Source of the DNA: Mitsuaria sp. PDC51
GTDB lineage: Bacteria; Pseudomonadota; Gammaproteobacteria; Burkholderiales; Burkholderiaceae_C
Direction of reading: 5' to 3'
Length of the DNA stretch: 64,000 nt
Assembly: GCF_900113225.1 (NCBI RefSeq)
Contig: NZ_FOZE01000001.1
Coordinates: 2,294,001-2,358,000 of the forward strand
A program made the translations under genes and the position numbers. Position 1 is the stretch's first letter. The number at the start of each line of letters is the position of its first letter. Positions 1-64,000 of the stretch are shown here, in pieces. Below the pieces are notes generated by a model, which ran no database searches, was not told where the DNA came from, and saw nothing but the letters and a program-made list of their open reading frames with translations.

Positions 1-1
1 G

Positions 2-100
2 GCGGCGCGCCGCCCTGGCATGGCGCGGCACGGGCGTTGCACTGGAAGAGGGCGAGCGAACACCGGGTTCGTGCCTTTCAACCTCTTCAGCGTGGCCTGA
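2..100 (+). CDS. 3' end of an unidentified upstream gene (partial)
   Basis: The frame is open from the window edge to a TGA at 98-100 and would end in the residues NTGFVPFNLFSVA. The stop is one base before the ATG of the aldehyde dehydrogenase, so the two genes could be translationally coupled members of one operon. Only about 32 residues are visible and I do not recognise the family. The dehydrogenase frame is also open to the window edge, so assigning this frame as coding is tentative and rests on the tight stop/start junction. Confidence 0.35.
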   Translation, partial: AARRPGMARHGRCTGRGRANTGFVPFNLFSVA

Positions 101-101
101 C

Positions 102-1565
102 ATGACCTCTCGACCCTTCCTCGACCCCGCCCTGTGGCAGGAGCACGTGTACAGCGGTGGCTGGCGCGCCGCCGCCGAGTCCGCCGACCTGATCGAGCCC
201 GCCACCGGCGCGGTGCTGACGCGCACCGGCGTTGCCGTGGCGGCCGACGTGGCGCCGGCCGCGCGCATCGCCGCGCAGGCGCAGGCGGGCTGGGCGGCCA
301 CACCGCCGCGCGAGCGCGCCGCCGTGTTCCTGCGCGCGGCGCAGCTGTTCCAGGATCACTTCGACGAGCTGGCGCTCTTCGTCACCCGCGAGAGCGGCGC
401 CATCCTGCCCAAGGGCCAGCACGAGCTGCGCGAGGCCATCGCGTTCTGCCAGATCGCAGCCTCCATGCCGCTGCAGGCGCAGGGGCAGGTGCTGCCCAGC
501 ACGCCGGGGCGGCTGTCGGTCGCGCGGCGCGTGCCGCTCGGCGTGGTGGGGGTGATCTCGCCCTTCAACTTCCCGCTGGTGCTGACGCTGCGCGTGGTGG
601 CGCCGGCACTGGCCGCGGGCAACGCCGTCGTCATCAAGCCCGACCCGCGCACGCCGGTCAGCGGCGGCTTCCTGATCGCCCGCGTCTTCGAGGCCGCCGG
701 CCTGCCCGCCGGCCTGTTGCACGTGCTGCCGGGCGGCGCGGCCGTGGGCGAGGCGCTGGTCGAGGATCCGGCCATCGCGATGATCTCCTTCACCGGCTCG
801 GTCGGCGTGGGGCGCCGCATCGGCGAGCTGGCGGGCCGCCATCTGAAGAAGGTCTCGCTGGAGCTGGGCGGGAGCAATGCGCTGGTCGTGCTCGACGACG
901 CCGACCTCGACCTGGCCGCGAGCAACATCGCCTGGGGCGCCTGGCTGCATCAGGGCCAGATCTGCATGGCCAGCAACCGCGTGCTGGTGCACGAGGCCAT
1001 CGCCCCCGCCATCACCGAGCGCCTGGTGGCCAAGGCCCGGCAGCTGCCGGTGGGCGACGGTGCCACCGGCCAGGTCGCGCTGGGGCCGCTGATCGATGAG
1101 CGCCAGCGCGACCGCGTGCACGCCGCGGTGCAGGCCAGCGTGCGGGCTGGCGCCCAGCTGCTGGCTGGCGGCACGTTCGATCGCCTCTTCTACAAACCCA
1201 CCGTGCTGGCCGGCGTGCTGCCCGGCATGCCGACCTACGACCACGAGACCTTCGGCCCCGTCGTCAACCTGGTGACCTTCAAGACGGACGAGGAGGCCGT
1301 GGCGCTGGCCAACGACAGCCAGGGCGGGCTGGCGGCCGGCGTGATCTCGCGCTCGGTCGGTCGCGCACTGGCGCTGGGGCGGCAACTGCGCGCCGGCATG
1401 GTCCACATCAACGACCAGACGGTCAACGATGACGCGGTCAATCCCTTCGGCGGCCCCGGCATCGCGGGCAACGGCAACTCGCACGGCGGCCCCGGCGACT
1501 GGGAGCAGTTCAGCACCTGGCAGTGGCTGACCGTCAAGGACGCGCCGCCGCAGTTCCCGTTCTGA
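102..1565 (+). CDS. Benzaldehyde-type NAD-dependent aldehyde dehydrogenase
   Basis: A 487-residue member of the aldehyde dehydrogenase superfamily, which oxidises aldehydes to carboxylic acids with NAD(P)+ in the cytoplasm. Visible signatures are the cofactor loop SFTGSVGVG (residues 229-237), the general-base Glu254 in ELGGSN and the catalytic Cys288 in GQICMASNR. Length is normal for the family. The N-terminus (LDPALWQ, then YSGGW) resembles benzaldehyde dehydrogenases and supports the ATG at 102. It is followed after 64 nt by an SDR that resembles coniferyl-alcohol dehydrogenase. The pair would oxidise an aromatic alcohol to the acid via the aldehyde, which is inference from family and context. 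The exact aldehyde (benzaldehyde, vanillin, coniferaldehyde) cannot be read from sequence. Confidence 0.9.
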   Translation: MTSRPFLDPALWQEHVYSGGWRAAAESADLIEPATGAVLTRTGVAVAADVAPAARIAAQAQAGWAATPPRERAAVFLRAAQLFQDHFDELALFVTRESGAILPKGQHELREAIAFCQIAASMPLQAQGQVLPSTPGRLSVARRVPLGVVGVISPFNFPLVLTLRVVAPALAAGNAVVIKPDPRTPVSGGFLIARVFEAAGLPAGLLHVLPGGAAVGEALVEDPAIAMISFTGSVGVGRRIGELAGRHLKKVSLELGGSNALVVLDDADLDLAASNIAWGAWLHQGQICMASNRVLVHEAIAPAITERLVAKARQLPVGDGATGQVALGPLIDERQRDRVHAAVQASVRAGAQLLAGGTFDRLFYKPTVLAGVLPGMPTYDHETFGPVVNLVTFKTDEEAVALANDSQGGLAAGVISRSVGRALALGRQLRAGMVHINDQTVNDDAVNPFGGPGIAGNGNSHGGPGDWEQFSTWQWLTVKDAPPQFPF

Positions 1566-1629
1566 CGCGCGCCGCGCGAGACGGCTCGGGCCCGCGGCAG
1601 CAGACAGACGACAACACAAGGAGACAAGC

Positions 1630-2406
1630 ATGAACTTCCATGGCAAGACCATCGTCATCACCGGCGCGAGCTCCGGCATCGGCGCCGAGACCGCGCGCTT
1701 CCTGCGCCTGAAGGGCGCGCGCGTCATCGGCGTGGATCGCAACGAGCCCGCGCTGACGCTGGACGGCTTCATCAAGGCCGACCTGTCGGAGCAGGCCGCC
1801 ATCGACGCCGCCTTCAAGCAGCTGCCCGAGCGTTTCGACGCGCTGTGCAACATCGCCGGCGTGCCCGGCACCGCGCCGGTGGACCTGGTGGCGCGGGTCA
1901 ACTACCTCGGGCTGCGCCACCTGTGCACGCGCGCCATCGAGCGCCTTCCCCATGGGAATCACGGCGGCGCCATCGTCAACATCGCCTCCATCCTCGGCGC
2001 CGAATGGCCCGCGCGGCTGGACCTCCACAAGGCCCTGGCCGAGACGCCCAGCTTCGAGGCCGGCCTGGCCTTCCTCGCGAAGAAGCCGGTGGCGCAGGAG
2101 ACCTGCTACCAGTACTTCAAGGAAGCGCTGATCGTCTGGACCGTCACGCAGTCGCAGAAGTGGTTCCTCGCGCATGGCGTGCGCATGAATTGCGTCGCGC
2201 CCGGTCCGGTGATGACGCCCATCCTGGGCGACTTCGTGCAGATGCTCGGCGAGGAGCGCGTGCAGAAGGACGCCCACCGCATCAAGCGCCCGGCGCTGGC
2301 GGACGAGGTCGCGCCCGTGATCGCCTTCCTGTGCGCCGACGAGTCGCGCTGGATCAGCGGCGTCAACCTGCCGGTCGACGGCGGGCTGGCCTCGACCTAC
2401 CTCTGA
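1630..2406 (+). CDS. SDR family oxidoreductase, coniferyl-alcohol dehydrogenase-like
   Basis: A 258-residue classical short-chain dehydrogenase/reductase. The nucleotide-binding TGASSGIG motif (residues 11-18), the NIAG-type motif, catalytic Ser120 (NIAS) and the YxxxK pair Tyr160/Lys164 are all present, so it should be active. Overall sequence and the insertion between the Ser and Tyr motifs resemble coniferyl-alcohol dehydrogenase and 3-alpha-hydroxysteroid dehydrogenase, which are close relatives. A clear ribosome binding site (AAGGAG, about 1618-1623) precedes the ATG. It sits between an aldehyde dehydrogenase and outer-membrane DUF1302/1329 genes. Oxidation of an aromatic allylic alcohol is favoured; a steroid or other secondary alcohol remains possible. 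Confidence 0.85.
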   Translation: MNFHGKTIVITGASSGIGAETARFLRLKGARVIGVDRNEPALTLDGFIKADLSEQAAIDAAFKQLPERFDALCNIAGVPGTAPVDLVARVNYLGLRHLCTRAIERLPHGNHGGAIVNIASILGAEWPARLDLHKALAETPSFEAGLAFLAKKPVAQETCYQYFKEALIVWTVTQSQKWFLAHGVRMNCVAPGPVMTPILGDFVQMLGEERVQKDAHRIKRPALADEVAPVIAFLCADESRWISGVNLPVDGGLASTYL

Positions 2407-2453
2407 TTCATTCAAGCGGGCCGCCGAGCCCGCACCACCCTCGAGGAGACACC

Positions 2454-4187
2454 ATGACCCGACCCACCCGCCTCGCGCTGGCGGTGGCGGCAGCTTTTGC
2501 CCTGCCGGCCGCCCACGCCTTCGACATCGACCTGCCCAGCAGCGACTACAAGGTGCGCCTGGACCTGACGCCCAAGTACAGCACCGCCGTGCGGCTCAAG
2601 AATCCGTCCGCCGCGCTGACGCGCCTGGACGTGGCGGTCGATCCCGGCACCGTCAACGAGGACGACGGCGACCACAACTTCAAGCGCGGACAGATCTCCA
2701 ACCGCTTCGACCTGCTGGCCGAGCTCGACCTCACCAGCCAGAACTTCGGCGCGCGGCTCAGCGGCAACGCGTGGCGTGACGCGGTCTACCTGCGCAAGAA
2801 CCGCTACGCCGGCACCGAGCTCTACGCCGGCGGCAACGACCTGGGCACCGCCGTCCCGACGTCCAACGGCTTCCCGGGCCAGGCCGCCAACGAGTTCCTC
2901 CCCGACACGCGCCGCCAGCACGGTCGCAGCGGCGAGTTCCTCGATGCCTTCGTCTACTTCAAGGGCGAGATCGCCGGCATGAAGGGCACCGTGCGCGTCG
3001 GACGCCACACGCTGCAATGGGGCGAGAGCCTGTTCTTCGGCCAGAACGGCATCGCCAACGCGCAAGGGCCGGTTGACGTGGCCAAGATCATGTCGGTGCC
3101 CGGCTGGCAGTTCAAGGAAGTGCTGCTGCCGGTGGAGCAGGTGTCGGGCTCGCTGCAGATCGCCGAGGGCCTCTCGCTGGGCGCCTACTACCAGCTCAAG
3201 TGGCGGCCGAGCAAGATCCCCGGCGTCGGCAGCTACTTCTCCAACCAGGACTACGTCGGCACCGGTACCGTCAACTTCGGCCAGGCGCCCGACGGCAGTC
3301 CCATCCTGCTGACCTACGACAGGAGCCGCGACCTGCGGCCGCGCGACTCGGGGCAGGGCGGCGTGCAGCTGCGCATCAGCCCGACCGGCAGCGACTACGA
3401 GTTCGGCCTCTACGCCGCGCAGTACCACGACAAGACGCCCGCCGTGCCGGTGTTCGACTTCGTCAACGGCAATGTGCATCTGGCCTATGGCGACGACATC
3501 CGCACCCTCGGCGCGAGCGTCACCTCGTCGATCGGCCAGTTGAACTGGGCCGTCGAGGGCTCGCTGCGCTGGAATGCGCCGCTGAACAGCGATCCCGCCG
3601 TGCTCGGCCTGGGCCCGGTGCTGAGCTGCGGTGGCAGCGACGCGCCGTGCTTCGCGGTGGGCCGCACCGCCCATCTGCAGGCCTCGGGCATCTACGTGCT
3701 GCAGCCGGGCGCGCTGTGGCAGGGCGGGGCGCTGCTGGCCGAGCTGGCCTACAACCGCCGGCTCAGCGTGACCAAGGACATCTTCGCCGCCAGCAACGGC
3801 GCGAGCCAGGGCATCGGCGGGCTGGACCCGAACACCACCAAGGGCGCCTTCGCCTTGCGCGTGCTCTTCGAGCCGCAGTACTTCCAGGTGCTGCCGGGGC
3901 TGGACCTTTCGGTGCCCCTCGGCCTGGGCTGGAACTTCGGCGGCCGGTCCTCGGCCATCGCCAACTTCGCCGGCGGCGCGTCCAAGGCCGGTGACTACAG
4001 CATCGGGCTCAAGGGCAAGTACCAGAACGCCTGGAACGTCGCGCTGACCTACAGCGATTTCTTCGGCACCGCCAGGACCTTCACCGAGACCCTCGTCGCC
4101 GGCAGCGGCTCGCCGCGCCAGCTCACCTTCGGCCAGACGCTGCGCGACCGCGCCTACGTCAGCCTTGCCGTCTCGCGCACCTTCTGA
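2454..4187 (+). CDS. DUF1302 outer-membrane protein
   Basis: A 577-residue exported protein of the DUF1302 family. A signal peptide (residues 1-22, ending AAHA) is followed by a long beta-rich region of alternating aromatic and polar residues and a C-terminus ending in Phe (VSLAVSRTF), typical of outer-membrane beta-barrels. The start at 2454 is chosen because it follows a GAGGAG ribosome binding site and begins exactly at the signal peptide, although the frame is open further upstream. DUF1302 genes recur next to DUF1329 and RND/MMPL genes in Pseudomonas and Burkholderiales. The set is thought to handle hydrophobic substrates at the outer membrane, but the biochemical role is not established. 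Confidence 0.88.
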   Translation: MTRPTRLALAVAAAFALPAAHAFDIDLPSSDYKVRLDLTPKYSTAVRLKNPSAALTRLDVAVDPGTVNEDDGDHNFKRGQISNRFDLLAELDLTSQNFGARLSGNAWRDAVYLRKNRYAGTELYAGGNDLGTAVPTSNGFPGQAANEFLPDTRRQHGRSGEFLDAFVYFKGEIAGMKGTVRVGRHTLQWGESLFFGQNGIANAQGPVDVAKIMSVPGWQFKEVLLPVEQVSGSLQIAEGLSLGAYYQLKWRPSKIPGVGSYFSNQDYVGTGTVNFGQAPDGSPILLTYDRSRDLRPRDSGQGGVQLRISPTGSDYEFGLYAAQYHDKTPAVPVFDFVNGNVHLAYGDDIRTLGASVTSSIGQLNWAVEGSLRWNAPLNSDPAVLGLGPVLSCGGSDAPCFAVGRTAHLQASGIYVLQPGALWQGGALLAELAYNRRLSVTKDIFAASNGASQGIGGLDPNTTKGAFALRVLFEPQYFQVLPGLDLSVPLGLGWNFGGRSSAIANFAGGASKAGDYSIGLKGKYQNAWNVALTYSDFFGTARTFTETLVAGSGSPRQLTFGQTLRDRAYVSLAVSRTF

Positions 4188-4207
4188 CGCCACACGAAAG
4201 ACCTCCC

Positions 4208-5590
4208 ATGAATCGCATCCCTCTCCCGGCGCGCGTCTTCGCCGCCACCGCTGCTTCCGCTGCCGCGGTCGCCATGCTGTTGTCCGCTCCCGCGCTCGCC
4301 GCCGTCACGGCCGAGGAGGCCGCCCGGCTCAAGACCACGCTGACCCCGCTGGGCGCCGAGCGCGGCGCCAACAAGGACGGCAGCATCCCTGCCTGGGACG
4401 GCGGCATGACCAAGGCGCCCGCGGGCTTCAAGGCCGGCGACGCCCGGCCCGATCCCTTCCCGGGCGAGAAGCCGCTTTATGCGATCAGCGCGAAGAACAT
4501 GGCCCAGTACGAGGCCAAACTCAGCGACGGCGTGAAGGCGCTGATGAAGAAGTACCCCGACTTCCGCATCGAGGTCTACCCGACCCACCGCACCGCCGCC
4601 GCGCCGCAATGGGTCTACGACAACACCTTCAAGAACGCGACGCGGGCCAAGCTGGTCGATAACGGTCACGGCACCGAGGGCGCCTATGGCGGTACGCCGT
4701 TCCCCATTCCCAAGGATGGCTACGAGGTGTTCCAGAACCATCGCCTGGCGTGGACCGGCACCTACATCCAGGCGCCGGTGCGCGTGTGGGTCGTGACAGC
4801 GGACGGCAAGCGCGCGATGGCCTCCGGCGGCACGCAGAGCTTCCGCAAGCAGTTCTACGACCCCGAAGGCAGCCTCGAGAAATTCGACGGCTACTACCAG
4901 CTCGGCAAGTTCGCGGTCAGCGAGCCGGGCTCCAAGACCGGCGAGGCCATCCTCGCGCACGACAACCTGAACGCGAGCAACCCGCGCGGCCTGTGGCAGT
5001 ACCTGGTGGGGCAGCGCCGCGTGCGCAAGGCGCCGTCGGTGGCCTATGACACGCCGGACTCGGTGACCTCGGGCATCGGCTTGTTCGATGAAGCCTTCAA
5101 CCTCTTCGGCCCGATCGACAAGCACACGCTCAAGCTGGTGGGCAAGCGCGAGCTCTACATCCCCTACAACAACAACCGCGCGGCCTCGGCCAAGGTGGCC
5201 GACCTGGTGACACCGGGCACGCTCAATCCGAGCCTGGTGCGCTGGGAGCTGCACCGCGTCTGGGAGGTCGAGGCGACGCTCGCCGAGGGCAAGCGCCACG
5301 TGGTGCCCAAGCGCAAGTACTACATCGACGAGGACAGCTGGCAGATCATCCTGTTCGACGGCTGGGACGCCAAGGGCGACCTCTGGCGCACCAACTACAC
5401 GCTGACGCTTCTGGCGCCGGACATCCCGGCCCTGGTCGGCAACATGTACTGGGGCGGCTACGACCTGCAGACCGGCGCCTACTACCTGAACATGGCCAGC
5501 AACGAGCTGCCCAGCCAGTACAAGGTCGTCGCGCCGCTGCCGCGCAGCTTCTTCAGCCCCGAGGAGCTGGCCAACGAAGGAGCGCGGTGA
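4208..5590 (+). CDS. DUF1329 periplasmic/outer-membrane-associated protein
   Basis: A 460-residue protein with an N-terminal signal peptide (about residues 1-31) and the characteristic DUF1329 opening, in which the mature chain begins VTAEEAARL and continues with a GANKDGSIPAWDGG segment. The family has a LolA/LolB-like fold and is predicted to bind lipid or hydrophobic ligand in the periplasm. It lies 20 nt after the DUF1302 gene and its stop overlaps the next start (TGATG), so the three genes are probably co-translated. A role in carrying a hydrophobic compound between envelope layers, together with DUF1302 and the RND pump, is inference from recurrent neighbourhood. Confidence 0.88.
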   Translation: MNRIPLPARVFAATAASAAAVAMLLSAPALAAVTAEEAARLKTTLTPLGAERGANKDGSIPAWDGGMTKAPAGFKAGDARPDPFPGEKPLYAISAKNMAQYEAKLSDGVKALMKKYPDFRIEVYPTHRTAAAPQWVYDNTFKNATRAKLVDNGHGTEGAYGGTPFPIPKDGYEVFQNHRLAWTGTYIQAPVRVWVVTADGKRAMASGGTQSFRKQFYDPEGSLEKFDGYYQLGKFAVSEPGSKTGEAILAHDNLNASNPRGLWQYLVGQRRVRKAPSVAYDTPDSVTSGIGLFDEAFNLFGPIDKHTLKLVGKRELYIPYNNNRAASAKVADLVTPGTLNPSLVRWELHRVWEVEATLAEGKRHVVPKRKYYIDEDSWQIILFDGWDAKGDLWRTNYTLTLLAPDIPALVGNMYWGGYDLQTGAYYLNMASNELPSQYKVVAPLPRSFFSPEELANEGAR

Positions 5591-6744
5591 TGCGGGGGCC
5601 GGCAGTCCTGATGCTGGCCTGCGCCGTCGCGGCGACGGCGGCCGCGACGGCGCCCGAGCCGGGCGCACCGCCCGCGGCCACCGTGTCTCCCGCAGTGGCT
5701 GGGTCTCCGGCAATGGCCAGTCCGTCCGCGGCGGGTGCTCCTGCCGCGCCGGCCGTGCCCGCCGTGCCGGCTGCGCTGACCGAGCCGGCCCTGATCAGCC
5801 CCAAGGCGCTGGGCGCGTCCACGCTGGCCGTGGCACGCGCCGGCGATCGCCTGGTGGCGGCCGGCGAGCGCGGCACGGTGCTGTGGTCCGACGACGGCGG
5901 CAAGACCTGGCAGCAGGCCCGGGTGCCGGTGCGCGCGGGCCTGACGGCGCTGCGCTTCGTCGATGCCCGCATCGGGTGGGCCGTCGGCCACCTCGGCGTC
6001 ATCCTGAAGACGGAGGACGGCGGCAAGACGTGGGCGCTGCAACTGGACGGACTGCGGGCGGCCCGGGCCCTGCTGGCCGCCGCGACCGATGACGCCAGCC
6101 GCCGCGCCGCGCAGCGCCTGGTGGAGGAGGGCGCCGACAAACCCTGGTTCGATCTGGAGGCAATCGACGCGCAGCGGGCCATCGCCGTCGGCGCCTACGG
6201 CCTGGCCATGGCCACGCGCGACGGCGGCCGGACGTGGGAGCCGCTGCCGCTGCGCGCGGTCAACCCGCGCGGCCTGCACCTGTACGGCGTGCGCGCCGTC
6301 GGCGGGCCTGGCGGCGCGTGGGTCATCGCCGGCGAGCAGGGCCTGCTGCTGCGCTCCAGCGACGATGGCGTCTCCTTCACCGCGCTGGCCTCGCCCTACA
6401 AGGGCAGCTTCTTCGGCCTGCTGTCCACGCGCAGCGGCGCGCTGCTGGCCTACGGCCTGCGCGGCAGCGTCTACCGCTCGGGCGATGCCGGGACGAGCTG
6501 GGACAAGGTCGAGTTCGGCACGCCGGTCAGCCTGCAGGCCGGCCTCGAGCGCGCCGACCGCGGCGAGCTCACGCTGCTGGCCCAGAACGGCGAGCTCTTC
6601 GTCAGCACCGACGACGGCCACCGCTTCACGCGCCGTCCCCCGCCCGCCGGGCCGCTGCCTGCCGCTGGCCTCGCCGCCGCCCCCGACGGCGCCTGGGTCA
6701 TCGCCAGCCTGCGCGGTACCCGCCGCGCCTCACCCGCACCCTGA
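5590..6744 (+). CDS. YCF48/BNR-repeat beta-propeller protein, secreted
   Basis: A 384-residue protein with a signal peptide, an Ala/Pro-rich linker and at least five BNR/Asp-box-like repeats (for example WSDDGGKTW, KTEDGGKTW, ATRDGGRTW, RSGDAGTSW), giving a beta-propeller of the YCF48/photosystem-II-assembly-factor-like family. The ATG at 5590 overlaps the preceding stop as TGATG; a GTG at 5587 is an alternative. In this gene neighbourhood such proteins accompany DUF1302, DUF1329 and RND genes, where they may scaffold the envelope complex. No catalytic role can be read from sequence. Confidence 0.82.
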   Translation: MRGPAVLMLACAVAATAAATAPEPGAPPAATVSPAVAGSPAMASPSAAGAPAAPAVPAVPAALTEPALISPKALGASTLAVARAGDRLVAAGERGTVLWSDDGGKTWQQARVPVRAGLTALRFVDARIGWAVGHLGVILKTEDGGKTWALQLDGLRAARALLAAATDDASRRAAQRLVEEGADKPWFDLEAIDAQRAIAVGAYGLAMATRDGGRTWEPLPLRAVNPRGLHLYGVRAVGGPGGAWVIAGEQGLLLRSSDDGVSFTALASPYKGSFFGLLSTRSGALLAYGLRGSVYRSGDAGTSWDKVEFGTPVSLQAGLERADRGELTLLAQNGELFVSTDDGHRFTRRPPPAGPLPAAGLAAAPDGAWVIASLRGTRRASPAP

Positions 6745-6764
6745 TCCACTCCCTGACACCAACG

Positions 6765-9293
6765 ATGCACGCCGCCACCGACCCAGCCGGCACCCCACCC
6801 GTGGTGACCCGGCTCGACGACTTCGACACCCGCTCCGGCTCCTGGGCCGAGCGGCTGCTCTTCAACCACCGGCCCTGGGTCATGCTGCTGTGCCTGCTGG
6901 CCACGCTGTGGCTGGGCCAGCAGGCCTTGCGGCTGACGCTCAACGCCAGCTTCGAGAAGACCATCCCGACCCAGCACCCCTACATCGTCAACTACCTGAC
7001 GCACAAGGGCGACCTCGGCGGCCAGGGCAATGCGCTGCGCATCGTCGTCGAGGCCCGCCAGGGGACGATCTACGACAAGCGCTACCTCGACACGCTGCAG
7101 AAGATCAGCGACGAGGTCTACCTGATGCCGGGCGTGGACCGGCCCTTCATGAAGTCGCTGTGGACGGCCAACACGCGCTGGGTCGCGGTGACGGAGGAGG
7201 GGCTGGACGGCAACACCGTCATGGGCGACAGCTATGACGGCTCGCCCGAAGCGCTGGCCGAGGTCCGCGCCAATGTCGAGCGCTCGGGCGAGATCGGCCA
7301 GATCGTCGCCGGCGACGCGCGCTCCAGCATCGTCTTCGCGCCGCTGCTGGACGTGAATCCCAAGACCGGCCAGGCGCTGGACTACGGCGCGCTGGGCCGG
7401 CAGATCGAGGCGCTGCGCGCGAAGTACGACGGCGACGTCGTCACGCTGCACGTGACCGGCTTCGCCAAGGTCATGGGCGATCTCATCGAGGGGCTGCGCC
7501 AGGTGCTGGTGTTCTTCGGCGTGGCGCTGGTGATCTGCGCCGGCGTGCTGTGGGCCTACACCCGCTGCGTGCGCAGCACCGTGCTGGTCGTGGCCTGCTC
7601 GCTCATCGCCGTGGTGTGGCAGTTCGGGCTGCTGGCGCTGCTGGGCTACGCGCTGGATCCGTACTCGGTGCTGGTGCCCTTCCTGGTCTTCGCCATCGGC
7701 ATGAGCCATGGGGCGCAGAAGATGAACGGGATCATGCAGGACGTGGGCCGCGGCACGCACCGCGTGGTCGCCGCGCGCTACACCTTCCGCCGCCTCTTCG
7801 TCGCGGGCCTGACCGCGCTGCTGTGCGATGCGGTCGGCTTCGCCGTGCTGGCGCTGATCAAGATCCAGGCCATCCAGGACCTGGCGCTGGTGGCCAGCAT
7901 CGGCGTGGCGGTGCTGATCTTCACCAACCTCGTGCTGCTGCCCATCCTGCTGTCCTACGTCGGCGTGAGCCCGGCGGCCGCCCGGCGCAGCCTGCGCGAC
8001 GACCCCGCGTTCAATCCCGCCGCGGGCAATTCGGGCCTGTGGCGCCTGCTCGACCGCTTCACGCAACGCGGCCCGGCGCTGATGGCGCTTGGTGTTTCGG
8101 CGGTGCTGGCCGTGGCGGGTTATGCGGTCAGCACGCGGCTGCATGTCGGTGACCTCGACCCCGGCGCGCCCGAGCTGCGCGCGGACTCGCGCTACAACCG
8201 CGACAACGACTACGTCACCCGGCACTACGCCGCCTCCAGCGACATCCTGGTGGTGATGGTCGCCACGCCCGAGGACCAGTGCACGCGCTACGGCACGCTG
8301 GCCAAGGTCGACCAGCTCGCCTGGCGGCTGGAGCAGCTGCCCGGCGTGGAGTCCACCAACTCCATGGCGGCGCTCTCCAAGCTCGCGATGGTGGGCTACA
8401 ACGAGGGCCAGCTGAAGTGGTACGAACTCATCCCCAATGACAGCGCGCTCGGCGGCGTGCAGACCCGCGCGCCGCGCGAGCTGTTCAACCAGGGCTGCTC
8501 CTTCCTCTCGCTGTACGTCTACCTGAAGGACCACAAGGCCGAGACGCTGACCAGCGTCGTCGACACGGTCGAGGCCTTCATCGCCGCCAACTCCACCAAC
8601 GCAACGGCACCGAGTGGTGGCGCCGGGCCGTCCGGGACAGCGGCTGCGCCCTCCGAGCGCTTCATGCTGGCCGCCGGCTCGGCCGGCATCGCCGCGGCCA
8701 CCAACATCGTCGTCCAGCAGGCGATGCGGGAGATGCTGTGGTGGGTCTACGGCGCCGTCGTCGTGCTGTGCTGGGTGACCTTCCGCTCCTGGCGGGCGGT
8801 GGTGGTGGCGGTGCTGCCGCTGGTGCTGACCTCCATCCTGTGCGAGGCGCTGATGGTGGGCCTGGGCATGGGGGTCAAGGTCGCCACGCTGCCGGTGATC
8901 GCGCTGGGCGTGGGCATCGGCGTGGACTACGCGCTCTACGTGCTCAGCGTCATGCTGGCCCGGCTGCGCGCCGGCGAGAGCCTCTCGGCGGCCTACCTGC
9001 ACGCGCTGCAGTTCACCGGGCGGGTGGTGATGCTCACCGGCGTGACCCTCGCGCTCGCGGTGGGCACCTGGGCGCTGTCCCCCATCAAGTTCCAGGCCGA
9101 CATGGGCCTCCTGCTGGCCTTCATGTTTGTCTGGAACATGGTCGGCGCGCTGGTGCTGCTGCCGGCGCTGGCCCACTGGCTGCTCAAGCCGACCGGCACG
9201 GCCACCCACGCCGCCAAGGCGAACGGCAACACGCCCACCACCAGCGGCGCGGCCACCACCAGCGGCGCGGCCAGCACGGCCGGGCCCGCCTGA
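6765..9293 (+). CDS. RND superfamily (MMPL-type) transporter
   Basis: An 842-residue inner-membrane protein with MMPL/RND architecture. An N-terminal membrane segment (about residues 38-56) is followed by a large periplasmic loop, a block of about five membrane helices around residues 245-400, a second periplasmic loop and a second helical block near residues 645-810. The C-terminal tail is Thr/Ala/Ser-rich and low in complexity. The start at 6765 is chosen because the preceding gene ends at 6744 and the first membrane helix follows sensibly. MMPL proteins move lipids and other hydrophobic molecules using the proton gradient. With DUF1302, DUF1329 and the propeller it probably forms a trans-envelope transport set; direction and substrate are unknown. 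Confidence 0.88.
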   Translation: MHAATDPAGTPPVVTRLDDFDTRSGSWAERLLFNHRPWVMLLCLLATLWLGQQALRLTLNASFEKTIPTQHPYIVNYLTHKGDLGGQGNALRIVVEARQGTIYDKRYLDTLQKISDEVYLMPGVDRPFMKSLWTANTRWVAVTEEGLDGNTVMGDSYDGSPEALAEVRANVERSGEIGQIVAGDARSSIVFAPLLDVNPKTGQALDYGALGRQIEALRAKYDGDVVTLHVTGFAKVMGDLIEGLRQVLVFFGVALVICAGVLWAYTRCVRSTVLVVACSLIAVVWQFGLLALLGYALDPYSVLVPFLVFAIGMSHGAQKMNGIMQDVGRGTHRVVAARYTFRRLFVAGLTALLCDAVGFAVLALIKIQAIQDLALVASIGVAVLIFTNLVLLPILLSYVGVSPAAARRSLRDDPAFNPAAGNSGLWRLLDRFTQRGPALMALGVSAVLAVAGYAVSTRLHVGDLDPGAPELRADSRYNRDNDYVTRHYAASSDILVVMVATPEDQCTRYGTLAKVDQLAWRLEQLPGVESTNSMAALSKLAMVGYNEGQLKWYELIPNDSALGGVQTRAPRELFNQGCSFLSLYVYLKDHKAETLTSVVDTVEAFIAANSTNATAPSGGAGPSGTAAAPSERFMLAAGSAGIAAATNIVVQQAMREMLWWVYGAVVVLCWVTFRSWRAVVVAVLPLVLTSILCEALMVGLGMGVKVATLPVIALGVGIGVDYALYVLSVMLARLRAGESLSAAYLHALQFTGRVVMLTGVTLALAVGTWALSPIKFQADMGLLLAFMFVWNMVGALVLLPALAHWLLKPTGTATHAAKANGNTPTTSGAATTSGAASTAGPA

Positions 9294-9335
9294 CACGACG
9301 CCTCACCTCACCTCGATCGTCTTGAAGGAGACCCC

Positions 9336-10265
9336 ATGCTCGACCTGCATCTGAAACACGTGCTCGCCCAGGCGGCCGGTGCGCCCGATCTCTGCGACCT
9401 GCCGCCCGACGCCTGCCGCAGCCTGTACCGGCAGATCTGCACGGCCGCCACCGTGCCGCCCGCCGACGTGGAGGTGACGCCGCACGAGGCCCGCTTCGGC
9501 GGCCAGGCCCTGCGGGTCCGCGTCTACCAGCCGCGCGGCGCTGCCGGTGCCTTGCCGGTGACGCTGTACTTCCACGGCGGTGGTTTCGTGCTGGGCGACC
9601 TCGACGCCTATGACGCGGTGTGCCGCCAGCTCTGCGCGGACAGCGGCGTCATGGTCGTCTCCGCCGCCTATCGCCTCGCGCCGGAGCATCCGTATCCCGC
9701 GGCCGTCGAGGACTGCTTCGCCGCGCTCGGCTGGGTCGCCGAGGCGATTCGCGGTTTCGGCGGCGACCCGGCCCGGCTGGCGGTGGCCGGCGACAGCGCC
9801 GGTGCCGCGCTGGCGGCGACCACGGCGCTGATGGCGCGCGATGCGGGCGGACCGGCGATCGCGTTCCAGCTGCTGGTCTATCCGCCGGCCGCCGGCGGCC
9901 ACGACGGCGCCTATCCGTCCCGCGAGCGGCATGCCGCGGGGCCGACGTTGACGCGCCGGACGATGGACTACTTCAGCCGTCATTACTTCGGCCCCACGGC
10001 GAAGGCGCCCGACTGGCGCGGCGCGCCGCTGCTGGCGCCCAGCCTGGCCGGCCTGCCGCCCACGCTGCTGGTGCTCGCGGCCCATGACGCGCTGCGCGAC
10101 GAGGCCATGGCCTACGGCGAGGCGCTCAGCGCGGCCGGCAATGCCGTCACCGTCGTCGAGTACCACGGCCTGGCGCATGGTGTCATCAGCATGGCCGGCG
10201 CCGTGCCGGCCGCGCGCCTGGCGCTCGCGCAGATGGCGCAGGCCTTGAAACAGGCGCTGGCCTGA
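9336..10265 (+). CDS. Alpha/beta hydrolase, hormone-sensitive-lipase family
   Basis: A 309-residue alpha/beta hydrolase of the HSL (acetyl-hydrolase) group. It has the oxyanion-hole HGGGF motif, the nucleophile motif GDSAGA, a downstream Asp in AAHDALRDE and a His in GLAHG, so the triad is complete. No signal peptide is visible, which indicates a cytoplasmic esterase. A good ribosome binding site (AAGGAG) lies 7 nt before the ATG. It closes the plus-strand catabolic operon and probably releases an alcohol or acid from an ester entering the same pathway. The substrate is unknown. Confidence 0.88.
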   Translation: MLDLHLKHVLAQAAGAPDLCDLPPDACRSLYRQICTAATVPPADVEVTPHEARFGGQALRVRVYQPRGAAGALPVTLYFHGGGFVLGDLDAYDAVCRQLCADSGVMVVSAAYRLAPEHPYPAAVEDCFAALGWVAEAIRGFGGDPARLAVAGDSAGAALAATTALMARDAGGPAIAFQLLVYPPAAGGHDGAYPSRERHAAGPTLTRRTMDYFSRHYFGPTAKAPDWRGAPLLAPSLAGLPPTLLVLAAHDALRDEAMAYGEALSAAGNAVTVVEYHGLAHGVISMAGAVPAARLALAQMAQALKQALA

Positions 10266-10384
10266 GCGCGCCAGCGGGCGACGAGCGAAGGCCCTCGCAG
10301 GCGAGCACAGGCGAGCACGAAAGCGCGGCGAAGGCGAGGGCGCCCGAGCGCGCCCGAGCTGCCGTCTCGGCTGCCTCGGCCGCC

Positions 10385-10837
10385 TCAGCGGGCGACCTTG
10401 GCGAGCAGTTCCTGCAGCAGCAGGCGCTCGCCGCTGGTCAGCACCTGCTCGAGCGCCTGCTCGGAGTCCTGCAGCGCCGCGAGGCTCTTCTCGGCCAGCC
10501 GGGTGCCCGCGGGCGTGAGCCGCAGGTGCAGCGCGCGGCGGTCGTTGGCATCGCGCTCGCGCACGAGCCAGCCGCGTTCCTGCAACCGGTCCAGGATCAG
10601 CGTCATCTGCGGCGCCGGCACGCGCAGCAGGTCGCACAGCCGCTTCTGCGTGGTGGCGGGATTGGAGAAGATCAGCTGCAGCAGCGTGAACTCCACCGGC
10701 CTGAGTCCCAGCGGATCACCAACACCCTGAGCGAACAGCTGGTTGGTGGTGACCGCCGCGCGCGCGATGGCGTAGCCCAGCGTGTGGGCGAGGCGGGACT
10801 GGTCGAGGGGAGCGGATTTGTCGCGCGTCGAGCTCAT
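10385..10837 (-). CDS. MarR family transcriptional regulator
   Basis: A 150-residue winged-helix regulator with the MarR arrangement: an N-terminal dimerisation helix, a wHTH (QKRLCDLLRVPAPQMTLILD as recognition region) and the typical wing DRDANDRRALHLRLT-like motif, here written RERDANDRRALHL. The start at 10837 (MSSTRDK) was chosen over an in-frame ATG at 10882 because it gives the usual family length; neither has a strong ribosome binding site. It is convergent with the catabolic operon that ends at 10265. MarR proteins often repress aromatic or ester catabolism and respond to a CoA thioester or phenolic ligand, so it is a candidate regulator of that operon. Confidence 0.85.
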   Translation of the reverse strand: MSSTRDKSAPLDQSRLAHTLGYAIARAAVTTNQLFAQGVGDPLGLRPVEFTLLQLIFSNPATTQKRLCDLLRVPAPQMTLILDRLQERGWLVRERDANDRRALHLRLTPAGTRLAEKSLAALQDSEQALEQVLTSGERLLLQELLAKVAR

Positions 10838-10913
10838 GGGCGCGCAGCATAACTGCAGCCTTGCCGCGGCCCCTGGGTTCATGGCGGTTCATGGCGCGAT
10901 GGCGGGCGCCGCG

Positions 10914-11843
10914 TCACGCGAGCGCCGCCCCGGCGCGCAGCTGCTCGTACAGACGATCGACGGCCTCCCGACTGGGCGGCGTGGCGCCGGCGTGCTGGCA
11001 GGCGGCCGAGCCGGCCGCCAGGGCCGCGTGCAGGTGATCCGGCAAGGCCCGGTCGGGATGGCTGGCGAGGCTGTGCAGCAGCCCGGCCACGCTCGCATCG
11101 CCGGCGCCGACGGTGTCGACCACGTCGACCCGGGGCGCCTGCGCGTCGCAGCGCTGTTCACCACGCAGCAGGCTCGCGCCGGCGCCGCCCCGGGTGAACA
11201 GGCACAGCGCCGACGGGTTCATCGCGCGCAGCTGACGCAGGGATTCGTCCGGCGCCACGCCGGGGAACAGCCCCAGCAGGTCCTCGTCGGACACCTTCAC
11301 CAGATCGGCCAGCGCGGCCATGCGCCGCAGCGTCGGTGCGTAGGAGGCGTCCATCAGCGTGCGGTAGTTGGGGTCGTAGCTGATCGCCACGCCCTGGCGC
11401 TTCAGGCGCTCGGCCAGCGCCACCAACCGCTCGGCCAGCGGCTGGCGCGCCAGGCTGATGCCGCCGAAATGCGCCCAACGCAGCCCCTGCGACCAGCCGG
11501 CGGGCAGCGCCTGCTCGTCGAAGTGCAGGTCGGCGCTGTCGTTGCCGATGAAGAAGTAGGACGGCGGCTCGCCCCGCTCGACGACCGCGAGCAAGGGCGC
11601 GCGATCGACACGCTGCATCAGGCGCAGGTCCAGGCCGGCGGCTTCGCTGGCCCGCCACAGCGCGTCGCCGAAGTGGTCGCGGCTGACGGCGCCGGCAAAG
11701 GCGGTGGGCTCGCCCAGCGCCGCCAGCGCGCGCGCCACGTTCCACACCGAGCCTCCGACGCGGCTGACCCAGCGGTCCTCGCCCTGGTGCAGCAGGTCGG
11801 TCAGCGCCTCGCCGGCGCAGAGCATCGACGGCGCGTCATGCAT
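10914..11843 (-). CDS. PfkB family carbohydrate kinase (fructokinase-like)
   Basis: A 309-residue ribokinase/PfkB-family kinase. It shows the N-terminal GEALTD and GGSVWNVA substrate-binding motifs and the C-terminal DTVGAGDAS motif with the anion hole and catalytic Asp. The residue after DA is Ser where most family members have Phe. The start codon at 11843 overlaps the end of the epimerase gene by 8 bp, so translation is coupled. Paired with an AGE-family sugar epimerase/isomerase, the most economical role is phosphorylation of the ketose product (for example fructose to fructose-6-phosphate). This is inference from the gene pair. Confidence 0.85.
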   Translation of the reverse strand: MHDAPSMLCAGEALTDLLHQGEDRWVSRVGGSVWNVARALAALGEPTAFAGAVSRDHFGDALWRASEAAGLDLRLMQRVDRAPLLAVVERGEPPSYFFIGNDSADLHFDEQALPAGWSQGLRWAHFGGISLARQPLAERLVALAERLKRQGVAISYDPNYRTLMDASYAPTLRRMAALADLVKVSDEDLLGLFPGVAPDESLRQLRAMNPSALCLFTRGGAGASLLRGEQRCDAQAPRVDVVDTVGAGDASVAGLLHSLASHPDRALPDHLHAALAAGSAACQHAGATPPSREAVDRLYEQLRAGAALA

Positions 11844-13086
11844 GAGCGGCTGCTCCCATGGCCCGGACGATGTCGTAGCAGGCGCCCATCGTGTGGTAGT
11901 CGACCTTGCCCGCGGGGCTCTTCTCATCGCTGAGCTTGCGGTTCTCGCGGTCCAGGATGCGGTACCAGGCGCCGTGCGCGTGGTCGACGAAATGGGTCCA
12001 GCTGTAGGCCCAGAGCCGCTGGTACCAGTCCCAGTAGAAGGTCGCGTCGCCCTCGGTGCGGACCGCCAGCAGCGCCGCGGCGGCGGCGCTCTCGGCCTGC
12101 ACCCAGAAATACTTGTCCGCGTCGCAGACGCTCAGGTCGGGCGCCAGCGAGTAATGCAGGCCGCCCTGCGCGCGGTCCCAGCCCTTGTCCATCGCGACCT
12201 TGAACAGGCGTTCGGCGGTGGGCAGCGCCCAGCTCAGGTCCGCCTCCAGCGCGTCACCGCGCGCTTGCAGCTGCAGCAGCAGCTTGGCCCACTCGGTGAG
12301 GTGGCCGGGCTGGTAGCCCCAGGGGCGAAACAGATGAGCCGGGTTGTCGATGTTGTATTGCCAGTCCGGTTGCCACTGCGTGTCGTAGTGCTCCCAGATC
12401 AGGCCGCCGCAGCGCTGGGCCTGGCGCTGGGTGATGTTGTAGGCCAGCTGGTGGGCGCGCTCGAGGTAGCGGCGCTCGCCGGTCGCGTCGAAGGCGGCCA
12501 GCAGGGCCTCGCAGGCATGCATGTTGGCGTTCTGGCCGCGGTACGGCGACAGCGCCGACCAGTCCGCGCTGGCCTCGTCCGCATACAGGCCGGCGGCCGC
12601 GTCCCAGAAGCGGCGCTCCATCAGCTCGAAGGTCTCCGCCAGCCAGGGGCGGGCTTCGTCCAGGCCGGCCATCACGGCATGGGCGTAGGCCAGCAGCACG
12701 AACGCATGCCCGTAGGCGTGGCGCGTGCCGTCGAGCACCTCGCGCCGGTCGGCGCGGCAGTCCAGCAGCCAGTGGTAGCCCTCCTGCGCCGTGTCCCGGT
12801 GCGCCTCGCGCAGGAAACGCAGCGCATGGCGCAGGCCTTCCAGATGAGCCGGATCGCCGAAGTGGCGGTAGGCCATCGCGTAGGTGAAGACGAAGCGGGT
12901 GCTGCTGACCAGATGGCGCTGATGCGCGTCGTAGACGGTGCCGTCGTCCTTGAAGAAGTGGTACATCCCGCCGCTGGGGTCGATGCAGCGCGGGTGATAG
13001 AAGTCCATGGTGCGGCGGGCATGCGCGAGCAGCACGGTCGGAGACCTGAAGTCGGGGAGGGCGGGAAGGTCGCGGGCGTTGGGCAT
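11836..13086 (-). CDS. AGE family epimerase/isomerase (mannose isomerase-like)
   Basis: A 416-residue protein of the N-acylglucosamine 2-epimerase superfamily, an (alpha/alpha)6 barrel. Typical conserved blocks are visible: RFVFTYAMAYR near residue 66, RHAYGHAFVLLAYA near residue 122, NANMHACEALLAAF near residue 187 and a C-terminal YHTMGACYD. Family members interconvert aldoses and ketoses (mannose/fructose) or epimerise GlcNAc or cellobiose. Overlap with a PfkB kinase gene favours an aldose-ketose isomerase feeding a ketokinase. A sigma-70-like promoter lies just upstream at 13149-13178. It is probably part of the xyloglucan locus, handling a released monosaccharide. Confidence 0.82.
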   Translation of the reverse strand: MPNARDLPALPDFRSPTVLLAHARRTMDFYHPRCIDPSGGMYHFFKDDGTVYDAHQRHLVSSTRFVFTYAMAYRHFGDPAHLEGLRHALRFLREAHRDTAQEGYHWLLDCRADRREVLDGTRHAYGHAFVLLAYAHAVMAGLDEARPWLAETFELMERRFWDAAAGLYADEASADWSALSPYRGQNANMHACEALLAAFDATGERRYLERAHQLAYNITQRQAQRCGGLIWEHYDTQWQPDWQYNIDNPAHLFRPWGYQPGHLTEWAKLLLQLQARGDALEADLSWALPTAERLFKVAMDKGWDRAQGGLHYSLAPDLSVCDADKYFWVQAESAAAAALLAVRTEGDATFYWDWYQRLWAYSWTHFVDHAHGAWYRILDRENRKLSDEKSPAGKVDYHTMGACYDIVRAMGAAAHA

Positions 13087-13148
13087 GGTGAGGAAAGGTC
13101 CGTGGGGATCGCCGGCGCAACGCCGACGCCCCGGAGGGTTTGCGCGCC

Positions 13149-13178
13149 GTTATAGGGGGCGCGCCTCGCCACGGTCAA
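13149..13178 (-). promoter_or_regulatory. Sigma-70-type promoter for the epimerase-kinase pair
   Basis: Read on the minus strand, TTGACC (13178-13173) and TATAAC (13154-13149) each match five of six consensus bases and are separated by 18 bp. The predicted start of transcription near 13142 leaves a leader of roughly 55 nt before the epimerase ATG at 13086. Both hexamers stand out in this GC-rich background. Confidence 0.55.
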
Positions 13179-13212
13179 TCTCGCCGGAGGGAATCGCCCC
13201 CAATTTCGCGAC

Positions 13213-13223
13213 GTTTAGTAAAC
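13213..13223. promoter_or_regulatory. Short palindrome upstream of the epimerase promoter
   Basis: GTTTA-G-TAAAC is a perfect inverted repeat with 5-bp arms, AT-rich against a GC-rich background. It lies about 75 bp upstream of the predicted epimerase transcription start, a position typical of an activator site. The protein that might bind it is not known. Five-base arms can arise by chance, so support is modest. Confidence 0.3.
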
Positions 13224-13258
13224 AAGCCGGGTTCCCGTCCGGCCGTTCCGTCCCGCGC

Positions 13259-15307
13259 TCACCGCTCCAGCAGGTCCGCGCCGCGCGCCTCCAGCCGCAG
13301 CGTGCCGTCGAAGCGCTTGCCGCTGAGCACGCCGTGCATCGCGCCGTCGATGGCCACGTCGACCGGCGCGTTGTTGGTGTTGACGTAGAGCACGCGGCCG
13401 TCGACCGCACGGGCGAAGACGCCGTCCGGCGTCTTGGGGCCGGCCGCGATGCCGAGCTCGGCCCGGAGCTGCCGCAGCAGCGGCCGCATGATCTGCGGCT
13501 GCGCCGGCGTGGCGACGTAGTACGCACTGCCCTTGCCGAAGCGGTTGACGGTGATGGCGGGCGGCGTGCCTTCCAGGTTGGTGAAGCGCGCCAGCACCTG
13601 CGCGCTGGAGGGCTCCAGCACCTCGTAATGCTCGACCGTGCCCTTGATCTCCTCGCCGCCGAGCGTCAGGGTGCCGGCCGCGTCGTAGAACTCGTTGGTG
13701 CGCAGGCCGAAGACATCGGTCAGCTGGCCCGGCAGCGGCGTGCTGTGCCACTGGTTGTTGTCGCCGACCTTGGCGGACTGGGCCGTCATCACCACCGTGC
13801 CGCCACCGGCCACGAACTGGCGCACCGCCTCGGTCGAGGCCTGGTCCAGCAGGTACATGCCGGGCAGGATGATCAGGCGGTAGCGGCTCAGGTCCTCGTA
13901 GGACAGCTTGATGATGGCGACGTCGACGTTGTCCTTGAGCAGCGGCTCGAAGGCGCCCTGCGCCTGCTTCAGGTAGGGCGTCTTGATGTACTGGCGCACC
14001 GTGTTGGACGGGCCGTTCGGGCTGGTGGCGTGGACGTTCTCGAACGAGTAGGCGATGGCCACCTGCGGCTCGACGCGGCGCGGGAAGCCGAGCTTCTCCA
14101 GCTTGGCGTAGTCCGCGGCGATGGCCGCCCATTCGGCGAGCTTCCAGGAGGGCCGGTCGTCATGGTCGATCAGGCCCATCAGCGCCTGCTCCTCGCCGCC
14201 GAGGTGGCTGTTGAAGGTCCAGGCCAGCGCGGCCTGGCCGCCCATCAGCAGCACGAAGTGGGCCCACATGCGCGACCAGCCCTTGCTGCCGTAGGAGCCG
14301 CCGCCGCCGGCGGCGAACTCGTTGAACCAGGTCGGCGTGCTCATGCCGCCCTTGATCATCGTGGCCTCCCAACCGCCATTGATCGCGTCGCCGGCATAGA
14401 AGCCCATCGCGCCATAGGTGGTGTGCCGGCGGTAGCTGCCCAGGAAATCGAATCCCTTGCGGCCCGACCAGTCCCAATAGTTGGACAGCACCGGCTTGTC
14501 GGGCAGGTTTTTCCGGCGTACTGCCTCGAGGTCGTCGAGCGTCGCGAGGGTCAGGTCGGACCAGAAGCGCCGCAGGTCCAGGTAGCGCTCGGCCGGACCG
14601 GGGCCGTCGGCATAGGGCAGGCGCACCTCGTCCCACTGGCCGATGCGGCGCGACCAGCGCTGCGTGGCCCAGGCCTTGTTCAGCGCCTCGAGGCTGCCGT
14701 AGCGCTGCTTGAGCCATGCGACAAAGCGCTGGCGGTCGGCTTCGGAATACGACATGAAGCCGTTGCCGATCTCGTTGTCGTAACCCACCGCGAGCAGGGC
14801 CGGGTGCCTGGCGTAGCGCTTGGTCAGCGTGTCGGCCATGCGGATGGCCAGGCGCCGGTAGTCCGGGTCGCCGATGTTGTCCATGTAGCGCTCGGCGGGG
14901 GCGAGGCGGGTGCCGGCCTGGTTGGTGATGTCCACGCCGGGATATTTGTGATGCAGCCACATCGGCGCCGGCAGGCCGGGAATGTCGAGGATGACCTTGA
15001 TGCCGGCGGCATTCACGATGTCCATGACGGCATCGAAATGCCTGAAGTCGAACTTGCCATCGGTGGGCTCGAAATAGTCCCAGGACAGGTCGCCCATGCG
15101 GACGACCTTGAAGCCGGACTGCTTCATCAGCGCGACATCGCGCCTGACTTGCTCGAGCGTGCGGTCCACCGGCTGGTAGTTCACGCCGGCGAAGAGCTGG
15201 CCGGGGCCTGGCCAGTCGGGATGGCCCTCGGCGCTCTGGGCGCACGCGGAGGTCAGGGACGCCAGCGACAGCGCGCAGGCAATGAGGGTCTTCTTGAGAG
15301 CTTGCAT
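13259..15307 (-). CDS. Secreted GH42-type beta-galactosidase
   Basis: A 682-residue exported glycoside hydrolase. A signal peptide (about residues 1-23, ending SACAQ) precedes a TIM-barrel A domain with the probable acid/base Glu179 (GYDNEIG) and nucleophile Glu330 (WFNEF). A trimerisation-like domain with a GGG-TVVMTAQS segment and a C-terminal beta domain follow, which is the usual GH42 order. GH42 enzymes remove terminal beta-galactose or related residues. In this locus it would act on the beta-galactosyl side chains of xyloglucan in the periplasm or outside the cell. It lies 52 nt downstream of the first fucosidase gene, in the same direction. Confidence 0.85.
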   Translation of the reverse strand: MQALKKTLIACALSLASLTSACAQSAEGHPDWPGPGQLFAGVNYQPVDRTLEQVRRDVALMKQSGFKVVRMGDLSWDYFEPTDGKFDFRHFDAVMDIVNAAGIKVILDIPGLPAPMWLHHKYPGVDITNQAGTRLAPAERYMDNIGDPDYRRLAIRMADTLTKRYARHPALLAVGYDNEIGNGFMSYSEADRQRFVAWLKQRYGSLEALNKAWATQRWSRRIGQWDEVRLPYADGPGPAERYLDLRRFWSDLTLATLDDLEAVRRKNLPDKPVLSNYWDWSGRKGFDFLGSYRRHTTYGAMGFYAGDAINGGWEATMIKGGMSTPTWFNEFAAGGGGSYGSKGWSRMWAHFVLLMGGQAALAWTFNSHLGGEEQALMGLIDHDDRPSWKLAEWAAIAADYAKLEKLGFPRRVEPQVAIAYSFENVHATSPNGPSNTVRQYIKTPYLKQAQGAFEPLLKDNVDVAIIKLSYEDLSRYRLIILPGMYLLDQASTEAVRQFVAGGGTVVMTAQSAKVGDNNQWHSTPLPGQLTDVFGLRTNEFYDAAGTLTLGGEEIKGTVEHYEVLEPSSAQVLARFTNLEGTPPAITVNRFGKGSAYYVATPAQPQIMRPLLRQLRAELGIAAGPKTPDGVFARAVDGRVLYVNTNNAPVDVAIDGAMHGVLSGKRFDGTLRLEARGADLLER

Positions 15308-15359
15308 GGTGAGCGGCTCGGCGAGAGCCCCTGTGGCTGGTTGGATGTCGCGGCGGAAC

Positions 15360-17012
15360 TCAGGCCAGACCGCGACCGAACACCTTCAGCGCAATGGCCG
15401 GCGAGCCGGCCAATCCCTCCGGCACACGCACCTCCAGCCCCTGGCGGGTGCGCTTGAAGGGCAGGCTGCCCGCGGCGCCTACCACCTCGACGCGGTCGAT
15501 GCTGCCGGGCGCGAAGGCCGAGTCCTGGGCCAGCGATTGGACGCGCATCACGCCGTCCTGCGGCCAGCCCAGCCCGATGGCATGGAGCGCGTCGCCCCGG
15601 GTGGTGAAGCGGATGTCCTGCGCGGTGAAAGGCGTCGCCGGCTGCTCGCTCATCGCGCCGCCCTTCACGACCGTCGGGCCCTCGCCGAAGCGTCGCCAGG
15701 GCCGCGTGCCGTGGATGGCCTCGCCGTGGCGCGCCATCCAGGCGGCAAGGCCCTCCAGCGTCTGGCGCTCGTCCGAGTCGATCGTGCCGTCCGCCTTGAG
15801 CGGCACCGACAGCAGCAGATTGCCGTTCTTGGACACGACGTCGCACAGGATGTGCAGCACCGTGGCGGCCGACTTGTACTGGTGGTTCTCGAAGACGCTG
15901 CGGCTGTAGTGCCAGTCGCCGATGCAGGTGTCGGTCTGCCAGGGGTGGGGCTGGATGTCGTCGCGCGAGCCGCGTTCGACGTCCTCCACCACGGCGAGGC
16001 GGCGATCTCCCTGCAGGCCCTTGGTGTTCAGCACCGCTTCCAGCCGGCCGCCATGCCAGGCCCGGCTGGCGTTGTAGAAGTGGGCGGCGATGTCCATCCC
16101 CGCCTGGCCCAGCGGAAGGCCGTCGTTGTCGAAGTACAGCAGGTCCGGCCGGTAGCGGTCGATGAGGTCGCGGCAGCGCAGGAACCAGCGCCGCGTGAAG
16201 GCCGGGTTGTGCGCCGGTGGCGGCACGTGCCACACGCCGTCGTTGGCGGCATGCCACTCGGCCGCCGCCTTGGCGTCGGTGAACCCATCGGGGATGACCA
16301 TGTTGCGGCCGGTGTACAGGTCCTGCGGATCCAGTCCCTCCCACCACGTGCCCTTGCCGTCGGCCACGGTGAGGCGGAAGGCGTCGTAGCGCTGGCCGGC
16401 CAGCGGTCCTTGCGCGTCATAGCCGTAGGCGGTCTGGAACCAGTGCCAGGCGTTGCCCGAGTGGTTGCTGACGCCGAAGCGCAGGCCGCGCCGGCGGGCC
16501 GCCTCGGCCCACAGGCCGACCAGGTCCCGTCTGGGGCCGATGCGCGTGCTGTTCCAGCCGTGGTATTTCGACTCGTAGTTGTCGAAGTTGTCGTGGTGGT
16601 TGGCCAGGGCCACGAAGTACTTCGCGCCGGCCCGGACGTACAGGTCCAGCAGGGCGCCGGGATCCCAGTTCTCGGCCCGCCAGCGATGGTTCATCTCCAT
16701 GAAGCCGACCTGGGTCGGATGACCATAGGTCTTCAGGTGATGCGCGTACTGGGCATGGCCCTGGAGGTACATGTTGCGGGCGTACCAGTCGCCCGCCTCG
16801 GGCACGCACTGCGCGGTCCAGTGGGCCCAGATGCCGAACTTGGCATCGCGGAACCAGTCCGGCGCGCGGTAGCCGCCGATGAGCGACTCCCAGTCCGGCG
16901 TGAAGGCAGGCGCAGCGGCATGGACCCGCGCCGACGCCAGCGCGCCGGCCGCGGCCGTGGCCTGGAGAAGGGATCGGCGCGTCAACGCGGCGCCGGTCTT
17001 GCCTGCGTGCAT
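15360..17012 (-). CDS. GH29 alpha-L-fucosidase (copy A)
   Basis: A 550-residue glycoside hydrolase. The N-terminus carries a Tat-type signal (TRRSLLQATAAAGAL, residues 11-25). The GH29 barrel shows the family HHDNFD motif (residues 139-144) and the probable nucleophile Asp295 in LLYFDND. The C-terminal part is a beta-sandwich with WPQDGVMRV-type strands. The acid/base residue of GH29 is variable and I cannot place it confidently. GH29 enzymes cleave terminal alpha-L-fucose. In a locus with GH74 and GH42 the natural target is the Fuc-Gal side chain of xyloglucan. It is a close tandem paralogue of the gene immediately upstream, only 19 nt away. Confidence 0.87.
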   Translation of the reverse strand: MHAGKTGAALTRRSLLQATAAAGALASARVHAAAPAFTPDWESLIGGYRAPDWFRDAKFGIWAHWTAQCVPEAGDWYARNMYLQGHAQYAHHLKTYGHPTQVGFMEMNHRWRAENWDPGALLDLYVRAGAKYFVALANHHDNFDNYESKYHGWNSTRIGPRRDLVGLWAEAARRRGLRFGVSNHSGNAWHWFQTAYGYDAQGPLAGQRYDAFRLTVADGKGTWWEGLDPQDLYTGRNMVIPDGFTDAKAAAEWHAANDGVWHVPPPAHNPAFTRRWFLRCRDLIDRYRPDLLYFDNDGLPLGQAGMDIAAHFYNASRAWHGGRLEAVLNTKGLQGDRRLAVVEDVERGSRDDIQPHPWQTDTCIGDWHYSRSVFENHQYKSAATVLHILCDVVSKNGNLLLSVPLKADGTIDSDERQTLEGLAAWMARHGEAIHGTRPWRRFGEGPTVVKGGAMSEQPATPFTAQDIRFTTRGDALHAIGLGWPQDGVMRVQSLAQDSAFAPGSIDRVEVVGAAGSLPFKRTRQGLEVRVPEGLAGSPAIALKVFGRGLA

Positions 17013-17031
17013 GTGAGGACTCCAAGCGTGA

Positions 17032-18705
17032 TCAAACCAGCCCCTGGCCCTGGATCTTCAGCGCGATGGCTGCCGAGCCGGCCAGGCCCTCCGGCACGCG
17101 CACCTCCAGCGCCTTGGCCGTGCGCGAGAAGCTCAGCGGCTGCGCGGCGCCCAGCGCCTCGACGCGCTCGATCGCCCCGGGCGCCAGCGCCGAATCCTGG
17201 GCCAGGGCCGTGAGGCGCAGCACGCCGCTCTCCGGCCAGCCCAGGGCGATGGCGTACAGCGCGCCGTCCTTGGTCGTGTAGCGGATGTCCTGCGCGCCGA
17301 AGGCCATGGGCTGGCCTTCCTCGGCATCGGCGCGGACGCGGGTGGGGCCTTCGCCGTAGCGGCGCCACGGGCGCGTGCCGTGGATGGCCTCGGCGTTGCG
17401 CCCCATCCATTCGGCGAGGTCGGCCAGGATCTTGCGCTCGTCGGCATCGAGCGTGCCGTCGCCGCGCAGCGGCACCGACAGCAGCAGGTTGCCGTTCTTG
17501 GCGACGATGTCGCACAGCCGGTGGATGACCGCGGCGGCCGGCTTGTACTGGTGGCCCTCGTAGATCCAGCGGTTGTAGTGCCATTCGCCGATGCAGGTGT
17601 CGGTCTGCCACGGCAGGGGCTCGATGCCCTCCCGGAACCCGCGTTCGGTGTCCTCCACCAGACCGGCACGGCGCTCGGGCGGCAGGAACTTGGCGTTGAC
17701 CACGGCCTCGAGCCTGCCGCCGTGCCAGGCCATGCTGGCGTTGTAGAAGTGGGCCGTGATGTCCAGCCCGGCCTGCCCCAGCGGCAGGCCGTAGTTGTCG
17801 AAGTACAGCAGGTCGGGGCGGTAGCTGTCGACCAGGTCGCGGCAGCGCAGGAACCACTGGCGGGTGAATGCGGGGTTCCCGGCGGGCGGATCCTCGTTCC
17901 AGATGCGGTCGTTGGCCTCGTGCCAGTCCTGGGCCGCCTTGATGCTGGTGATGCCGTCGGGAATCACCATGTTGGGGCCGGTGTACAGCTCCTGCGGGTC
18001 CAGGCCTTCCCACCACTGGCCCTTGCCGTCGGCCTTCCTGAGGCGGAAGGCGTCGTAGCGCTGGCCGGCCAGCGGGCCTTCGGCGTCATAGCCGTAGGCC
18101 GGCTGCAGCCAGTGCCAGGCGTGCGCCGAATGGTTGCTGACGCCGAAGCGCAGGCCCCGCCGGCGGGCCGCCTTGGCCCAGATGCCGACGATGTCGCGCC
18201 GGGGGCCGACGCGCACGCTGTTCCAGCCGTGGTACTTCGAGTCGTAGGCATCGAAGTTGTCGTGGTGGTTGGCGAGCGCCACGAAGTACTTCGCGCCCGC
18301 CTTCACGTACAGGTCCATCAGCTCCTCCGGCTGCCAGTGCTCGGCCTTCCAGCGGTTCTGGATCTCCATGAAGCCGACCTTGGACGGATGGCCATAGGTC
18401 TTCACGTGATGGTCGTAGTGGCCATGGCCCTGCAGGTACATGCTGCGCGCGTACCAGTCGCCCACCTCGGGCACGCACTGCGCGCTCCAGTGGGCCCAGA
18501 TGCCGAACTTGGCGTCGCGGAACCAGTCCGGCGCGCGGTAGCCGCCGACCAGCGAGTCCCAGGTCGGCGCGAACGCCGCAGGCGCGGCAGGAGCGGCCGG
18601 GGCGGCATGGACATGCGGTGCCGCCAGCGCACCGGCGGCGGCCGAGGCCTGGAGGAACGAGCGGCGTGTCCAGTCCGCGCCAAGGGTCTTCTTGGGTGCT
18701 TGCAT
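17032..18705 (-). CDS. GH29 alpha-L-fucosidase (copy B)
   Basis: A 557-residue paralogue of copy A, collinear with it apart from an 8-residue longer N-terminus with an APAAPAAPAA linker after the Tat signal (TRRSFLQASAAAGAL). It keeps the NHHDNFD motif and the probable nucleophile Asp303 (LLYFDNY). The start at 18705 is chosen because it begins just before the Tat signal; the frame stays open upstream. The residue following the nucleophile motif differs from copy A (YG instead of DG). The two enzymes may therefore differ in linkage or aglycone preference, which is inference. Confidence 0.87.
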   Translation of the reverse strand: MQAPKKTLGADWTRRSFLQASAAAGALAAPHVHAAPAAPAAPAAFAPTWDSLVGGYRAPDWFRDAKFGIWAHWSAQCVPEVGDWYARSMYLQGHGHYDHHVKTYGHPSKVGFMEIQNRWKAEHWQPEELMDLYVKAGAKYFVALANHHDNFDAYDSKYHGWNSVRVGPRRDIVGIWAKAARRRGLRFGVSNHSAHAWHWLQPAYGYDAEGPLAGQRYDAFRLRKADGKGQWWEGLDPQELYTGPNMVIPDGITSIKAAQDWHEANDRIWNEDPPAGNPAFTRQWFLRCRDLVDSYRPDLLYFDNYGLPLGQAGLDITAHFYNASMAWHGGRLEAVVNAKFLPPERRAGLVEDTERGFREGIEPLPWQTDTCIGEWHYNRWIYEGHQYKPAAAVIHRLCDIVAKNGNLLLSVPLRGDGTLDADERKILADLAEWMGRNAEAIHGTRPWRRYGEGPTRVRADAEEGQPMAFGAQDIRYTTKDGALYAIALGWPESGVLRLTALAQDSALAPGAIERVEALGAAQPLSFSRTAKALEVRVPEGLAGSAAIALKIQGQGLV

Positions 18706-18794
18706 CGGGGCGTGGTGAAGGTGAGAGATGACGGGCAACGCTGGAACACAGCGCTGGCGGGGCTCGACGAGCGGTGAGGATCGGCGTCGGTCGG

Positions 18795-20990
18795 TCAGGG
18801 CGGGGAGCGGGCGTCGCGGCCGTCGGCGGGCACGCCATAGACGATGCCCCGGCCGACCGTGCTCATGTAGACCACGCCTTCGACGTTCATGTCGCCCGTC
18901 ACGAACTGGCCGTTGCCGGGGCCACCGAACTGGTGGGCGTCGTCGTTGATGCGCAGCCAGGTGGCGCCGGCATCGGTGGAGCGATAGACGCCCAGCGGCT
19001 CGCCCTTGGGGGCGCCCCAGATGAAGACGGTGGGATAGGACGCACCCGCCATGGCCTTCCCGAAGCCCACGGCGCCGCAGCGGTCGATGGCGGCGAGCGT
19101 CTTGAAGCTGCGGCCGGCATCGGTGGAGCGCGCCAGGCCGCCGTCCTTCAGCGGTACCCACACGTCGCCCTCGCGTCCCGGCGCCACGCGCACCAGCGGC
19201 GAGCCGCCGGCCGGCAGCCGGGCGGTGGTCACGAAGCTGGCCCCGCCGTCGGTGCTGACCCGCACCGTGCCAGCGTCATAGGCATAGAACCTGGCGGGGT
19301 TCACCGGGTCGCCCACCGGCCGCACCGAAGCGCCCTCGAGGCCACGCACCGGCACCCAGGTCGGCTGGGCCTGGCTGAAATCGGCGGAACGCACGGTGGT
19401 GGGGCGGCCATCGCCGGCGCGGAAGCTGTGCAGCAGGCTGGCGCCATCCGCGGACAGCGCCACCGTCCCGGAACTGCCCTGCATGCCGGCCACCTCGACC
19501 CAGGTGCGGCCGGTGTCGGTGGAGCGGTACATCTTCTTTTCGCCCACCCGCACGACGACCGCCGTGCGGCTGCCCGCCACGGCCAGGCCCGAGGTGGAGC
19601 CGATGCGCGGCTCGTGGATGGGCGCGTAGGCATCGAGCCGCTGATGGCGGAAGCCGTCGAAATCGGCGATCGCCGACAGCAGCGGGCCGCCCGGAACGCT
19701 GATGGCCACGTTGGGCACCGTTTCCTCGAGACCGTCGACCATGAAGCGCCATGTGGCCGGCGTGGCGTCGATGTCGTCGGTGCGGAAGACGCCGTTGCCC
19801 GAGGTCACCCACACGGCGCGCGGATCGGCCGTGTCGAACTCGATGGCGCCGGCCCAGTGGATGGCATAACCGGCGACCCAGCTGACGCCGCGGGTGTCCA
19901 TGGCGAAGCCGCGCGCCACCACGTCGGTCCAGTGGCCGCCCCCGTCGGTGGTGAGGAAGAACCGGTCGCCGCCGTTCCTGCCGCCCTGCGGCATCCAGGT
20001 GTTGATGGTGGAGACGACCACCCGCTTCGGATTGCCGGGATCCACCGACACGCCGGAGAAGGGCTTGTCCAAGCCCCCCGGCGTGACGTTGGTCCAGCGG
20101 CCGCTGGCGACGTCGTACTTCCACACCTGGCCGCTGGTCTGGGGCTCGGGCGGCGTCAGTTGCTTCCAGTCGCCATGCGGGCCGGCGCCGTTGCCAAAGG
20201 TGATGTAGAGCTGCCCGTCGGCCGCGAGCGCCGCCCGCTGCGGCATGTGGCCGGACGGGGCGCCGGGCACCGGCTGGAAGGTGGCGCCGGCGTCGTCGCT
20301 GCGATAGAGGTTGGGGCCCACCGAGCCGAAGCGCGAGACGCCGACGAACAGGCGCTGCGCCACGCCCCGGGCCACGCTGGTGGGGTCGATCAGCACGAAG
20401 CTGAGACCGGTCTCGTTGGGTGTCGTGGTGACGGGGAGCGCCTCGACGCGTGAGAAGCTGACGCCGGCGTCGGTGCTCTTGAACAGGCCGTTGGCGCGCG
20501 AGCCGAGGTACAGCACCTTGCTGTCGCCCGGGTCCACCTGCAGTCGCTCGCCATTGCCCCGGCCCATGCCGTTGCCGTTGGCGCGCAGCAGGTGGCTCAC
20601 GTCGGTGATGCGGCTGAAGGTGGCGCCGCGGTCGGTGGAGCGCATCACGACGGTTCTGCCCTCGCTGAAATACGGCACGCCGGCCAGCAGGTACAGGACA
20701 TCGCCGTGCTGGGGATCGAGCGCGAGCGCGTCCACGCTCAACCAGCCGACGTCGGCCTCGGACACCCCATCCATCAGCGACACCCAGCGACGCTTGGCGG
20801 CCTCCCAGCGGTAGGCGCCGCCCACGTCGGTGCGGGCGTAGATCAGGCCACGCTCGGTCTTGCTCGTCACGAGGGCGGCGACGTAGCCACCGCCCCCGAT
20901 GGCCAGGCTGTCCCAGCGGTAGGACTCGGCCTGGCCGCTCAAGGCCAGCATCGCTAGGGCGGTGGCGAACAGCGAGCGCCAGGAGGTCAT
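18795..20990 (-). CDS. GH74 xyloglucanase-type glycoside hydrolase, secreted
   Basis: A 731-residue protein with a signal peptide (about residues 1-22) and two seven-bladed beta-propellers, the GH74 fold. Family signatures are IGGGGYV and ARTDVGGAYRW with catalytic Asp55, and the second-propeller motif IADFDGFRH with Asp443. Many blades carry Asp-box sequences such as RSTDRGATF and KSTDAGVSF. GH74 enzymes are endo-xyloglucanases or reducing-end-specific oligoxyloglucanases. The start at 20990 (MTSWRS) begins directly at the signal peptide; an ATG at 21008 adds six residues. It is the first gene of the minus-strand operon and faces the divergent lipoprotein/TonB-receptor operon across an operator-rich region. 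Confidence 0.88.
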   Translation of the reverse strand: MTSWRSLFATALAMLALSGQAESYRWDSLAIGGGGYVAALVTSKTERGLIYARTDVGGAYRWEAAKRRWVSLMDGVSEADVGWLSVDALALDPQHGDVLYLLAGVPYFSEGRTVVMRSTDRGATFSRITDVSHLLRANGNGMGRGNGERLQVDPGDSKVLYLGSRANGLFKSTDAGVSFSRVEALPVTTTPNETGLSFVLIDPTSVARGVAQRLFVGVSRFGSVGPNLYRSDDAGATFQPVPGAPSGHMPQRAALAADGQLYITFGNGAGPHGDWKQLTPPEPQTSGQVWKYDVASGRWTNVTPGGLDKPFSGVSVDPGNPKRVVVSTINTWMPQGGRNGGDRFFLTTDGGGHWTDVVARGFAMDTRGVSWVAGYAIHWAGAIEFDTADPRAVWVTSGNGVFRTDDIDATPATWRFMVDGLEETVPNVAISVPGGPLLSAIADFDGFRHQRLDAYAPIHEPRIGSTSGLAVAGSRTAVVVRVGEKKMYRSTDTGRTWVEVAGMQGSSGTVALSADGASLLHSFRAGDGRPTTVRSADFSQAQPTWVPVRGLEGASVRPVGDPVNPARFYAYDAGTVRVSTDGGASFVTTARLPAGGSPLVRVAPGREGDVWVPLKDGGLARSTDAGRSFKTLAAIDRCGAVGFGKAMAGASYPTVFIWGAPKGEPLGVYRSTDAGATWLRINDDAHQFGGPGNGQFVTGDMNVEGVVYMSTVGRGIVYGVPADGRDARSPP

Positions 20991-21050
20991 GGTTCGGAGG
21001 AGGGGCATGCGTGGGGCTGTCCCACGGGGCATCCCGGGGTCTTGCTCAAT

Positions 21051-21091
21051 TGGTATATCCACTTTGCCAGAACCGGAATTTGGTCTTACCA
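21051..21091. promoter_or_regulatory. Operator pair on the GH74 side (TGGTC/TGGTA repeats)
   Basis: TGGTCTTACCA at 21081-21091 has perfect TGGT/ACCA arms, and TGGTATATCCA at 21051-21061 is a weaker version. Both lie 60-100 bp upstream of the GH74 start. They match the three sites on the other side of the gap and the TGGTnnnACCA form common for GntR regulators of the FadR subfamily. No such regulator is encoded in this window. Confidence 0.6.
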
Positions 21092-21272
21092 GTGCATACC
21101 CCAATGGGGAGCTCGCCATCGTCTGGACGCGCCCACAGCGCCTGAGCGCCAGTGGCGCCGTCGTGATGACGATGTGACGAGGTCGTGAAGCGTCTGGCGC
21201 GACCACCGCCGACCATGGCGATCCGGTCGGGGCGGCTTCGCATCAAAAGAACCCAGGGTCGCTGCTGGAAGT

Positions 21273-21361
21273 TGGTCAGACCGGGCGTTTGCCCTAGCTT
21301 AATTTGGTCAGGCCAAACATATGATTTAGCGGTCAATCCAGCAATTCTGGTCTAACCAGAA
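21273..21361. promoter_or_regulatory. Triple operator on the TonB-receptor side
   Basis: Three inverted repeats with one core: TGGTCAGACCG (21273-21283), TTTGGTCAGGCCAAA (21303-21317) and TTCTGGTCTAACCAGAA (21345-21361). The last is a perfect 17-bp palindrome with 7-bp arms. Centre-to-centre spacings are about 32 and 43 bp, close to three and four helical turns. The shared core TGGTC-N-ACCA indicates one regulator acting on both divergent operons. A GntR/FCD-type sugar-acid or oligosaccharide-responsive repressor is the best guess. Confidence 0.7.
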
Positions 21362-21422
21362 GAGCAGCCGTTGATGAGGCTTGGGCAGCGCTCCGGCCAC
21401 CTACAAAAAAAGGAGACACAAC

Positions 21423-22949
21423 GTGACGAAGAAGGTGTTGAGACATCGGGCCAAGCTGTCCGTGCTCGCGGCGAGCGCCCTGGTGGTGGCCTGCGGCGGC
21501 GGGGGCGGCGAGGGCGGAGGCAACTCCGGCGCGTTCCAGGCCATCAGCTTCAATTACCCCGGCGGCGCGACGCTGCTTGCCGGGCCGGTGACGCTGAAGG
21601 CCACCGCCGATTCAGGCCTCCCCGTGGCCTTCAGGTCGGGCACGCCCGATATCTGCACCGTCTCCGGCGACCAGCTCACGCTGGTGGCCAAGGGCGAATG
21701 CAGCGTCATCGCCAGCCAGGCCGGCGGCGCCGGCGCCAACGGCAAGCAATGGGCCGCGGCGGACGAGGTCGGGCAGCTGTTCAAGGTGCTGGGACGCGCG
21801 CAGACGCCGGTCGTGCCGGTCGCGGTGATGCGGCGCGCCACGACGGCGACGGTGACCTTGTCGGGCAAGACGGACGCGGGGCTGGCGGCGACCTACCAGA
21901 GCACCACGCCCTCGATCTGCACCGTCAGCGGCACGAGCTTGACGGCACTCGGCGACGGGCTGTGCCAGTTGACGGTGACCGCACCCGCCGACGCCACCCA
22001 CGAGGCCCTGACCGGCACGACGGTGATCGCCGTGTCGCCGCTGCCGCCGGCCGTCGTGCAGAGCCAGGGCAAGACGCAGATCGTCGCGCTGGCCACCACC
22101 GACGCGGACGGCAGCGCCTTGAGCTATGCGAGCACCGCGCCCGCCGTCTGCGCGGTGGCCGGCAGCGACCTGCAGATCCTGGCCAAGGGCACCTGCACGC
22201 TGACCCTGTCCAGCACCAGCGGCGCCACGGAGAACCTCGGCGTGGTCGTCGATCCGCACTTCTTCGCGAGCGGATTCAACCCGACGACCAATCGCACGCT
22301 GGAGTTCGGCGACATCAACACCGGCGCCGGCGTACCCATCTCCGGTTGGTGCGGCGGCGCGGACCCGTCCTTCTGCAACCTGACGGTGACTTCCTTCTCG
22401 TCGACCTTCGGGTTCGACATCAAGCAGAAGGCGGGCAGCGGCTGGGACGGCTCCACCGCCGGATGGTGGGCCTACTACAACTACGAGATCGGCGCGCCCA
22501 AGACCTCGAGCGGCGATCGCCTGCCCTTCGACCTCAAGACCGAGGAGTCGCTGTTCGTGACGCTCGGCCTGAACCAGACGCTGTTCGATGGCGGCGGCGC
22601 CGTGGCGGTCCGCATCCAGACGAACAACCTGCAGAAGAAGGCCAACGGCGACGAGTGCTACATCACCGCCTCGGTCAACGTGCAGCCGACGTCCGCCGCG
22701 CCCACCGCCTACTTCCTCCCGCTGAAGAACTTCTCCGTGACGGAAACCTGCGGCACCGACATCGCGCAGACGGCGGAAGCCGGGCTGGCGCAGATCCGCA
22801 GCTTCGGCGTGCGCGCCCTGCAGTTCGGTCCGAGCATCAACCTGAGCCGACCGACGCCGAACGCGGACGGCACGCTGCCCGCGCCAACCGACCCGGGCTA
22901 CACGCTCAGCACCGACGTCACCGTCTTCGGCCCGATCACCTTCCAGTGA
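21423..22949 (+). CDS. Surface lipoprotein with Ig-like repeats, putative glycan-binding partner of the TonB receptor
   Basis: A 508-residue protein starting at GTG (21423) with AAAGGAG 8 nt upstream. The signal sequence ends in VVACGGGG, so Cys is a probable lipidation site followed by a flexible Gly stretch. Residues about 40-290 contain three degenerate bacterial Ig-like repeats, each with a pattern S-T/G-P-x-I/V-C-x-V-x-G then a second Cys (for example TPDICTVSGD, TPSICTVSGT, APAVCAVAGS), perhaps one disulfide per domain. The C-terminal 210 residues form an unrecognised aromatic-rich beta domain. Its place 38 nt before a TonB receptor parallels Bacteroidetes SusE/F-type binding lipoproteins. 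I do not recognise a named family, and glycan binding is inference. Confidence 0.7.
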   Translation: MTKKVLRHRAKLSVLAASALVVACGGGGGEGGGNSGAFQAISFNYPGGATLLAGPVTLKATADSGLPVAFRSGTPDICTVSGDQLTLVAKGECSVIASQAGGAGANGKQWAAADEVGQLFKVLGRAQTPVVPVAVMRRATTATVTLSGKTDAGLAATYQSTTPSICTVSGTSLTALGDGLCQLTVTAPADATHEALTGTTVIAVSPLPPAVVQSQGKTQIVALATTDADGSALSYASTAPAVCAVAGSDLQILAKGTCTLTLSSTSGATENLGVVVDPHFFASGFNPTTNRTLEFGDINTGAGVPISGWCGGADPSFCNLTVTSFSSTFGFDIKQKAGSGWDGSTAGWWAYYNYEIGAPKTSSGDRLPFDLKTEESLFVTLGLNQTLFDGGGAVAVRIQTNNLQKKANGDECYITASVNVQPTSAAPTAYFLPLKNFSVTETCGTDIAQTAEAGLAQIRSFGVRALQFGPSINLSRPTPNADGTLPAPTDPGYTLSTDVTVFGPITFQ

Positions 22950-22987
22950 TCGCCAGGCGCCGCACAACCGAATCAGAAAGAAAAACG

Positions 22988-25900
22988 ATGAGACAGTTCC
23001 GCACCACCGCCGTCCATCGCGGCATGGTCCAGATGCTGTTGCTGACCGCTGGCAGCACCGCATTTGCCCAGACCACGCCGCCCCCCAAGGAGCCCGAGGC
23101 GCCGGCCGCGCTCGGCACCGTGGTCGTCAAGGGCCAGCGCGCCGCCTTGCAGTCGGCGCAGAAGATCAAGCAGAACTCCGAGGAGATCGTCGACTCCGTC
23201 GTGGCGGAGGAGGCGGGCAAGCTGCCTGACAAGTCCATCACCGAGGTGCTGCAGCGCATCGTCGGCGTGACCGTCGAGCGTCTGCGCTCGACCAACAACG
23301 ACCCCAAGCACTTCTCCGAAGGGAGCGACGACCGCATCAACGTGCGCGGGCTCTCGTGGGGCTCGTCCACGCTCAACGGCCGTGAGGTGTTCTCGGCCGG
23401 CTGGCCGGGGCGCGACCTGAGCTGGAGCGCCGTGCCCTCTGAGCTGATGGCCGGCGTGGACGTCTACAAGAACCCCTCGGCGGAAAAGATCGAAGGCGGC
23501 GTCAGCGGCCAGGTGGACCTGCGCACGGCGCTGCCGTTCGACTACGAGGGCACCAAGCGCGTCGTCTCCTTCGGCAGCAACTACGAGCAGCGGACGAAGA
23601 AGGCCTCGCCGACGCTCTCGGGGCTCTATTCGACGAGGTGGGAGGCCGAGTCGGGCCGCTGGGGTGCGCTGGTCGACCTGGCGATGAACCACTCGACCTA
23701 TGAGCAGCAGAAGCTCGAGGTCCAGCCCTACTACCCGCGCAGCGACGTCGTGCCCGGCCGGACGGTGTGGGTGCCCGGCGCGGCGGACTGGGGGCAGAAC
23801 CTCGGTGAAAGCGACCGCAAGGGCTTCTACGGCGCGCTGCAGTGGAAGAAGAACAACATGCAGTCGTCGCTGACGGCCTTCGTGTCGAAGTCGCGGGAGG
23901 AGAACACCGGCTCGAACATCTACCCGAGCTTCGCCGATGGCAACTTCAACATGTCGCCGTACAACGTGCGGGTCGACAACCCGGTGGTCGACGATCGGGG
24001 CGTGGTGGTGTCGGGCCACTACAGCTATCCGTTGCAACTGCCGCGCGATGCCAACGGCAACGTCACGGACTTCAACCGTGGCGGCAAGGGCGCGAACCAG
24101 TTCGCCGACGGCGGCATCATGATGGGCACCAGCCGGGCGTTCACCCAGCACCACACCAACACCGCCGAACTGGCCTGGAATTTCCAGTGGGCCGTCAACG
24201 ACCGCTTCGCCTTGCAGAACGACCTGCAGTGGGTCAAGTCCACCTTCCGCACCCGCGGCGAGGAAGTGCAGACGGCCACCTTCGTGCCGAGCATGGACAT
24301 CACCACCTCCGGCAGCAAGCCGGTGCAGATCGGCTTCGACGAGCGGTCGCGCAATTTCCTCGCCGATCCGGGCAACTACTTCTGGCTGTCGGTCATGCCC
24401 GGCCGCTACAAGGGGGACGCCGACCTGTATGCCTGGAAGGTCGACGGCAAGTACGTGTTCGACGATTCGATCCTGCGCGACCTGAGAGTCGGCTTCCGCA
24501 CCACCTACCGCACCTCCAAGCGCGAAGTGGCGGTCTATGCCGGTGACCCCACCAGCGTCGGCTGGAAGTCGATCGCCGAACCCTGGGTGGTGCGTCAGAC
24601 CAGCACGCCGGGCCAGTTGCCCGGCCCCAACGATGACCAGAGCTGGAAGTCGCGCGGCAACTTCGCCTACCTGAGCGATCCGCGCTACGCGGCGGCCGCG
24701 CCGGTGGAGCTGTTCAACTACGCCGCCTTCGGCGGCAACCGCCCGCCCAGCGTGGTGTTCCCGACCTATGGCGCCCTCAAGGACTACAACACCTACAGCA
24801 AGCTGATCGGTGACGTCCGATACAACCAGTGCCTGGACTCGCAGGCGTGGGCGAAGGGGCAGAACGCGAAGAACCCGCAGAACCAGATCAACGTCCCGAC
24901 CTGCAACGCCAGCGACTACCAGTACGACACGACGCTGTACTACGGGCTGAACCCGAACATGACCAGCAACGTCTCCGAGCGCACCCATGCCGTCTACGGC
25001 AGCCTGCGCTTCGGCTTCGATGACTGGAAGATCCCGGTGGACGGCAACCTGGGCCTGCGCGTGGTCTACACCGGACGTTCGTCGCACGGGCACACGACCT
25101 TCGACGCGACCTACGACGACCGCACGCCGCCCGACGTGCCGCGCTTCGGTCCGATCAACGAGAACCTGAATGTCGACGCCAATCATGTCGACGTGCTGCC
25201 CTCGCTGAACCTGAAGTTCAACCTGACGGGCGACAACAAGCTGCTGGGGCGCATCGCGGCGGCCCGCAGCGTGTACCGGCCGGGTTTCAACCAGCTGCAG
25301 GAATCGGTGTCGCTCAAGCAGAACATCGACACGGCCAACAACCGCATCACCTACACGGGCGAGAACACCGGCAACGCCAAGCTCAAGCCGTTGACGTCCG
25401 ACAACTTCGACCTGGGGCTGGAGTGGTACCCGCGCAGCGGCCAGATGGTGTCGGTCACGGCCTTCTACAAGGACGTGAAGGACGTGATCTACGACTCGAC
25501 CTACACGCGCGACTACAACAGCCTGGCCGGCAACCCGCAGACCTTCCTGATCAAGGGGCCGCGCAATGCCGCCCGCGCCTGGGTGCATGGCATCGAGCTC
25601 AAGGCCGAGACCTATCTGGACCATTTCGACTTCCTGAAGGACCGGCTGCCCGACTGGGCCAAGGGCTTTGGCGTGTCGGCGGACTACACCTACCTCGGCA
25701 GCAGCCAGCGCTTCTACCGCGATGCCCAAGTGCAGTTCTGCCCGCCCAGCGGCACGATCACGAGCGACGCGCTCAAGGTGTACGGCTGCGACACCAACGG
25801 CAGGCCCTTCGGCGCGCTGCCGGTGCCCGGCCTGGTGAAGAACGCCGCCAACTTCGCGCTGCGTTATGACCGCTACGGCTTCTCGGCCCGCCTGGCCTAC

Positions 25901-26209
25901 AACTGGACCAGCCGCGTGCTGAGGAACGTCGGCGTCGACTTCAATGGCCAGAACGGCACGAGCGCGGATCCGGCGCGCGCTGGCGCGCAGGACACCTGGT
26001 GGGGCCTGCCGCAGTACCAGGAGGCCTTCGGGCAGTGGGATGGCGGCGTGTCGTACAACTTCACGGAGAAGTTCGGGCTGTCGCTCAGCGTGACCAACCT
26101 GAACAACGTGACGGTTCGTCGCACCTTCCAGCAGACGCCGGGTGCCATGGGCGCGAGCTGGAACTTCCCGGGACGCAGCTACTACCTGACGGGGCGGTAC
26201 GAGCTCTGA
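22988..26209 (+). CDS. TonB-dependent receptor, Xanthomonas/Caulobacter carbohydrate type
   Basis: A 1,073-residue outer-membrane receptor. A signal peptide (about 1-28, ending AFAQ) is followed by a TonB-box-like LGTVVVKGQR segment. Next is the IVDSVVAEEAGKLPDKSI region typical of the large carbohydrate TonB receptors of Xanthomonas and Caulobacter (TIGR01782 type), then the plug domain (to about residue 180) and a 22-strand-size barrel ending RSYYLTGRYEL. The start at 22988 is the only one preceding a signal peptide, although the frame is open far upstream. With the adjacent lipoprotein and the divergent GH74/GH29/GH42 genes it most likely imports xyloglucan oligosaccharides across the outer membrane using TonB energy. 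Confidence 0.9.
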   Translation: MRQFRTTAVHRGMVQMLLLTAGSTAFAQTTPPPKEPEAPAALGTVVVKGQRAALQSAQKIKQNSEEIVDSVVAEEAGKLPDKSITEVLQRIVGVTVERLRSTNNDPKHFSEGSDDRINVRGLSWGSSTLNGREVFSAGWPGRDLSWSAVPSELMAGVDVYKNPSAEKIEGGVSGQVDLRTALPFDYEGTKRVVSFGSNYEQRTKKASPTLSGLYSTRWEAESGRWGALVDLAMNHSTYEQQKLEVQPYYPRSDVVPGRTVWVPGAADWGQNLGESDRKGFYGALQWKKNNMQSSLTAFVSKSREENTGSNIYPSFADGNFNMSPYNVRVDNPVVDDRGVVVSGHYSYPLQLPRDANGNVTDFNRGGKGANQFADGGIMMGTSRAFTQHHTNTAELAWNFQWAVNDRFALQNDLQWVKSTFRTRGEEVQTATFVPSMDITTSGSKPVQIGFDERSRNFLADPGNYFWLSVMPGRYKGDADLYAWKVDGKYVFDDSILRDLRVGFRTTYRTSKREVAVYAGDPTSVGWKSIAEPWVVRQTSTPGQLPGPNDDQSWKSRGNFAYLSDPRYAAAAPVELFNYAAFGGNRPPSVVFPTYGALKDYNTYSKLIGDVRYNQCLDSQAWAKGQNAKNPQNQINVPTCNASDYQYDTTLYYGLNPNMTSNVSERTHAVYGSLRFGFDDWKIPVDGNLGLRVVYTGRSSHGHTTFDATYDDRTPPDVPRFGPINENLNVDANHVDVLPSLNLKFNLTGDNKLLGRIAAARSVYRPGFNQLQESVSLKQNIDTANNRITYTGENTGNAKLKPLTSDNFDLGLEWYPRSGQMVSVTAFYKDVKDVIYDSTYTRDYNSLAGNPQTFLIKGPRNAARAWVHGIELKAETYLDHFDFLKDRLPDWAKGFGVSADYTYLGSSQRFYRDAQVQFCPPSGTITSDALKVYGCDTNGRPFGALPVPGLVKNAANFALRYDRYGFSARLAYNWTSRVLRNVGVDFNGQNGTSADPARAGAQDTWWGLPQYQEAFGQWDGGVSYNFTEKFGLSLSVTNLNNVTVRRTFQQTPGAMGASWNFPGRSYYLTGRYEL

Positions 26210-26214
26210 GGCGA

Positions 26215-26236
26215 GGTCGGGGCGCAAGCCCCGACC
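26215..26236 (+). terminator. Hairpin after the TonB-receptor gene
   Basis: A perfect 9-bp stem GGTCGGGGC / GCCCCGACC closes a GCAA tetraloop starting 5 nt after the receptor stop. There is no T-run, so it may work as a 3'-end stabiliser or partial terminator that lowers expression of the next gene rather than as a full intrinsic terminator. Confidence 0.5.
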
Positions 26237-26252
26237 CCAACAATTCGCAGTC

Positions 26253-28079
26253 ATGCCCATGTCGCTCCGGGTCGCGCTCGCCGCGACCCTCGTCCTGCTC
26301 TCGGCCGGCACGGCCTGCGCCCAGCAAGCCGGCACGGCCAACCTGGACCGCGTCGAAGTGGCCGGCAGGAAGACGGAGGTCTCGCCGTGGTTCCGCGCCG
26401 AGAGCCCGCATTTCGTCGTGTACTCGGACACCCGCGAGGAGGACGTCGCGCCCCTGCTGGACAACCTGGAGAAGCTGGACCGGCTGCTGCGGGCCTACCT
26501 CCTGCCGGCCGGCCCCGCCGAGTCGCAGGCCGAGCCGCCGGCATCGAAACTGACGCTGTACTACCACGCCAGCCTGTCGGGCCTGCGGGCGGTCCCGGGC
26601 AGCGTGCCGGTCGATGCCGTCGGCCTGTACACCCGCTGCGCCGAGGGGGTGCAGGGCTTCGGCGTTCACCTGGAACGCATGGCCGCGCTGGACGACGAGC
26701 AACTCGAGAAGGCGCCGCTGAACGACTCGCTGACGCATGTCTTCGAGGCCTATGCGCGGCACTTCCTCTATCGCCATACCGACATCCGCAGCCCCGCGTG
26801 GTTCATCGATGGCTTCGCCCAGTACTTCTCCAGCGTGCGGTTCTCGGCGCAGCAGACGGTCGTCGGGCGGGCGCCCAGGGACGTCGCCGGCTACCTGAGG
26901 TTCCTGGGGGCGGGGCGCAAGTACCACCTCGAATGGGAGGATGTGCTGGCGCATCGGCTGGCTGACGCGCACGGCCATGGCGGCGAAGCCGGCGCGCGTC
27001 TCGAGTTCCAGGCGAAGTCCTGGCTGCTGACGCACTACGCACTGTCCTCGGACGACAACCGCAAGCGCCTCAGCCGCTATCTCCGGCTCGTCGGTGACGG
27101 CGCGTCGCCGACCGCGGCGTTCGAACGGGCCTTTGGCCTGACAAGCGCGGGGCTCGGCCCGGCGATGTGGCGCTACGGCCAGCGCGGCATGGAAGTGCTG
27201 CGAGGCGCGCCCCAGTCGCTCCCCCCGACGCCGGTCCGCTTCCGGACGCTCACGCGGGGAGCGGGCGAGTTCGTGCTGGTGGACGCAGCCCTGCGGTCCT
27301 GCCCGGGCCGGCAGGCCGGCGAGTCCCTGCTGAAGGAAGCCTCCGAGCTGGCGGCCAGGTTCCCGGAGGATCGGCCAGGGCGACTCACCTGGAGCCGGGC
27401 GCAGATCGACTGGGGTGATCCGCAGGCGGCGCTCTCCCGGCTGGAGGCCGACCTGCGGGACGACGACACAGGCTTCGAGGCTCCTTACCTGGCGGGCAGG
27501 GCGCATCTCAGTCTTGCGGGGCGCAGCGAAGGCGTGTCCCGGGCGGCTCATCTCCAGGCGGCGCGGCAGCACTTGCAACGCGCGCTGGCGTTGAACCCGC
27601 GATCACCCGAAGTCGCGCTCGCAGGGTTCAAGGCGGAGGTCGCCGCGGCGGACCCGCCGGATGACGCCGCGTTTCAAGGCGTCATTGCCGTCTGGCAGGC
27701 CGCGCGAGACGTGGACGCGCTCACCCGCTTCGCGGCGCTGGCCTATGCGCTGACCGGCAAGGCGGACGAGGCGTACCAGGCCCTGGGCACGCTCGCGCAG
27801 AACGGGCAAGGCCCGGCCGCCATGGCGCAATGGGCGCGCGAGTGGCAGGGGCGACTCGAGACCGGCGTGACGCGCGGCGAACTCCTCGCCGAGTTGCGCC
27901 GGACCGACGTGCCGGACGCGCCGGTCAAGGAATGGACCCTCAACAAGCGGCGCGTGTTGCAGAAGGTCGAACTCAGCGCGGGTCTGGAGGCCGCGGACGC
28001 CTTCATCAAGGATCGGCAGCAGCAGAGCGACAGTGGGCCGCCCCCAGGCAACGCCGCGGGCGGCGCGGGAAGGCGGTAG
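26253..28079 (+). CDS. Exported DUF1570/peptidase-MA-like protein with degenerate active site and TPR-like tail
   Basis: A 608-residue protein with a signal peptide (about 1-24). Residues 45-215 resemble the peptidase MA/DUF1570 family: FRAESPHFVVYSD at the start and PAWFIDGFAQYF after the active-site helix. Where family members have HExxH-HF, this protein has EAYARHF, and the later GFAE glutamate is Gln. The zinc ligands and the catalytic Glu are therefore missing and it should not be a protease. Residues about 340-560 are helical, TPR-like. It is the third gene of the TonB-receptor operon, after a hairpin. A scaffolding or binding role in the periplasm is possible; I cannot assign a function. 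Confidence 0.65.
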   Translation: MPMSLRVALAATLVLLSAGTACAQQAGTANLDRVEVAGRKTEVSPWFRAESPHFVVYSDTREEDVAPLLDNLEKLDRLLRAYLLPAGPAESQAEPPASKLTLYYHASLSGLRAVPGSVPVDAVGLYTRCAEGVQGFGVHLERMAALDDEQLEKAPLNDSLTHVFEAYARHFLYRHTDIRSPAWFIDGFAQYFSSVRFSAQQTVVGRAPRDVAGYLRFLGAGRKYHLEWEDVLAHRLADAHGHGGEAGARLEFQAKSWLLTHYALSSDDNRKRLSRYLRLVGDGASPTAAFERAFGLTSAGLGPAMWRYGQRGMEVLRGAPQSLPPTPVRFRTLTRGAGEFVLVDAALRSCPGRQAGESLLKEASELAARFPEDRPGRLTWSRAQIDWGDPQAALSRLEADLRDDDTGFEAPYLAGRAHLSLAGRSEGVSRAAHLQAARQHLQRALALNPRSPEVALAGFKAEVAAADPPDDAAFQGVIAVWQAARDVDALTRFAALAYALTGKADEAYQALGTLAQNGQGPAAMAQWAREWQGRLETGVTRGELLAELRRTDVPDAPVKEWTLNKRRVLQKVELSAGLEAADAFIKDRQQQSDSGPPPGNAAGGAGRR

Positions 28080-28164
28080 GGCGCAGACGCCGCCGGCTGC
28101 CCGTCGGCCTTGGCCCCGGCGCGCCGGTTGCCCCTTCCCGCCGCCACCTTCCGGAGCCACCGAC

Positions 28165-28656
28165 ATGCAGCCAACGACCGCCGAGTCCGACCCGTCCTCC
28201 GCCGTGAGCGCCAGCGCTTCGACGCTCACCGGCCATTGCCTCTGCGGCGCGGTCACGATCACCGTCGCGGGCCACCACGACCCACGCGTCGGCGCCTGCC
28301 ATTGCCGGATGTGCCAGCGATGGACCGGCGGCCTGTTCCTGTGCTTCACCGCCGACGTCTCCGCCGTGACGGTCAAGGGCGAGGTCACGCGCTACCGCTC
28401 GTCCTCCTTCGCCGAGCGCGCCTTCTGCCCGCGCTGCGGCTCGCACCTCTGGTTCAACGACGTCGACGACGCCGGCCAGCCCAAGGGCTACGAACTCATG
28501 CCGGGACTGTTCGATGCGGCTCGAGCCTGGCCGCTGCGGTCCGAGATCTACGTCGACCGGGCGATGGCCGCCGTGCCCCTCGCGGGCGACCATCGCCGCA
28601 AGACCCGCGCGGAGTACGAGGCCGACAACCCGTTCATCGAAGGCGACCTCGAGTAG
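28165..28656 (+). CDS. GFA family protein (glutathione-dependent formaldehyde-activating enzyme-like)
   Basis: A 163-residue GFA-fold protein with the zinc-binding pattern intact: CLC (Cys25, Cys27), ACHCRMC (Cys45, Cys47, Cys50) and FCPRCGSHLW (Cys88, Cys91). Length is slightly above the family norm because of an Ala/Ser-rich N-terminus. The ATG at 28165 follows a CCGGAG ribosome binding site; longer in-frame starts are less likely. GFA proteins bind glutathione or related small molecules, but most have no proven reaction. It stands alone between the glycan locus and the PETase-like gene, followed by a terminator-like hairpin. Confidence 0.82.
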   Translation: MQPTTAESDPSSAVSASASTLTGHCLCGAVTITVAGHHDPRVGACHCRMCQRWTGGLFLCFTADVSAVTVKGEVTRYRSSSFAERAFCPRCGSHLWFNDVDDAGQPKGYELMPGLFDAARAWPLRSEIYVDRAMAAVPLAGDHRRKTRAEYEADNPFIEGDLE

Positions 28657-28728
28657 CGCTGGCGCGACCGGCCCAGGCGCCGCGGTCCTTGCCGAGCGAT
28701 GGCGGAGCCGGAGGCGCGAGGGCAGGGC

Positions 28729-28759
28729 ACCCGGGCGGGGCGACGGGACCCCGGGTTTT
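28729..28759 (+). terminator. Putative intrinsic terminator after the GFA gene
   Basis: ACCCGGG (28729-28735) pairs with CCCGGGT (28750-28756) across a 14-nt loop and is followed by TTTT (28756-28759). It lies 73 nt after the GFA stop and isolates that gene from the PETase-like operon. The long loop makes it a moderate candidate. Confidence 0.45.
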
Positions 28760-28838
28760 CCCTCAATGATCCTAGGGGGGCGCCTCGCCGCTGCATACAA
28801 GGCGCATCGCCGCCGTGCTTCCTAGACTGCGCCTCGCC

Positions 28839-28855
28839 CGATGCATGTTGCATCG
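28839..28855. promoter_or_regulatory. Palindrome just upstream of the PETase-like gene
   Basis: CGATGCA-TGT-TGCATCG is a perfect inverted repeat with 7-bp arms, centred 35 bp before the ATG at 28882. It could be an operator overlapping the promoter or start region, or a leader hairpin in the mRNA. The AraC-family gene two genes downstream is one candidate binder, although AraC sites are usually direct repeats. Confidence 0.4.
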
Positions 28856-28881
28856 CGGGCGCATCCACTCAGGGAGACACC

Positions 28882-29736
28882 ATGACCCAGTCAGCTTCGT
28901 TGCGACGCGCCTTGCGCGCCCTGGTCCTGTGCGGCACCTTCGCGGCCGCCGGCGCCTCGGCCCAGGTCGGTCCGGACCCCACGTCCGCCAGCCTCAATGC
29001 CACCGCCGGACCGTTCGCGGTCTCGACCAGCAACGTGGTGCTCGCGCGCGGTTTCGGCGGCGGCACGATCTACTACCCCACCGCGACCGGGCGCTACGGC
29101 GTCGTGGCCATCAGCCCGGGCTTCACCGCCACGGAGTCCAGCGTCGCCTGGCTCGGCCGCCGCCTGGCCACGCACGGGCTGGTGGTCATCACCATCAACA
29201 CCAACACCACGCTCGACCAGCCCGCCAGCCGCGCCACGCAGCTGATGGCGGCGCTCAACCACGTCGTCAACAGCGCGAGCAGCACGGTGCGCAGCCGCGT
29301 GGACAGCACCCGGCTGGCGGTGGCGGGACATTCGATGGGCGGCGGCGGCGCGCTGATCGCCGCGCAGAACAACCCGACGCTCAAGGCCGCGCTGCCGCTG
29401 ACGCCGTGGAACCTGAGCAGCAGCTTCACGCAGGTGCGGGTGCCGACGCTGATCGTCGGCGCGGATGGCGACGCGGTGGCCTCGGTGGCCGTGCATGCGC
29501 GGCCGTTCTACGCGAGCCTGCCCGCCACGACCTTCAAGGCCTATGCCGAGCTCAACGGCGCGAGCCACTTCACGCCCAACAGCACCAACACGCCGATCGG
29601 CCGCTACGGCACCGCGTGGATGAAGCGCTTCGTCGACGCGGACAGCCGCTACTCGCCCTTCCTCTGCGGCGCGCCGCACGAGGCCTACGCCACGGCGCTG
29701 GTGTTCGACCGCTACAGCCAGAACTGCCCGTACTGA
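28882..29736 (+). CDS. Secreted polyester hydrolase of the PETase/cutinase family
   Basis: A 284-residue protein with a signal peptide (ending ASAQ, residue 28) and clear collinear similarity to Ideonella sakaiensis PETase. The shared pattern includes [25 protein letters not shown] and GHSMGGGG. The predicted triad is Ser151, Asp197 and His229; the oxyanion residues are Phe81 (Tyr87 in PETase) and Met152; the substrate Trp is Trp176. At the PETase-specific sites it has His150 (for Trp159) and Phe230 (for Ser238), as in ordinary cutinases. The second PETase disulfide (Cys203-Cys239) is absent, while the C-terminal pair Cys262/Cys282 is kept. The natural substrate is probably a polyester such as cutin, suberin or PHA-like material; PET activity is possible but not shown. 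A foldase-like gene follows. Confidence 0.9.
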
Positions 29737-29759
29737 GCCCGCAGCCGCAGGAGGACACC

Positions 29760-30500
29760 ATGTCGCACCCGTCCGATCGACCTCGGGGCCGGCGCATCGC
29801 CTGGGCCCTTGCCGCCGGCCTCGGCTCGGCGATCCTCCTGGTCTGGCTGGCCGCCGCGGCGCTCGCCCCGGCGGCCGCGGAGGAACCCGCCGCGGTGTTC
29901 CCCTGGACGCGCACCCCGGTCGCGGCGTCGTCGTCCGAATCGGGGACACCGCCCGGCACGACGCCCGTCGTCGCGGGGCAGGGGACATCGGCGTCGCCGG
30001 CATCCTCGCAGGCGTCGGCGGGGTCAGACCTTGCCAGCACGTCCTCCAGCGTGTTCCGGGTCGATGCGCAGGGCCGGCTGGTCGTCGACCAGGCGATGCG
30101 CCTGCGGGTCGAGGCGCTTCTCGCGCTCCATGAAGGCGACGCGCTGGCTGCGCGCCTGGACGCGGAACTGGCGGGGCTGACGCCGACCGCCGCCGCGCGG
30201 GCGCGCGAGCTGGTCGCGCAGTTCGAGGCCTACCAGGACGCGCAGGCCGCCGCGTTCCCGCCGGGCAGGGCGCCCTTGGTGCCCGAGGAGGGGCTCGCGC
30301 AACTGCAGGCGATGCAGGCGCTGCGGGCCAGCCACTTCGGCGCCGACGCGGCGCGGCAGATGTTCGCGCAGGACGATGCCGTCGCGCGCCGGATCCTCGA
30401 GCTGATGCGGGAGGACACCTCCACCGCGCGCAGCATGGAGGAGAAGGCGATGCGGGCCCAGGTGCGCTATGACCAGGAGCGCGGTGCGGTTCCGCCTTGA
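29760..30500 (+). CDS. Lipase chaperone (Lif)-like foldase, short form
   Basis: A 246-residue protein with an N-terminal membrane anchor (about residues 12-35), a Pro/Ser/Thr-rich variable linker (to about 90) and an all-helical domain. Segments match lipase-specific foldases: FRVDAQGRLVVDQAMRLRVE, then RARELVAQFEAYQ, and ASHFGADAARQMFAQDDA near the C-terminus. It is shorter than full Lif proteins (about 340 residues) and lacks the canonical RxxFDY motif. An AGGAGG ribosome binding site (29749-29754) precedes the ATG, 23 nt after the PETase-like stop. The position argues that it folds that secreted esterase in the periplasm, which is inference. Confidence 0.72.
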   Translation: MSHPSDRPRGRRIAWALAAGLGSAILLVWLAAAALAPAAAEEPAAVFPWTRTPVAASSSESGTPPGTTPVVAGQGTSASPASSQASAGSDLASTSSSVFRVDAQGRLVVDQAMRLRVEALLALHEGDALAARLDAELAGLTPTAAARARELVAQFEAYQDAQAAAFPPGRAPLVPEEGLAQLQAMQALRASHFGADAARQMFAQDDAVARRILELMREDTSTARSMEEKAMRAQVRYDQERGAVPP

Positions 30501-30531
30501 CGCCGCGACGCGCGCCCGGGAGCATGCCGCC

Positions 30532-31353
30532 ATGACCTCTGGCGACACCGTCGAGCCTCGCCTCGGCCTGCTGGGTGACAGCTTCATCTACGCCAGCGCG
30601 GCCTTGCGGTCGCGCGTCTGCCGGCACTCCGCGACGCTGGCCTGCGCGCTGACGCCGCAGCCGCTGAGCATCAGCGCCGACGGCCAGCAGTGGCGAGGTC
30701 ACCTGATGGCGATCCGCCCGTTTTCCTGGCGCGCCATCGACTCGGGCGGGCAACCCGTCGTGCTGATCGACCTGGAGCCCACCCATCCGCGCTACAACAC
30801 CTTCAGCCACTGGCCCGACCGCGCGCCGGTGCGCGTGCTCGACGCCCACGGCTTTGCCGGCCTGCGCGATTGCGCGCGGGCCTTCGCGCATCGGACCTTG
30901 AGCGGCCGGCGCCTGCAGGCGTCGGTGCAGTTGCTGGTCGGCAGCGTCGCCGACAGCGTGGCACCGCACCGACCGCTGGAGGTCCGCGTGCGGCAGATGA
31001 TGGCCGCATTGCGCCTGGACCCGTCCCTGGACCTGACGGCGCTGGGCGCGGCGGTGGGCCTGTCCGCGGCGCAGGCCTCGCGCGGCTTCGTGCGCTCGCT
31101 CGGCATCACGGCGCGGCAGTACGCGCTGGCCGCCAAGATCCAGCGCGCGGCGATGTTCTTCGGCAGCGGCCGCGCGCTGACCAGCATCGCGCAGGCGTCC
31201 GGGTTCACCGATTCCGCCCACCTGGCCAAGGTGTGGATGCGCTGTTACGGTGACTGCCCGTCGCGCTACTTCGCCCAGCACGACGGCTCGCTCGACGGCC
31301 GCGTCGACCACGCCTGGCGGCAGCGCGTGAGCCTGTCGGAGACCTTCAACTGA
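30532..31353 (+). CDS. AraC family transcriptional regulator
   Basis: A 273-residue regulator with an N-terminal ligand-binding or dimerisation region and a C-terminal AraC double helix-turn-helix (about residues 150-262). The second half contains ALTSIAQASGFTDSAHLAK, the typical recognition block. The ATG at 30532 follows GGGAG; an upstream ATG at 30469 would overlap the foldase gene. It immediately follows the polyester hydrolase/foldase pair in the same direction and probably regulates it. The final Pro-rich consensus of AraC proteins is changed here to CPSRYFAQ. Confidence 0.83.
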   Translation: MTSGDTVEPRLGLLGDSFIYASAALRSRVCRHSATLACALTPQPLSISADGQQWRGHLMAIRPFSWRAIDSGGQPVVLIDLEPTHPRYNTFSHWPDRAPVRVLDAHGFAGLRDCARAFAHRTLSGRRLQASVQLLVGSVADSVAPHRPLEVRVRQMMAALRLDPSLDLTALGAAVGLSAAQASRGFVRSLGITARQYALAAKIQRAAMFFGSGRALTSIAQASGFTDSAHLAKVWMRCYGDCPSRYFAQHDGSLDGRVDHAWRQRVSLSETFN

Positions 31354-31360
31354 GCCCTTC

Positions 31361-32260
31361 GTGACACGCCCGACGCTCTGGCATCGACTTCGACATGCGG
31401 CTGTTCATGCGCCTGGCCTGGGCGTGCTGCTGCTGGCCGTGCGCAACTACGTGCTCCACCAGAGCGCCAACCAGGCGGGCAGCATGGCGTTCTCGATGGT
31501 GCTGTCGATGTTTCCGCTGCTGGTGCTGCTGTCCGCGGGCGCGGCGTACATCGGCGCTCCCGGCGATGCCGCGGCGCTGGCGCGGCGTGTGGCCGAGTAC
31601 GCGCCGCCGCTGGTGCGCGGCGCCTTGCAGCCGGTCGTCGACCAGGTGCTGGCGCAGCGCAGCCAGACGCTGGTGACCATCGGCCTGTTCGTCACGCTGT
31701 GGACCGCGTCCTCCGGCATGCAGGCAGTCCGCACCGCGCTCAACCGGTCCTACGGCATCGAGCGCGGGCTGTCGTTCTGGCGGGCGCGCCTGAAGGTGAC
31801 GGTGTTCACCGTGGTCGTCGGTGGCGGCATCCTCCTCACCTTCAGTTCCATCATCGTCATGCCCTACGTGTGGGAGGCGCTGGAGCGCAGCACCGGCGTG
31901 GGCAAGGAGACGCTCTGGCTGCGCAACAGCGTGCGCTACGGCCTGGCATTCCCGATGCTCACCGTGCTGTACGCGCTGCTGTATGGCTGGCTGCCCGACA
32001 TCCGCCAGCGCCTGCGCACCGTGCTGCCCGGCGCCGTCGTCGGCGCGGCGCTGTGGGTGGCGCTGGTGGCGGTGCTGTCGTACTCGCTGCGCAGCGCCGG
32101 CAAGCTGGCGCTGCTGTACGGCAGCTTCGCCGGCGTGGTGGCCACGCTGGTGTTCCTCTACCTCAGCGCGGCGACGCTGATCTATGGGGCTGAGGTGAAT
32201 GCGGTGATCCGGGGGAGGTTGGTCGGGGCGGGGAATGACCTGGAGGAGGCTGAGCGGTGA
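31361..32260 (+). CDS. YihY/BrkB family inner-membrane protein
   Basis: A 299-residue integral membrane protein with about six hydrophobic segments. The family motifs are the NQAGSMAFSMVLSMFPLLVLL region near residue 37 and YGSFAGVVATLVFLYLSAATLIYGAEVNA near the C-terminus. It starts with GTG at 31361, 7 nt after the AraC stop, and the C-terminal tail is charged. YihY/BrkB proteins were once called ribonuclease BN; that activity belongs to another gene, and the true role (possibly transport) is unresolved. No functional tie to the neighbouring genes is evident. Confidence 0.87.
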   Translation: MTRPTLWHRLRHAAVHAPGLGVLLLAVRNYVLHQSANQAGSMAFSMVLSMFPLLVLLSAGAAYIGAPGDAAALARRVAEYAPPLVRGALQPVVDQVLAQRSQTLVTIGLFVTLWTASSGMQAVRTALNRSYGIERGLSFWRARLKVTVFTVVVGGGILLTFSSIIVMPYVWEALERSTGVGKETLWLRNSVRYGLAFPMLTVLYALLYGWLPDIRQRLRTVLPGAVVGAALWVALVAVLSYSLRSAGKLALLYGSFAGVVATLVFLYLSAATLIYGAEVNAVIRGRLVGAGNDLEEAER

Positions 32261-32361
32261 ATCGGCGATCGGGGAAGCTGCATGCCGGTAGCAGCCGAGG
32301 CCTTCCTTTGCGCGCCAACACGCTCGGCCCTGCGTCGGGTTATCGAGGGCCAGCAGCCCGG

Positions 32362-33450
32362 TCACTTCGAGGTCCGGATGGTCGGCGAAGTGGTCGTCAG
32401 GTACAGCGACCGGCCGGTATCCGCCGGCTTGGCCGCGCCGCGGTCCCGGCAGGCCAGCGCGTCGCCGTGTTTCTTCACCAGCTTGCTCAGCGTGGCCCGC
32501 TGCATGTTGCAGATGCGCGCGGCCTCGCTGATGTTGCCGTTTCCGACGGCCATCGCCTCCATCACGAACTGACGCTCGACGTTGACCACCGCCGCGCGCT
32601 TGGCTTCGCGCAAGGAGGCGCAGCCGCGTTCGCCACTGCGCTGCGCCGCCGCTTCCCGCAGCCCCGGTGAGCTGGTGAGCAGCGTGTCGACGTCGATGCA
32701 GCCCGCCGTCGTGCTCAGGCAGGCTCGCACCAGCGTGTGCTCGAGCTCGCGCACATTGCCCGGCCAGCTCAGCGATCGCAGCAGCGCCAGCGCCTCGTCG
32801 CTGATCGCCTTGGGCGGCCCGGTGGTGGTCTGCGCCACGCCGCGCAGCAGGTGCGGCACCAGCAGGTCGAGGTCCTCCGGCCGCTCGCGCAGCGGCGGCA
32901 GGTCCACCCGCAGCACGTCCAGCCGGAAGAACAGGTCCGAGCGGAAGCCGCCTTGCTGCGACAGTGAGAACAGGTCGACGTTGCAGGCCGCGACGATGCG
33001 CACGTCGGCCTTGTGCGTCTGGTCGTCGCCGACCGCGCGGAACGACGCGTCCTGCAGGAAGCGCAGCAGCACCACCTGGCCGCGCGGCGACAGCGCCTCG
33101 ATCTCGTCGAGGAACAGCGTGCCGCCTTCGGCCTCGCGCACCAGGCCCCGGCGCGTGCGCGCCGCGTCGGTGAAGGCGCCGCGCGCGTGGCCGAACAGCT
33201 CGCTCTCGATCAGCGTGTCCGGCAGCGCGCCGCAGTTGACGGGAATGAAGGCGCCATCGCGCCGCGGCCCCAGGTAGTGGATGGCGCGCGCCACCAGGTC
33301 CTTGCCGGTGCCGGTCTCGCCGACCACCAGCACCGGCGCCGCGCAATCGGCATAGCGTGCCACCAGGTCCAGCGCCTTGCGCAAGCCCGCGGACGTGCCC
33401 ACGAGCATCGCGTCCAGCGTCCCCGGGTGAGCCTTGGTTGGGGTGCTCAT
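32362..33450 (-). CDS. Sigma-54-dependent transcriptional activator without sensor domain
   Basis: A 362-residue bacterial enhancer-binding protein. The AAA+ domain begins almost at the N-terminus: Walker A GETGTGKD (residues 44-51), the sigma-54 contact loop as GAFTDA (91-96, normally GAFTGA), Walker B TLFLDEIEAL (111-120), and a C-terminal Fis-type HTH (NISEAARICNMQRATLSKLV). There is no receiver, GAF or PAS domain, so activity may be set by expression level or a partner, as in PspF or HrpS. GGGAGG lies 8 nt before the ATG at 33450. It is divergent from the contractile-injection operon, whose promoter region carries matching sigma-54 elements, so it is very probably that system's activator. 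Confidence 0.88.
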   Translation of the reverse strand: MSTPTKAHPGTLDAMLVGTSAGLRKALDLVARYADCAAPVLVVGETGTGKDLVARAIHYLGPRRDGAFIPVNCGALPDTLIESELFGHARGAFTDAARTRRGLVREAEGGTLFLDEIEALSPRGQVVLLRFLQDASFRAVGDDQTHKADVRIVAACNVDLFSLSQQGGFRSDLFFRLDVLRVDLPPLRERPEDLDLLVPHLLRGVAQTTTGPPKAISDEALALLRSLSWPGNVRELEHTLVRACLSTTAGCIDVDTLLTSSPGLREAAAQRSGERGCASLREAKRAAVVNVERQFVMEAMAVGNGNISEAARICNMQRATLSKLVKKHGDALACRDRGAAKPADTGRSLYLTTTSPTIRTSK

Positions 33451-33567
33451 CGTGTCGCCTCCCTGGCCTGACATCGGTCGGCAGGCAGTGTACGGAAGGC
33501 CGTTTGCCGAGCACCTCCCTAATGTTGACGACCGTTACAACCCGGGCGCGATCGGGCCATCCGTGCC

Positions 33568-33597
33568 ATCGCGACACGGCCGTGTCGCGATCGACAC
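33568..33597. promoter_or_regulatory. Enhancer (UAS) for the sigma-54 activator: three phased CGACAC half-sites
   Basis: Half-sites CGACAC (33572-33577), GTGTCG (33582-33587) and CGACAC (33592-33597) alternate in orientation and are spaced exactly 10 bp apart, one helical turn. The first two lie inside a perfect 24-bp palindrome (33568-33591, arms ATCGCGACACGG). The cluster is about 150 bp upstream of the -24/-12 promoter, the usual distance for an enhancer-binding protein, and also sits upstream of the activator's own start. Confidence 0.75.
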
Positions 33598-33707
33598 AGG
33601 GCCTCGCGAGGCCCGCCACGACGGCATCGCGGCCTTGCCCGCGGTCGCGCGGGTCCGTGTCGGCGGTGACTCGGACGATGTGACGCAGATCACGATTGCC
33701 TCAATCA

Positions 33708-33720
33708 AATCAAGGACTTG
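33708..33720. promoter_or_regulatory. IHF site between enhancer and sigma-54 promoter
   Basis: AATCAAGGACTTG matches the IHF consensus WATCAAnnnnTTR at every defined position. It sits in a short AT-rich patch between the enhancer and the -24 element, where an IHF bend would bring the activator to the polymerase. Confidence 0.65.
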
Positions 33721-33736
33721 AGGCGGGCCGGCCACC

Positions 33737-33752
33737 TGGCACGGTTTACGCA
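33737..33752 (+). promoter_or_regulatory. Sigma-54 (-24/-12) promoter of the contractile-injection operon
   Basis: TGGCACGGTTTACGCA contains the invariant GG (33738-33739) and GC (33750-33751) ten bases apart, plus the conserved TGGCACG block. The predicted transcription start is about 33763, directly in front of the first ORF (ATG 33765). It points into the operon and faces a divergent sigma-54 activator gene. Confidence 0.8.
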
Positions 33753-33764
33753 TGGTCAGCCGGC

Positions 33765-34010
33765 ATGACCACCCCTCCGTCCAGCGCCGACGTGGCCGCG
33801 ATGATCCTGCGCTACGTCATCGCGCATCCCGGCGCCTGCGATTCCATCGATGGCATCTGCGATTGGTGGCTGGTGCGGCAGCAGCGCGACGACCTGCGCA
33901 GCGCCGCCGAGGCGGCGCTGGTGCTGCTGGTGGCCGATGGCCGCATCGAGGTCATCACCCAGGTCGACGGCAGCACCGTCTATCGCGCCTTGCCGCCCGC
34001 GCGGCATTGA
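33765..34010 (+). CDS. Small hypothetical protein, first ORF of the eCIS operon
   Basis: An 81-residue protein with a helical N-terminal part (ADVAAMILRYVIAHPGACDSI), a middle helix and a beta hairpin ending GRIEVITQVDGSTVYRAL, consistent with a small winged-helix-like fold. It ends 3 nt before the ATPase gene. The ATG at 33765 is only about 2 nt after the predicted sigma-54 transcription start, so translation would be leaderless. An internal ATG at 33801 would give 69 residues. No family is recognised with confidence; a regulatory or assembly role in the eCIS is possible. Confidence 0.6.
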   Translation: MTTPPSSADVAAMILRYVIAHPGACDSIDGICDWWLVRQQRDDLRSAAEAALVLLVADGRIEVITQVDGSTVYRALPPARH

Positions 34011-34013
34011 CGG

Positions 34014-36200
34014 ATGCGCACCGCCATGCCCGCCATCGCCTCGAACCGCCCGCCGGACTTCCAGATGGAAGGCCTGTGGGCCGCGCTCGGCCGGCTGGAC
34101 CGCATGCTCGAGCGCGCCGCCAACGCCGCCGATGCCGCGGCGGTCCCGGCGGCCGCGGGCGCGCAGCCCGAGCCGTATCGCGGCCTCTACGTCACGACGC
34201 AGGACGTGCAGCGGCTCGTCCGCCAGGGGCCCGGCGAACCGTGGCTGGCCGGCCACGGCCCGGGTGCCGGCGCCGTGGAGCCCGCCGCGCCGCCGCCGAT
34301 GCCCGAGAGCTCGCGTTTCCCATGGCTGCAGCAGGCCTTCGGGCTCGACACCATCGACCTGGACATCGTGCTGGTCGCGCTCGCGCCCGAGGTCGACCTG
34401 CGCTACGAGCGGCTCTATGCCTACCTGCAGGACGACGTGACGCGGCGCAGGCCCACCGTCGACCTCGTGCTCAACCTGCTGTGCGCGTCGCGCGACGCCA
34501 AGATCCTCGCGCGCGCCCGCTTCGGTCCCGAGGCGCCGCTGGTGCGGCACCGGCTGGTGCAACTGGCCGGCGATGCCGGCGCGATCGGCACGCCGCTGCT
34601 GTCGCAGGCGATCAAGCTCGAGGAGCCGGTGGTGCGGCTGCTGCTGGGCCAGCCCTGGCTGGACGCGCGGTTGCGCGGCGTGGCGCGGTTCACCGCGGCG
34701 CCCGAGGCCGGCGAGGGCGGAGCGGCCGACACGCTGGCGCTGAGCCTGTCCAAGGCGCTGGCCGACGGCAGCGGCCCGCAGTTCTACCTGGAGGGCGAAT
34801 CCAGTGCCGGCCAGGAGGCCGCGGCGGCGAAGCTCGCGGCGCGGCTGGGGCAGTCGCTGATCGTCGTCGACCTCGTGCGCGCCGCCGATCCGGCCGACCA
34901 GTTCGCGACCACGCTCGAACTGCTGCTGCGCGAGGCGCACCTGCTGTCGGCGGTCGTCCACCTGCAGGGGCATGACGCGCTGACGAACGCGGAGCGCGGC
35001 ACGCTGGCCCAGGCCCTCGCGGCGCGGACGCCGGCGACGGGGCTCGTGATCGTGATGTCGGGCGCCCGGCCCTGCGATCCGCGCTTTCGCGGCATGGCGT
35101 CGGTGCCGGTGGCCGCGGCCGGCTTCCGCGACCGCCGTGCCGCCTGGACCGCCGGCCTGCGCGGCCAGCGCATCGAGCTCGATCCCCGCGCCCTCGATGA
35201 CCTCGCCGCGCGGTATCCCCTCGACGAGGCGCAGATCGCCGCCGCCACGGCGCATGCGGCGCGCCAGTCCGCCTTGGAGCAGACCACGCCCGACCCGGCC
35301 GCGCTGGCCCGGGCCGCGCGCCAGCAGCTCTCGCGCGACCCCGGCACGCTGGCGCGCAAGCTCGCCCCGCTGCATGTCTGGAACGACCTCGTGTTGCCGC
35401 CGGACGCGATCGCCCAGCTGAAGGAGATCTGCCGCCAGGCGCGCTTTCGCCATGTCGTGTTCGGCGACTGGGGCTTCGATCGCAAGCTCTCCGTCGGCAA
35501 GGGCCTGAGCGCGCTGTTCAGCGGCCCGCCCGGCACCGGCAAGACGATGGCGGTGGAGGTCATCGCCAACGACCTCGGACTGGACCTGTTCAAGATCGAC
35601 CTGTCGCAGGTCGTCAGCAAGTACATCGGCGAAACCGAGAAGAGCATCGACCGCCTGTTCCTCGAGGCGCGCGCGGGCAACGCGATCCTGTTCTTCGACG
35701 AGTGCGACGCGCTCTTCGGCAAGCGCACCACGGTGCAGGACGCGCACGACCGCTACGCCAACATCGAAGTCGCCTACCTGCTGCAGAAGCTCGATGAACA
35801 CGAGGGCCTGAGCATCCTGGCGACCAACCTGCGGCAGAACCTGGACGTGGCCTTCACCCGCCGGCTCGGCTTCATCGTCGACTTCCCGTTCCCCGACGAG
35901 GACAGCCGGCGCCGGCTGTGGGAATCGATCTGGCCGCCCAAGGTGCCGCGCAGCCAGGACCTGGACCTGGGTTTCCTGGCCGCCAACTTCAAGGTGCCCG
36001 GCGGCGCGGTGAAGAACATCGCGGTGGCCGCGGCCTTCCTGGCGGCGGAGCAGGGCGGCGAGCTCAAGACCGAGCACCTGCTGTGGGCCGCGCGGCGCGA
36101 GATCGAGAAGTCCGGCCGGCGCGTCGCCGGCAGCGAGTTCGGCCCCTACGCGGCGCGCGTGGAGGCGTTGGCCCGGCCGGGAGATCGTCATGCTGCATGA
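34014..36200 (+). CDS. eCIS AAA+ ATPase (Cis15/Afp15-like)
   Basis: A 728-residue AAA+ protein. The N-terminal 450 residues are helical and degenerate; the C-terminal AAA module has Walker A GPPGTGKT (about residue 504), Walker B AILFFDECDALFG (about 557-569), a sensor-1 ATN and an arginine-finger region FTRRLGFIVDFPFP. This matches the membrane-protein-associated ATPase that accompanies nearly all extracellular contractile injection systems. It is needed for particle assembly or loading in the Afp/PVC systems, with the mechanism unresolved. Its 3' end overlaps the next gene by 11 bp. Confidence 0.88.
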   Translation: MRTAMPAIASNRPPDFQMEGLWAALGRLDRMLERAANAADAAAVPAAAGAQPEPYRGLYVTTQDVQRLVRQGPGEPWLAGHGPGAGAVEPAAPPPMPESSRFPWLQQAFGLDTIDLDIVLVALAPEVDLRYERLYAYLQDDVTRRRPTVDLVLNLLCASRDAKILARARFGPEAPLVRHRLVQLAGDAGAIGTPLLSQAIKLEEPVVRLLLGQPWLDARLRGVARFTAAPEAGEGGAADTLALSLSKALADGSGPQFYLEGESSAGQEAAAAKLAARLGQSLIVVDLVRAADPADQFATTLELLLREAHLLSAVVHLQGHDALTNAERGTLAQALAARTPATGLVIVMSGARPCDPRFRGMASVPVAAAGFRDRRAAWTAGLRGQRIELDPRALDDLAARYPLDEAQIAAATAHAARQSALEQTTPDPAALARAARQQLSRDPGTLARKLAPLHVWNDLVLPPDAIAQLKEICRQARFRHVVFGDWGFDRKLSVGKGLSALFSGPPGTGKTMAVEVIANDLGLDLFKIDLSQVVSKYIGETEKSIDRLFLEARAGNAILFFDECDALFGKRTTVQDAHDRYANIEVAYLLQKLDEHEGLSILATNLRQNLDVAFTRRLGFIVDFPFPDEDSRRRLWESIWPPKVPRSQDLDLGFLAANFKVPGGAVKNIAVAAAFLAAEQGGELKTEHLLWAARREIEKSGRRVAGSEFGPYAARVEALARPGDRHAA

Positions 36201-37020
36201 GGTCACCGACAGCCTGGAGGCCTTCTTCAAGCAGCCGGGGCTGGCGCCGCCGCTGCGCGACGCGGCGATCCGCTTCGACCGGCCGACCGATCCGTACGCG
36301 CTCGACCAGACCACGGTCAACCTGTTCCTGTTCGAGGTGCGCGAGCACCTGGAGCTGCGCAGCAACGAGCCGGTGACGCGCCGAGTCGGCGGCCAGTCGC
36401 TCGTGGTGCCGCCAGCGTGGCGCGCCAACTGCCTCTACCTGGTCACCGCCTGGCCGGTCGGCGGCACCGACCTGCCCAAGCAGGAGCACCAGCTGCTGGG
36501 CCAGGTGCTGCAGCTGATCGCCGGTTCGCCGGTGATCCCGCCGGCCTTCCTGACGCCGGCGCTGCAGGCGCAGGAGCCGCCGCTGCCGATGCTGATGGTG
36601 CAGCCCGACGGCGTGCGCAACCCGGCGGAGTTCTGGGCCGCGATCGGCAACCGGATCAAGGCCTCGCTGCTGCTGTCGGTGACGGTGTCGCTGGAGGTCT
36701 TCGAGACCGAGACCTATCCCAGCGTCATCACCAGCGAGATCCGCCTGGAATCGCTGCCCGACGGCGCGGCGCTGGAAGCGCCGTTCTTCCGCATCGGCGG
36801 CGTGGTGCGCGACAACGCGTCGGTGCCGGTGGCCAATGCCGGCGTCCAGCTGCTGGGGCGCGGCCGCAGCACGCTGACCGACGCCGAAGGCAAGTTCTCG
36901 CTGTCGGCCGTCGCGGCGGGCAGCTACACCCTGCGCGTGACGGCGGGCGCCGTCACGCGGGACCGTGCCATCGTCGTCCCGGCCCCCGCGGTCGCGGGCT
37001 ACGACGTGCAGTTGATCTGA
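36190..37020 (+). CDS. DUF4255 cap/tail-terminator protein (Cis16/Afp16-like) with extra beta domain
   Basis: A 276-residue protein. Residues 1-195 form the DUF4255 domain (LHEVTDSLEAFF at the start, LFLFEVREHLELR in the middle, YLVTAW and QLLGQVLQLI later), the family that caps the non-contractile end of eCIS tubes and limits length. Residues about 200-276 add a carboxypeptidase-regulatory-like beta-sandwich (IGGVVRDN ... LTDAEGKFSLSAVAAGSYTLRV). Such domains often bind surfaces or sugars. The extension would be displayed at the distal end of the particle, which is inference. Confidence 0.85.
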   Translation: MLHEVTDSLEAFFKQPGLAPPLRDAAIRFDRPTDPYALDQTTVNLFLFEVREHLELRSNEPVTRRVGGQSLVVPPAWRANCLYLVTAWPVGGTDLPKQEHQLLGQVLQLIAGSPVIPPAFLTPALQAQEPPLPMLMVQPDGVRNPAEFWAAIGNRIKASLLLSVTVSLEVFETETYPSVITSEIRLESLPDGAALEAPFFRIGGVVRDNASVPVANAGVQLLGRGRSTLTDAEGKFSLSAVAAGSYTLRVTAGAVTRDRAIVVPAPAVAGYDVQLI

Positions 37021-37036
37021 CCGAGAGAGGGCATCG

Positions 37037-38218
37037 ATGGCTAACTATTTCGCACCCGGCGTCTACGTCGAAGAAGTCCCGCCCGTCGCCCGGCCGATCG
37101 CCGGCGTGGGCACCAGCACGGCCGCCTTCATCGGCGTGGCCGACCGGCTCGATCCGGCCGATGTCGGCAAACCGAGGAAGTTCACCAACTGGGGCGAGTT
37201 CGCCACCTTCATCGTCGGCGCCGGCGCCACGCCGACGACGCCCATCCACACCACCGCCAACCGCATGCTGGCGCTGGCGGTGTTCGGCTTCTTCGCCAAC
37301 GGCGGCACCACCTGCTACGTGGTGCCGGTCGCGGCCGGCGGGCTGGCCAACCTGCAGGCGCCGCTGGAGACGCTCAAGGCCTTCGACGACATCGCCATCG
37401 TCGCCGCGCCCGGCGCGCAGGGCACCGCCGCCAAGGTCCAGCTGATGGACCACTGCTTCGAGATGCAGGACCGGGTGGCCGTGCTCGACGGCGAGCACGC
37501 GCCCGCCTCCGACAGCACGCCCGCCGACATCTACGGCGGCCCCATGCCCGGCGGCGGCCCGTCCACGCCGGACAAGTTCAGCTACGGCGCGATCTACTTC
37601 CCGTGGGTCAAGGTCTTCAATCCGCTGTTCACCGGCACCGGGCCGGAGACCGAGCTGATCGACCAGCCGCCCAGCGGCCACGTGGCCGGCATCTGGGCCC
37701 GCGTGGACGCCACGCGCGGCGTGCACAAGGCACCGGCCAACGAGGGCGTGATCGGCATCGTCGACCTGGAGCGGCCGATGGGCAAGGACAAGCAGGTCAG
37801 CCTGAACCCCCCCGGCATCAACGTGATCCGGCCCTTCGGCGGCTCGCCGATGGTCTACGGCGCGCGCACGCTCGGCGGCGACCGCAACGGGGAATACCGC
37901 TACCTCAACGTGCGGCGCTTCATGAACTTCCTGAAGGAATCGATCGACGAGGGCACGCAGTTCGTCGTCTTCGAGCCCAACTCGCCGGCGCTGTGGCAGC
38001 GGATCATCCGCTCGGTCAGCGACTTCCTCTACAACCAGTGGCGCGACGGCGCGCTGTTCGGCGCGACAGCGAAGGAAGCCTTCTTCGTCAAGTGCGACCT
38101 CGAGACCAATCCGGCCAGCGAGCGCGAGGCCGGGCGCGTCATCACCGAGATCGGCGTGGCGGTCGTCAAGCCCGCGGAGTTCGTCATCTTCCGCATCCAG
38201 CAGAACACCGGCGCCTGA
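37037..38218 (+). CDS. Contractile tail sheath protein
   Basis: A 393-residue phage-tail-sheath homologue. The N-terminus YFAPGVYVEEV and GTSTAAFIGVA are sheath hallmarks, and the C-terminal domain (from ERPMGKDKQVSLNPPGINVIR on) contains the conserved RRFMNFLKESIDEGTQFVVFEPN block and the interlocking C-terminal arm. There is only one sheath gene here, whereas Afp and PVC carry three. The sheath surrounds the tube and contracts to drive the spike. It lies 16 nt after the cap gene and 11 nt before the tube gene. Confidence 0.93.
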   Translation: MANYFAPGVYVEEVPPVARPIAGVGTSTAAFIGVADRLDPADVGKPRKFTNWGEFATFIVGAGATPTTPIHTTANRMLALAVFGFFANGGTTCYVVPVAAGGLANLQAPLETLKAFDDIAIVAAPGAQGTAAKVQLMDHCFEMQDRVAVLDGEHAPASDSTPADIYGGPMPGGGPSTPDKFSYGAIYFPWVKVFNPLFTGTGPETELIDQPPSGHVAGIWARVDATRGVHKAPANEGVIGIVDLERPMGKDKQVSLNPPGINVIRPFGGSPMVYGARTLGGDRNGEYRYLNVRRFMNFLKESIDEGTQFVVFEPNSPALWQRIIRSVSDFLYNQWRDGALFGATAKEAFFVKCDLETNPASEREAGRVITEIGVAVVKPAEFVIFRIQQNTGA

Positions 38219-38229
38219 GGAGAGCAGAC

Positions 38230-38655
38230 ATGGCCAGAAAAGATCCCTATCGCAACTTCCGCTTCCTGGTGGAGATCGACGGCATCGTGCAGGCCGGCTT
38301 CGCGGAGTGCAGCGGCTTCGGCTCCAACATCGAGGTGGTCGAGTACCGCGAGGGCGGCGAGGTCGCCACCGTGCGCAAGCTGCCCGGCAAGGTGTCCTAT
38401 CCCGACATCACGCTCAAGTGGGGCGTGACCGACTCGCGCGAGCTCTACGACTGGCACCTGGCCGCGGTCAACGGGACCATCGACCGGCGCAACGGCTCGA
38501 TCATCCTGCAGGACGACGCGGGGCAGGAGAAGGTGCGCTGGAACTTCTTCAGCGCCTGGCCCAGCAAGTACGACGGGCCGGACTTCAACGCCAAGGGCAA
38601 CGACGTGTCGCTGGACGCGCTGACGGTGAGCTGCGAACGCGTCGAGCGCGCCTGA
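38230..38655 (+). CDS. Tail tube protein (Hcp/gp19-like)
   Basis: A 141-residue tube protein of the phage T4 gp19/eCIS type: DPYRNFRFLVEIDGIVQAGFAECSGF at the N-terminus, VEYREGGE and LPGKVSYPDITLKWG in the middle. These match the inner-tube family that polymerises into hexameric rings. It follows the sheath gene directly (start at 38230). A single tube gene is present in the window, so the same protein presumably forms the whole tube. Confidence 0.92.
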   Translation: MARKDPYRNFRFLVEIDGIVQAGFAECSGFGSNIEVVEYREGGEVATVRKLPGKVSYPDITLKWGVTDSRELYDWHLAAVNGTIDRRNGSIILQDDAGQEKVRWNFFSAWPSKYDGPDFNAKGNDVSLDALTVSCERVERA

Positions 38656-38668
38656 ACCGGGGTGCACC

Positions 38669-39034
38669 ATGTTCCAGACCGAGTTCGAGTTCACGCTGCC
38701 GCTGGGGTATGTCGACGCCGACGGCGACCTGCATCGCGAGGGCGTGATGCGCCTGGCCACCGCGGCTGACGAGATCCTGCCGCTGCGCGACCCGCGGGTG
38801 CAGGGCAACGAGGCCTACCTGACCATCATCCTGCTGTCGCGCGTGCTGTCGCGGCTCGGCTCGGTGGGGCAGGTCACGCCCAAGGTGGTCGAGGGCCTCT
38901 ACGCGGCCGACCTGGCCTACCTGCAGGAGTTCTACAACCGCATCAACCGCAGCGGCCGCGCCACGATCGAGGCCGCCTGCCCGAAGTGCGCGCACGAGTT
39001 CGCGATGGAGATGAACAGCCCGGGGGGATCGTAG
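38669..39034 (+). CDS. Phage-tail assembly chaperone-like protein (short, zero-frame product)
   Basis: A 121-residue cytoplasmic protein placed directly after the tube gene, where phages encode their tail-assembly chaperones. It has a beta-rich N-terminus (FEFTLPLGYVDADG), helices with ILLSRVLSRLG and YLQEFYNRINR, and a C-terminal CPKC pair that may bind metal. The reading frame ends CCG GGG GGA TCG TAG. The stop lies right after a slippery G-run and in front of a strong hairpin, so a fraction of ribosomes is expected to shift -1 and continue into the DUF6760 frame, giving a product of about 175 residues. Confidence 0.85.
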   Translation: MFQTEFEFTLPLGYVDADGDLHREGVMRLATAADEILPLRDPRVQGNEAYLTIILLSRVLSRLGSVGQVTPKVVEGLYAADLAYLQEFYNRINRSGRATIEAACPKCAHEFAMEMNSPGGS

Positions 39035-39195
39035 GCTACCCCCTGTCCGCGCTGTACAGGGAGGTAGCCTTCGTCGCCTACCACTTCCACTGGTCGCACG
39101 AGGACGTGCTCCTGCTCGAGCACAAGGAGCGCCAGCGCTGGGTGGAGGAGATCTCCGCGATCAACGACAGAGCCAACAGCGAAGCCGTTCAGTGA
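38986..39195 (+). CDS. DUF6760-type small protein (Cis6-like), probably made by -1 frameshift
   Basis: The frame encodes VGYPLSALYREVAFVAYHFHWSHED and then EHKERQRWVEEISAIND, the small DUF6760 protein found beside tube and hub genes of eCIS. It has no ATG and no ribosome binding site; the only start-like codon is a GTG at 38986 deep inside the preceding gene. The conserved part begins at about 39028, exactly after the slippery site of the upstream frame. It is therefore most likely the C-terminal extension of the tail-assembly chaperone, like lambda G-T. Independent initiation at 38986 remains the alternative. Confidence 0.75.
   Translation: MRARVRDGDEQPGGIVGYPLSALYREVAFVAYHFHWSHEDVLLLEHKERQRWVEEISAINDRANSEAVQ
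39007..39069 (+). other. Programmed -1 ribosomal frameshift cassette
   Basis: Four elements are in register: an SD-like GGAG at 39007-39010; 11 nt later the heptamer G_GGG_GGA at 39022-39028 (with an overlapping C_CCG_GGG); the zero-frame stop TAG at 39032-39034; and, after a 5-nt spacer, a hairpin at 39034-39069. The stem pairs GGCTACC with GGTAGCC and CCCTGT with ACAGGG (13 bp, one bulged A, 9-nt loop). The arrangement matches dnaX- and lambda G/T-type frameshift signals. AGG and GTA codons inside the 3' arm are unusual for this genome and suggest selection for the stem. Confidence 0.82.
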
Positions 39196-39211
39196 CACCA
39201 CAGGAGTCGAC

Positions 39212-40000
39212 GTGAACCAATGGCAAGCATGGGCAGGGCGTCTGCGCGCGCGGCATGGCCGCGTCGACGCGTGGCGCGCGGCCGGCGAGATGGCGCTGCG
39301 ACGCGGCGCCGGCGCGGCCGGCACCGTCGTGCAAGCGCACGCGGGACCGGTCATCCACCAGCACCTGCGGCTGGCGGTCACGGCGCGTTTCCCGCTGAGC
39401 CTGCGCGCCCGGCCGGCGGCGCCGATGGTGCTGCGCCAGCCGATGCCCGTGGGTGCCCTGCAGGCGCCCGCCGAGACCCCTCGCATGACCATCGCGAGCG
39501 CCGGACCCGATGGCCGCCCGGGGCGGCCCGGACCCGCGGGACCGGACGGCGCGCCCGGACATCCGGGCGAGATGGCGAGCGTGCCGATGACGCACCGCAT
39601 GGCCGCGCCGCTCTTCGTGCCGGCCAGGGAGGCGACCGCGCGGCCGATGCTGGCGGCGTCGCCGTCCGCGCCGGTGCTGCGTGCCGGGGTCCAGCCGATC
39701 GCGCCGGTCGCGGCCGCGCATGCGGCGCAGATCGCGACGCGCCTGCGCCGCGGCGCCACGCGCGAGGAACTGCCGCCGGCCCCGTCCGCGGCGGTGCTGA
39801 CCGCGCCGGGACGCGCGGCGGCGCGCGCCGCCGAGGCCGAGGCGAAGGCCGCCGTGCAGGCCGCCGCCCGCCAGCAGCCGAGCGCGCCGCCTCAGGCACC
39901 CGCCGCGCCCGCGGTGGACGTCGACGCGCTGACCGGCCTGGTGATCCAGCAGATCGACCGCCGCCTGGTCGCCTGGCGCGAACGGATGGGGAGGGTCTGA
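39212..40000 (+). CDS. eCIS-associated linker protein with short collagen-like stretch
   Basis: A 262-residue protein starting at GTG (39212) with CAGGAG upstream. An Arg-rich helical N-terminus and a beta segment precede a collagen-like run of Gly-X-Y triplets (GRPGRPGPAGPDGAPGHPGE, residues about 101-120). Ala/Pro-rich low complexity follows, and then a conserved-looking C-terminus VDVDALTGLVIQQIDRRLVAWRERMGRV. The C-terminal helix resembles one seen in many unnamed eCIS proteins at this position, before the LysM hub gene. I do not recognise a family. It might be a baseplate accessory or inner scaffold; it is much shorter than a normal tape-measure protein. Confidence 0.65.
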   Translation: MNQWQAWAGRLRARHGRVDAWRAAGEMALRRGAGAAGTVVQAHAGPVIHQHLRLAVTARFPLSLRARPAAPMVLRQPMPVGALQAPAETPRMTIASAGPDGRPGRPGPAGPDGAPGHPGEMASVPMTHRMAAPLFVPAREATARPMLAASPSAPVLRAGVQPIAPVAAAHAAQIATRLRRGATREELPPAPSAAVLTAPGRAAARAAEAEAKAAVQAAARQQPSAPPQAPAAPAVDVDALTGLVIQQIDRRLVAWRERMGRV

Positions 40001-40003
40001 GCG

Positions 40004-40657
40004 ATGGCACTGGCCAAGGCCCGCATCACCGTCGAGCACACCGGGGCGCAGTTCGACGTCATGTTCAACCCCGAGGAGTACAGCCTCAACAAGGACAACA
40101 ACTTCGCCTCGCAGGCGATCCCGGGGCTGGGCTCGCCGATCCTGCAGTTCGTGCACGGCAACCTGCGCACGCTGGAGATGGAGCTGTTCTTCGACACCAC
40201 CGACACCCGCGCCGACGTGCGCGGCCAGACGCAGAAGGTGGTGGACCTGCTCAAGATCGATTCCGAGCTGCATGCGCCGCCGGTGCTGCGCGTGGCCTGG
40301 GGCTCGCTGCAGCTGCGCTGCGTGCTGACGCGGGCGAACCAGAAGTTCATCAAGTTCCTCGAGGACGGCCGGCCGACGCGGGCCCGCATCACCGTCAGTT
40401 TCAGCGAGTTCATCGATCCGGAGCGGGAGGCCAAGGAGGTCAACCGCCAGACGGCCGACTTCAGCAAGGGCTGGACGGTGCAGCGCGGCGACACGCTCCA
40501 GTCGATCGCGTGGCGCTTCTACGAGGACCCGGCGCTGTGGCGTCCGATCGCGATCGTCAACGGCATCGACGATCCGCGCAGCCTCGTGCCCGGGCAGGCG
40601 CTGCGCGTGCCGGCGCTGCCCTTCACCGATCCGGCCACCGGGGAGGTGAGCTCATGA
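40004..40657 (+). CDS. LysM-domain baseplate hub protein (Cis7/Afp7, gp53-like)
   Basis: A 217-residue protein. Residues 1-145 are the eCIS hub domain (ARITVEHTGAQFDVMFNPEEYSLNKDN), and residues about 155-210 are a LysM domain (WTVQRGDTLQSIAWRFYEDPALWRPIAIVNG, then LVPGQALRVP). In Afp, PVC and related particles this protein joins tube to spike at the baseplate; the LysM part is structural there rather than peptidoglycan-directed. Its stop overlaps the next start as ATGA. Confidence 0.88.
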   Translation: MALAKARITVEHTGAQFDVMFNPEEYSLNKDNNFASQAIPGLGSPILQFVHGNLRTLEMELFFDTTDTRADVRGQTQKVVDLLKIDSELHAPPVLRVAWGSLQLRCVLTRANQKFIKFLEDGRPTRARITVSFSEFIDPEREAKEVNRQTADFSKGWTVQRGDTLQSIAWRFYEDPALWRPIAIVNGIDDPRSLVPGQALRVPALPFTDPATGEVSS

Positions 40658-41850
40658 GCCGCCTCGCCCCGGAATGCACGATCCGCATCAACGGCGACAC
40701 GATCCCCGCGGCGCTGCGCGCCTCGATCGTCAGCCTGAGCCACACCGACGGCATGGAGGGCGCGGACCGCGTCGAGCTGAGCATCGCCAACACCTCGCTG
40801 CAGTGGCTGGACCATCCGCTGCTGCAGGTCAACAACGAGTTCCGGCTGTCGCTCGGGTATGCGCCGGGGCCGCTGGAGGAAGTCTTCGTCGGCGAGATCA
40901 CCGGCGTGGAGCCCTCGTTCCCGTCCAGCGGCATCCCGATGATCCGGCTCACCGCGCAGGACTACCTGCAGCGGCTCACCGTCGGCACCAAGGACCGCGC
41001 CTTCGCGATCAAGATCCCCACGGTGGGCAACTTCCCGCTGCCGGACTCGGCGGTGGCGGCGCTGGTGGCCGGCACCAACGCGCTGATCCCGGCGCTGGAC
41101 CCGGTCGGCGGCACGCTGTCGACGCTGGTGGGCCTGGCCACCTACCTGAGCTTCCCGCAGTTCGCGCAGATGGGCGTGCGGCGCCAGAGCGGCGTCAACG
41201 ACTTCCAGTTCCTGAGCGAGGTGGCCAAGGAGAACGGCTGGCAGATGTACATCGACCACACGGCCGAGCCGCATGGCCGGGTGCTCAAGTTCCAGTTCCT
41301 GATCCAGGACTACGCGCCCAGCCTGACGCTGAAGTGGGGCGCCTCGCTGACCGACTTCACGCCGCGCATCACCACCGTGGGCGAGATCGAGGGCGTGGCC
41401 GCCAAGGTCTGGGTCGACAGCATCAAGATGGACTTCACCATCGCGCTGAACTGGGACTACGACCGCGCGATGTTCAAGCTCTCGATCACGCCGGGCGGCC
41501 AGCTCGGCGAGCTGCTCGCGCCGGGCAAGGTCACCACGATCAAGCCCACCAGCTACGCCACCGCCCCGTCCAAGATCCTCACCGAGCTGCTGCCCAAGCT
41601 CAACAACCGGCTGACCGGTTCCGGCAGCACCGTCGGCGACCCCCGCATCAAGGCCAGCCGCGTCGTCAACCTCGAGGGGCTGGGCGACCAGTTCGGCGGC
41701 CTGTACCGCATCACCTCGGCCACGCACACGCTGGACGGCAGCGGCTATCGCACCAGTTTCCAGGCGCGCAAGGAAGTGTGGTTCGGCGCGGTGCCGCTGC
41801 CCAAGGGGCGCGGCGGGCTGGTGCGGCTGCAAGGGCAGTTCACCGTGTGA
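40654..41850 (+). CDS. Baseplate hub/spike protein, gp27-like half of VgrG (Cis8)
   Basis: A 398-residue protein matching the gp27-like hub module of VgrG and phage late-control protein D: ECTIRINGDTIPAALRASIVSLSHTDGM at the start, FVGEITGVEPSFPSSGIP, and GVNDFQFLSEVAKENGWQMYID. The OB-fold needle domain is not fused but encoded by the next gene, so the spike hub is split. The start at 40654 overlaps the previous stop by 4 bp. Confidence 0.88.
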   Translation: MSRLAPECTIRINGDTIPAALRASIVSLSHTDGMEGADRVELSIANTSLQWLDHPLLQVNNEFRLSLGYAPGPLEEVFVGEITGVEPSFPSSGIPMIRLTAQDYLQRLTVGTKDRAFAIKIPTVGNFPLPDSAVAALVAGTNALIPALDPVGGTLSTLVGLATYLSFPQFAQMGVRRQSGVNDFQFLSEVAKENGWQMYIDHTAEPHGRVLKFQFLIQDYAPSLTLKWGASLTDFTPRITTVGEIEGVAAKVWVDSIKMDFTIALNWDYDRAMFKLSITPGGQLGELLAPGKVTTIKPTSYATAPSKILTELLPKLNNRLTGSGSTVGDPRIKASRVVNLEGLGDQFGGLYRITSATHTLDGSGYRTSFQARKEVWFGAVPLPKGRGGLVRLQGQFTV

Positions 41851-41877
41851 GCGGCGACAGGAGCAGGAACACCCACC

Positions 41878-42543
41878 ATGGATGAACAACTCTTCGAGCG
41901 ACTGGACCACCTCGGCGTCGAATCGCTGAAGGAGGGCTTCGCGATCTCACCCGGCGTCGTGACCAGCAACTTCGACGCGATGTCGGAAGGGCGGGTGCAG
42001 GTGCGCATCCCGTCGATCCCCGGCATGGAGCCCTGGTGCCGGCTGCCGTCGATGGGCGGCGGCTCGGGCCGCGGCTTCATCTGGGTGCCGCAGGTGGACG
42101 ACGAGGTGCTGGTGGCCTTCGCGCAGAACGACGCGGCGGCCGCCTACGTGCTGGGCGGGCTGTGGAGCACCCGGGACCGCCCGCCGCTGACGCTGCAGAG
42201 CGACTTCCTGGTCAAGCGCCTGATCAAGACCGGCCTGGCCGGCGGCGTCGGCCACGAGGTGGAGTTCGACGACGCGTTGCAGTCCATCACCATCACCACG
42301 AGCACCCGCCAGAAGGTCACGATCGATCCGCTGCAGATCAAGCTGGAGAACACCGCCGGCACGCTGTCGATCGCGATGGACAACAAGACGCAGACGATCA
42401 CCGTGCAGTCGGCGCTGAAGATCGAGCTCAAGGCGCTGCAGATCGCGCTCGAGGGCACGCAGGTCGACATCAAGGGCAGCGTCGTCAACATCCAGTCCGC
42501 CGGTCCCTGCAGCGTGCAGGGCCTGCCGATCAAGCTCAACTGA
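41878..42543 (+). CDS. Baseplate spike protein, gp5/V-like OB fold with beta-helix needle
   Basis: A 221-residue protein. Residues about 20-105 form the OB-fold of phage baseplate assembly protein V/gp5 (GVVTSNFDAMSEGRVQVRIPSIPG; WVPQVDDEVLVAF). Residues 110-221 are short alternating beta repeats (ITITTSTRQKVTIDPLQIKLEN ...) typical of the trimeric beta-helix needle. No lysozyme domain is present. It is the C-terminal half of a split VgrG and carries the PAAR tip encoded next. Confidence 0.88.
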   Translation: MDEQLFERLDHLGVESLKEGFAISPGVVTSNFDAMSEGRVQVRIPSIPGMEPWCRLPSMGGGSGRGFIWVPQVDDEVLVAFAQNDAAAAYVLGGLWSTRDRPPLTLQSDFLVKRLIKTGLAGGVGHEVEFDDALQSITITTSTRQKVTIDPLQIKLENTAGTLSIAMDNKTQTITVQSALKIELKALQIALEGTQVDIKGSVVNIQSAGPCSVQGLPIKLN

Positions 42544-42558
42544 CGGAGGGACGACACC

Positions 42559-42840
42559 ATGCCTCCCGCAGCCCGCGTGGGCGACCCCACCGGTCATCCT
42601 GGCGTCATCACCGGCCCCGGCGTGGCGATGGTGCTCATCGGCGGCATGCCCGCCGCGGTCGTCGGCGACCTGCACGCCTGCTCGATGCCGCCGACCGCCG
42701 GCCCGCATCCGCCCACGCCGATCGCCAAGGGCAGCGCCACGGTGCTGATCGCAGGCCGGCCGGCCGCGCGCGTCGGGGACATGAGCGGCTGCGGCGCGCC
42801 CATCGTGATGGGCTGCCCGCTGGTCGAGATCGGGGGCTGA
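42559..42840 (+). CDS. PAAR-repeat spike tip protein (Cis10)
   Basis: A 93-residue PAAR protein with PPAARVGDPTGHPG at the start and PAARVGDMSGCG later; His and Cys residues in the repeats fit zinc binding at the apex. PAAR proteins sharpen the spike and in some systems carry effectors, but here there is no extension. An AGGGACGACACC leader with a weak ribosome binding site precedes the ATG. Confidence 0.92.
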   Translation: MPPAARVGDPTGHPGVITGPGVAMVLIGGMPAAVVGDLHACSMPPTAGPHPPTPIAKGSATVLIAGRPAARVGDMSGCGAPIVMGCPLVEIGG

Positions 42841-42844
42841 GGCC

Positions 42845-43258
42845 ATGGCCGCCGCGCAGACGCCGTCCACCTTCCTCGGCCAGGGCTGGGCGTTCCCGGT
42901 CGGCATCGAAGCCGGCCAGACCGCCACCGCCGCCTATGACGAGGACGTGCGCCAGGCCATCCTGATCATCGTCGGCACCAACCCCGGCGAGCGCGTGATG
43001 CGGCCCGACTTCGGCGCCGGCCTGAACGCGTTCGTCTTCGAGCCGCTGAACCCCGCCACGCTGGAGGCGATCCGCCAGCGCGTGATGGAGGCGCTGGTCG
43101 ACTGGGAGCCGCGCATCGACGTGACGGCGGTGACCGCCGTCGCCGATGTCGCCGACACCGGCAAGGTGCGCATCGAGATGAGCTACCGCGTGCGGGCGAC
43201 CAACTCGCATGCGAACCTCGTCTACCCGTTCTACCTCGAGGAAGGATCGGCGCAGTGA
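42845..43258 (+). CDS. GPW/gp25 baseplate wedge protein (Cis9)
   Basis: A 137-residue gp25-family protein with FLGQGWAFPV, YDEDVRQAILIIVGTNPGERVMRPDFGAGL and FEPLNPATLEAIRQRV, the conserved wedge signature including the EPR-like loop WEPRIDV. It nucleates sheath polymerisation at the baseplate. Its TGA overlaps the GTG start of the next gene (GTGA). Confidence 0.93.
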   Translation: MAAAQTPSTFLGQGWAFPVGIEAGQTATAAYDEDVRQAILIIVGTNPGERVMRPDFGAGLNAFVFEPLNPATLEAIRQRVMEALVDWEPRIDVTAVTAVADVADTGKVRIEMSYRVRATNSHANLVYPFYLEEGSAQ

Positions 43259-46200
43259 ACACCCCGCCCCGCGTCGAACTCGACGGCCGCGATGCGCCGG
43301 CGCTGCTGGCGCAGCTGCTCGCGCGCCGCGCCGGCTACACGCCGGAATGGCTGGCGGCGGACCGTGGCGCCGGCACCGGCCTGGCCGCGATCGCGGCCCG
43401 CTACCTGGAGGCGCTGACGCAACGCCTCGGCCAGGTGCCGGACAAGCTCAAGCTGGGTTTCCTGGACGTCGCCGGGCTCAGTCTGGTGCCCGCGCAGGAG
43501 GCGCGCGCGCCGGTCGTGTTCCGGCTCTCCGACCAGGCGACGGGCGGCTCGGCGCCGGCCCGCACGCCGGTCGGGGCGCCGCCGCCGGCCGGCAGCAGCG
43601 AGCAGGTGCTGTTCGAGACCGAACGCGCCGTCGGCGTCACCGCCGGTCGCCTGGTGGAGCTGGTGAGCCTGTGGCCCGGCCGCGACCAGTACGTCGACCA
43701 CGGCGCGGCCTACCTCGCCGGCCAGCCGGTCGAGCCCTTCGCCGCGCGGCTGCTGCGGCCGACGCCGCATGAGCTCTACCTGTCCCATCCGGTGCTGCTG
43801 GCGCTGTCGGGCCGGGTCAAGCTGTCGGTCGAGTTCGAGCTGCAGCACGACGCGACCACGCCGCTGGACATCGTCTGGGAGTACTGGGACGGCGCGACCT
43901 GGCGCGGGTTCATCGACACCAGCACCGAATGCCGCGGCTCGGCGACGAGCGACGTCGCCGGTGACGAGGAGGACGGGGAGGACGACGAGGACCTCGACGA
44001 CCAGGGCGTCGACACCGTCGTCACCGATGTGGACAGCACCAACGGTCTGACGCAGAGCGGCAGTTTCCAACTGGTGACCGACTGCGCTTCCGCCGGCAAG
44101 ACGACGGTGAACGGCATCGAGGGCTACTGGCTGCGCGCGCGGCTCGACGAGTCGCTGCCGCCCGATCCGGGCCAGTCGCTGCCCGAGGTCGACACGATCC
44201 GCCTGTCCAGCACCGTCAACGGCGCGCTGCGCGGGCGCATCGCGGTCGGCCAGCCGGTGGCGCCACAGACCCAGACGGGGCAGGGCACGCCGGGCATCCT
44301 CGCGATCGCGGCGGAGTCACCGGTACCGTCCGCGCCCAACAGCCTCGGCGGCATCGTCCGCAATGACGCGGGCCAGCCGGTCGAGGGCGCGGTGGTGCGG
44401 CTGACCGACCCGGCGGACCCGACGCGCGCGGCCTACACCTCGCAGCCGACCGGCAAGACCGGCGCCTACCTGATCGCCAACGTCAACTTCACGCGCGACT
44501 ACCTGTTCAGCGTCGCCTTCGCCGGCATCGTCTTCACCGCGCCGCAGGCCTCGCGGCACGCGCATCCCGCGCCGTCGGCCACTCGGAGCGTCGTGGACCT
44601 GACGCTGTCGGTCACCGGCCTGGCGCCGGACAAGGCCTTCGCCGACGGCGCCGCGCTCGACGTCAGCAAGCCCTTCTATCCGCTGGGCCAGCAGCCGCAG
44701 CCGGGCTCGGCCTTCTACTTCACCAGCGAGGAGGCCTTCGGCAAGCCGCTGGCGAAGGTGCGGCTGTTCGTCGGCCGCAGCCTGTCGCCGCAGGACCAGG
44801 GCGCCATCGCGGGTTCCGCCGCGCTGGCGCACCAGCTCGACTGGGAGTACTGGAACGGCCGGCTGTGGGCGCCGCTGCCGGTGAGCTCGAGCCTGGCCGG
44901 CTCGCAGCGCGACCTCGACCGCACCGAGGTCATCGACTTCACCGTGCCGATCGACATGGCGCCGGTCAGCGTCAATCAGCAGGAGGCGCGCTGGGTGCGC
45001 GTGCGCCTGCAGAGCGGCTCCTACGGCTTCAGCCGCACCGTCGGCTTCAACGCCGACGCCGCGGGCGGCGCGGTCAACACCTTCACCTACGTCGTCGCGC
45101 AGCCGCCGGTGCTGGGCGCGTTCTCGATCGGCTACACCTGGCAGTACGGGCCCTTCCACGCGGAACGCGTGCTGGCCCGCAACGATTTCCGCTTTGTCGA
45201 CCGCACCGCCGAGGCGATGTGGCCCGGCACGACCTTCGCGCCGTTCGAGCGGGTCGGCGACCTGACCCCGGCGCTCTACCTGGGCTTCGACAAGGCGCCG
45301 CCGGTCGACCAGCTCGGCCTGTTCGTCGACGTCGTCGAGGCGCCGGACACGCCGGCCGGTCCGGCGCTGGTCTGGGAGTACTGGAACGGCGACGCCTGGA
45401 CGCGCACGCCGGCCGACGACGAGACCGGCGCGCTGCGCCGACCGGGCATCGTCAACGTGCTGGCACAGGCGGACGACGCCGAGCTGGCGCGCTTCGGCAC
45501 GCCGCGCCACTGGCTGCGCGCCCGGCTGAAGGAGGACGGCCCGCCGGGCGAGCCCGTCTTCGCCGGCCTGCATGTCAACGCGGTGTGGGCGAGCGAGCGC
45601 CACACGCTTCACGACCTGCCCCTGGGCACCAGCAACGGCACGCCGGACCAGGTGTTCCTGCTGACGCAGACGCCGGTGCTGGCCGGCGAGCGCCTCGAGG
45701 TGCGCGAGCTCGGCGGCGCGCGCGCCAATGTCGAGTGGCGGATCCTGGCGATGGAACTGTGGCAGGGCGACAGCGCCGTGCTGGGCCGGCTGGAGCGGCT
45801 GCTGGCGGTCGAGTCGACCGAGCCCAGCGTGTCGCTCGGCCCGCTGCGGCTGACCCGCAACCGGCACAAGCAGGTCACCGAGGCCTGGGTGCTGTGGGAG
45901 CGGCGCGAGCAGCTGTTCTTCTCGTCGCCGACGGACCGCCATTACGCGCTGGACGGCGCCAGCGGGCGAGTGCGTTTCGGCGACGGCGTGTCGGGCCGCG
46001 TGCCGCCGGCCGGGGCGGCGATCCTGGTGCGCCGGATGAGCGTCGGCGGTGGCTCCCGCGGCAACGTGCCGGCCCGCGCGATCGCGCAGTTGCTGGGCGT
46101 CGTGCCCGGCATCGAGGCGGTCTTCAACCCGCGCGCGGCCGAGGGCGGCGCGGACGGCGAAGCGCCGTCGGCGGTGCTGGACCGCGGACCGCGCACGGTG

Positions 46201-46794
46201 CGCCACCGCGGCCGTGCGCTGACGCCTTCGGACTACGAGACGCTGGCGGTCGAGGCCTCGCCGGCGGTGAAGATGGTGCGCGCCATCGCCGGCCGCAGCC
46301 CCGGCGGACGGACGCTGCCGGGCTGGGTGACGGTGCTGATCGTGCCGGGCAGCCTGGACGCGCGGCCGCAGCCGTCGTTCGGCCTGCGCGAACAGGTGCG
46401 CCGCCACATCGAGGCGCGCGCGCCCGCCGATCTTGCCGCGCTGCACCGCATCCATGTGACCGGCCCGACCTACCTGCCGGTCGGCGTGTCGGCCCGCATC
46501 GTGCCGCTCGATCCGAGCCAGGCCGGCGTGGTCGAGCGCGCGGTGCGCGAGACGCTCGAGCGCTTCCTGCATCCGGTGGTCGGCGGCCCGGGGGGCACCG
46601 GCTGGGCGCTGGGGCGCGACGTGTACGTGTCGGACGTCGCGGCGGAGCTCGAACGCACGCCGGGCGTCGACCACATCGAGGCGCTCGACCTCGTCCTGGA
46701 CGGCGTGCCGCAGGGCGAGTCGGTACGCGTGCCCGACGACGCGGTGGTGGCGGCCGGGACCCTGGTCCTGCGCCTGGACGAATCGGAAGCGTGA
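43255..46794 (+). CDS. Large baseplate J/gp6-like protein with inserted domains (Cis11)
   Basis: A 1,179-residue putative baseplate assembly protein starting at GTG. The N-terminus (ALLAQLLARRAGYTPEW, then FLDVAGLSLVPAQEARAP) and the C-terminus (HRGRALTPSDYETLAVEASPAVKMVRA, then VDHIEALDLVLDG) belong to the J-like eCIS family. In between are an Asp/Glu-rich stretch (about residues 238-262), a carboxypeptidase-regulatory-like domain (about 362-430) and repeated LDWEYWNGRLW / LVWEYWNGDAW modules (at least three, including DIVWEYWDGATW). The WEYW-type repeats look like duplicated beta domains. It would form the baseplate wedge ring together with the next gene product. Confidence 0.85.
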   Translation: MNTPPRVELDGRDAPALLAQLLARRAGYTPEWLAADRGAGTGLAAIAARYLEALTQRLGQVPDKLKLGFLDVAGLSLVPAQEARAPVVFRLSDQATGGSAPARTPVGAPPPAGSSEQVLFETERAVGVTAGRLVELVSLWPGRDQYVDHGAAYLAGQPVEPFAARLLRPTPHELYLSHPVLLALSGRVKLSVEFELQHDATTPLDIVWEYWDGATWRGFIDTSTECRGSATSDVAGDEEDGEDDEDLDDQGVDTVVTDVDSTNGLTQSGSFQLVTDCASAGKTTVNGIEGYWLRARLDESLPPDPGQSLPEVDTIRLSSTVNGALRGRIAVGQPVAPQTQTGQGTPGILAIAAESPVPSAPNSLGGIVRNDAGQPVEGAVVRLTDPADPTRAAYTSQPTGKTGAYLIANVNFTRDYLFSVAFAGIVFTAPQASRHAHPAPSATRSVVDLTLSVTGLAPDKAFADGAALDVSKPFYPLGQQPQPGSAFYFTSEEAFGKPLAKVRLFVGRSLSPQDQGAIAGSAALAHQLDWEYWNGRLWAPLPVSSSLAGSQRDLDRTEVIDFTVPIDMAPVSVNQQEARWVRVRLQSGSYGFSRTVGFNADAAGGAVNTFTYVVAQPPVLGAFSIGYTWQYGPFHAERVLARNDFRFVDRTAEAMWPGTTFAPFERVGDLTPALYLGFDKAPPVDQLGLFVDVVEAPDTPAGPALVWEYWNGDAWTRTPADDETGALRRPGIVNVLAQADDAELARFGTPRHWLRARLKEDGPPGEPVFAGLHVNAVWASERHTLHDLPLGTSNGTPDQVFLLTQTPVLAGERLEVRELGGARANVEWRILAMELWQGDSAVLGRLERLLAVESTEPSVSLGPLRLTRNRHKQVTEAWVLWERREQLFFSSPTDRHYALDGASGRVRFGDGVSGRVPPAGAAILVRRMSVGGGSRGNVPARAIAQLLGVVPGIEAVFNPRAAEGGADGEAPSAVLDRGPRTVRHRGRALTPSDYETLAVEASPAVKMVRAIAGRSPGGRTLPGWVTVLIVPGSLDARPQPSFGLREQVRRHIEARAPADLAALHRIHVTGPTYLPVGVSARIVPLDPSQAGVVERAVRETLERFLHPVVGGPGGTGWALGRDVYVSDVAAELERTPGVDHIEALDLVLDGVPQGESVRVPDDAVVAAGTLVLRLDESEA

Positions 46795-46798
46795 CGCC

Positions 46799-48937
46799 AT
46801 GAGCATCCCCCTGCCTCAACTCGACGATCGTCGCTGGTCGGACCTGGTCGAACAGGGCCGGGCGCTGATCCCGCTGGTCGCGCCGGCGTGGACCGACCAC
46901 AACGCATCGGACCCCGGCATCACGCTGATGGAGCTGCTGGCGTCGGTGGCCGAGACGGACCTCTACCGCCTCAACCGCTTCACCGACGCGCAGAAGCGGC
47001 GCCTGCTGGCGCTGATGGACATCCGGTGCGCGCCGCCGCGGCCCGCGACGCTGGTGAGCGAGCTGCGCATCGCGGCGGGGCCGTCGCCGGTCGTGCTGCC
47101 GGCCGGCACCGAGTTCGACGGCATGCGGCTGGACGCCACCGCGGCGCCGCTGCGCACGACCGCGCCGGTCGAGGTCGTCGACGCGGCGCTGCGCGCCGTG
47201 CAGCGCAAGGACGCGGCCGGGTTCCAGAACCTGACGGCGGCCTGGTCGCGGCAAGAGCCGTTCGCCGCCTTCGGCGACGACCCGGCGGTCGGCGCGGAAT
47301 GCCAGATCGGCTTCGACCGCGCGTTGCCGGCGGGGCGGTGGTCCCAGGTGTTCGTCTGCATCGAGGGCGATCAGGCGCGGTTGAGTGAGCGGGCCCGGTT
47401 GGCCGAGGAGGCGCCGATCGACGCGCCGCTCGTCCATCACGGCGCGCGCCTGGTCTGGGAGTACTTCGCCGACGACGGCGCCGCCGGCCGCTGGCTGCCG
47501 CTGGAGGTCGACGACGGCACCCGCTCGTTCAGCCTCAACGGCGCGCTGCGGCTGCGGCCGGGCGCGGCGATGAAGGCGTCCGTGCTGGGCCGCGTCGCGC
47601 AGCCGCAGTGCTGGGTGCGGGCCCGGCTGGTCGACGGCGCCTTCGATGCCGCGCCGCGCCTGCGGCGGCTGCTGCTCAATGGCGTCCAGCTGGAGCAATC
47701 GACGCCGGTCTGGACCTCCTGGCCGATCGCGCCCGGCACCGTCGTGACCGGCGGTCCGATCACGCCCGGGCAGGGCGCCGCGCTGCGCCTGACGCTGCAG
47801 CAGGGGCGGGTCGTCGCGCTGTCGGTGGACGCCTCGGGCGAGGCGCCGGTCTTCACCGTGCTCGCCTACACCGCGGCAAGCGCGACCGACCCGGGCCTGC
47901 TGGCCGTCGACGGCACGCTCGCCGGCACGGGCAGCGGCGAGCCGTCCCAACGCCTGACGCTCGCGCAGCGGCCGGTGGTCAAGGCGTCGCTGCGGCTCTT
48001 CACCGTCGAGGACGGCCATCCGCGCGCCTGGACCCGGGTGGACGACTTCAGCGCCTCGTCGCGCTCGGACGCCCACTTCACGCTCGATCCGACCAGCGGC
48101 GAGGTCGTCGGTGGCGATGGCGAGCGGGGTCGCGTCCTGCCGCGCGGCTGCCAGATGGTCGCGTTCCACGCGTGGACGCGGCCGGCGCCGGCGGTCGCGC
48201 GCATCGACGGGCTGTCCGACAGCCCGCGCAACCGCGTGTTCCTGCCGGACGCCGGCGCGATCGGGCGGATCGCCGCTGGGGTGCCGATCGTGCTGGAGGA
48301 CGCCGCGCCGGCCGAGACGCTGGCGCATGCGTTGGGTCGCGCGATCGAGCAGCGAGAGGCCCGCCTGCGCGCGGTGACCCGCGAGGACTTCGAGGCGCTC
48401 GCGCTCGCCACGCCCGGCCTGCGCGTGGCCCGCGCCATCGCGCTGCCCAACTTCTGTCCCGGCCTGGCCTGCGTGAACGCCCCTGGCATGGTCACCGTGA
48501 TCGTGCTGCCATTCCTGCCGCTCGGCCGGCCGTTCCCGAGCCGCGGCGTCCTCGACCGGGTCGCCGCGCGGCTGGAGAGGCGCCGGGTCCTCGGCACGCG
48601 CGTGGTCGTGGCCGGACCGGGCTACCTGGAGGTGGCGGTCCGCGCCCGCGTCCAGGCGCTGGACGGCATCGACCGCCAGCGACTGGCCACCGAGGTGTCG
48701 GCGGCGCTGGACGGATTCTTCGACCCGGTGAGCGGCGGCCCCGACGCCGCCGGCTGGCCGCTGGGCCGTGACGTCTACCGCGCCGAGGTGATGCAGGTGA
48801 TCGACCAGACGCCGGGCGTGGACCACGTGATCGCGCTCGAGCTCATCGCCGAGGGCTGCGCGCCGAGCTGCGGCAATGTCTGCCTGCGTCCGGACTGGCT
48901 GGTCGCCGCCGGCCGCCACAACATCGAGGTGGCCTGA
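46799..48937 (+). CDS. Second baseplate J-like protein
   Basis: A 712-residue paralogue of the J-like family. PAWTDHNASDPGITLMELLASVAETDLYRLNR at the N-terminus is the gp6/gp7-type wedge motif. The C-terminus (AVTREDFEALALATPGLRVARAIALPN and PGVDHVIALELI) matches the end of the preceding gene product. One WEYF module (LVWEYFADDG) is also present. Tandem J-like genes are common in eCIS, where the proteins form a heteromeric wedge (Cis11/Cis12-like). Confidence 0.83.
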   Translation: MSIPLPQLDDRRWSDLVEQGRALIPLVAPAWTDHNASDPGITLMELLASVAETDLYRLNRFTDAQKRRLLALMDIRCAPPRPATLVSELRIAAGPSPVVLPAGTEFDGMRLDATAAPLRTTAPVEVVDAALRAVQRKDAAGFQNLTAAWSRQEPFAAFGDDPAVGAECQIGFDRALPAGRWSQVFVCIEGDQARLSERARLAEEAPIDAPLVHHGARLVWEYFADDGAAGRWLPLEVDDGTRSFSLNGALRLRPGAAMKASVLGRVAQPQCWVRARLVDGAFDAAPRLRRLLLNGVQLEQSTPVWTSWPIAPGTVVTGGPITPGQGAALRLTLQQGRVVALSVDASGEAPVFTVLAYTAASATDPGLLAVDGTLAGTGSGEPSQRLTLAQRPVVKASLRLFTVEDGHPRAWTRVDDFSASSRSDAHFTLDPTSGEVVGGDGERGRVLPRGCQMVAFHAWTRPAPAVARIDGLSDSPRNRVFLPDAGAIGRIAAGVPIVLEDAAPAETLAHALGRAIEQREARLRAVTREDFEALALATPGLRVARAIALPNFCPGLACVNAPGMVTVIVLPFLPLGRPFPSRGVLDRVAARLERRRVLGTRVVVAGPGYLEVAVRARVQALDGIDRQRLATEVSAALDGFFDPVSGGPDAAGWPLGRDVYRAEVMQVIDQTPGVDHVIALELIAEGCAPSCGNVCLRPDWLVAAGRHNIEVA

Positions 48938-48938
48938 C

Positions 48939-51755
48939 ATGTCGACGCCGTACCGCCGGGATCTCGAACGGCTGCAGTACTGGCAGGGCCAGACGCTGCG
49001 CAGCCGCGACGCGCGCGACCAGCAGCGCTTCGAGGCGCTGCGCCGCCAGCTGCACAACCGCGCGCTGCATGAGACGGGCGGGATCGCCTTCGGCCTGGTG
49101 AGCGCTGAAGTGACTGAAGACGGGACCGGCCAGGTGACCGGCATCGAGGTCGCCTGCGGGCTGGCCTACGACCGCCGCGGCCGCGAGCTGATCCTGCAGC
49201 GCGCGCGCCGCGTGCCGCTGCCCACCGAGGCCGCCTGGCTGGTGCTGCGCCTGCGCGCCACGCGCCGCGGCGGCGGGAACGGAAGCGGGACGTGCTGCGT
49301 GCCCGACGAGCCCGGCTGCGTCCTGGACGACGCGCGCCTGCTCGAGAGCGACGTGGAACTGGCCTGGGTGCCGATCGCCGCGAACGAGGCGCCGGACGGC
49401 GCGGTGCTGGCCCGCTACGACGGCGGCTTGAAGACCGACTTCCGCCCGCCCCGGGTCCGGCCGCTGGCCCGGCCGCGGCTGGCGCGCGGCGAGACGGTCG
49501 AGGGCGGCACGCCCTGGGAACCGTGGATCGTCGAGTCCCCCGACGGCCACGGCGGCATCGTCAGCAAGGTGGTTGGCGTGCAGACGCGGGTCGACACCTC
49601 CGCCAGCGGCTTCACCGAGGTGCCGCGCTATGTGGCCAACGTGCAGGCGCGCAGCTGGAACCTGGCCAAGGCCGAGTTCGCGCCGGCCTTCTTCCCCGAG
49701 GTGGCCGATCCGGCCGTCGACGGCTTCACCTTCCGGCTGCTGATGGCCGAGATCGGGCGCCGCCGCGTCGCCGCCTGGTACGGCCAGACGCGGGTGTCGG
49801 CGATCCGGCGAGGCGCCGGCGACCAGCTCTCGATCGACCTCGACGACGCCGCCGTCTTCAAGCCGAACGACGTCATCGCGCTGCTGCGGCCGCGGGCCCG
49901 CACAGCGGTGTCGCTGACCGCGGCCGAGGGATCGACGGTGACGCTCGCCGCGCCGCTGGACGGCGTGCGCGTCAACGACAGCGTGCTGGCGCTGGGCAAC
50001 CTGCCGCGCCTGGCCGAGGTGGTGACGGTGCCCGACGACAGCGCGGCGATGCTGGCCGACTACACCGCCGCGCCGGCGATCAAGAAGGGCGACGTGCTGC
50101 ACCGTGACTCGGACGGCGCCGTCGCGCTGATCGACGGCGTGAGCGCCGGCCGGATGACCGTGGAGCAGCCGCCGCCGGCCTGGAAGGAAAGCGACGGGCT
50201 GCACGTGGCGCGGATGACCGACGCCATCGACATCAAGCGCGCGACGCTGTCGGCCGACGGCAAGTCGCTGCAGCTGGAGCTGAAGTCGGCGCCGCAGGGA
50301 TTGGGCAAGGGCGCGCGGGCGGTGCTGCTCGACGCGGACCGGCAGCCGCTGGCGACGGCGCCCGAAGTGACGGTGAGCGACGGCGTGAAGCTCGAGCTGC
50401 AGCCGCCGCCGACGGCGGCCGAGGTGGCCACGCTGACGCGCGCCGTGCCGCTGTCGGGCGGCCTGACGATCCAGCGCCTGGTCCCGAAGGCCAGCAGCGA
50501 GGTGGGCGTCAGCGACGTCGCGCCGTTCGCCGTGGGCGACGTCGTGGCGCCGATGCGGGACCTGTCCCTGGTCGCCGTCGTGGACAAGATCGTGAAGAAG
50601 CGCAAGGCGCTGGTGCTCAGCGCCGGGCTGGGACTGGCGGTGGGCGATCGGCTGGTGGCGGCGGACTGGTGCTGCGCCACGACGATCGACGCCTTCGAGC
50701 CCAAGCGGCCGAACGAAGTGCGCGTCGGACGCGCGAGCGCCGCGCGGGTGAAGGACGTGCTGCGGCTGCGCGTGGCCGACGGCGCCGAGTCGCCGCCGCC
50801 GGCATCGGTGGCCGCGGTGACGGGCACGCTGCTGGGCCTGGGGTCGCCGCTGGTGGAAACGGCTCGCCGGCTGGACCTGCTGGCCGTCGGCCGCTTCGGC
50901 CGCGTCGCGACGGTGGTGGCGCAACAGACCGACGAGACACGGATCACGCTGGCCGAGTCCGCCGCCTTCGCCGTCGGCGACTGCGTGATGGCCTGGCCGC
51001 TCATTGGCAGCGTGACGCTGGAGAGCGCGGTGGCGCAAGTGGTGGCGATCGTCGGGGTCGACCTGGTGCTGTCCGGGTCGCCGGGGGCGTTGGCCACCGG
51101 GGACCGGCTCGCGACGGTGCACTGGCGCGACAGCGCGCGGATCACCCGCGTCGATGCCGATCCCCGGGAGCTCGATGTCGCCGACGACCTCGTCTTCGGC
51201 CCGAACGACGTCGCGGGGCTGCTGGTCCATCACGCCGATGTCTCCAACGGCGCCTACGTGCAGCAGATCGTGGGCAACACCGTCACGGTGCGGCCCACGC
51301 TGGCGCAGGGCGACGGCATCGTGGACCAGGGCTGGATCGACGGCGGGCTGGTCGGGCCGGCGGCGCTGACCTGGGACCCGGCACGGCCCATGGACTTCCC
51401 GGCCACCTGGCAACCGCTGGTGCGGATGGACTCGGCCGGCGGACTGGACGGCCGCGCGATCGCGACCTTGTACGGACTGGACCTGAACACCGGCGTCTAC
51501 CAGTCGCGCGCGGCCTGGCCGTATCCGATCGACGCCGAGCTGCACCTGTACGCGGTCACGCCGGCGACCACGCCGGCCTACCGCTTCCGGCCGGAGACGC
51601 TGTCGCTGATCACCAGCTTCAACAGCGACTTCCCGGCCGCCTTCGTGACTTTCGCGCAGAAGAAACGGCTGGTGGTGCGCTGGTTCGGCTGCCAGCAGGA
51701 GTTCCGGCCCGTGACCGACTGCCCCGGGCAGACACCCGGCGATCCCTGCGCCTGA
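48939..51755 (+). CDS. Large eCIS tail protein with N-terminal docking module, repetitive beta domains
   Basis: A 938-residue protein whose start is one base after the preceding stop. The first 95 residues share a module with three later genes (YWQGQTL, LHNRALHETGG, CGLAYDRRGRELIL). Residues about 280-800 contain many short units of the form F-x-V/P-N/G-D-V/C-V-x-x-L/W (FKPNDVIALL, FAVGDVVAP, FAVGDCVMAWP, FGPNDVAGLLV), which look like tandem beta repeats. A Cys pair (GTCCVPDEPGC) lies near residue 120. The C-terminal 150 residues are a separate domain. It is probably an exposed adaptor or fibre-like component; I do not recognise a named family. Confidence 0.68.
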   Translation: MSTPYRRDLERLQYWQGQTLRSRDARDQQRFEALRRQLHNRALHETGGIAFGLVSAEVTEDGTGQVTGIEVACGLAYDRRGRELILQRARRVPLPTEAAWLVLRLRATRRGGGNGSGTCCVPDEPGCVLDDARLLESDVELAWVPIAANEAPDGAVLARYDGGLKTDFRPPRVRPLARPRLARGETVEGGTPWEPWIVESPDGHGGIVSKVVGVQTRVDTSASGFTEVPRYVANVQARSWNLAKAEFAPAFFPEVADPAVDGFTFRLLMAEIGRRRVAAWYGQTRVSAIRRGAGDQLSIDLDDAAVFKPNDVIALLRPRARTAVSLTAAEGSTVTLAAPLDGVRVNDSVLALGNLPRLAEVVTVPDDSAAMLADYTAAPAIKKGDVLHRDSDGAVALIDGVSAGRMTVEQPPPAWKESDGLHVARMTDAIDIKRATLSADGKSLQLELKSAPQGLGKGARAVLLDADRQPLATAPEVTVSDGVKLELQPPPTAAEVATLTRAVPLSGGLTIQRLVPKASSEVGVSDVAPFAVGDVVAPMRDLSLVAVVDKIVKKRKALVLSAGLGLAVGDRLVAADWCCATTIDAFEPKRPNEVRVGRASAARVKDVLRLRVADGAESPPPASVAAVTGTLLGLGSPLVETARRLDLLAVGRFGRVATVVAQQTDETRITLAESAAFAVGDCVMAWPLIGSVTLESAVAQVVAIVGVDLVLSGSPGALATGDRLATVHWRDSARITRVDADPRELDVADDLVFGPNDVAGLLVHHADVSNGAYVQQIVGNTVTVRPTLAQGDGIVDQGWIDGGLVGPAALTWDPARPMDFPATWQPLVRMDSAGGLDGRAIATLYGLDLNTGVYQSRAAWPYPIDAELHLYAVTPATTPAYRFRPETLSLITSFNSDFPAAFVTFAQKKRLVVRWFGCQQEFRPVTDCPGQTPGDPCA

Positions 51756-51779
51756 CCCCTGAGGAAGGAACCGGACATC

Positions 51780-52766
51780 ATGGCCCTCATCGGTGACACC
51801 CGTTTCGCGGAGCGCAGCAGCTTCTTCAACGGCCAGCGCCTGTTCGCATCGGACCTGCAGGAGCTGGACGACTTCAACCGCCAGATGCGCTGGCTGCACA
51901 ACCAGAGCCTGCACCAGCCCGGCATCGGCGCCGGGTTCGCCACCACCGGCACCAAGGGTGCGCGCGAGGTCTCGATCCAGCCCGGCTACGCGATCGACGC
52001 CCGCGGCCGCGAGATCGTGCTGGCCGACGCGGTGGTGCAGCCGGTGCCGCCGGTGGCCGGCGACGACTTCGGCGCGCCGGTGTTCTTCGACCTGACGGTG
52101 TCCTATCCCACCGAGGCGCTGGAGGTGGCCGAGACGCGCGAGGGCGCGTGCGGCGCCACCGGCGGCGCCATCCGGCTGCGCGAGACGCCGGTGTTCTGCT
52201 GGGTGCGGCTCGGCCCGGCGCCGGACTACCTGCCCACCGATGCGAAGCTGCGCGACGCGGTCGTCAACGGCACCCAGCTGCGCCTGGCGCGGGCGCAGGT
52301 GCTCAACTGCCGGCTGGAGCAGCCGCTGTCGCTGGCGCAGCGGCGCAACGCGCGGCCGGCCGCGCAGCCCTACGTGGCCAGCGGCTTGGTCGCCAAGCCG
52401 GCCTGGACGATGCCGGCGGCCGGCGCGGGCGCCTCGGGCTTCGGGCTGCAGCTGGAGGCGGTGGTTGACACCACCTCGGCCGGTTTCCGGACCATGCCCT
52501 GCTACTCGGCGCAGGTGCTGGGCCGGCGCGATTTCAGTTTCGACGTCGGCGATCGCGACGTGGTGCGCCTGGTCGACGGTTTCGTGATGTTGCTGGCGGC
52601 GGACAAGGCCGGGTTCAAGTTCTCGATGCTGGTGCCGGACTCGCTGCTGGCCAGCCTGCCGCCCGGCGCGGACGATCCCGATCCGCAGAGCGAGGACTTC
52701 CGCAAGCAGCTGCTCAAGCAGGTGCGCGACGAGTGGCGCATCGAGTGGATCGGGGTGGAGGGCTGA
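51780..52766 (+). CDS. eCIS tail protein with docking module
   Basis: A 328-residue protein. The N-terminal 95 residues carry the shared module (SFFNGQRLFASDLQELDDF, LHNQSLHQPGIGAG, PGYAIDARGREIVLA). The remainder is a beta-rich domain ending with a helical tail DPQSEDFRKQLLKQVRDEWRIEW. A good AGGAAGGA ribosome binding site precedes the ATG. It is collinear in its first part with the preceding gene product and with the later 54,960 and 55,817 genes. Function is inferred only from position: a baseplate or fibre-network component. Confidence 0.7.
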   Translation: MALIGDTRFAERSSFFNGQRLFASDLQELDDFNRQMRWLHNQSLHQPGIGAGFATTGTKGAREVSIQPGYAIDARGREIVLADAVVQPVPPVAGDDFGAPVFFDLTVSYPTEALEVAETREGACGATGGAIRLRETPVFCWVRLGPAPDYLPTDAKLRDAVVNGTQLRLARAQVLNCRLEQPLSLAQRRNARPAAQPYVASGLVAKPAWTMPAAGAGASGFGLQLEAVVDTTSAGFRTMPCYSAQVLGRRDFSFDVGDRDVVRLVDGFVMLLAADKAGFKFSMLVPDSLLASLPPGADDPDPQSEDFRKQLLKQVRDEWRIEWIGVEG

Positions 52767-52770
52767 AGCC

Positions 52771-54939
52771 ATGGGCGCACCGGACCTCCGACCCTTCCGT
52801 CATCTCAACGAGGACGGCCTGTGGCCGCGTTTCCATTGGCACGGCCTCGCGCGGGGCGACGATGGCGCGCTGCGGCTGGCGGCGCTGCCGGCGTTCGAGG
52901 GCGAGTTGCCCGCGGCGCTGGGGACGCTCGCCGACGCGCAACCGCAGGGCGGCGTGGCCGTCGATGCCGGCGGCACCGTGTTCTTCACCGATCCCGCGGG
53001 GGGCGTGGTGTCGTGGATCGAGGGCTGCTTCGGCGCCATCGGCCCGGTGCCGTGCCTGGGTGGACCGGGCAGCGATGCGACGCGCTTCGATGCGCCCGCG
53101 GGGCTGGCGATCGCGCCGGCGCGCGGCGCGCTGTATGTCGCCGACGCCGGCAACCACCGGGTGGAGGTCTTCGACCTCGGCAGCCTGGCGCTGGTGGAGG
53201 TGCTGGAGGGGTTCCAGCTGCCGGTGTCGCTGGCGCTGGACGAGGCGGGGCAGCTCTACGTCGCCGACCTGGGCGACGGTCGGGTCGAGTGCATCACGAC
53301 GTGGGGCGACCGGGCACCTGCCTTCGGCGACGCGGTGCGGGCCAGCGGGCAGGCGGATCATCCGTGCGCGATCGCGTGGTCGGACGGACGGCTGTGGGTG
53401 CTGGACGCCCAGACGCATCAGGTCACCGCGTTCACGCCGCAGGGCGCGCCGATGGAGAGCATTCCCACCGGCATCGAAGGCGCCATCGCGCTGGCGGTGT
53501 CCGGCGATTCGCTGTTCATCGGCGATCCGGGGCGGCGGCGGATCGCGGTCTGGTCGCGCGGTCAGGACGGGTCCTTCTTCCACGCCGGCGATGCCGCGGG
53601 CTATGAAGGGCCGGTCGCCGCGCTCGCGATCAACGGTCGCGCAAGCGCAAGCGGCGGCAGTGGCAGCGATGGCGACGGCGCGTTGTGGGTCTCGCCTGGC
53701 GGTGGCCTCGCGCCGCTGCGGCTGGCGCTGCAAGGCAGCCATGCGGCCGAAGGCTGGTTGTGGAGCGACGCGATCACCGTCGACACGCTCGATCACGTCT
53801 GGAACCGGCTGCACGCCAGCATCGCCCTGCCCGCGGGCAGCCATGTGACCTTCCACATCGCGACGGGAGCGCTGGCCGCGCCCGTGCCGCCGCCGACGGC
53901 GGACGGGCTCTTCGCCGCGCCGTGGCGCGCGGTCGGCGCCGACGTGACCGATTTCTTCATCGACCTGGACGACACCGGGCCGCAGCGGGCGCTGTGGATC
54001 GGCGCGCGCTTCGCCAACGACCTGCACGGCACGCCGGTGCTGCGCCAGGCGCGCGTGGACTTCGACCAGGCCAGCTACCTGCCGGACCTGCCGGGGATCT
54101 ACCGCGAGCGTCCGCCGTCGCTGTACCCGGACCGGCCGCGGGACAACTTCCTGCTGCGTTACCTCAGCCTGTTCGAGAGCTTCTTCCGCGAGATCGAGGC
54201 GACGACCGGCGAGTTGCCGGCGCTGCTGGATCCGGCGGGTGCGCCGGACGAGGCGCTGGACTGGCTGGCCGGGTTCCTGGCCGTGCCGCTGTCGCAGACC
54301 CAGGACGAGGCCACGCGGCGCGCGTCGATCGCCGGCGCCTGGGCGCGCCATGCGCGGCGCGGCACCGCGGCCGGGCTGGGCGAGGCGCTGCGCGACGAGG
54401 CCGGCGTGCGGGCGGTGATCGAGGAACCGCTGCAGGCGCTGGGCTGGTGGGCGCTGCCGGCGCCGTCGAGCTCCTGCAAGCCGGGACAGGCCGGGACCTG
54501 GGCCGACGGCGGGGATTCGGTGCTCGGGTTCAACACGGTGCTGCCGGCGTCGGAGCCGCCGGGCGCGGTGCTGGGCAGCACCGCGACGCTGGACCGGTCG
54601 CGGCTGATCGCGTCCGACGCCTTCGGCACGCCGCTGTTCGAGGAGGCGGCCTACCGCTTCCTGGTGCGGCTCTATCCGCGCGACTTGCACTGCGCCGACA
54701 CGCTGGCGCGGGTGCGGGAGATCGTCGAGCGCGAGAAGCCGGCGCACACCCTGTGGCAGCTGTGCGCGATCGCGCCGGGGCTGCGGGTGGGATACCAGGC
54801 GAGCCTGGGCGTGGACACGCTGCTGGGGGGTGGTCCGCCCGAGCCGGGCCCGCTGGGCGAGGGCGCGCTGGTGCTGGGCGGGGAGCCGCGCGCGCGCCTG
54901 GGCGTGGACAGCCGCGTGGGTGCGCGGGCGCAACTTTGA
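52771..54939 (+). CDS. NHL-repeat beta-propeller fused to P2 gpI-like phage tail domain
   Basis: A 722-residue protein. Residues about 60-330 contain NHL-type repeats (GVAVDAGGTVFFTDPAGG, GLAIAPARGALYVADAGNHRVEVF, LALDEAGQLYVADLGDGRV), giving a propeller. Residues about 430-620 are the phage tail protein I/TIGR02242-like domain (LPGIYRERP, NFLLRYLSLFESFFREIE, ALDWLAGFLAVPL), and the C-terminus is low complexity. The tail domain anchors to the wedge, so the propeller would face outward and might contact a target surface or organise fibres; this is inference. It overlaps the next possible start (TGATG), but a better start lies at 54,960. Confidence 0.82.
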   Translation: MGAPDLRPFRHLNEDGLWPRFHWHGLARGDDGALRLAALPAFEGELPAALGTLADAQPQGGVAVDAGGTVFFTDPAGGVVSWIEGCFGAIGPVPCLGGPGSDATRFDAPAGLAIAPARGALYVADAGNHRVEVFDLGSLALVEVLEGFQLPVSLALDEAGQLYVADLGDGRVECITTWGDRAPAFGDAVRASGQADHPCAIAWSDGRLWVLDAQTHQVTAFTPQGAPMESIPTGIEGAIALAVSGDSLFIGDPGRRRIAVWSRGQDGSFFHAGDAAGYEGPVAALAINGRASASGGSGSDGDGALWVSPGGGLAPLRLALQGSHAAEGWLWSDAITVDTLDHVWNRLHASIALPAGSHVTFHIATGALAAPVPPPTADGLFAAPWRAVGADVTDFFIDLDDTGPQRALWIGARFANDLHGTPVLRQARVDFDQASYLPDLPGIYRERPPSLYPDRPRDNFLLRYLSLFESFFREIEATTGELPALLDPAGAPDEALDWLAGFLAVPLSQTQDEATRRASIAGAWARHARRGTAAGLGEALRDEAGVRAVIEEPLQALGWWALPAPSSSCKPGQAGTWADGGDSVLGFNTVLPASEPPGAVLGSTATLDRSRLIASDAFGTPLFEEAAYRFLVRLYPRDLHCADTLARVREIVEREKPAHTLWQLCAIAPGLRVGYQASLGVDTLLGGGPPEPGPLGEGALVLGGEPRARLGVDSRVGARAQL

Positions 54940-54959
54940 TGGCCATCAGGAGAAGGCAC

Positions 54960-55805
54960 ATGCGAGACGAATCGGTCGAATGCGAGGCGCTGCGAAGCTT
55001 TTCGCGTCCGCGCTACTTCCACGGTCAATTGCTCGACGTTCGTCATTTCGAATCCGAGCAGGCCTATTTCAAGCGCAAGCAGTGGATGCTCAACCGCCTG
55101 GTCGCCGGCTTCGGCGTGGTGTGCGGGCTGGACGTGCAACTGGGCGAGGACGACCACAGCGTGGTCGTGATGGCCGGGCTGGCGCTGGACAAGCAGGGGC
55201 GCGAGATCGTCGTGCCGTCGCGGTCCAGGCCGCTGGCGGTGCCGTCGCGCGCGGCGCCGCCGGCCGAGTCCGAGTCGGACCCCGTGCCGACCGGCGCCGC
55301 GGCCAACGCCGCCGCGGCCGCGCGGGGACAGCGCAACGGTGGCCGTAACGGCGGCCGTGATGGCGAGGGCCACTGCGACGACGACTGGATGCACCTGGTG
55401 GTCTGCTACGAGGAGTGCCGGACCGATCCGGAGCCGGTGATGGCCGGCGGCTGCGACACCGCCACGCGCTGCGCGCCGGGGGCGATCCGGGAGGGCTACT
55501 CGCTGGTGCTGCGACCCGGCAAGGCGCCGCACATCCCGGTGGACGCCGACATCCCGGGCCTGATCAAGGGCAACAGCGTGAACTACCAGGCGCTGGCGGA
55601 ATGGGTCAGCCGACCCTGCGACTGCGACACCGGCGCGGGCTGCATCACGCTGGCCAACCTGCATCTGCCCGCGGCGGGGCAGACGCTGGAGCTGTCGGAC
55701 ATCGACATCGCGGTCCGGCCGATCGTCTACGGCGCCGACGTGCTGTGGGAACTGGTGCTGGCGCTCAGCCATGAGTCGCAGGCCCGGCGCGGCGGCAAGT
55801 ACTGA
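54960..55805 (+). CDS. eCIS tail protein with docking module, Cys-containing
   Basis: A 281-residue protein. The start at 54960 is chosen for AGGAG 7 nt upstream; an in-frame ATG at 54939 overlapping the previous stop would add seven residues. Residues 12-95 are the shared module in its clearest form (RYFHGQLLDVRHFESEQAYF, NRLVAGFGVVCGLDV, LALDKQGREIVVP). A low-complexity Ala/Arg/Gly linker (about 98-133) leads to a second domain with paired Cys residues (CDDDWMHLVVCYEEC; CDCDTGAGC). No known fold is recognised. Confidence 0.7.
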   Translation: MRDESVECEALRSFSRPRYFHGQLLDVRHFESEQAYFKRKQWMLNRLVAGFGVVCGLDVQLGEDDHSVVVMAGLALDKQGREIVVPSRSRPLAVPSRAAPPAESESDPVPTGAAANAAAAARGQRNGGRNGGRDGEGHCDDDWMHLVVCYEECRTDPEPVMAGGCDTATRCAPGAIREGYSLVLRPGKAPHIPVDADIPGLIKGNSVNYQALAEWVSRPCDCDTGAGCITLANLHLPAAGQTLELSDIDIAVRPIVYGADVLWELVLALSHESQARRGGKY

Positions 55806-55816
55806 AAGGAACGACC

Positions 55817-56692
55817 ATGGCTTCAATGACGACAGGCTCGGGCGACTGCGGTTGCGGCGGGGGTTGCGGAGGCACCGCGACGAGCGGATCGGGCACCGGC
55901 GCGCGCGGCGGGATCGAGCGGCCGCGTTTCTTCCCCCGGCAGCTCATCACGCCCGACGACCTCACGCTGGGGCAGGACTACTTCCGCGACCGGCTGCGCC
56001 GCATGAACCGCTACCTGCACGGCTGGGGCGTGGTGTGCGGCGCCCGGGTCGAGGCCAGCACGCAGGCCTGGCGCGTGGTGGTGCAGCCGGGCTACCTGCT
56101 CGGGCCGCAGGGCGACGAGATCATGATCGAGCGCGACGTGTGCTTCGACCTCCGCACCCGTTGCGTGTCGGCGGTCAGCGGCGATGCCTGCGACGACATC
56201 GCGATCGACCCGCTGTGCCCGGACCGCACCGTGTCCACGCGCGATCCCGGCGCGCCGCTGTTCGTCGCGGTGCGCTACCGGCAGGTGGCCGCGCGGCCGG
56301 TGCGGGTGCAGCCGGTGGGCTGCGGCTGCGACGACACCGGTTGCGAGTTCTCGCGCTGGCAGGACGGCTATGAGCTGTGCGTGCTCGATGCCTGCCCGGA
56401 GTCGCACGCGTCGCCGCCGTCGATGGCGCAGTTCACGGAACCGGGCGCCATCCCGGATTGCCCGCCATGCCCGACCGATCCGTGGGTGGTGCTGGCCAAG
56501 GTCACCGTGGACGAGCAAGGCAAGGTGAGCGCGCCGGACAACTGCGCCTGCCGGCGGCAGCTGCGAACGACGGGGCCGTATTGGTGGAACTGCAATGAGG
56601 GCACGCGGTCGGAGACCCAGCCCGGGTCGGCGACGGAGGCGGGGACGAAAGCGGAGACGAAGACAAAGGCGGATCCGGCCCGACCCACTTGA
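55817..56692 (+). CDS. Cys-rich eCIS tail protein with docking module
   Basis: A 291-residue protein. A Gly/Cys-rich leader (CGCGGGCGG near residue 11) precedes the shared module (RPRFFPRQLITPDDLTLGQ, NRYLHGWGVVCGARV, PGYLLGPQGDEIMI). The second half is unusually rich in Cys (GCGCDDTGC, DCPPC, NCACRR) and ends in a polar, Glu/Thr/Lys-rich tail. It is the last structural-looking gene before the cargo genes. The Cys clusters may be disulfides for stability outside the cell or metal sites. Function is unknown. Confidence 0.7.
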   Translation: MASMTTGSGDCGCGGGCGGTATSGSGTGARGGIERPRFFPRQLITPDDLTLGQDYFRDRLRRMNRYLHGWGVVCGARVEASTQAWRVVVQPGYLLGPQGDEIMIERDVCFDLRTRCVSAVSGDACDDIAIDPLCPDRTVSTRDPGAPLFVAVRYRQVAARPVRVQPVGCGCDDTGCEFSRWQDGYELCVLDACPESHASPPSMAQFTEPGAIPDCPPCPTDPWVVLAKVTVDEQGKVSAPDNCACRRQLRTTGPYWWNCNEGTRSETQPGSATEAGTKAETKTKADPARPT

Positions 56693-56705
56693 CGGCAGGA
56701 CGACC

Positions 56706-58655
56706 GTGCGAACGCCCACGCGAAAGGCCCCCTCCGAGCGCGCGGTCGACGCGCTGCGTGGCGCGGGAGGGCGGCCCCTGCCGCCCCAGGTGCAGCAGGA
56801 GGCCGCGCAGCGTTATGGCTTCGGTTTCGGCCACGTTCGCGTGCATGACGGACCGGGGGCGCATGCCGCCGCCGGCGCCTTGCATGCGTCGGCCTACACG
56901 GTCGGCAGCGACATTGCCTTCGGCGCGGGACGGTATGCGCCGGAGTCGCCGCAAGGGCGGGCCTTGCTGCGGCACGAACTGCGCCACGTCGCGCAGCAGC
57001 ATTGGGCGGTGGCGGCGCGGGAACCGGTGGTCGATGCGCCCGATTCCCCGCACGAGCAGGATGCCCGCACGCTGCTGGCGTCCGACGTGCCGACCTTGCC
57101 CGTGCAACGCATCCAGTGCGCACCGGAGGAAGAGGCGCCGTATTCGCTGGGAACCGGGCTGATCGACACGGTGGGACGCAAGGCCACCAGCGACGCGTCC
57201 TGGCCGTTCATCAAGGCGGTGCTCGAGGGATTCGTGGGCGGGTTGAAGGCCGATGTCCGCGCGGGCCGCGCCGACGCCGCCAAGGCGCATCTGTCCGAAT
57301 TGATGGTGCCGTGGAACGCCGCCAGGTTCTACGGCGGCTACCTCGTCGGGCTGGTCATCGGCCTGGTCAGCCCGATCACCGATTTGGTCAAGGGCGTGGT
57401 CGGACTGGTCAAGCTCGGCCTGTCCGGGCTGGAGTGGCTGGCGAAGTGGTCGCCGCTGGGAATCGCGGTGAGTCCGGAACGGCAACGCAAGATCGCGGAG
57501 CTCAACGTCCGGCTCAACGCGTTGATGGGGGAACTGGGCGGTGCGCTGGCGAGCTTCGTGACGGATCCCAAGGGCACGGTGCAGAAGTTCTCGGGGCTGC
57601 TCGACAACCTGATGCAGATGGCCCAGTCCAAGGCGCGGGACATGGGCGCGAGCGGGGCGCATGCGATCTTCGACCTGCTGGGCAAGGACTTCTACGAGAT
57701 GGGCAAGGGCATCGGGGAGGTGGTCGGCACGCTGGTCGCGCAGGTGCTGATGCTGGTGTTCAGCGAGGCGATCGGCAACCTGATCGCCAAGGGCGCCAGC
57801 CTGGTGGGCAAGGCCGCGGAGTTCGTGGCGGGCAAGGCGGTGCAGGCGTTCGGATGGATCAAGGGCGTGTTCTTGGAGGCCGGCGCGCTGCTGCGCAAGG
57901 CGGTCAATGGGGCGCTCAAGTTCTTCAAGGGCGTGGTCGACAAGGCGGTCGAGGCCTTCGACGCGCTGGTGGCGGTCTTCAGCGAGGCGGCGGCCGGCGA
58001 GCAGGCCGCGGCCGGCGTGGGCAAGGGCGTCGGCGGCACGGTGTCGACCAACATGGAATCGCGCATGGTCAGCGGCGCCCGCACCACGCCGACGACCGTC
58101 GCCGACCTCAGGACGCCGAAGGTGCATCCGTCCAACACGTCGACAGGGACGTCCGGTTCAGTCCGGAGCTCCAGTGTGCAGGGGCCCCAAGACACCGGTG
58201 AAGCGCTTGAGGAACTTCAGGCGACGAGGGACGCGGGGCATGGCAAGGACGCCGCGAGCATCGGGACAGGCATCGAGTCGATGGAGGTCGAGGACTGGGC
58301 CGCCGAGCTCGCGGGCAAAGGCTATGAGACTTTCCCGAGGAATCGCTTTGGCGACGCCAGGGTCGGTGGCCGAAGACTGAGTTCGATGTTCACCGATCAG
58401 CGGGCTCGTCCGGATCTCATCGGGATCAACCATGCGGACAAGACCATCATCGTGGGCGATATCACCGCCAGGCCAGGCACCCTGGCAAAGATCCCCGGCG
58501 CGATCGGTCAGGAGGAAGGGCTGCATCTGGAAAAGACGATCGAGTACGCGAAGCAGTTGAGACGCCAATTGCCGCGCGACCTTGGGTACAAGGTCTTTGC
58601 CCAGGAGCGGCATTGGAGCACCGGGACGAAGACCAAGTTGATTCAGATTCTGTGA
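56706..58655 (+). CDS. DUF4157 eCIS cargo with amphipathic middle and nuclease-like C-terminal domain
   Basis: A 649-residue protein starting at GTG (56706) after GGCAGGA. Residues about 25-100 are the DUF4157 eCIS-core domain with HELRH at 90-94. Residues about 190-440 are long Gly/Val/Leu-rich amphipathic helices (YLVGLVIGLVSPITDLVKG; VVGTLVAQVLMLVFSEAIG), reminiscent of membrane-active or translocation segments. The last 120 residues are a distinct domain with RPDLIGI (568-574) and IIVGDIT (581-587), then HLEKTIEYAKQL. This resembles the core of a PD-(D/E)xK-type nuclease in which the usual Lys position is Thr. GC content drops in this tip. Most likely a toxin effector; nuclease activity is inference. 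Confidence 0.75.
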   Translation: MRTPTRKAPSERAVDALRGAGGRPLPPQVQQEAAQRYGFGFGHVRVHDGPGAHAAAGALHASAYTVGSDIAFGAGRYAPESPQGRALLRHELRHVAQQHWAVAAREPVVDAPDSPHEQDARTLLASDVPTLPVQRIQCAPEEEAPYSLGTGLIDTVGRKATSDASWPFIKAVLEGFVGGLKADVRAGRADAAKAHLSELMVPWNAARFYGGYLVGLVIGLVSPITDLVKGVVGLVKLGLSGLEWLAKWSPLGIAVSPERQRKIAELNVRLNALMGELGGALASFVTDPKGTVQKFSGLLDNLMQMAQSKARDMGASGAHAIFDLLGKDFYEMGKGIGEVVGTLVAQVLMLVFSEAIGNLIAKGASLVGKAAEFVAGKAVQAFGWIKGVFLEAGALLRKAVNGALKFFKGVVDKAVEAFDALVAVFSEAAAGEQAAAGVGKGVGGTVSTNMESRMVSGARTTPTTVADLRTPKVHPSNTSTGTSGSVRSSSVQGPQDTGEALEELQATRDAGHGKDAASIGTGIESMEVEDWAAELAGKGYETFPRNRFGDARVGGRRLSSMFTDQRARPDLIGINHADKTIIVGDITARPGTLAKIPGAIGQEEGLHLEKTIEYAKQLRRQLPRDLGYKVFAQERHWSTGTKTKLIQIL

Positions 58656-58688
58656 CCCGCGCCTCTGCGTCGGGCCCCGCGTGACGTC

Positions 58689-60674
58689 ATGAGCCAAGCA
58701 AGATCCTCGCCTCAGTCCGTAGCCGCAGCCACGCGCAGCGCTGCTGACTCGTCGTCGCTCGCGCGCGCGTCCACCGGTGCGGCGCCCGCGCAGCCCCTTC
58801 ATGAGGGCGCCGAGCGCGAGTCCGACCGCATCGCCGACTCGGTGATGCAAGGCGGGGACTGGCATCGGCCGGAGCAGGCCGGATGGTCCGCGGCGAGCGC
58901 AGCGCAGGCCCGGCCGACATCGCTGCTAGTGGCGGACGATGCCGAGCCGGCGGGCGGGCAGATGCGCAAGAGCGAGTTCCTCGCCGCGCTTCGCGGGGAT
59001 GTCTGCGTGGCGGTGGACGCGGCGTTGAGCGGAACGGGACGCGACAGCCAGGGCTGCCCGTGGATCGACCACTGGTTCGGCTACTACGCCGAGCGTGGCA
59101 GCGGCGACGTCGAGCGCGCGCTGCAGCGATACGCGCCCGAGACCCGCGGCGCGCGCGACGCGCAGGACGGCATCCGCCTGGTCACGGCGCGCGTGCGGCG
59201 CAGCGCGCAGGTCTGGGCCAGGACCGGCGAGATCGATGCGCCCCCGGACCTGCCGGGCCTGCCCGCGATGGCCGGCGGCGGCGCGCTGGCGGTCTTCGGC
59301 GGCATGTTCTTCAAGGCGCGCCCCGGCGGCGCGCGATGGGCGGATCCGGCGTCGGTCCGTGCGGGGCTGGGCAGCGGCGAGCCGATGCCGGGCCCGGTGC
59401 GGGGACGGATGGAATCCGCGCTCGGCATGGGCCTGGGCCATGTGCGCCTGCACACGGACGCGACGGCCGCGCAGGCGGCGGACCGCCTCAACGCGAAGGC
59501 CTTCACCATCGGCCGCGATGTCGCCTTCGGCTCGGGCGAGTTCCAGCCGGGCACGCCGCGCGGCGACGCGCTGATCGCCCATGAACTGGCCCACGTGGCG
59601 CAGCAGGACGGCGCGCGGGCGCCGGACGCGGGCCGCGACATGGGGGAAACGCCCGGCCTGGAGGAAGAGGCCGACCGCTCGGCGTTGGGCGCGCTGTCGA
59701 CGCTCTACGGCAAGGGCAGCGCCGGCCCGCCGGTGCGCCATGGCGGCCCGCCCACGCGCGGCGGGCTGCGGCTGCAGCGCTGCAAGTCCGAGTCCGAGAA
59801 GGCGCGCGAGGCGGAGATCAACCGGCTCGGCGGCCTGCAGTACGACTTCCTCGAGAAGCAGCGCAAGGAAACCGAGGACCGCAAGCGCAAGGAGGCCGAG
59901 GAGGCGGCGAAGAAGTCGGGCCTGCCGCCGCCGGTCACGCCGCCGACGGTGACCGTCGACGACATCATCAAGAGCGAAACCAAGGCCGCCGATCCGCCCA
60001 AGCCGGCCGATGCCTGGACCAAGCTGGACCCCAAGGTGCAGGACGACTGGAAGAAGCGCGCCGATGCCGCCTGGAAGAAGGTCGTGGCCAGCGTCGCCGG
60101 CACCGAGCTGGAGACGGTGATGAAGGGCAAGCGCCTGAAGTTCGACCCCAAGGACGCGCTGGAGCAGGGCTACTTCGGCGCGCAGCTCGGCGACGAGCTC
60201 GAGGTCGGCATGCAATGGGTGGAGCTGGCCGAGAAGGACGCGAAGAACGTGTGGCCCAACGTGGCGCACGAGCTCGGCGGGCACTTCGAGTACGGCAAGG
60301 CCTACGCGACCGAGATCATGAGCGCGGCGCTGGAGCGCATGCCCGAGGCCGAGCGCAAGAAGTGGAAGACCGATCCGGTGCTGCGGCAGAAGTTCTTCGA
60401 CACCTACGAGTACGCGGAGACCGAGATCTTCGCGGAGCTGCGCGAGCGTCGTTATGCGCATCCCGAGACCGGCACCGCGCCGCCCAATCCCACCGACGAT
60501 CCGGACGTGGACGTGCCGCGCCAGCTCAACGTGCTGAAGAAGGCGCTGCATCCGGAGGTCGCCAAGGCCGTGGTGGCGCACCTGAAGGCACGCGTCGACG
60601 CGTCGCCCTCGCTCCTGGAACGCGACAAGAAGTTCTTCGCGGAACAGGTCAAGGCCGTGTTCGGCCCGCCCTGA
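58689..60674 (+). CDS. DUF4157 eCIS cargo with C-terminal HExxxH metallo-like domain
   Basis: A 661-residue protein. An EADRIAD-like lead motif (ERESDRIADSVMQG, near residue 43) is followed by a module of about 95 residues shared with the next two genes (QMRKSEF, GCPWIDHWFGYYAERG). The DUF4157 domain follows, with HELAH at 298-302. A charged helical linker (about 365-405, rich in Lys/Glu) leads to a C-terminal domain with NVAHELGGHFEYG (HELGGH at 527-532) and EYAETEIFAELRERRY downstream. The second motif could bind a metal as HExxxH plus Glu. A protease-like effector is possible, but the spacing differs from classical zincins and the activity is unproven. Confidence 0.75.
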   Translation: MSQARSSPQSVAAATRSAADSSSLARASTGAAPAQPLHEGAERESDRIADSVMQGGDWHRPEQAGWSAASAAQARPTSLLVADDAEPAGGQMRKSEFLAALRGDVCVAVDAALSGTGRDSQGCPWIDHWFGYYAERGSGDVERALQRYAPETRGARDAQDGIRLVTARVRRSAQVWARTGEIDAPPDLPGLPAMAGGGALAVFGGMFFKARPGGARWADPASVRAGLGSGEPMPGPVRGRMESALGMGLGHVRLHTDATAAQAADRLNAKAFTIGRDVAFGSGEFQPGTPRGDALIAHELAHVAQQDGARAPDAGRDMGETPGLEEEADRSALGALSTLYGKGSAGPPVRHGGPPTRGGLRLQRCKSESEKAREAEINRLGGLQYDFLEKQRKETEDRKRKEAEEAAKKSGLPPPVTPPTVTVDDIIKSETKAADPPKPADAWTKLDPKVQDDWKKRADAAWKKVVASVAGTELETVMKGKRLKFDPKDALEQGYFGAQLGDELEVGMQWVELAEKDAKNVWPNVAHELGGHFEYGKAYATEIMSAALERMPEAERKKWKTDPVLRQKFFDTYEYAETEIFAELRERRYAHPETGTAPPNPTDDPDVDVPRQLNVLKKALHPEVAKAVVAHLKARVDASPSLLERDKKFFAEQVKAVFGPP

Positions 60675-60675
60675 C

Positions 60676-63309
60676 ATGGACGCGACCCGGGCAGCCGCAC
60701 AACCGGCGTCGGCCACCGCGCGCGTGCCGTCCCTCAAGGAGACGGTCGCGCCGGCCAACGACCCCGCCGAGCACGAGGCCGACCGCATCGCCGACGCGGT
60801 GCTGCAAGGCCGGCGATGGCCGCTCCCCGGCCAGTCCGGCTGGTCCGCCGCCACCGATCCTGCCTCTCTTGCTCCCTCTCCCGCGGGACGGGAGAGGGCA
60901 GGGGTGAGCCTCATCCAGCGCTCCGCCAAGCCCGGCGATGGCGAGCCCGCGGCAGTCACCGCCCCGACGAGCGCCTCGCCGCTGCTGGTGCCCGACGACG
61001 TCAACGCGTCCCCCGGACAGATGCGCAAGGGCGAGTTCATGGCCGCCCTGCGCGCCGGCATCTGCGCCGCGGTCGACGCGGCGCTGGCGGGAACCGGGCG
61101 CGACTCCGAAGGCTGCCCGTGGATCGAGCACTGGCTCGGCTACTACGAGACCCGCAGCGCCGTCGACATCGAACGCGCGCTCTTGCGCTACGCCCCTGAG
61201 GCCGCCGGCGTCCCGACTGCCGCGCAGTACATCCGCGTGGTCACCGCGCGCGTCAGCCAGAGCGCGCAGCGCTGGGCCCGCACCGGCGAGGTCACCGGCC
61301 TGCCCGACGAGATGCCAGGCGCCGCGGGCGGCGGCGGGTTGCTCGCCGGCCTCGGCGCGATGTTCTTCAAGCCGCGCTCCGGCGGCGCGCACGCGGCCGA
61401 CCCGGTCTCGGTGCGCGAGCAGCTGGGCCGTGGCGAATCGCTCGGCGGCGGCCTGCGCGCGCGGATGGAAGGCGCCTTCGGCACCAGCTTCTCCGCCGTG
61501 CGACTGCACACCGACGGCACGGCGGCGCGCTTGTCCAACCAGCTCAACGCGCGTGCCTTCGCGATCGGCCCGCACATCGCCTTCGGCGGTGGCGAGTTCC
61601 AGCCCGGCACGCCGGCGGGCGACGCGCTGATCGCGCACGAGCTCGCGCACGTGGTGCAGCAAGGACAGGGCGGCGAAGGCGCCCCAGGTGGCGCCCCCAG
61701 CGGCGCTCGCGAGCCCGTGGCCTCCGGCGCCACATCGACGGCGCTCGAGCATGACGCGGACTCCGCCGCCGCCGGCGTGGCGGCGACGCTGTGGGACGCC
61801 GGCTCGGTGTCCGGCCTGCATCGCGAGGCCCGGCCGCGCCTGCGCTCGGGTCTGAGCCTGCAGCGCTGCGCGAGCAAGCCCAAGACGGCGGTGCCCGGCG
61901 CGCAGGGCGCCCCGGCCAAGGTCAAGCTCACCCCGCTGCAGGAGCGCCAGCAATCGCTGTCCGGCGCCGGCGAGCGCCTGCGCGACGTCAGCGCCTGGGC
62001 CACGGGGCAGCAGAAGCAGCAGGGCGTGCCCGACATCAAGGGCGTGAAGGACCTGGCGCCGGCCGAGGCCGCCAAGGTGGCCGAGGCGATCGACCTGCTG
62101 ACCAAGGCGAACGCGACCTTCGGCATCCAGGCGCTGGACGAGATCGGGCCGCAGCTCGACGAGGTCGTCGCCAAGACCAAGGCGGCGCGCTCGACCAGCG
62201 GCGCCACCGGCGGCGACAGCCAGGACCAGCGCCTGGCCGCCAACCAGACGCGGCTGTCGCTGAACCGCGCGATCGACGCGTCCAACGAGGTCAACACGCG
62301 GGTGACGGCCTTGAGCCAGACGCTGGACGTCGCCGCGATCAAGGAACACACCGATGCCATCGCCGCGGCGCTCGACGGGCTGCAGAACGACGCGAGCGCC
62401 ATCGACGACGCCTACGACGCGATCCGCAAGCACGTGCGGGCGGTCAAGGAGCTGGTCCGCGACCTGAAGACCCGGTCGTCTCAACTGCCGGCGGCGGTGG
62501 GCCGCATCCTCTTCGTGCTGCGCAGCTTCCTGGCGCTGAACGCGCCGGGCCGCGCCGTCGCGCCGACCGACGACGAGATCAAGGCCTACCTGGCCGGCAC
62601 GCAGGGCAACCTGGGCCAGGACTTCAACCTGGTCTTCGGCGACGGCCGCGAGACGATGGGTTTCGACATCTTCGTCATCTACGCGTCGGTGCTGGAGCAG
62701 CAGCTCGCGGTGCGGGCCAAGATGGCGGCGGCGCAGGTCAAGCCGGCCTCGCCGGTGCCGACGCTGGGCAATGCCGAGGACTTCTTCAAGGCGCTCAAGA
62801 CCAAGGGCAACGCCGAGGTCATCGACGCCTACGACAGCTACGCCGGGGCCTACTTCTATCACCGCGTCATCGACAAGTTCGACGACATGAAGGTCAGCGG
62901 CGTGGCCGAGTTGTACACGCGGCCGCTGTCGATCTTCGGCCTGCGGCCGCTGGTCTGCACCGGTTTCGCGATGCTGGGCGCGCACCTGCTGCAGCAGGCC
63001 GGCGCGTCGCTGAAGGCCTTCCACGTGGCGGTGCGCGCCAGCGACGAGGCGATCGTCGAGAACCGGATCGACGCCGGCCATGCGCTGGCTCACCTGACGC
63101 GCAAGGGCCAGGACCTGTGGGTCACCAACGCCACCGTCGAGGCGTCCAAGGCCGATGCCGAGCGCACCGTCGGCTGGGATCCGAAGGACAAGACGCTGCG
63201 CGAGGCGACGGGATCGACGGTGCCGGGCGCCAACGCCAACCTGGAGAAGGCGCTGGGCGAGCGCGGCGACGCGATTCGCAACCGCGGCAGCGGCGGGCGG
63301 CGCAGATAG
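60676..63309 (+). CDS. DUF4157 eCIS cargo with C-terminal transglutaminase/papain-like domain
   Basis: An 877-residue protein. It has the lead motif AEHEADRIADAVLQG, the shared QMRKGEF / GCPWIEHWLGYYETR module, DUF4157 with HELAH at 321-325, then about 250 residues of coiled-coil-like helices (residues 430-650). The C-terminal domain has Cys761 (VCTGFAMLGAHLLQQAGA), His802 (GHALAHL) and Asn818 (WVTNATVE), in the order and spacing of transglutaminase-like cysteine enzymes with Asn in the third position. This suggests a cysteine protease, transglutaminase or deamidase effector. An in-frame REP-like palindrome (60874-60898) lies in its N-terminal linker. The start follows the previous stop by 1 nt. 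Confidence 0.73.
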   Translation: MDATRAAAQPASATARVPSLKETVAPANDPAEHEADRIADAVLQGRRWPLPGQSGWSAATDPASLAPSPAGRERAGVSLIQRSAKPGDGEPAAVTAPTSASPLLVPDDVNASPGQMRKGEFMAALRAGICAAVDAALAGTGRDSEGCPWIEHWLGYYETRSAVDIERALLRYAPEAAGVPTAAQYIRVVTARVSQSAQRWARTGEVTGLPDEMPGAAGGGGLLAGLGAMFFKPRSGGAHAADPVSVREQLGRGESLGGGLRARMEGAFGTSFSAVRLHTDGTAARLSNQLNARAFAIGPHIAFGGGEFQPGTPAGDALIAHELAHVVQQGQGGEGAPGGAPSGAREPVASGATSTALEHDADSAAAGVAATLWDAGSVSGLHREARPRLRSGLSLQRCASKPKTAVPGAQGAPAKVKLTPLQERQQSLSGAGERLRDVSAWATGQQKQQGVPDIKGVKDLAPAEAAKVAEAIDLLTKANATFGIQALDEIGPQLDEVVAKTKAARSTSGATGGDSQDQRLAANQTRLSLNRAIDASNEVNTRVTALSQTLDVAAIKEHTDAIAAALDGLQNDASAIDDAYDAIRKHVRAVKELVRDLKTRSSQLPAAVGRILFVLRSFLALNAPGRAVAPTDDEIKAYLAGTQGNLGQDFNLVFGDGRETMGFDIFVIYASVLEQQLAVRAKMAAAQVKPASPVPTLGNAEDFFKALKTKGNAEVIDAYDSYAGAYFYHRVIDKFDDMKVSGVAELYTRPLSIFGLRPLVCTGFAMLGAHLLQQAGASLKAFHVAVRASDEAIVENRIDAGHALAHLTRKGQDLWVTNATVEASKADAERTVGWDPKDKTLREATGSTVPGANANLEKALGERGDAIRNRGSGGRRR
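60874..60898. repeat. REP-like palindrome inside the cargo gene
   Basis: CCCTCTCCCG pairs with CGGGAGAGGG across a 5-nt loop, and the context (GCTCC before, GCAGGGGTGAG after) resembles the short intergenic repeats of proteobacterial genomes. Here it is read in frame as part of a linker (LAPSPAGRERAGVSL), which has no counterpart in the paralogous cargo genes. Confidence 0.5.
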
Positions 63310-63317
63310 GCGGCAGC

Positions 63318-64000
63318 ATGAAACGGGCACCGACCGCTTCCAGGACCTCGCCGAGCGTCGGCCGGGCGTCGCTCGGCGCGGGTGGGCGCGGCCGGTTCAC
63401 CGAGCCCATGGGCCCGCGCGACGACGCGTTCGAGGCCGAGGCGGACCGCGTCGCGCGCGCGGTGGCGAAGGGACCGGGCGGCGGGGCGGCCTGGTCCCTG
63501 GCCGGCGGCGCGGCGCCGCGGGAGAGTCCCACGATCCGGCTGGCACCGAGGGCGGGGTCCGACGCCTCGTTCGAGGCGACCGCGATGCCGGCACCCGCCG
63601 AAGCCCCGCCTGAGGGGGCGGCGTCCGGACCGTCGGCGGCCGAGGGGCGGGGCGCCTTGCTGGCGGATGACGAGGGTCCCCTCCAGCCCGGGCAGATGCG
63701 CAAGGGCGAGTTCCTCGACGCATTGCGCGTGGCCTTGTGCGAGGCGGTCGACGCCGGATTGGCCGGCACGGGGAGGGACTCGCAAGGCTGTCCCTGGATC
63801 GATCACTGGCTCGGGTACTACGCGGAACGCGGCGCCAGCCAGGTTGAACAGGCGCTGAGGCGATACGCCCCGGAGTCGCGCGGCGCCTCGCGCGCGGCCG
63901 ACTACATCGGCGCCGTGTCGGCCCGGGTGGGCCGCAGCGCACGCACCTGGGCCACGACCGGCGAGCTCACCGGACTGCCGCAGGACATGCCCGCCTCGCC
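63318..64000 (+). CDS. DUF4157-type eCIS cargo, 5' part (cut by window edge)
   Basis: The first 227 codons of a further cargo gene. It shows the lead motif FEAEADRVARAVAKG (near residue 38), an Ala/Pro/Glu-rich linker and the shared module QMRKGEFLDALR ... GTGRDSQGCPWIDHWLGYYAERGAS, nearly identical to the 58,689 gene. By analogy a DUF4157 domain and a variable C-terminal domain should follow beyond 64,000. The start at 63318 lies 8 nt after the preceding stop. Confidence 0.75.
   Translation, partial: MKRAPTASRTSPSVGRASLGAGGRGRFTEPMGPRDDAFEAEADRVARAVAKGPGGGAAWSLAGGAAPRESPTIRLAPRAGSDASFEATAMPAPAEAPPEGAASGPSAAEGRGALLADDEGPLQPGQMRKGEFLDALRVALCEAVDAGLAGTGRDSQGCPWIDHWLGYYAERGASQVEQALRRYAPESRGASRAADYIGAVSARVGRSARTWATTGELTGLPQDMPAS

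Follow-up and report, generated by a model that had tools for sequence, protein, structure and literature searches.

A conserved -1 frameshift signal predicted to join the tail-assembly chaperone to DUF6760 in extracellular contractile injection systems

Introduction

Contractile-tailed phages make a long form of their tail-assembly chaperone by -1 slippage. In the tail operon of lambda, whose tail is long and non-contractile, a short chaperone, gpG, is made together with a minor -1 fusion, gpGT (heptamer G_GGA_AAG), and GT brings tube subunits to the growing tail. The dnaX gene uses the heptamer A_AAA_AAG, and frameshifting there yields a short product. The window analysed here is a stretch of 64,000 nucleotides from Mitsuaria sp. 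PDC51 and contains a chaperone gene of this kind, followed in the -1 frame by DUF6760. Is DUF6760 translated as a protein of its own, or is it a frameshift extension of the chaperone? A preliminary description of the same DNA had proposed a programmed -1 frameshift that fuses the two. We know of no -1 frameshift described in an extracellular contractile injection system (eCIS).

Loci and counting rules

In the plasmid sample, 35 records matched DUF6760, and 19 of them were examined. A profile search of genome contigs with a 15-row alignment gave at least 587 confirmed stretches, the best 80 of which, picked by likeness to the window, are L030-L109. The viral sample comprised 20 contigs and 3 more, one of them unusable (L010, which ends inside the chaperone). 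For the census, which is the least biased sample, the Pfam model was run on genomes drawn evenly within six groups, which are named from the titles of their centre genomes. These were the window's own class, with 369 genomes, and five phyla, those around a Calothrix (194 genomes), a Streptomyces (296), a Brevibacillus (249), a Methanosarcina (246) and an Anaerolineales genome (201). Once the centre genomes had been taken out, together with the match in the window itself and two sub-threshold matches, 73 census loci remained, all distinct (2, 20, 18, 5, 13 and 15, respectively). The pooled set consists of 194 eCIS-type loci, 179 of them distinct.

Two weak viral matches from residue 14 on (L119 and L120) and two matches below the Pfam cut-off (L006 and L007) were left out of the counts, and the own-species copy, L030, was left out of the heptamer, stem, Shine-Dalgarno (SD), tree and codon counts. 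Two degenerate Streptomyces fragments were left uncounted. The heptamer patterns counted were X_XXY_YYZ and G_GGG_GAR. The tree of chaperone plus DUF6760 contains 163 of 197 rows after removal of near-copies; it omits L107/L136 (one locus seen twice, with four Gs and a frame misfit), L025 and L142 (short zero-frame ORF) and L174 (chaperone match out of register). In the synonymous-recoding control, the DUF6760 frame was recoded with synonymous codons of the same locus.

Results and discussion

The chaperone-DUF6760 junction in Mitsuaria sp. PDC51

The window carries, in one cluster, genes for a sheath, a T4 gp19-type tube, a CIS_tube protein with LysM, a base_V spike, PAAR, gp25, two baseplate J proteins, an AAA ATPase and a Pvc16-type protein. 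Judged by this set of sheath, tube, spike, baseplate and ATPase genes, the cluster is an eCIS. The Pvc16-type protein (36190-37020) has a C-terminal carboxypeptidase-regulatory-like domain (PF13620, E 3.8e-12), and an ORF 3' of DUF6760 (39212-40000) contains a short collagen-like G-x-y stretch (PF01391, 21.7 bits, below the cut-off of 27.2). The features at and near the junction are as follows.

37037..38218, + strand, tail sheath gene (PF17482, E 9.9e-17; PF04984, E 2.3e-13)
38230..38655, + strand, tail tube gene, directly 5' of the chaperone gene (start 38230; Phage_T4_gp19, E 3.1e-42)
38669..39034, + strand, zero-frame chaperone ORF of 121 residues, predicted to give the short product (PHROG 508, E 6e-7)
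39007..39010, + strand, SD-like GGAG, read from the sequence, 11 nt 5' of the heptamer
39022..39028, + strand, slippery heptamer G_GGG_GGA in the register X_XXY_YYZ
39022..39195, + strand, -1 frame with the DUF6760 extension, which with 38669-39028 gives the predicted 175-residue fusion
39032..39034, + strand, zero-frame stop TAG of the chaperone, three bases past the heptamer
39033..39070, + strand, stem-loop, proposed stimulator (arms 39033-39046 and 39056-39070, bulged A at 39062)
39065..39067, + strand, second zero-frame TAG, a possible backup stop, formed from a conserved GTA codon in the 3' arm

The zero frame at the junction reads ...ATG GAG ATG AAC AGC CCG GGG GGA TCG TAG, and the -1 frame reads GGG GGG ATC GTA GGC TAC..., encoding GGIVGYP...VQ up to a stop at 39193-39195. 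The arrangement given in the preliminary description, with GGAG 11 nt before an in-register G_GGG_GGA, a zero-frame TAG behind it and the whole gene lying right behind the tube gene, was confirmed from the letters. Its hairpin of 13 bp with a bulged A was also found, but the stem is one pair longer (A39033-U39070), giving 14 bp and one bulged A, and starts 4-5 nt after the heptamer. The minimum free energy of this hairpin is -26.7 kcal/mol (z -3.8), and none of 200 shuffled sequences was equally stable. RNAalifold on relatives indicates that, absent a ribosome, the G-run of the heptamer could pair with the C-run of the 5' arm (39022-39041). No Rfam 15 family matched 38600-39300 at E values up to 1.

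Tandem slippage at the heptamer would join 120 residues of the chaperone to 55 of the extension, which agrees with the fusion of about 175 residues proposed earlier; the tryptic peptide predicted to span the fusion junction is CAHEFAMEMNSPGGIVGYPLSALYR. As also described before, DUF6760 lacks an ATG and a ribosome-binding site of its own. There is no ATG, GTG or TTG between the heptamer and the DUF6760 core. Further 5', the open -1 frame offers a single such codon, GTG 38986, which falls within the chaperone gene and has no well-spaced SD sequence.

The -1 frame is a member of the Pfam family PF20546 (DUF6760; E 4.9e-20, 71.8 bits against a gathering cut-off of 27), which Pfam treats as a stand-alone domain. 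It has a 100% match in Mitsuaria sp. GD03876. In the genome of the window, no second DUF6760 match at E <= 0.001 was detected. The chaperone alone passed no family cut-off in Pfam, and its structure prediction was poor (mean pLDDT 54.7). In its three parts, namely an upstream SD-like motif, a heptamer and a hairpin at about 5 nt, the signal resembles that of dnaX; the dnaX shift, however, makes a short product, whereas the eCIS shift would make a long one.

Conservation of the heptamer and the register

The anatomy of the junction, its register, stem, conservation and homology are evident from the sequences compared here. An in-register heptamer is present in the overlap in 66 of the 73 census loci, against a background of 0.39% per codon (74 hits among the 18,869 codons that make up the chaperone bodies at 202 loci, including duplicates and nine phage loci). 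Heptamer-bearing loci make up 2/2 in the class of the window, 20/20 in the Calothrix group, 12/18 in the Streptomyces group, 5/5 in the Brevibacillus group, 12/13 in the Methanosarcina group and 15/15 in the Anaerolineales group. The earlier proposal that DUF6760 is in general a frameshift extension thus holds for these 66 loci, and the other seven have no heptamer. A tube gene lies 5' in 70 of the 73 loci, and two of the remaining three have less than 800 nt of upstream sequence.

Counting the last heptamer of each census locus, GGGGGAA occurs in 29 loci, GGGGGAG in 16, GGGGGGG in 10 and GGGAAAT in 5, and GGGGGGC, GGGGGGA, TTTTTTA, TTTTTTG, AAATTTT and AAACCCA occur in one each. The locus with AAACCCA (L188) also has GGGAAAC, each of them placed more to the 5' side than the heptamer of related loci. 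The commonest pattern, G_GGG_GAR (45 of 66), is not strictly X_XXY_YYZ; slippage there would be explained if the A-site tRNA-Glu re-pairs with GGA via a middle G.U pair.

In the pooled set, the chaperone lies in the frame that needs a -1 shift and ends no more than 330 nt 5' of the core in 189 of 194 loci; the loci outside this register are L025, L107 and L136 (one locus), L142 and L174. Of 157 loci that encode Gly-Gly in the -1 frame, 155 use GGG for the first Gly, compared with 288 of 1345 Gly codons elsewhere, so that the dipeptide does not explain the G-run. The class of the heptamer varies while the register is kept: it is mostly G5-7, with T6 or A3T3 in Bacillota and G_GGA_AAY in haloarchaea. 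On the tree, 135 rows have the G class, 13 have T6/A3T3 (nine phage and four Bacillota rows), six haloarchaeal rows with GGGAAAY form one supported clade, and nine have no heptamer (L070, L071, L117, L166, L171, L173, L176, L177 and L195); coupling is the probable mode in those of the nine that have a start at the stop. At least 10 changes of heptamer class are required, nine of them within eCIS, on a tree whose bootstrap had not fully settled.

Several loci depart from this layout or add to it. The Methanosarcina MAG locus L107 (2497-2554) has four Gs instead of five and chaperone and DUF6760 frames that do not fit, owing either to a sequencing error or to a real loss. Deinococcus plasmids with sheath and tube genes (L211, L212 and L213), which served as a negative control, keep the chaperone and show neither DUF6760 nor a heptamer; DUF6760 was seen neither behind the chaperone nor among the plasmid matches, and no in-register heptamer was found in the last 30 codons of these three chaperones (of four records). 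In 29 of 194 loci, of which 27 come from cyanobacterial records (e.g. L014, L059, L067 and L072), a second chaperone match lies 330-1000 nt 5' of the DUF6760 core, and the downstream copy adjoins DUF6760. A natural in-frame fusion of chaperone and DUF6760, sought as a Rosetta-stone test, was found in 0 of 194 loci; L025 and L174, which have both in one frame, carry a stop between them.

The downstream stem and the SD-like motif

In the common stem, the GGC TAC C codons pair with G GTA GCC of the codons for E-V-A. Among the 141 loci that are not of the second stem type described below, 89.0% of cells are paired, compared with 30-58% when the arms are slid; the values are 85.4% versus 30-57% for the 81 redundancy-reduced loci among them, and 89.5% versus 30-58% for 60 G5-bearing rows. 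Changes on both sides of a pair were found at 7 of 10 pairs in the 81-locus set (32 cells versus 13.1 in shuffles). The second stem type, found in 24 actinobacterial and Chloroflexi loci, has the unrelated sequence GACGTACGCG/CGCGTACGTC; its pairing over 21 rows is 87.7% versus 7-51% slid, in a register chosen after a first try one base off (21% paired). The comparison of loci called for by the preliminary description gave a conserved heptamer, register, overlap and stem, with both-side changes in the pairs.

Under the synonymous-recoding control, real sequences fold more stably on average over 181 loci (mean z -2.43; p <= 0.05 in 129). The mean z is -3.04 for 112 loci with the common stem, a group whose mean is inflated because eight stem bases served to select it, without effect on the overall mean; it is -2.07 for the 24 loci with the second stem and -1.31 for the other 36. 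GTA is used for the Val of the 3' arm at 127 of 163 loci versus 194 of 1897 Val codons elsewhere, and since GTA also forms the second zero-frame TAG, part of this bias may be for the backup stop.

Covariation methods gave mixed results. With default settings, RNAalifold found no stem in alignment A5, three stem pairs in A6 and the heptamer-arm pairing in A8; without the heptamer columns, it found none, three and four stem pairs, respectively. With RIBOSUM scoring, the proposed stems and some inner pairs were recovered on A5, A6 and A8. Compensation on independent tree pairs was not significant for G-C to A-U (3.9 to 0.0, median p 0.125), C-G to U-A (3.8 to 0.5, p 0.25) or U-A to C-G (0.9 to 0.2, p 1). 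A large Fisher value for G-C/A-U at one pair was set aside because it ignores relatedness and the tree-corrected test was not significant.

Of 179 loci, 86 have GGAG, GAGG or AGGA as an SD-like motif 6-15 nt 5' of the heptamer, compared with 39.2 expected from synonymous recoding, a count that ignores relatedness and duplicates.

Relationship to phage tail-assembly chaperones

In nine viral contigs (L121-L129), T_TTT_TTN stands in register at the same place as the eCIS heptamer in 9/9, and PF20546 matches the -1 extension of all nine. Profile comparison by hhalign relates DUF6760 to these extensions (98.8%, E 1e-16) and the eCIS chaperones to the phage chaperones (98.2%, E 6e-14). The window chaperone and DUF6760 had no match in 50,697 annotated phage records (tblastn, E 0.01), indicating that the relation to phage proteins is remote. 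On these comparisons, the eCIS chaperone is remotely homologous to a phage chaperone, and DUF6760 to the -1 extension of that chaperone.

PF10109 ('E, or 41 or 14') matches two of the nine phage chaperones (best 1.3e-6), from which the nine may be labelled Mu/P2-type. Weak matches were obtained to PF06528 (P2 GpE) in 4 of 15 DUF6760 proteins, that of the window not among them (best E 0.0017), and to PF23746 (Gp41_Mu) in 10 of 23 eCIS chaperones (best E 0.017). We take PF10109, PF23746 and PF06528 to represent the Mu gp41/gp42-type and P2 E/E+E' chaperones with a -1 frameshift. The eCIS loci share with this type a chaperone behind the tube gene, a -1 shift just before the stop, and a short C-terminal extension with a YHxHW core. 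They differ in that the window chaperone belongs to a non-phage injection system, in that the eCIS heptamers are G-rich or GGGAAAY and those of the phage loci T_TTT_TTN, and in that a conserved downstream stem is present, whereas the nine phage loci hardly show one (recoding control, mean z -0.29; p <= 0.05 in 2/9). The preliminary description drew its parallel with lambda; the relatives found here are of the PF10109 kind (P2 E, Mu gp41), closer than lambda. What the eCIS loci would share with lambda is the layout, a short chaperone plus a minor -1 fusion at that place in the tail operon, and haloarchaeal G_GGA_AAY resembles lambda G_GGA_AAG.

Separate translation and other explanations

DUF6760 could instead be a separate small protein made by termination-reinitiation at a start that overlaps the chaperone stop and uses the G-run as its Shine-Dalgarno sequence. 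Such a start exists at some loci. It lies at codon -11 in six of the seven heptamer-less census loci, sharing a base with the stop in five, and with the start at or beside the stop there, coupling probably replaces frameshifting at these loci. Brevibacillus shows GGAGGG...ATGA, and 24 of the 66 heptamer-bearing census loci also have a start that shares a base with the stop (25 by a looser count, codons -12 to -10), so that coupling could add to or replace slippage at those loci. The window, however, has ATC GTA at that place and no start, and in 31 of the 73 census loci, 30 of them with a heptamer, the DUF6760 frame is free of ATG, GTG and TTG all the way from its upstream stop to the core; deposited annotations give DUF6760 starts such as ATA (L013) and ATT (L020). 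Over 179 heptamer-bearing loci (167 distinct), the chaperone stop is TAG in 72, TAA in 49 and TGA in 58, and a start shares a base with it in 0, 1 and 47, respectively; only 1 of the 121 TAG or TAA loci thus has one. TGA forces NTG in the -1 frame and CTG occurs in eight loci, so that GTGA in Streptomyces appears in the main to follow from the choice of stop codon, with initiation there a possibility. Ahead of any such start, Gly-Gly is almost always encoded by GGG GGR, and the T6 variants are no SD sequences. As an account of the junction, coupling is therefore unlikely. The case named earlier as one that would speak against a frameshift, a DUF6760 gene with its own start and no slippery site, was encountered in a diverged actinobacterial group, in Brevibacillus and at one archaeal locus. 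A Haloferax locus with its own ATG overlapping the stop was considered as a counter-example and rejected: its relatives L184, L185 and L187 have no start there, and as the group shares an in-register G_GGA_AAY, frameshifting at a different heptamer is the better reading.

Initiation at GTG 38986 would release a free DUF6760 protein of 69 residues, and that ORF is present; given the lack of a well-spaced SD sequence and of any start in the open frame up to the core in those 31 census loci, this is very improbable. Conservation for protein coding alone, with the chaperone acting by itself and DUF6760 rarely made, would account for arms that lie in conserved codons, because GYP and EEVA are conserved residues. 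Yet the excess stability is still seen against synonymous recoding, in which the protein stays the same, and the codons used at Gly -13 and Val 15 deviate strongly from background, which leaves this explanation scarcely credible.

Proposed mechanism and significance

A programmed -1 frameshift that fuses the chaperone to DUF6760, as proposed in the preliminary description, is supported by the conserved register, heptamer, overlap and stem. The eCIS chaperone gene would thus very probably make two proteins, the 121-residue chaperone and a chaperone-DUF6760 fusion of a predicted 175 residues; slippage itself and its rate we infer. Most ribosomes would end at TAG 39032 and release the chaperone. 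A fraction would pause on G_GGG_GGA because of the hairpin 3' of it and, with the SD-like GGAG assisting, slip one base back with both glycine tRNAs re-paired and read on into DUF6760. By analogy with lambda G/GT and P2 E/E+E', the tape measure is probably coated by the short form, and the long form, the rarer of the two, would bring tube subunits via DUF6760. It is possible that DUF6760 acts as a bridge of assembly factors to the baseplate in a set ratio.

On the sequences sampled, a phage tail-chaperone strategy is kept by a non-phage injection system at most DUF6760 loci. The -1 signal is likely to have been maintained in non-phage contractile injection systems of many bacterial phyla and several archaeal lineages. 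Because the heptamer has been replaced in at least two lineages and the stem in the actinobacterial/Chloroflexi group while the register stayed fixed, the ratio of chaperone to chaperone-DUF6760 itself is likely to be under selection. The mechanism is a known phage strategy; what appears new, to our knowledge, is its presence in eCIS, the archaeal spread, the exchange of heptamers and stems between lineages and the assignment of DUF6760 as the extension.

If this is true, the signal would be one of few conserved frameshift signals in archaea, and a second, minor chaperone isoform is predicted in the eCIS of many organisms, which reconstitution, engineering and cryo-EM of eCIS particles would need to include. 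The natural combinations of heptamer and stem, archaeal ones included, may be usable for frameshifting studies. DUF6760, which has no assigned function and is annotated as a small protein standing on its own, would gain a mechanism and an ancestry, and the finding suggests that domesticated tail machines keep the ratio-setting device of the phage.
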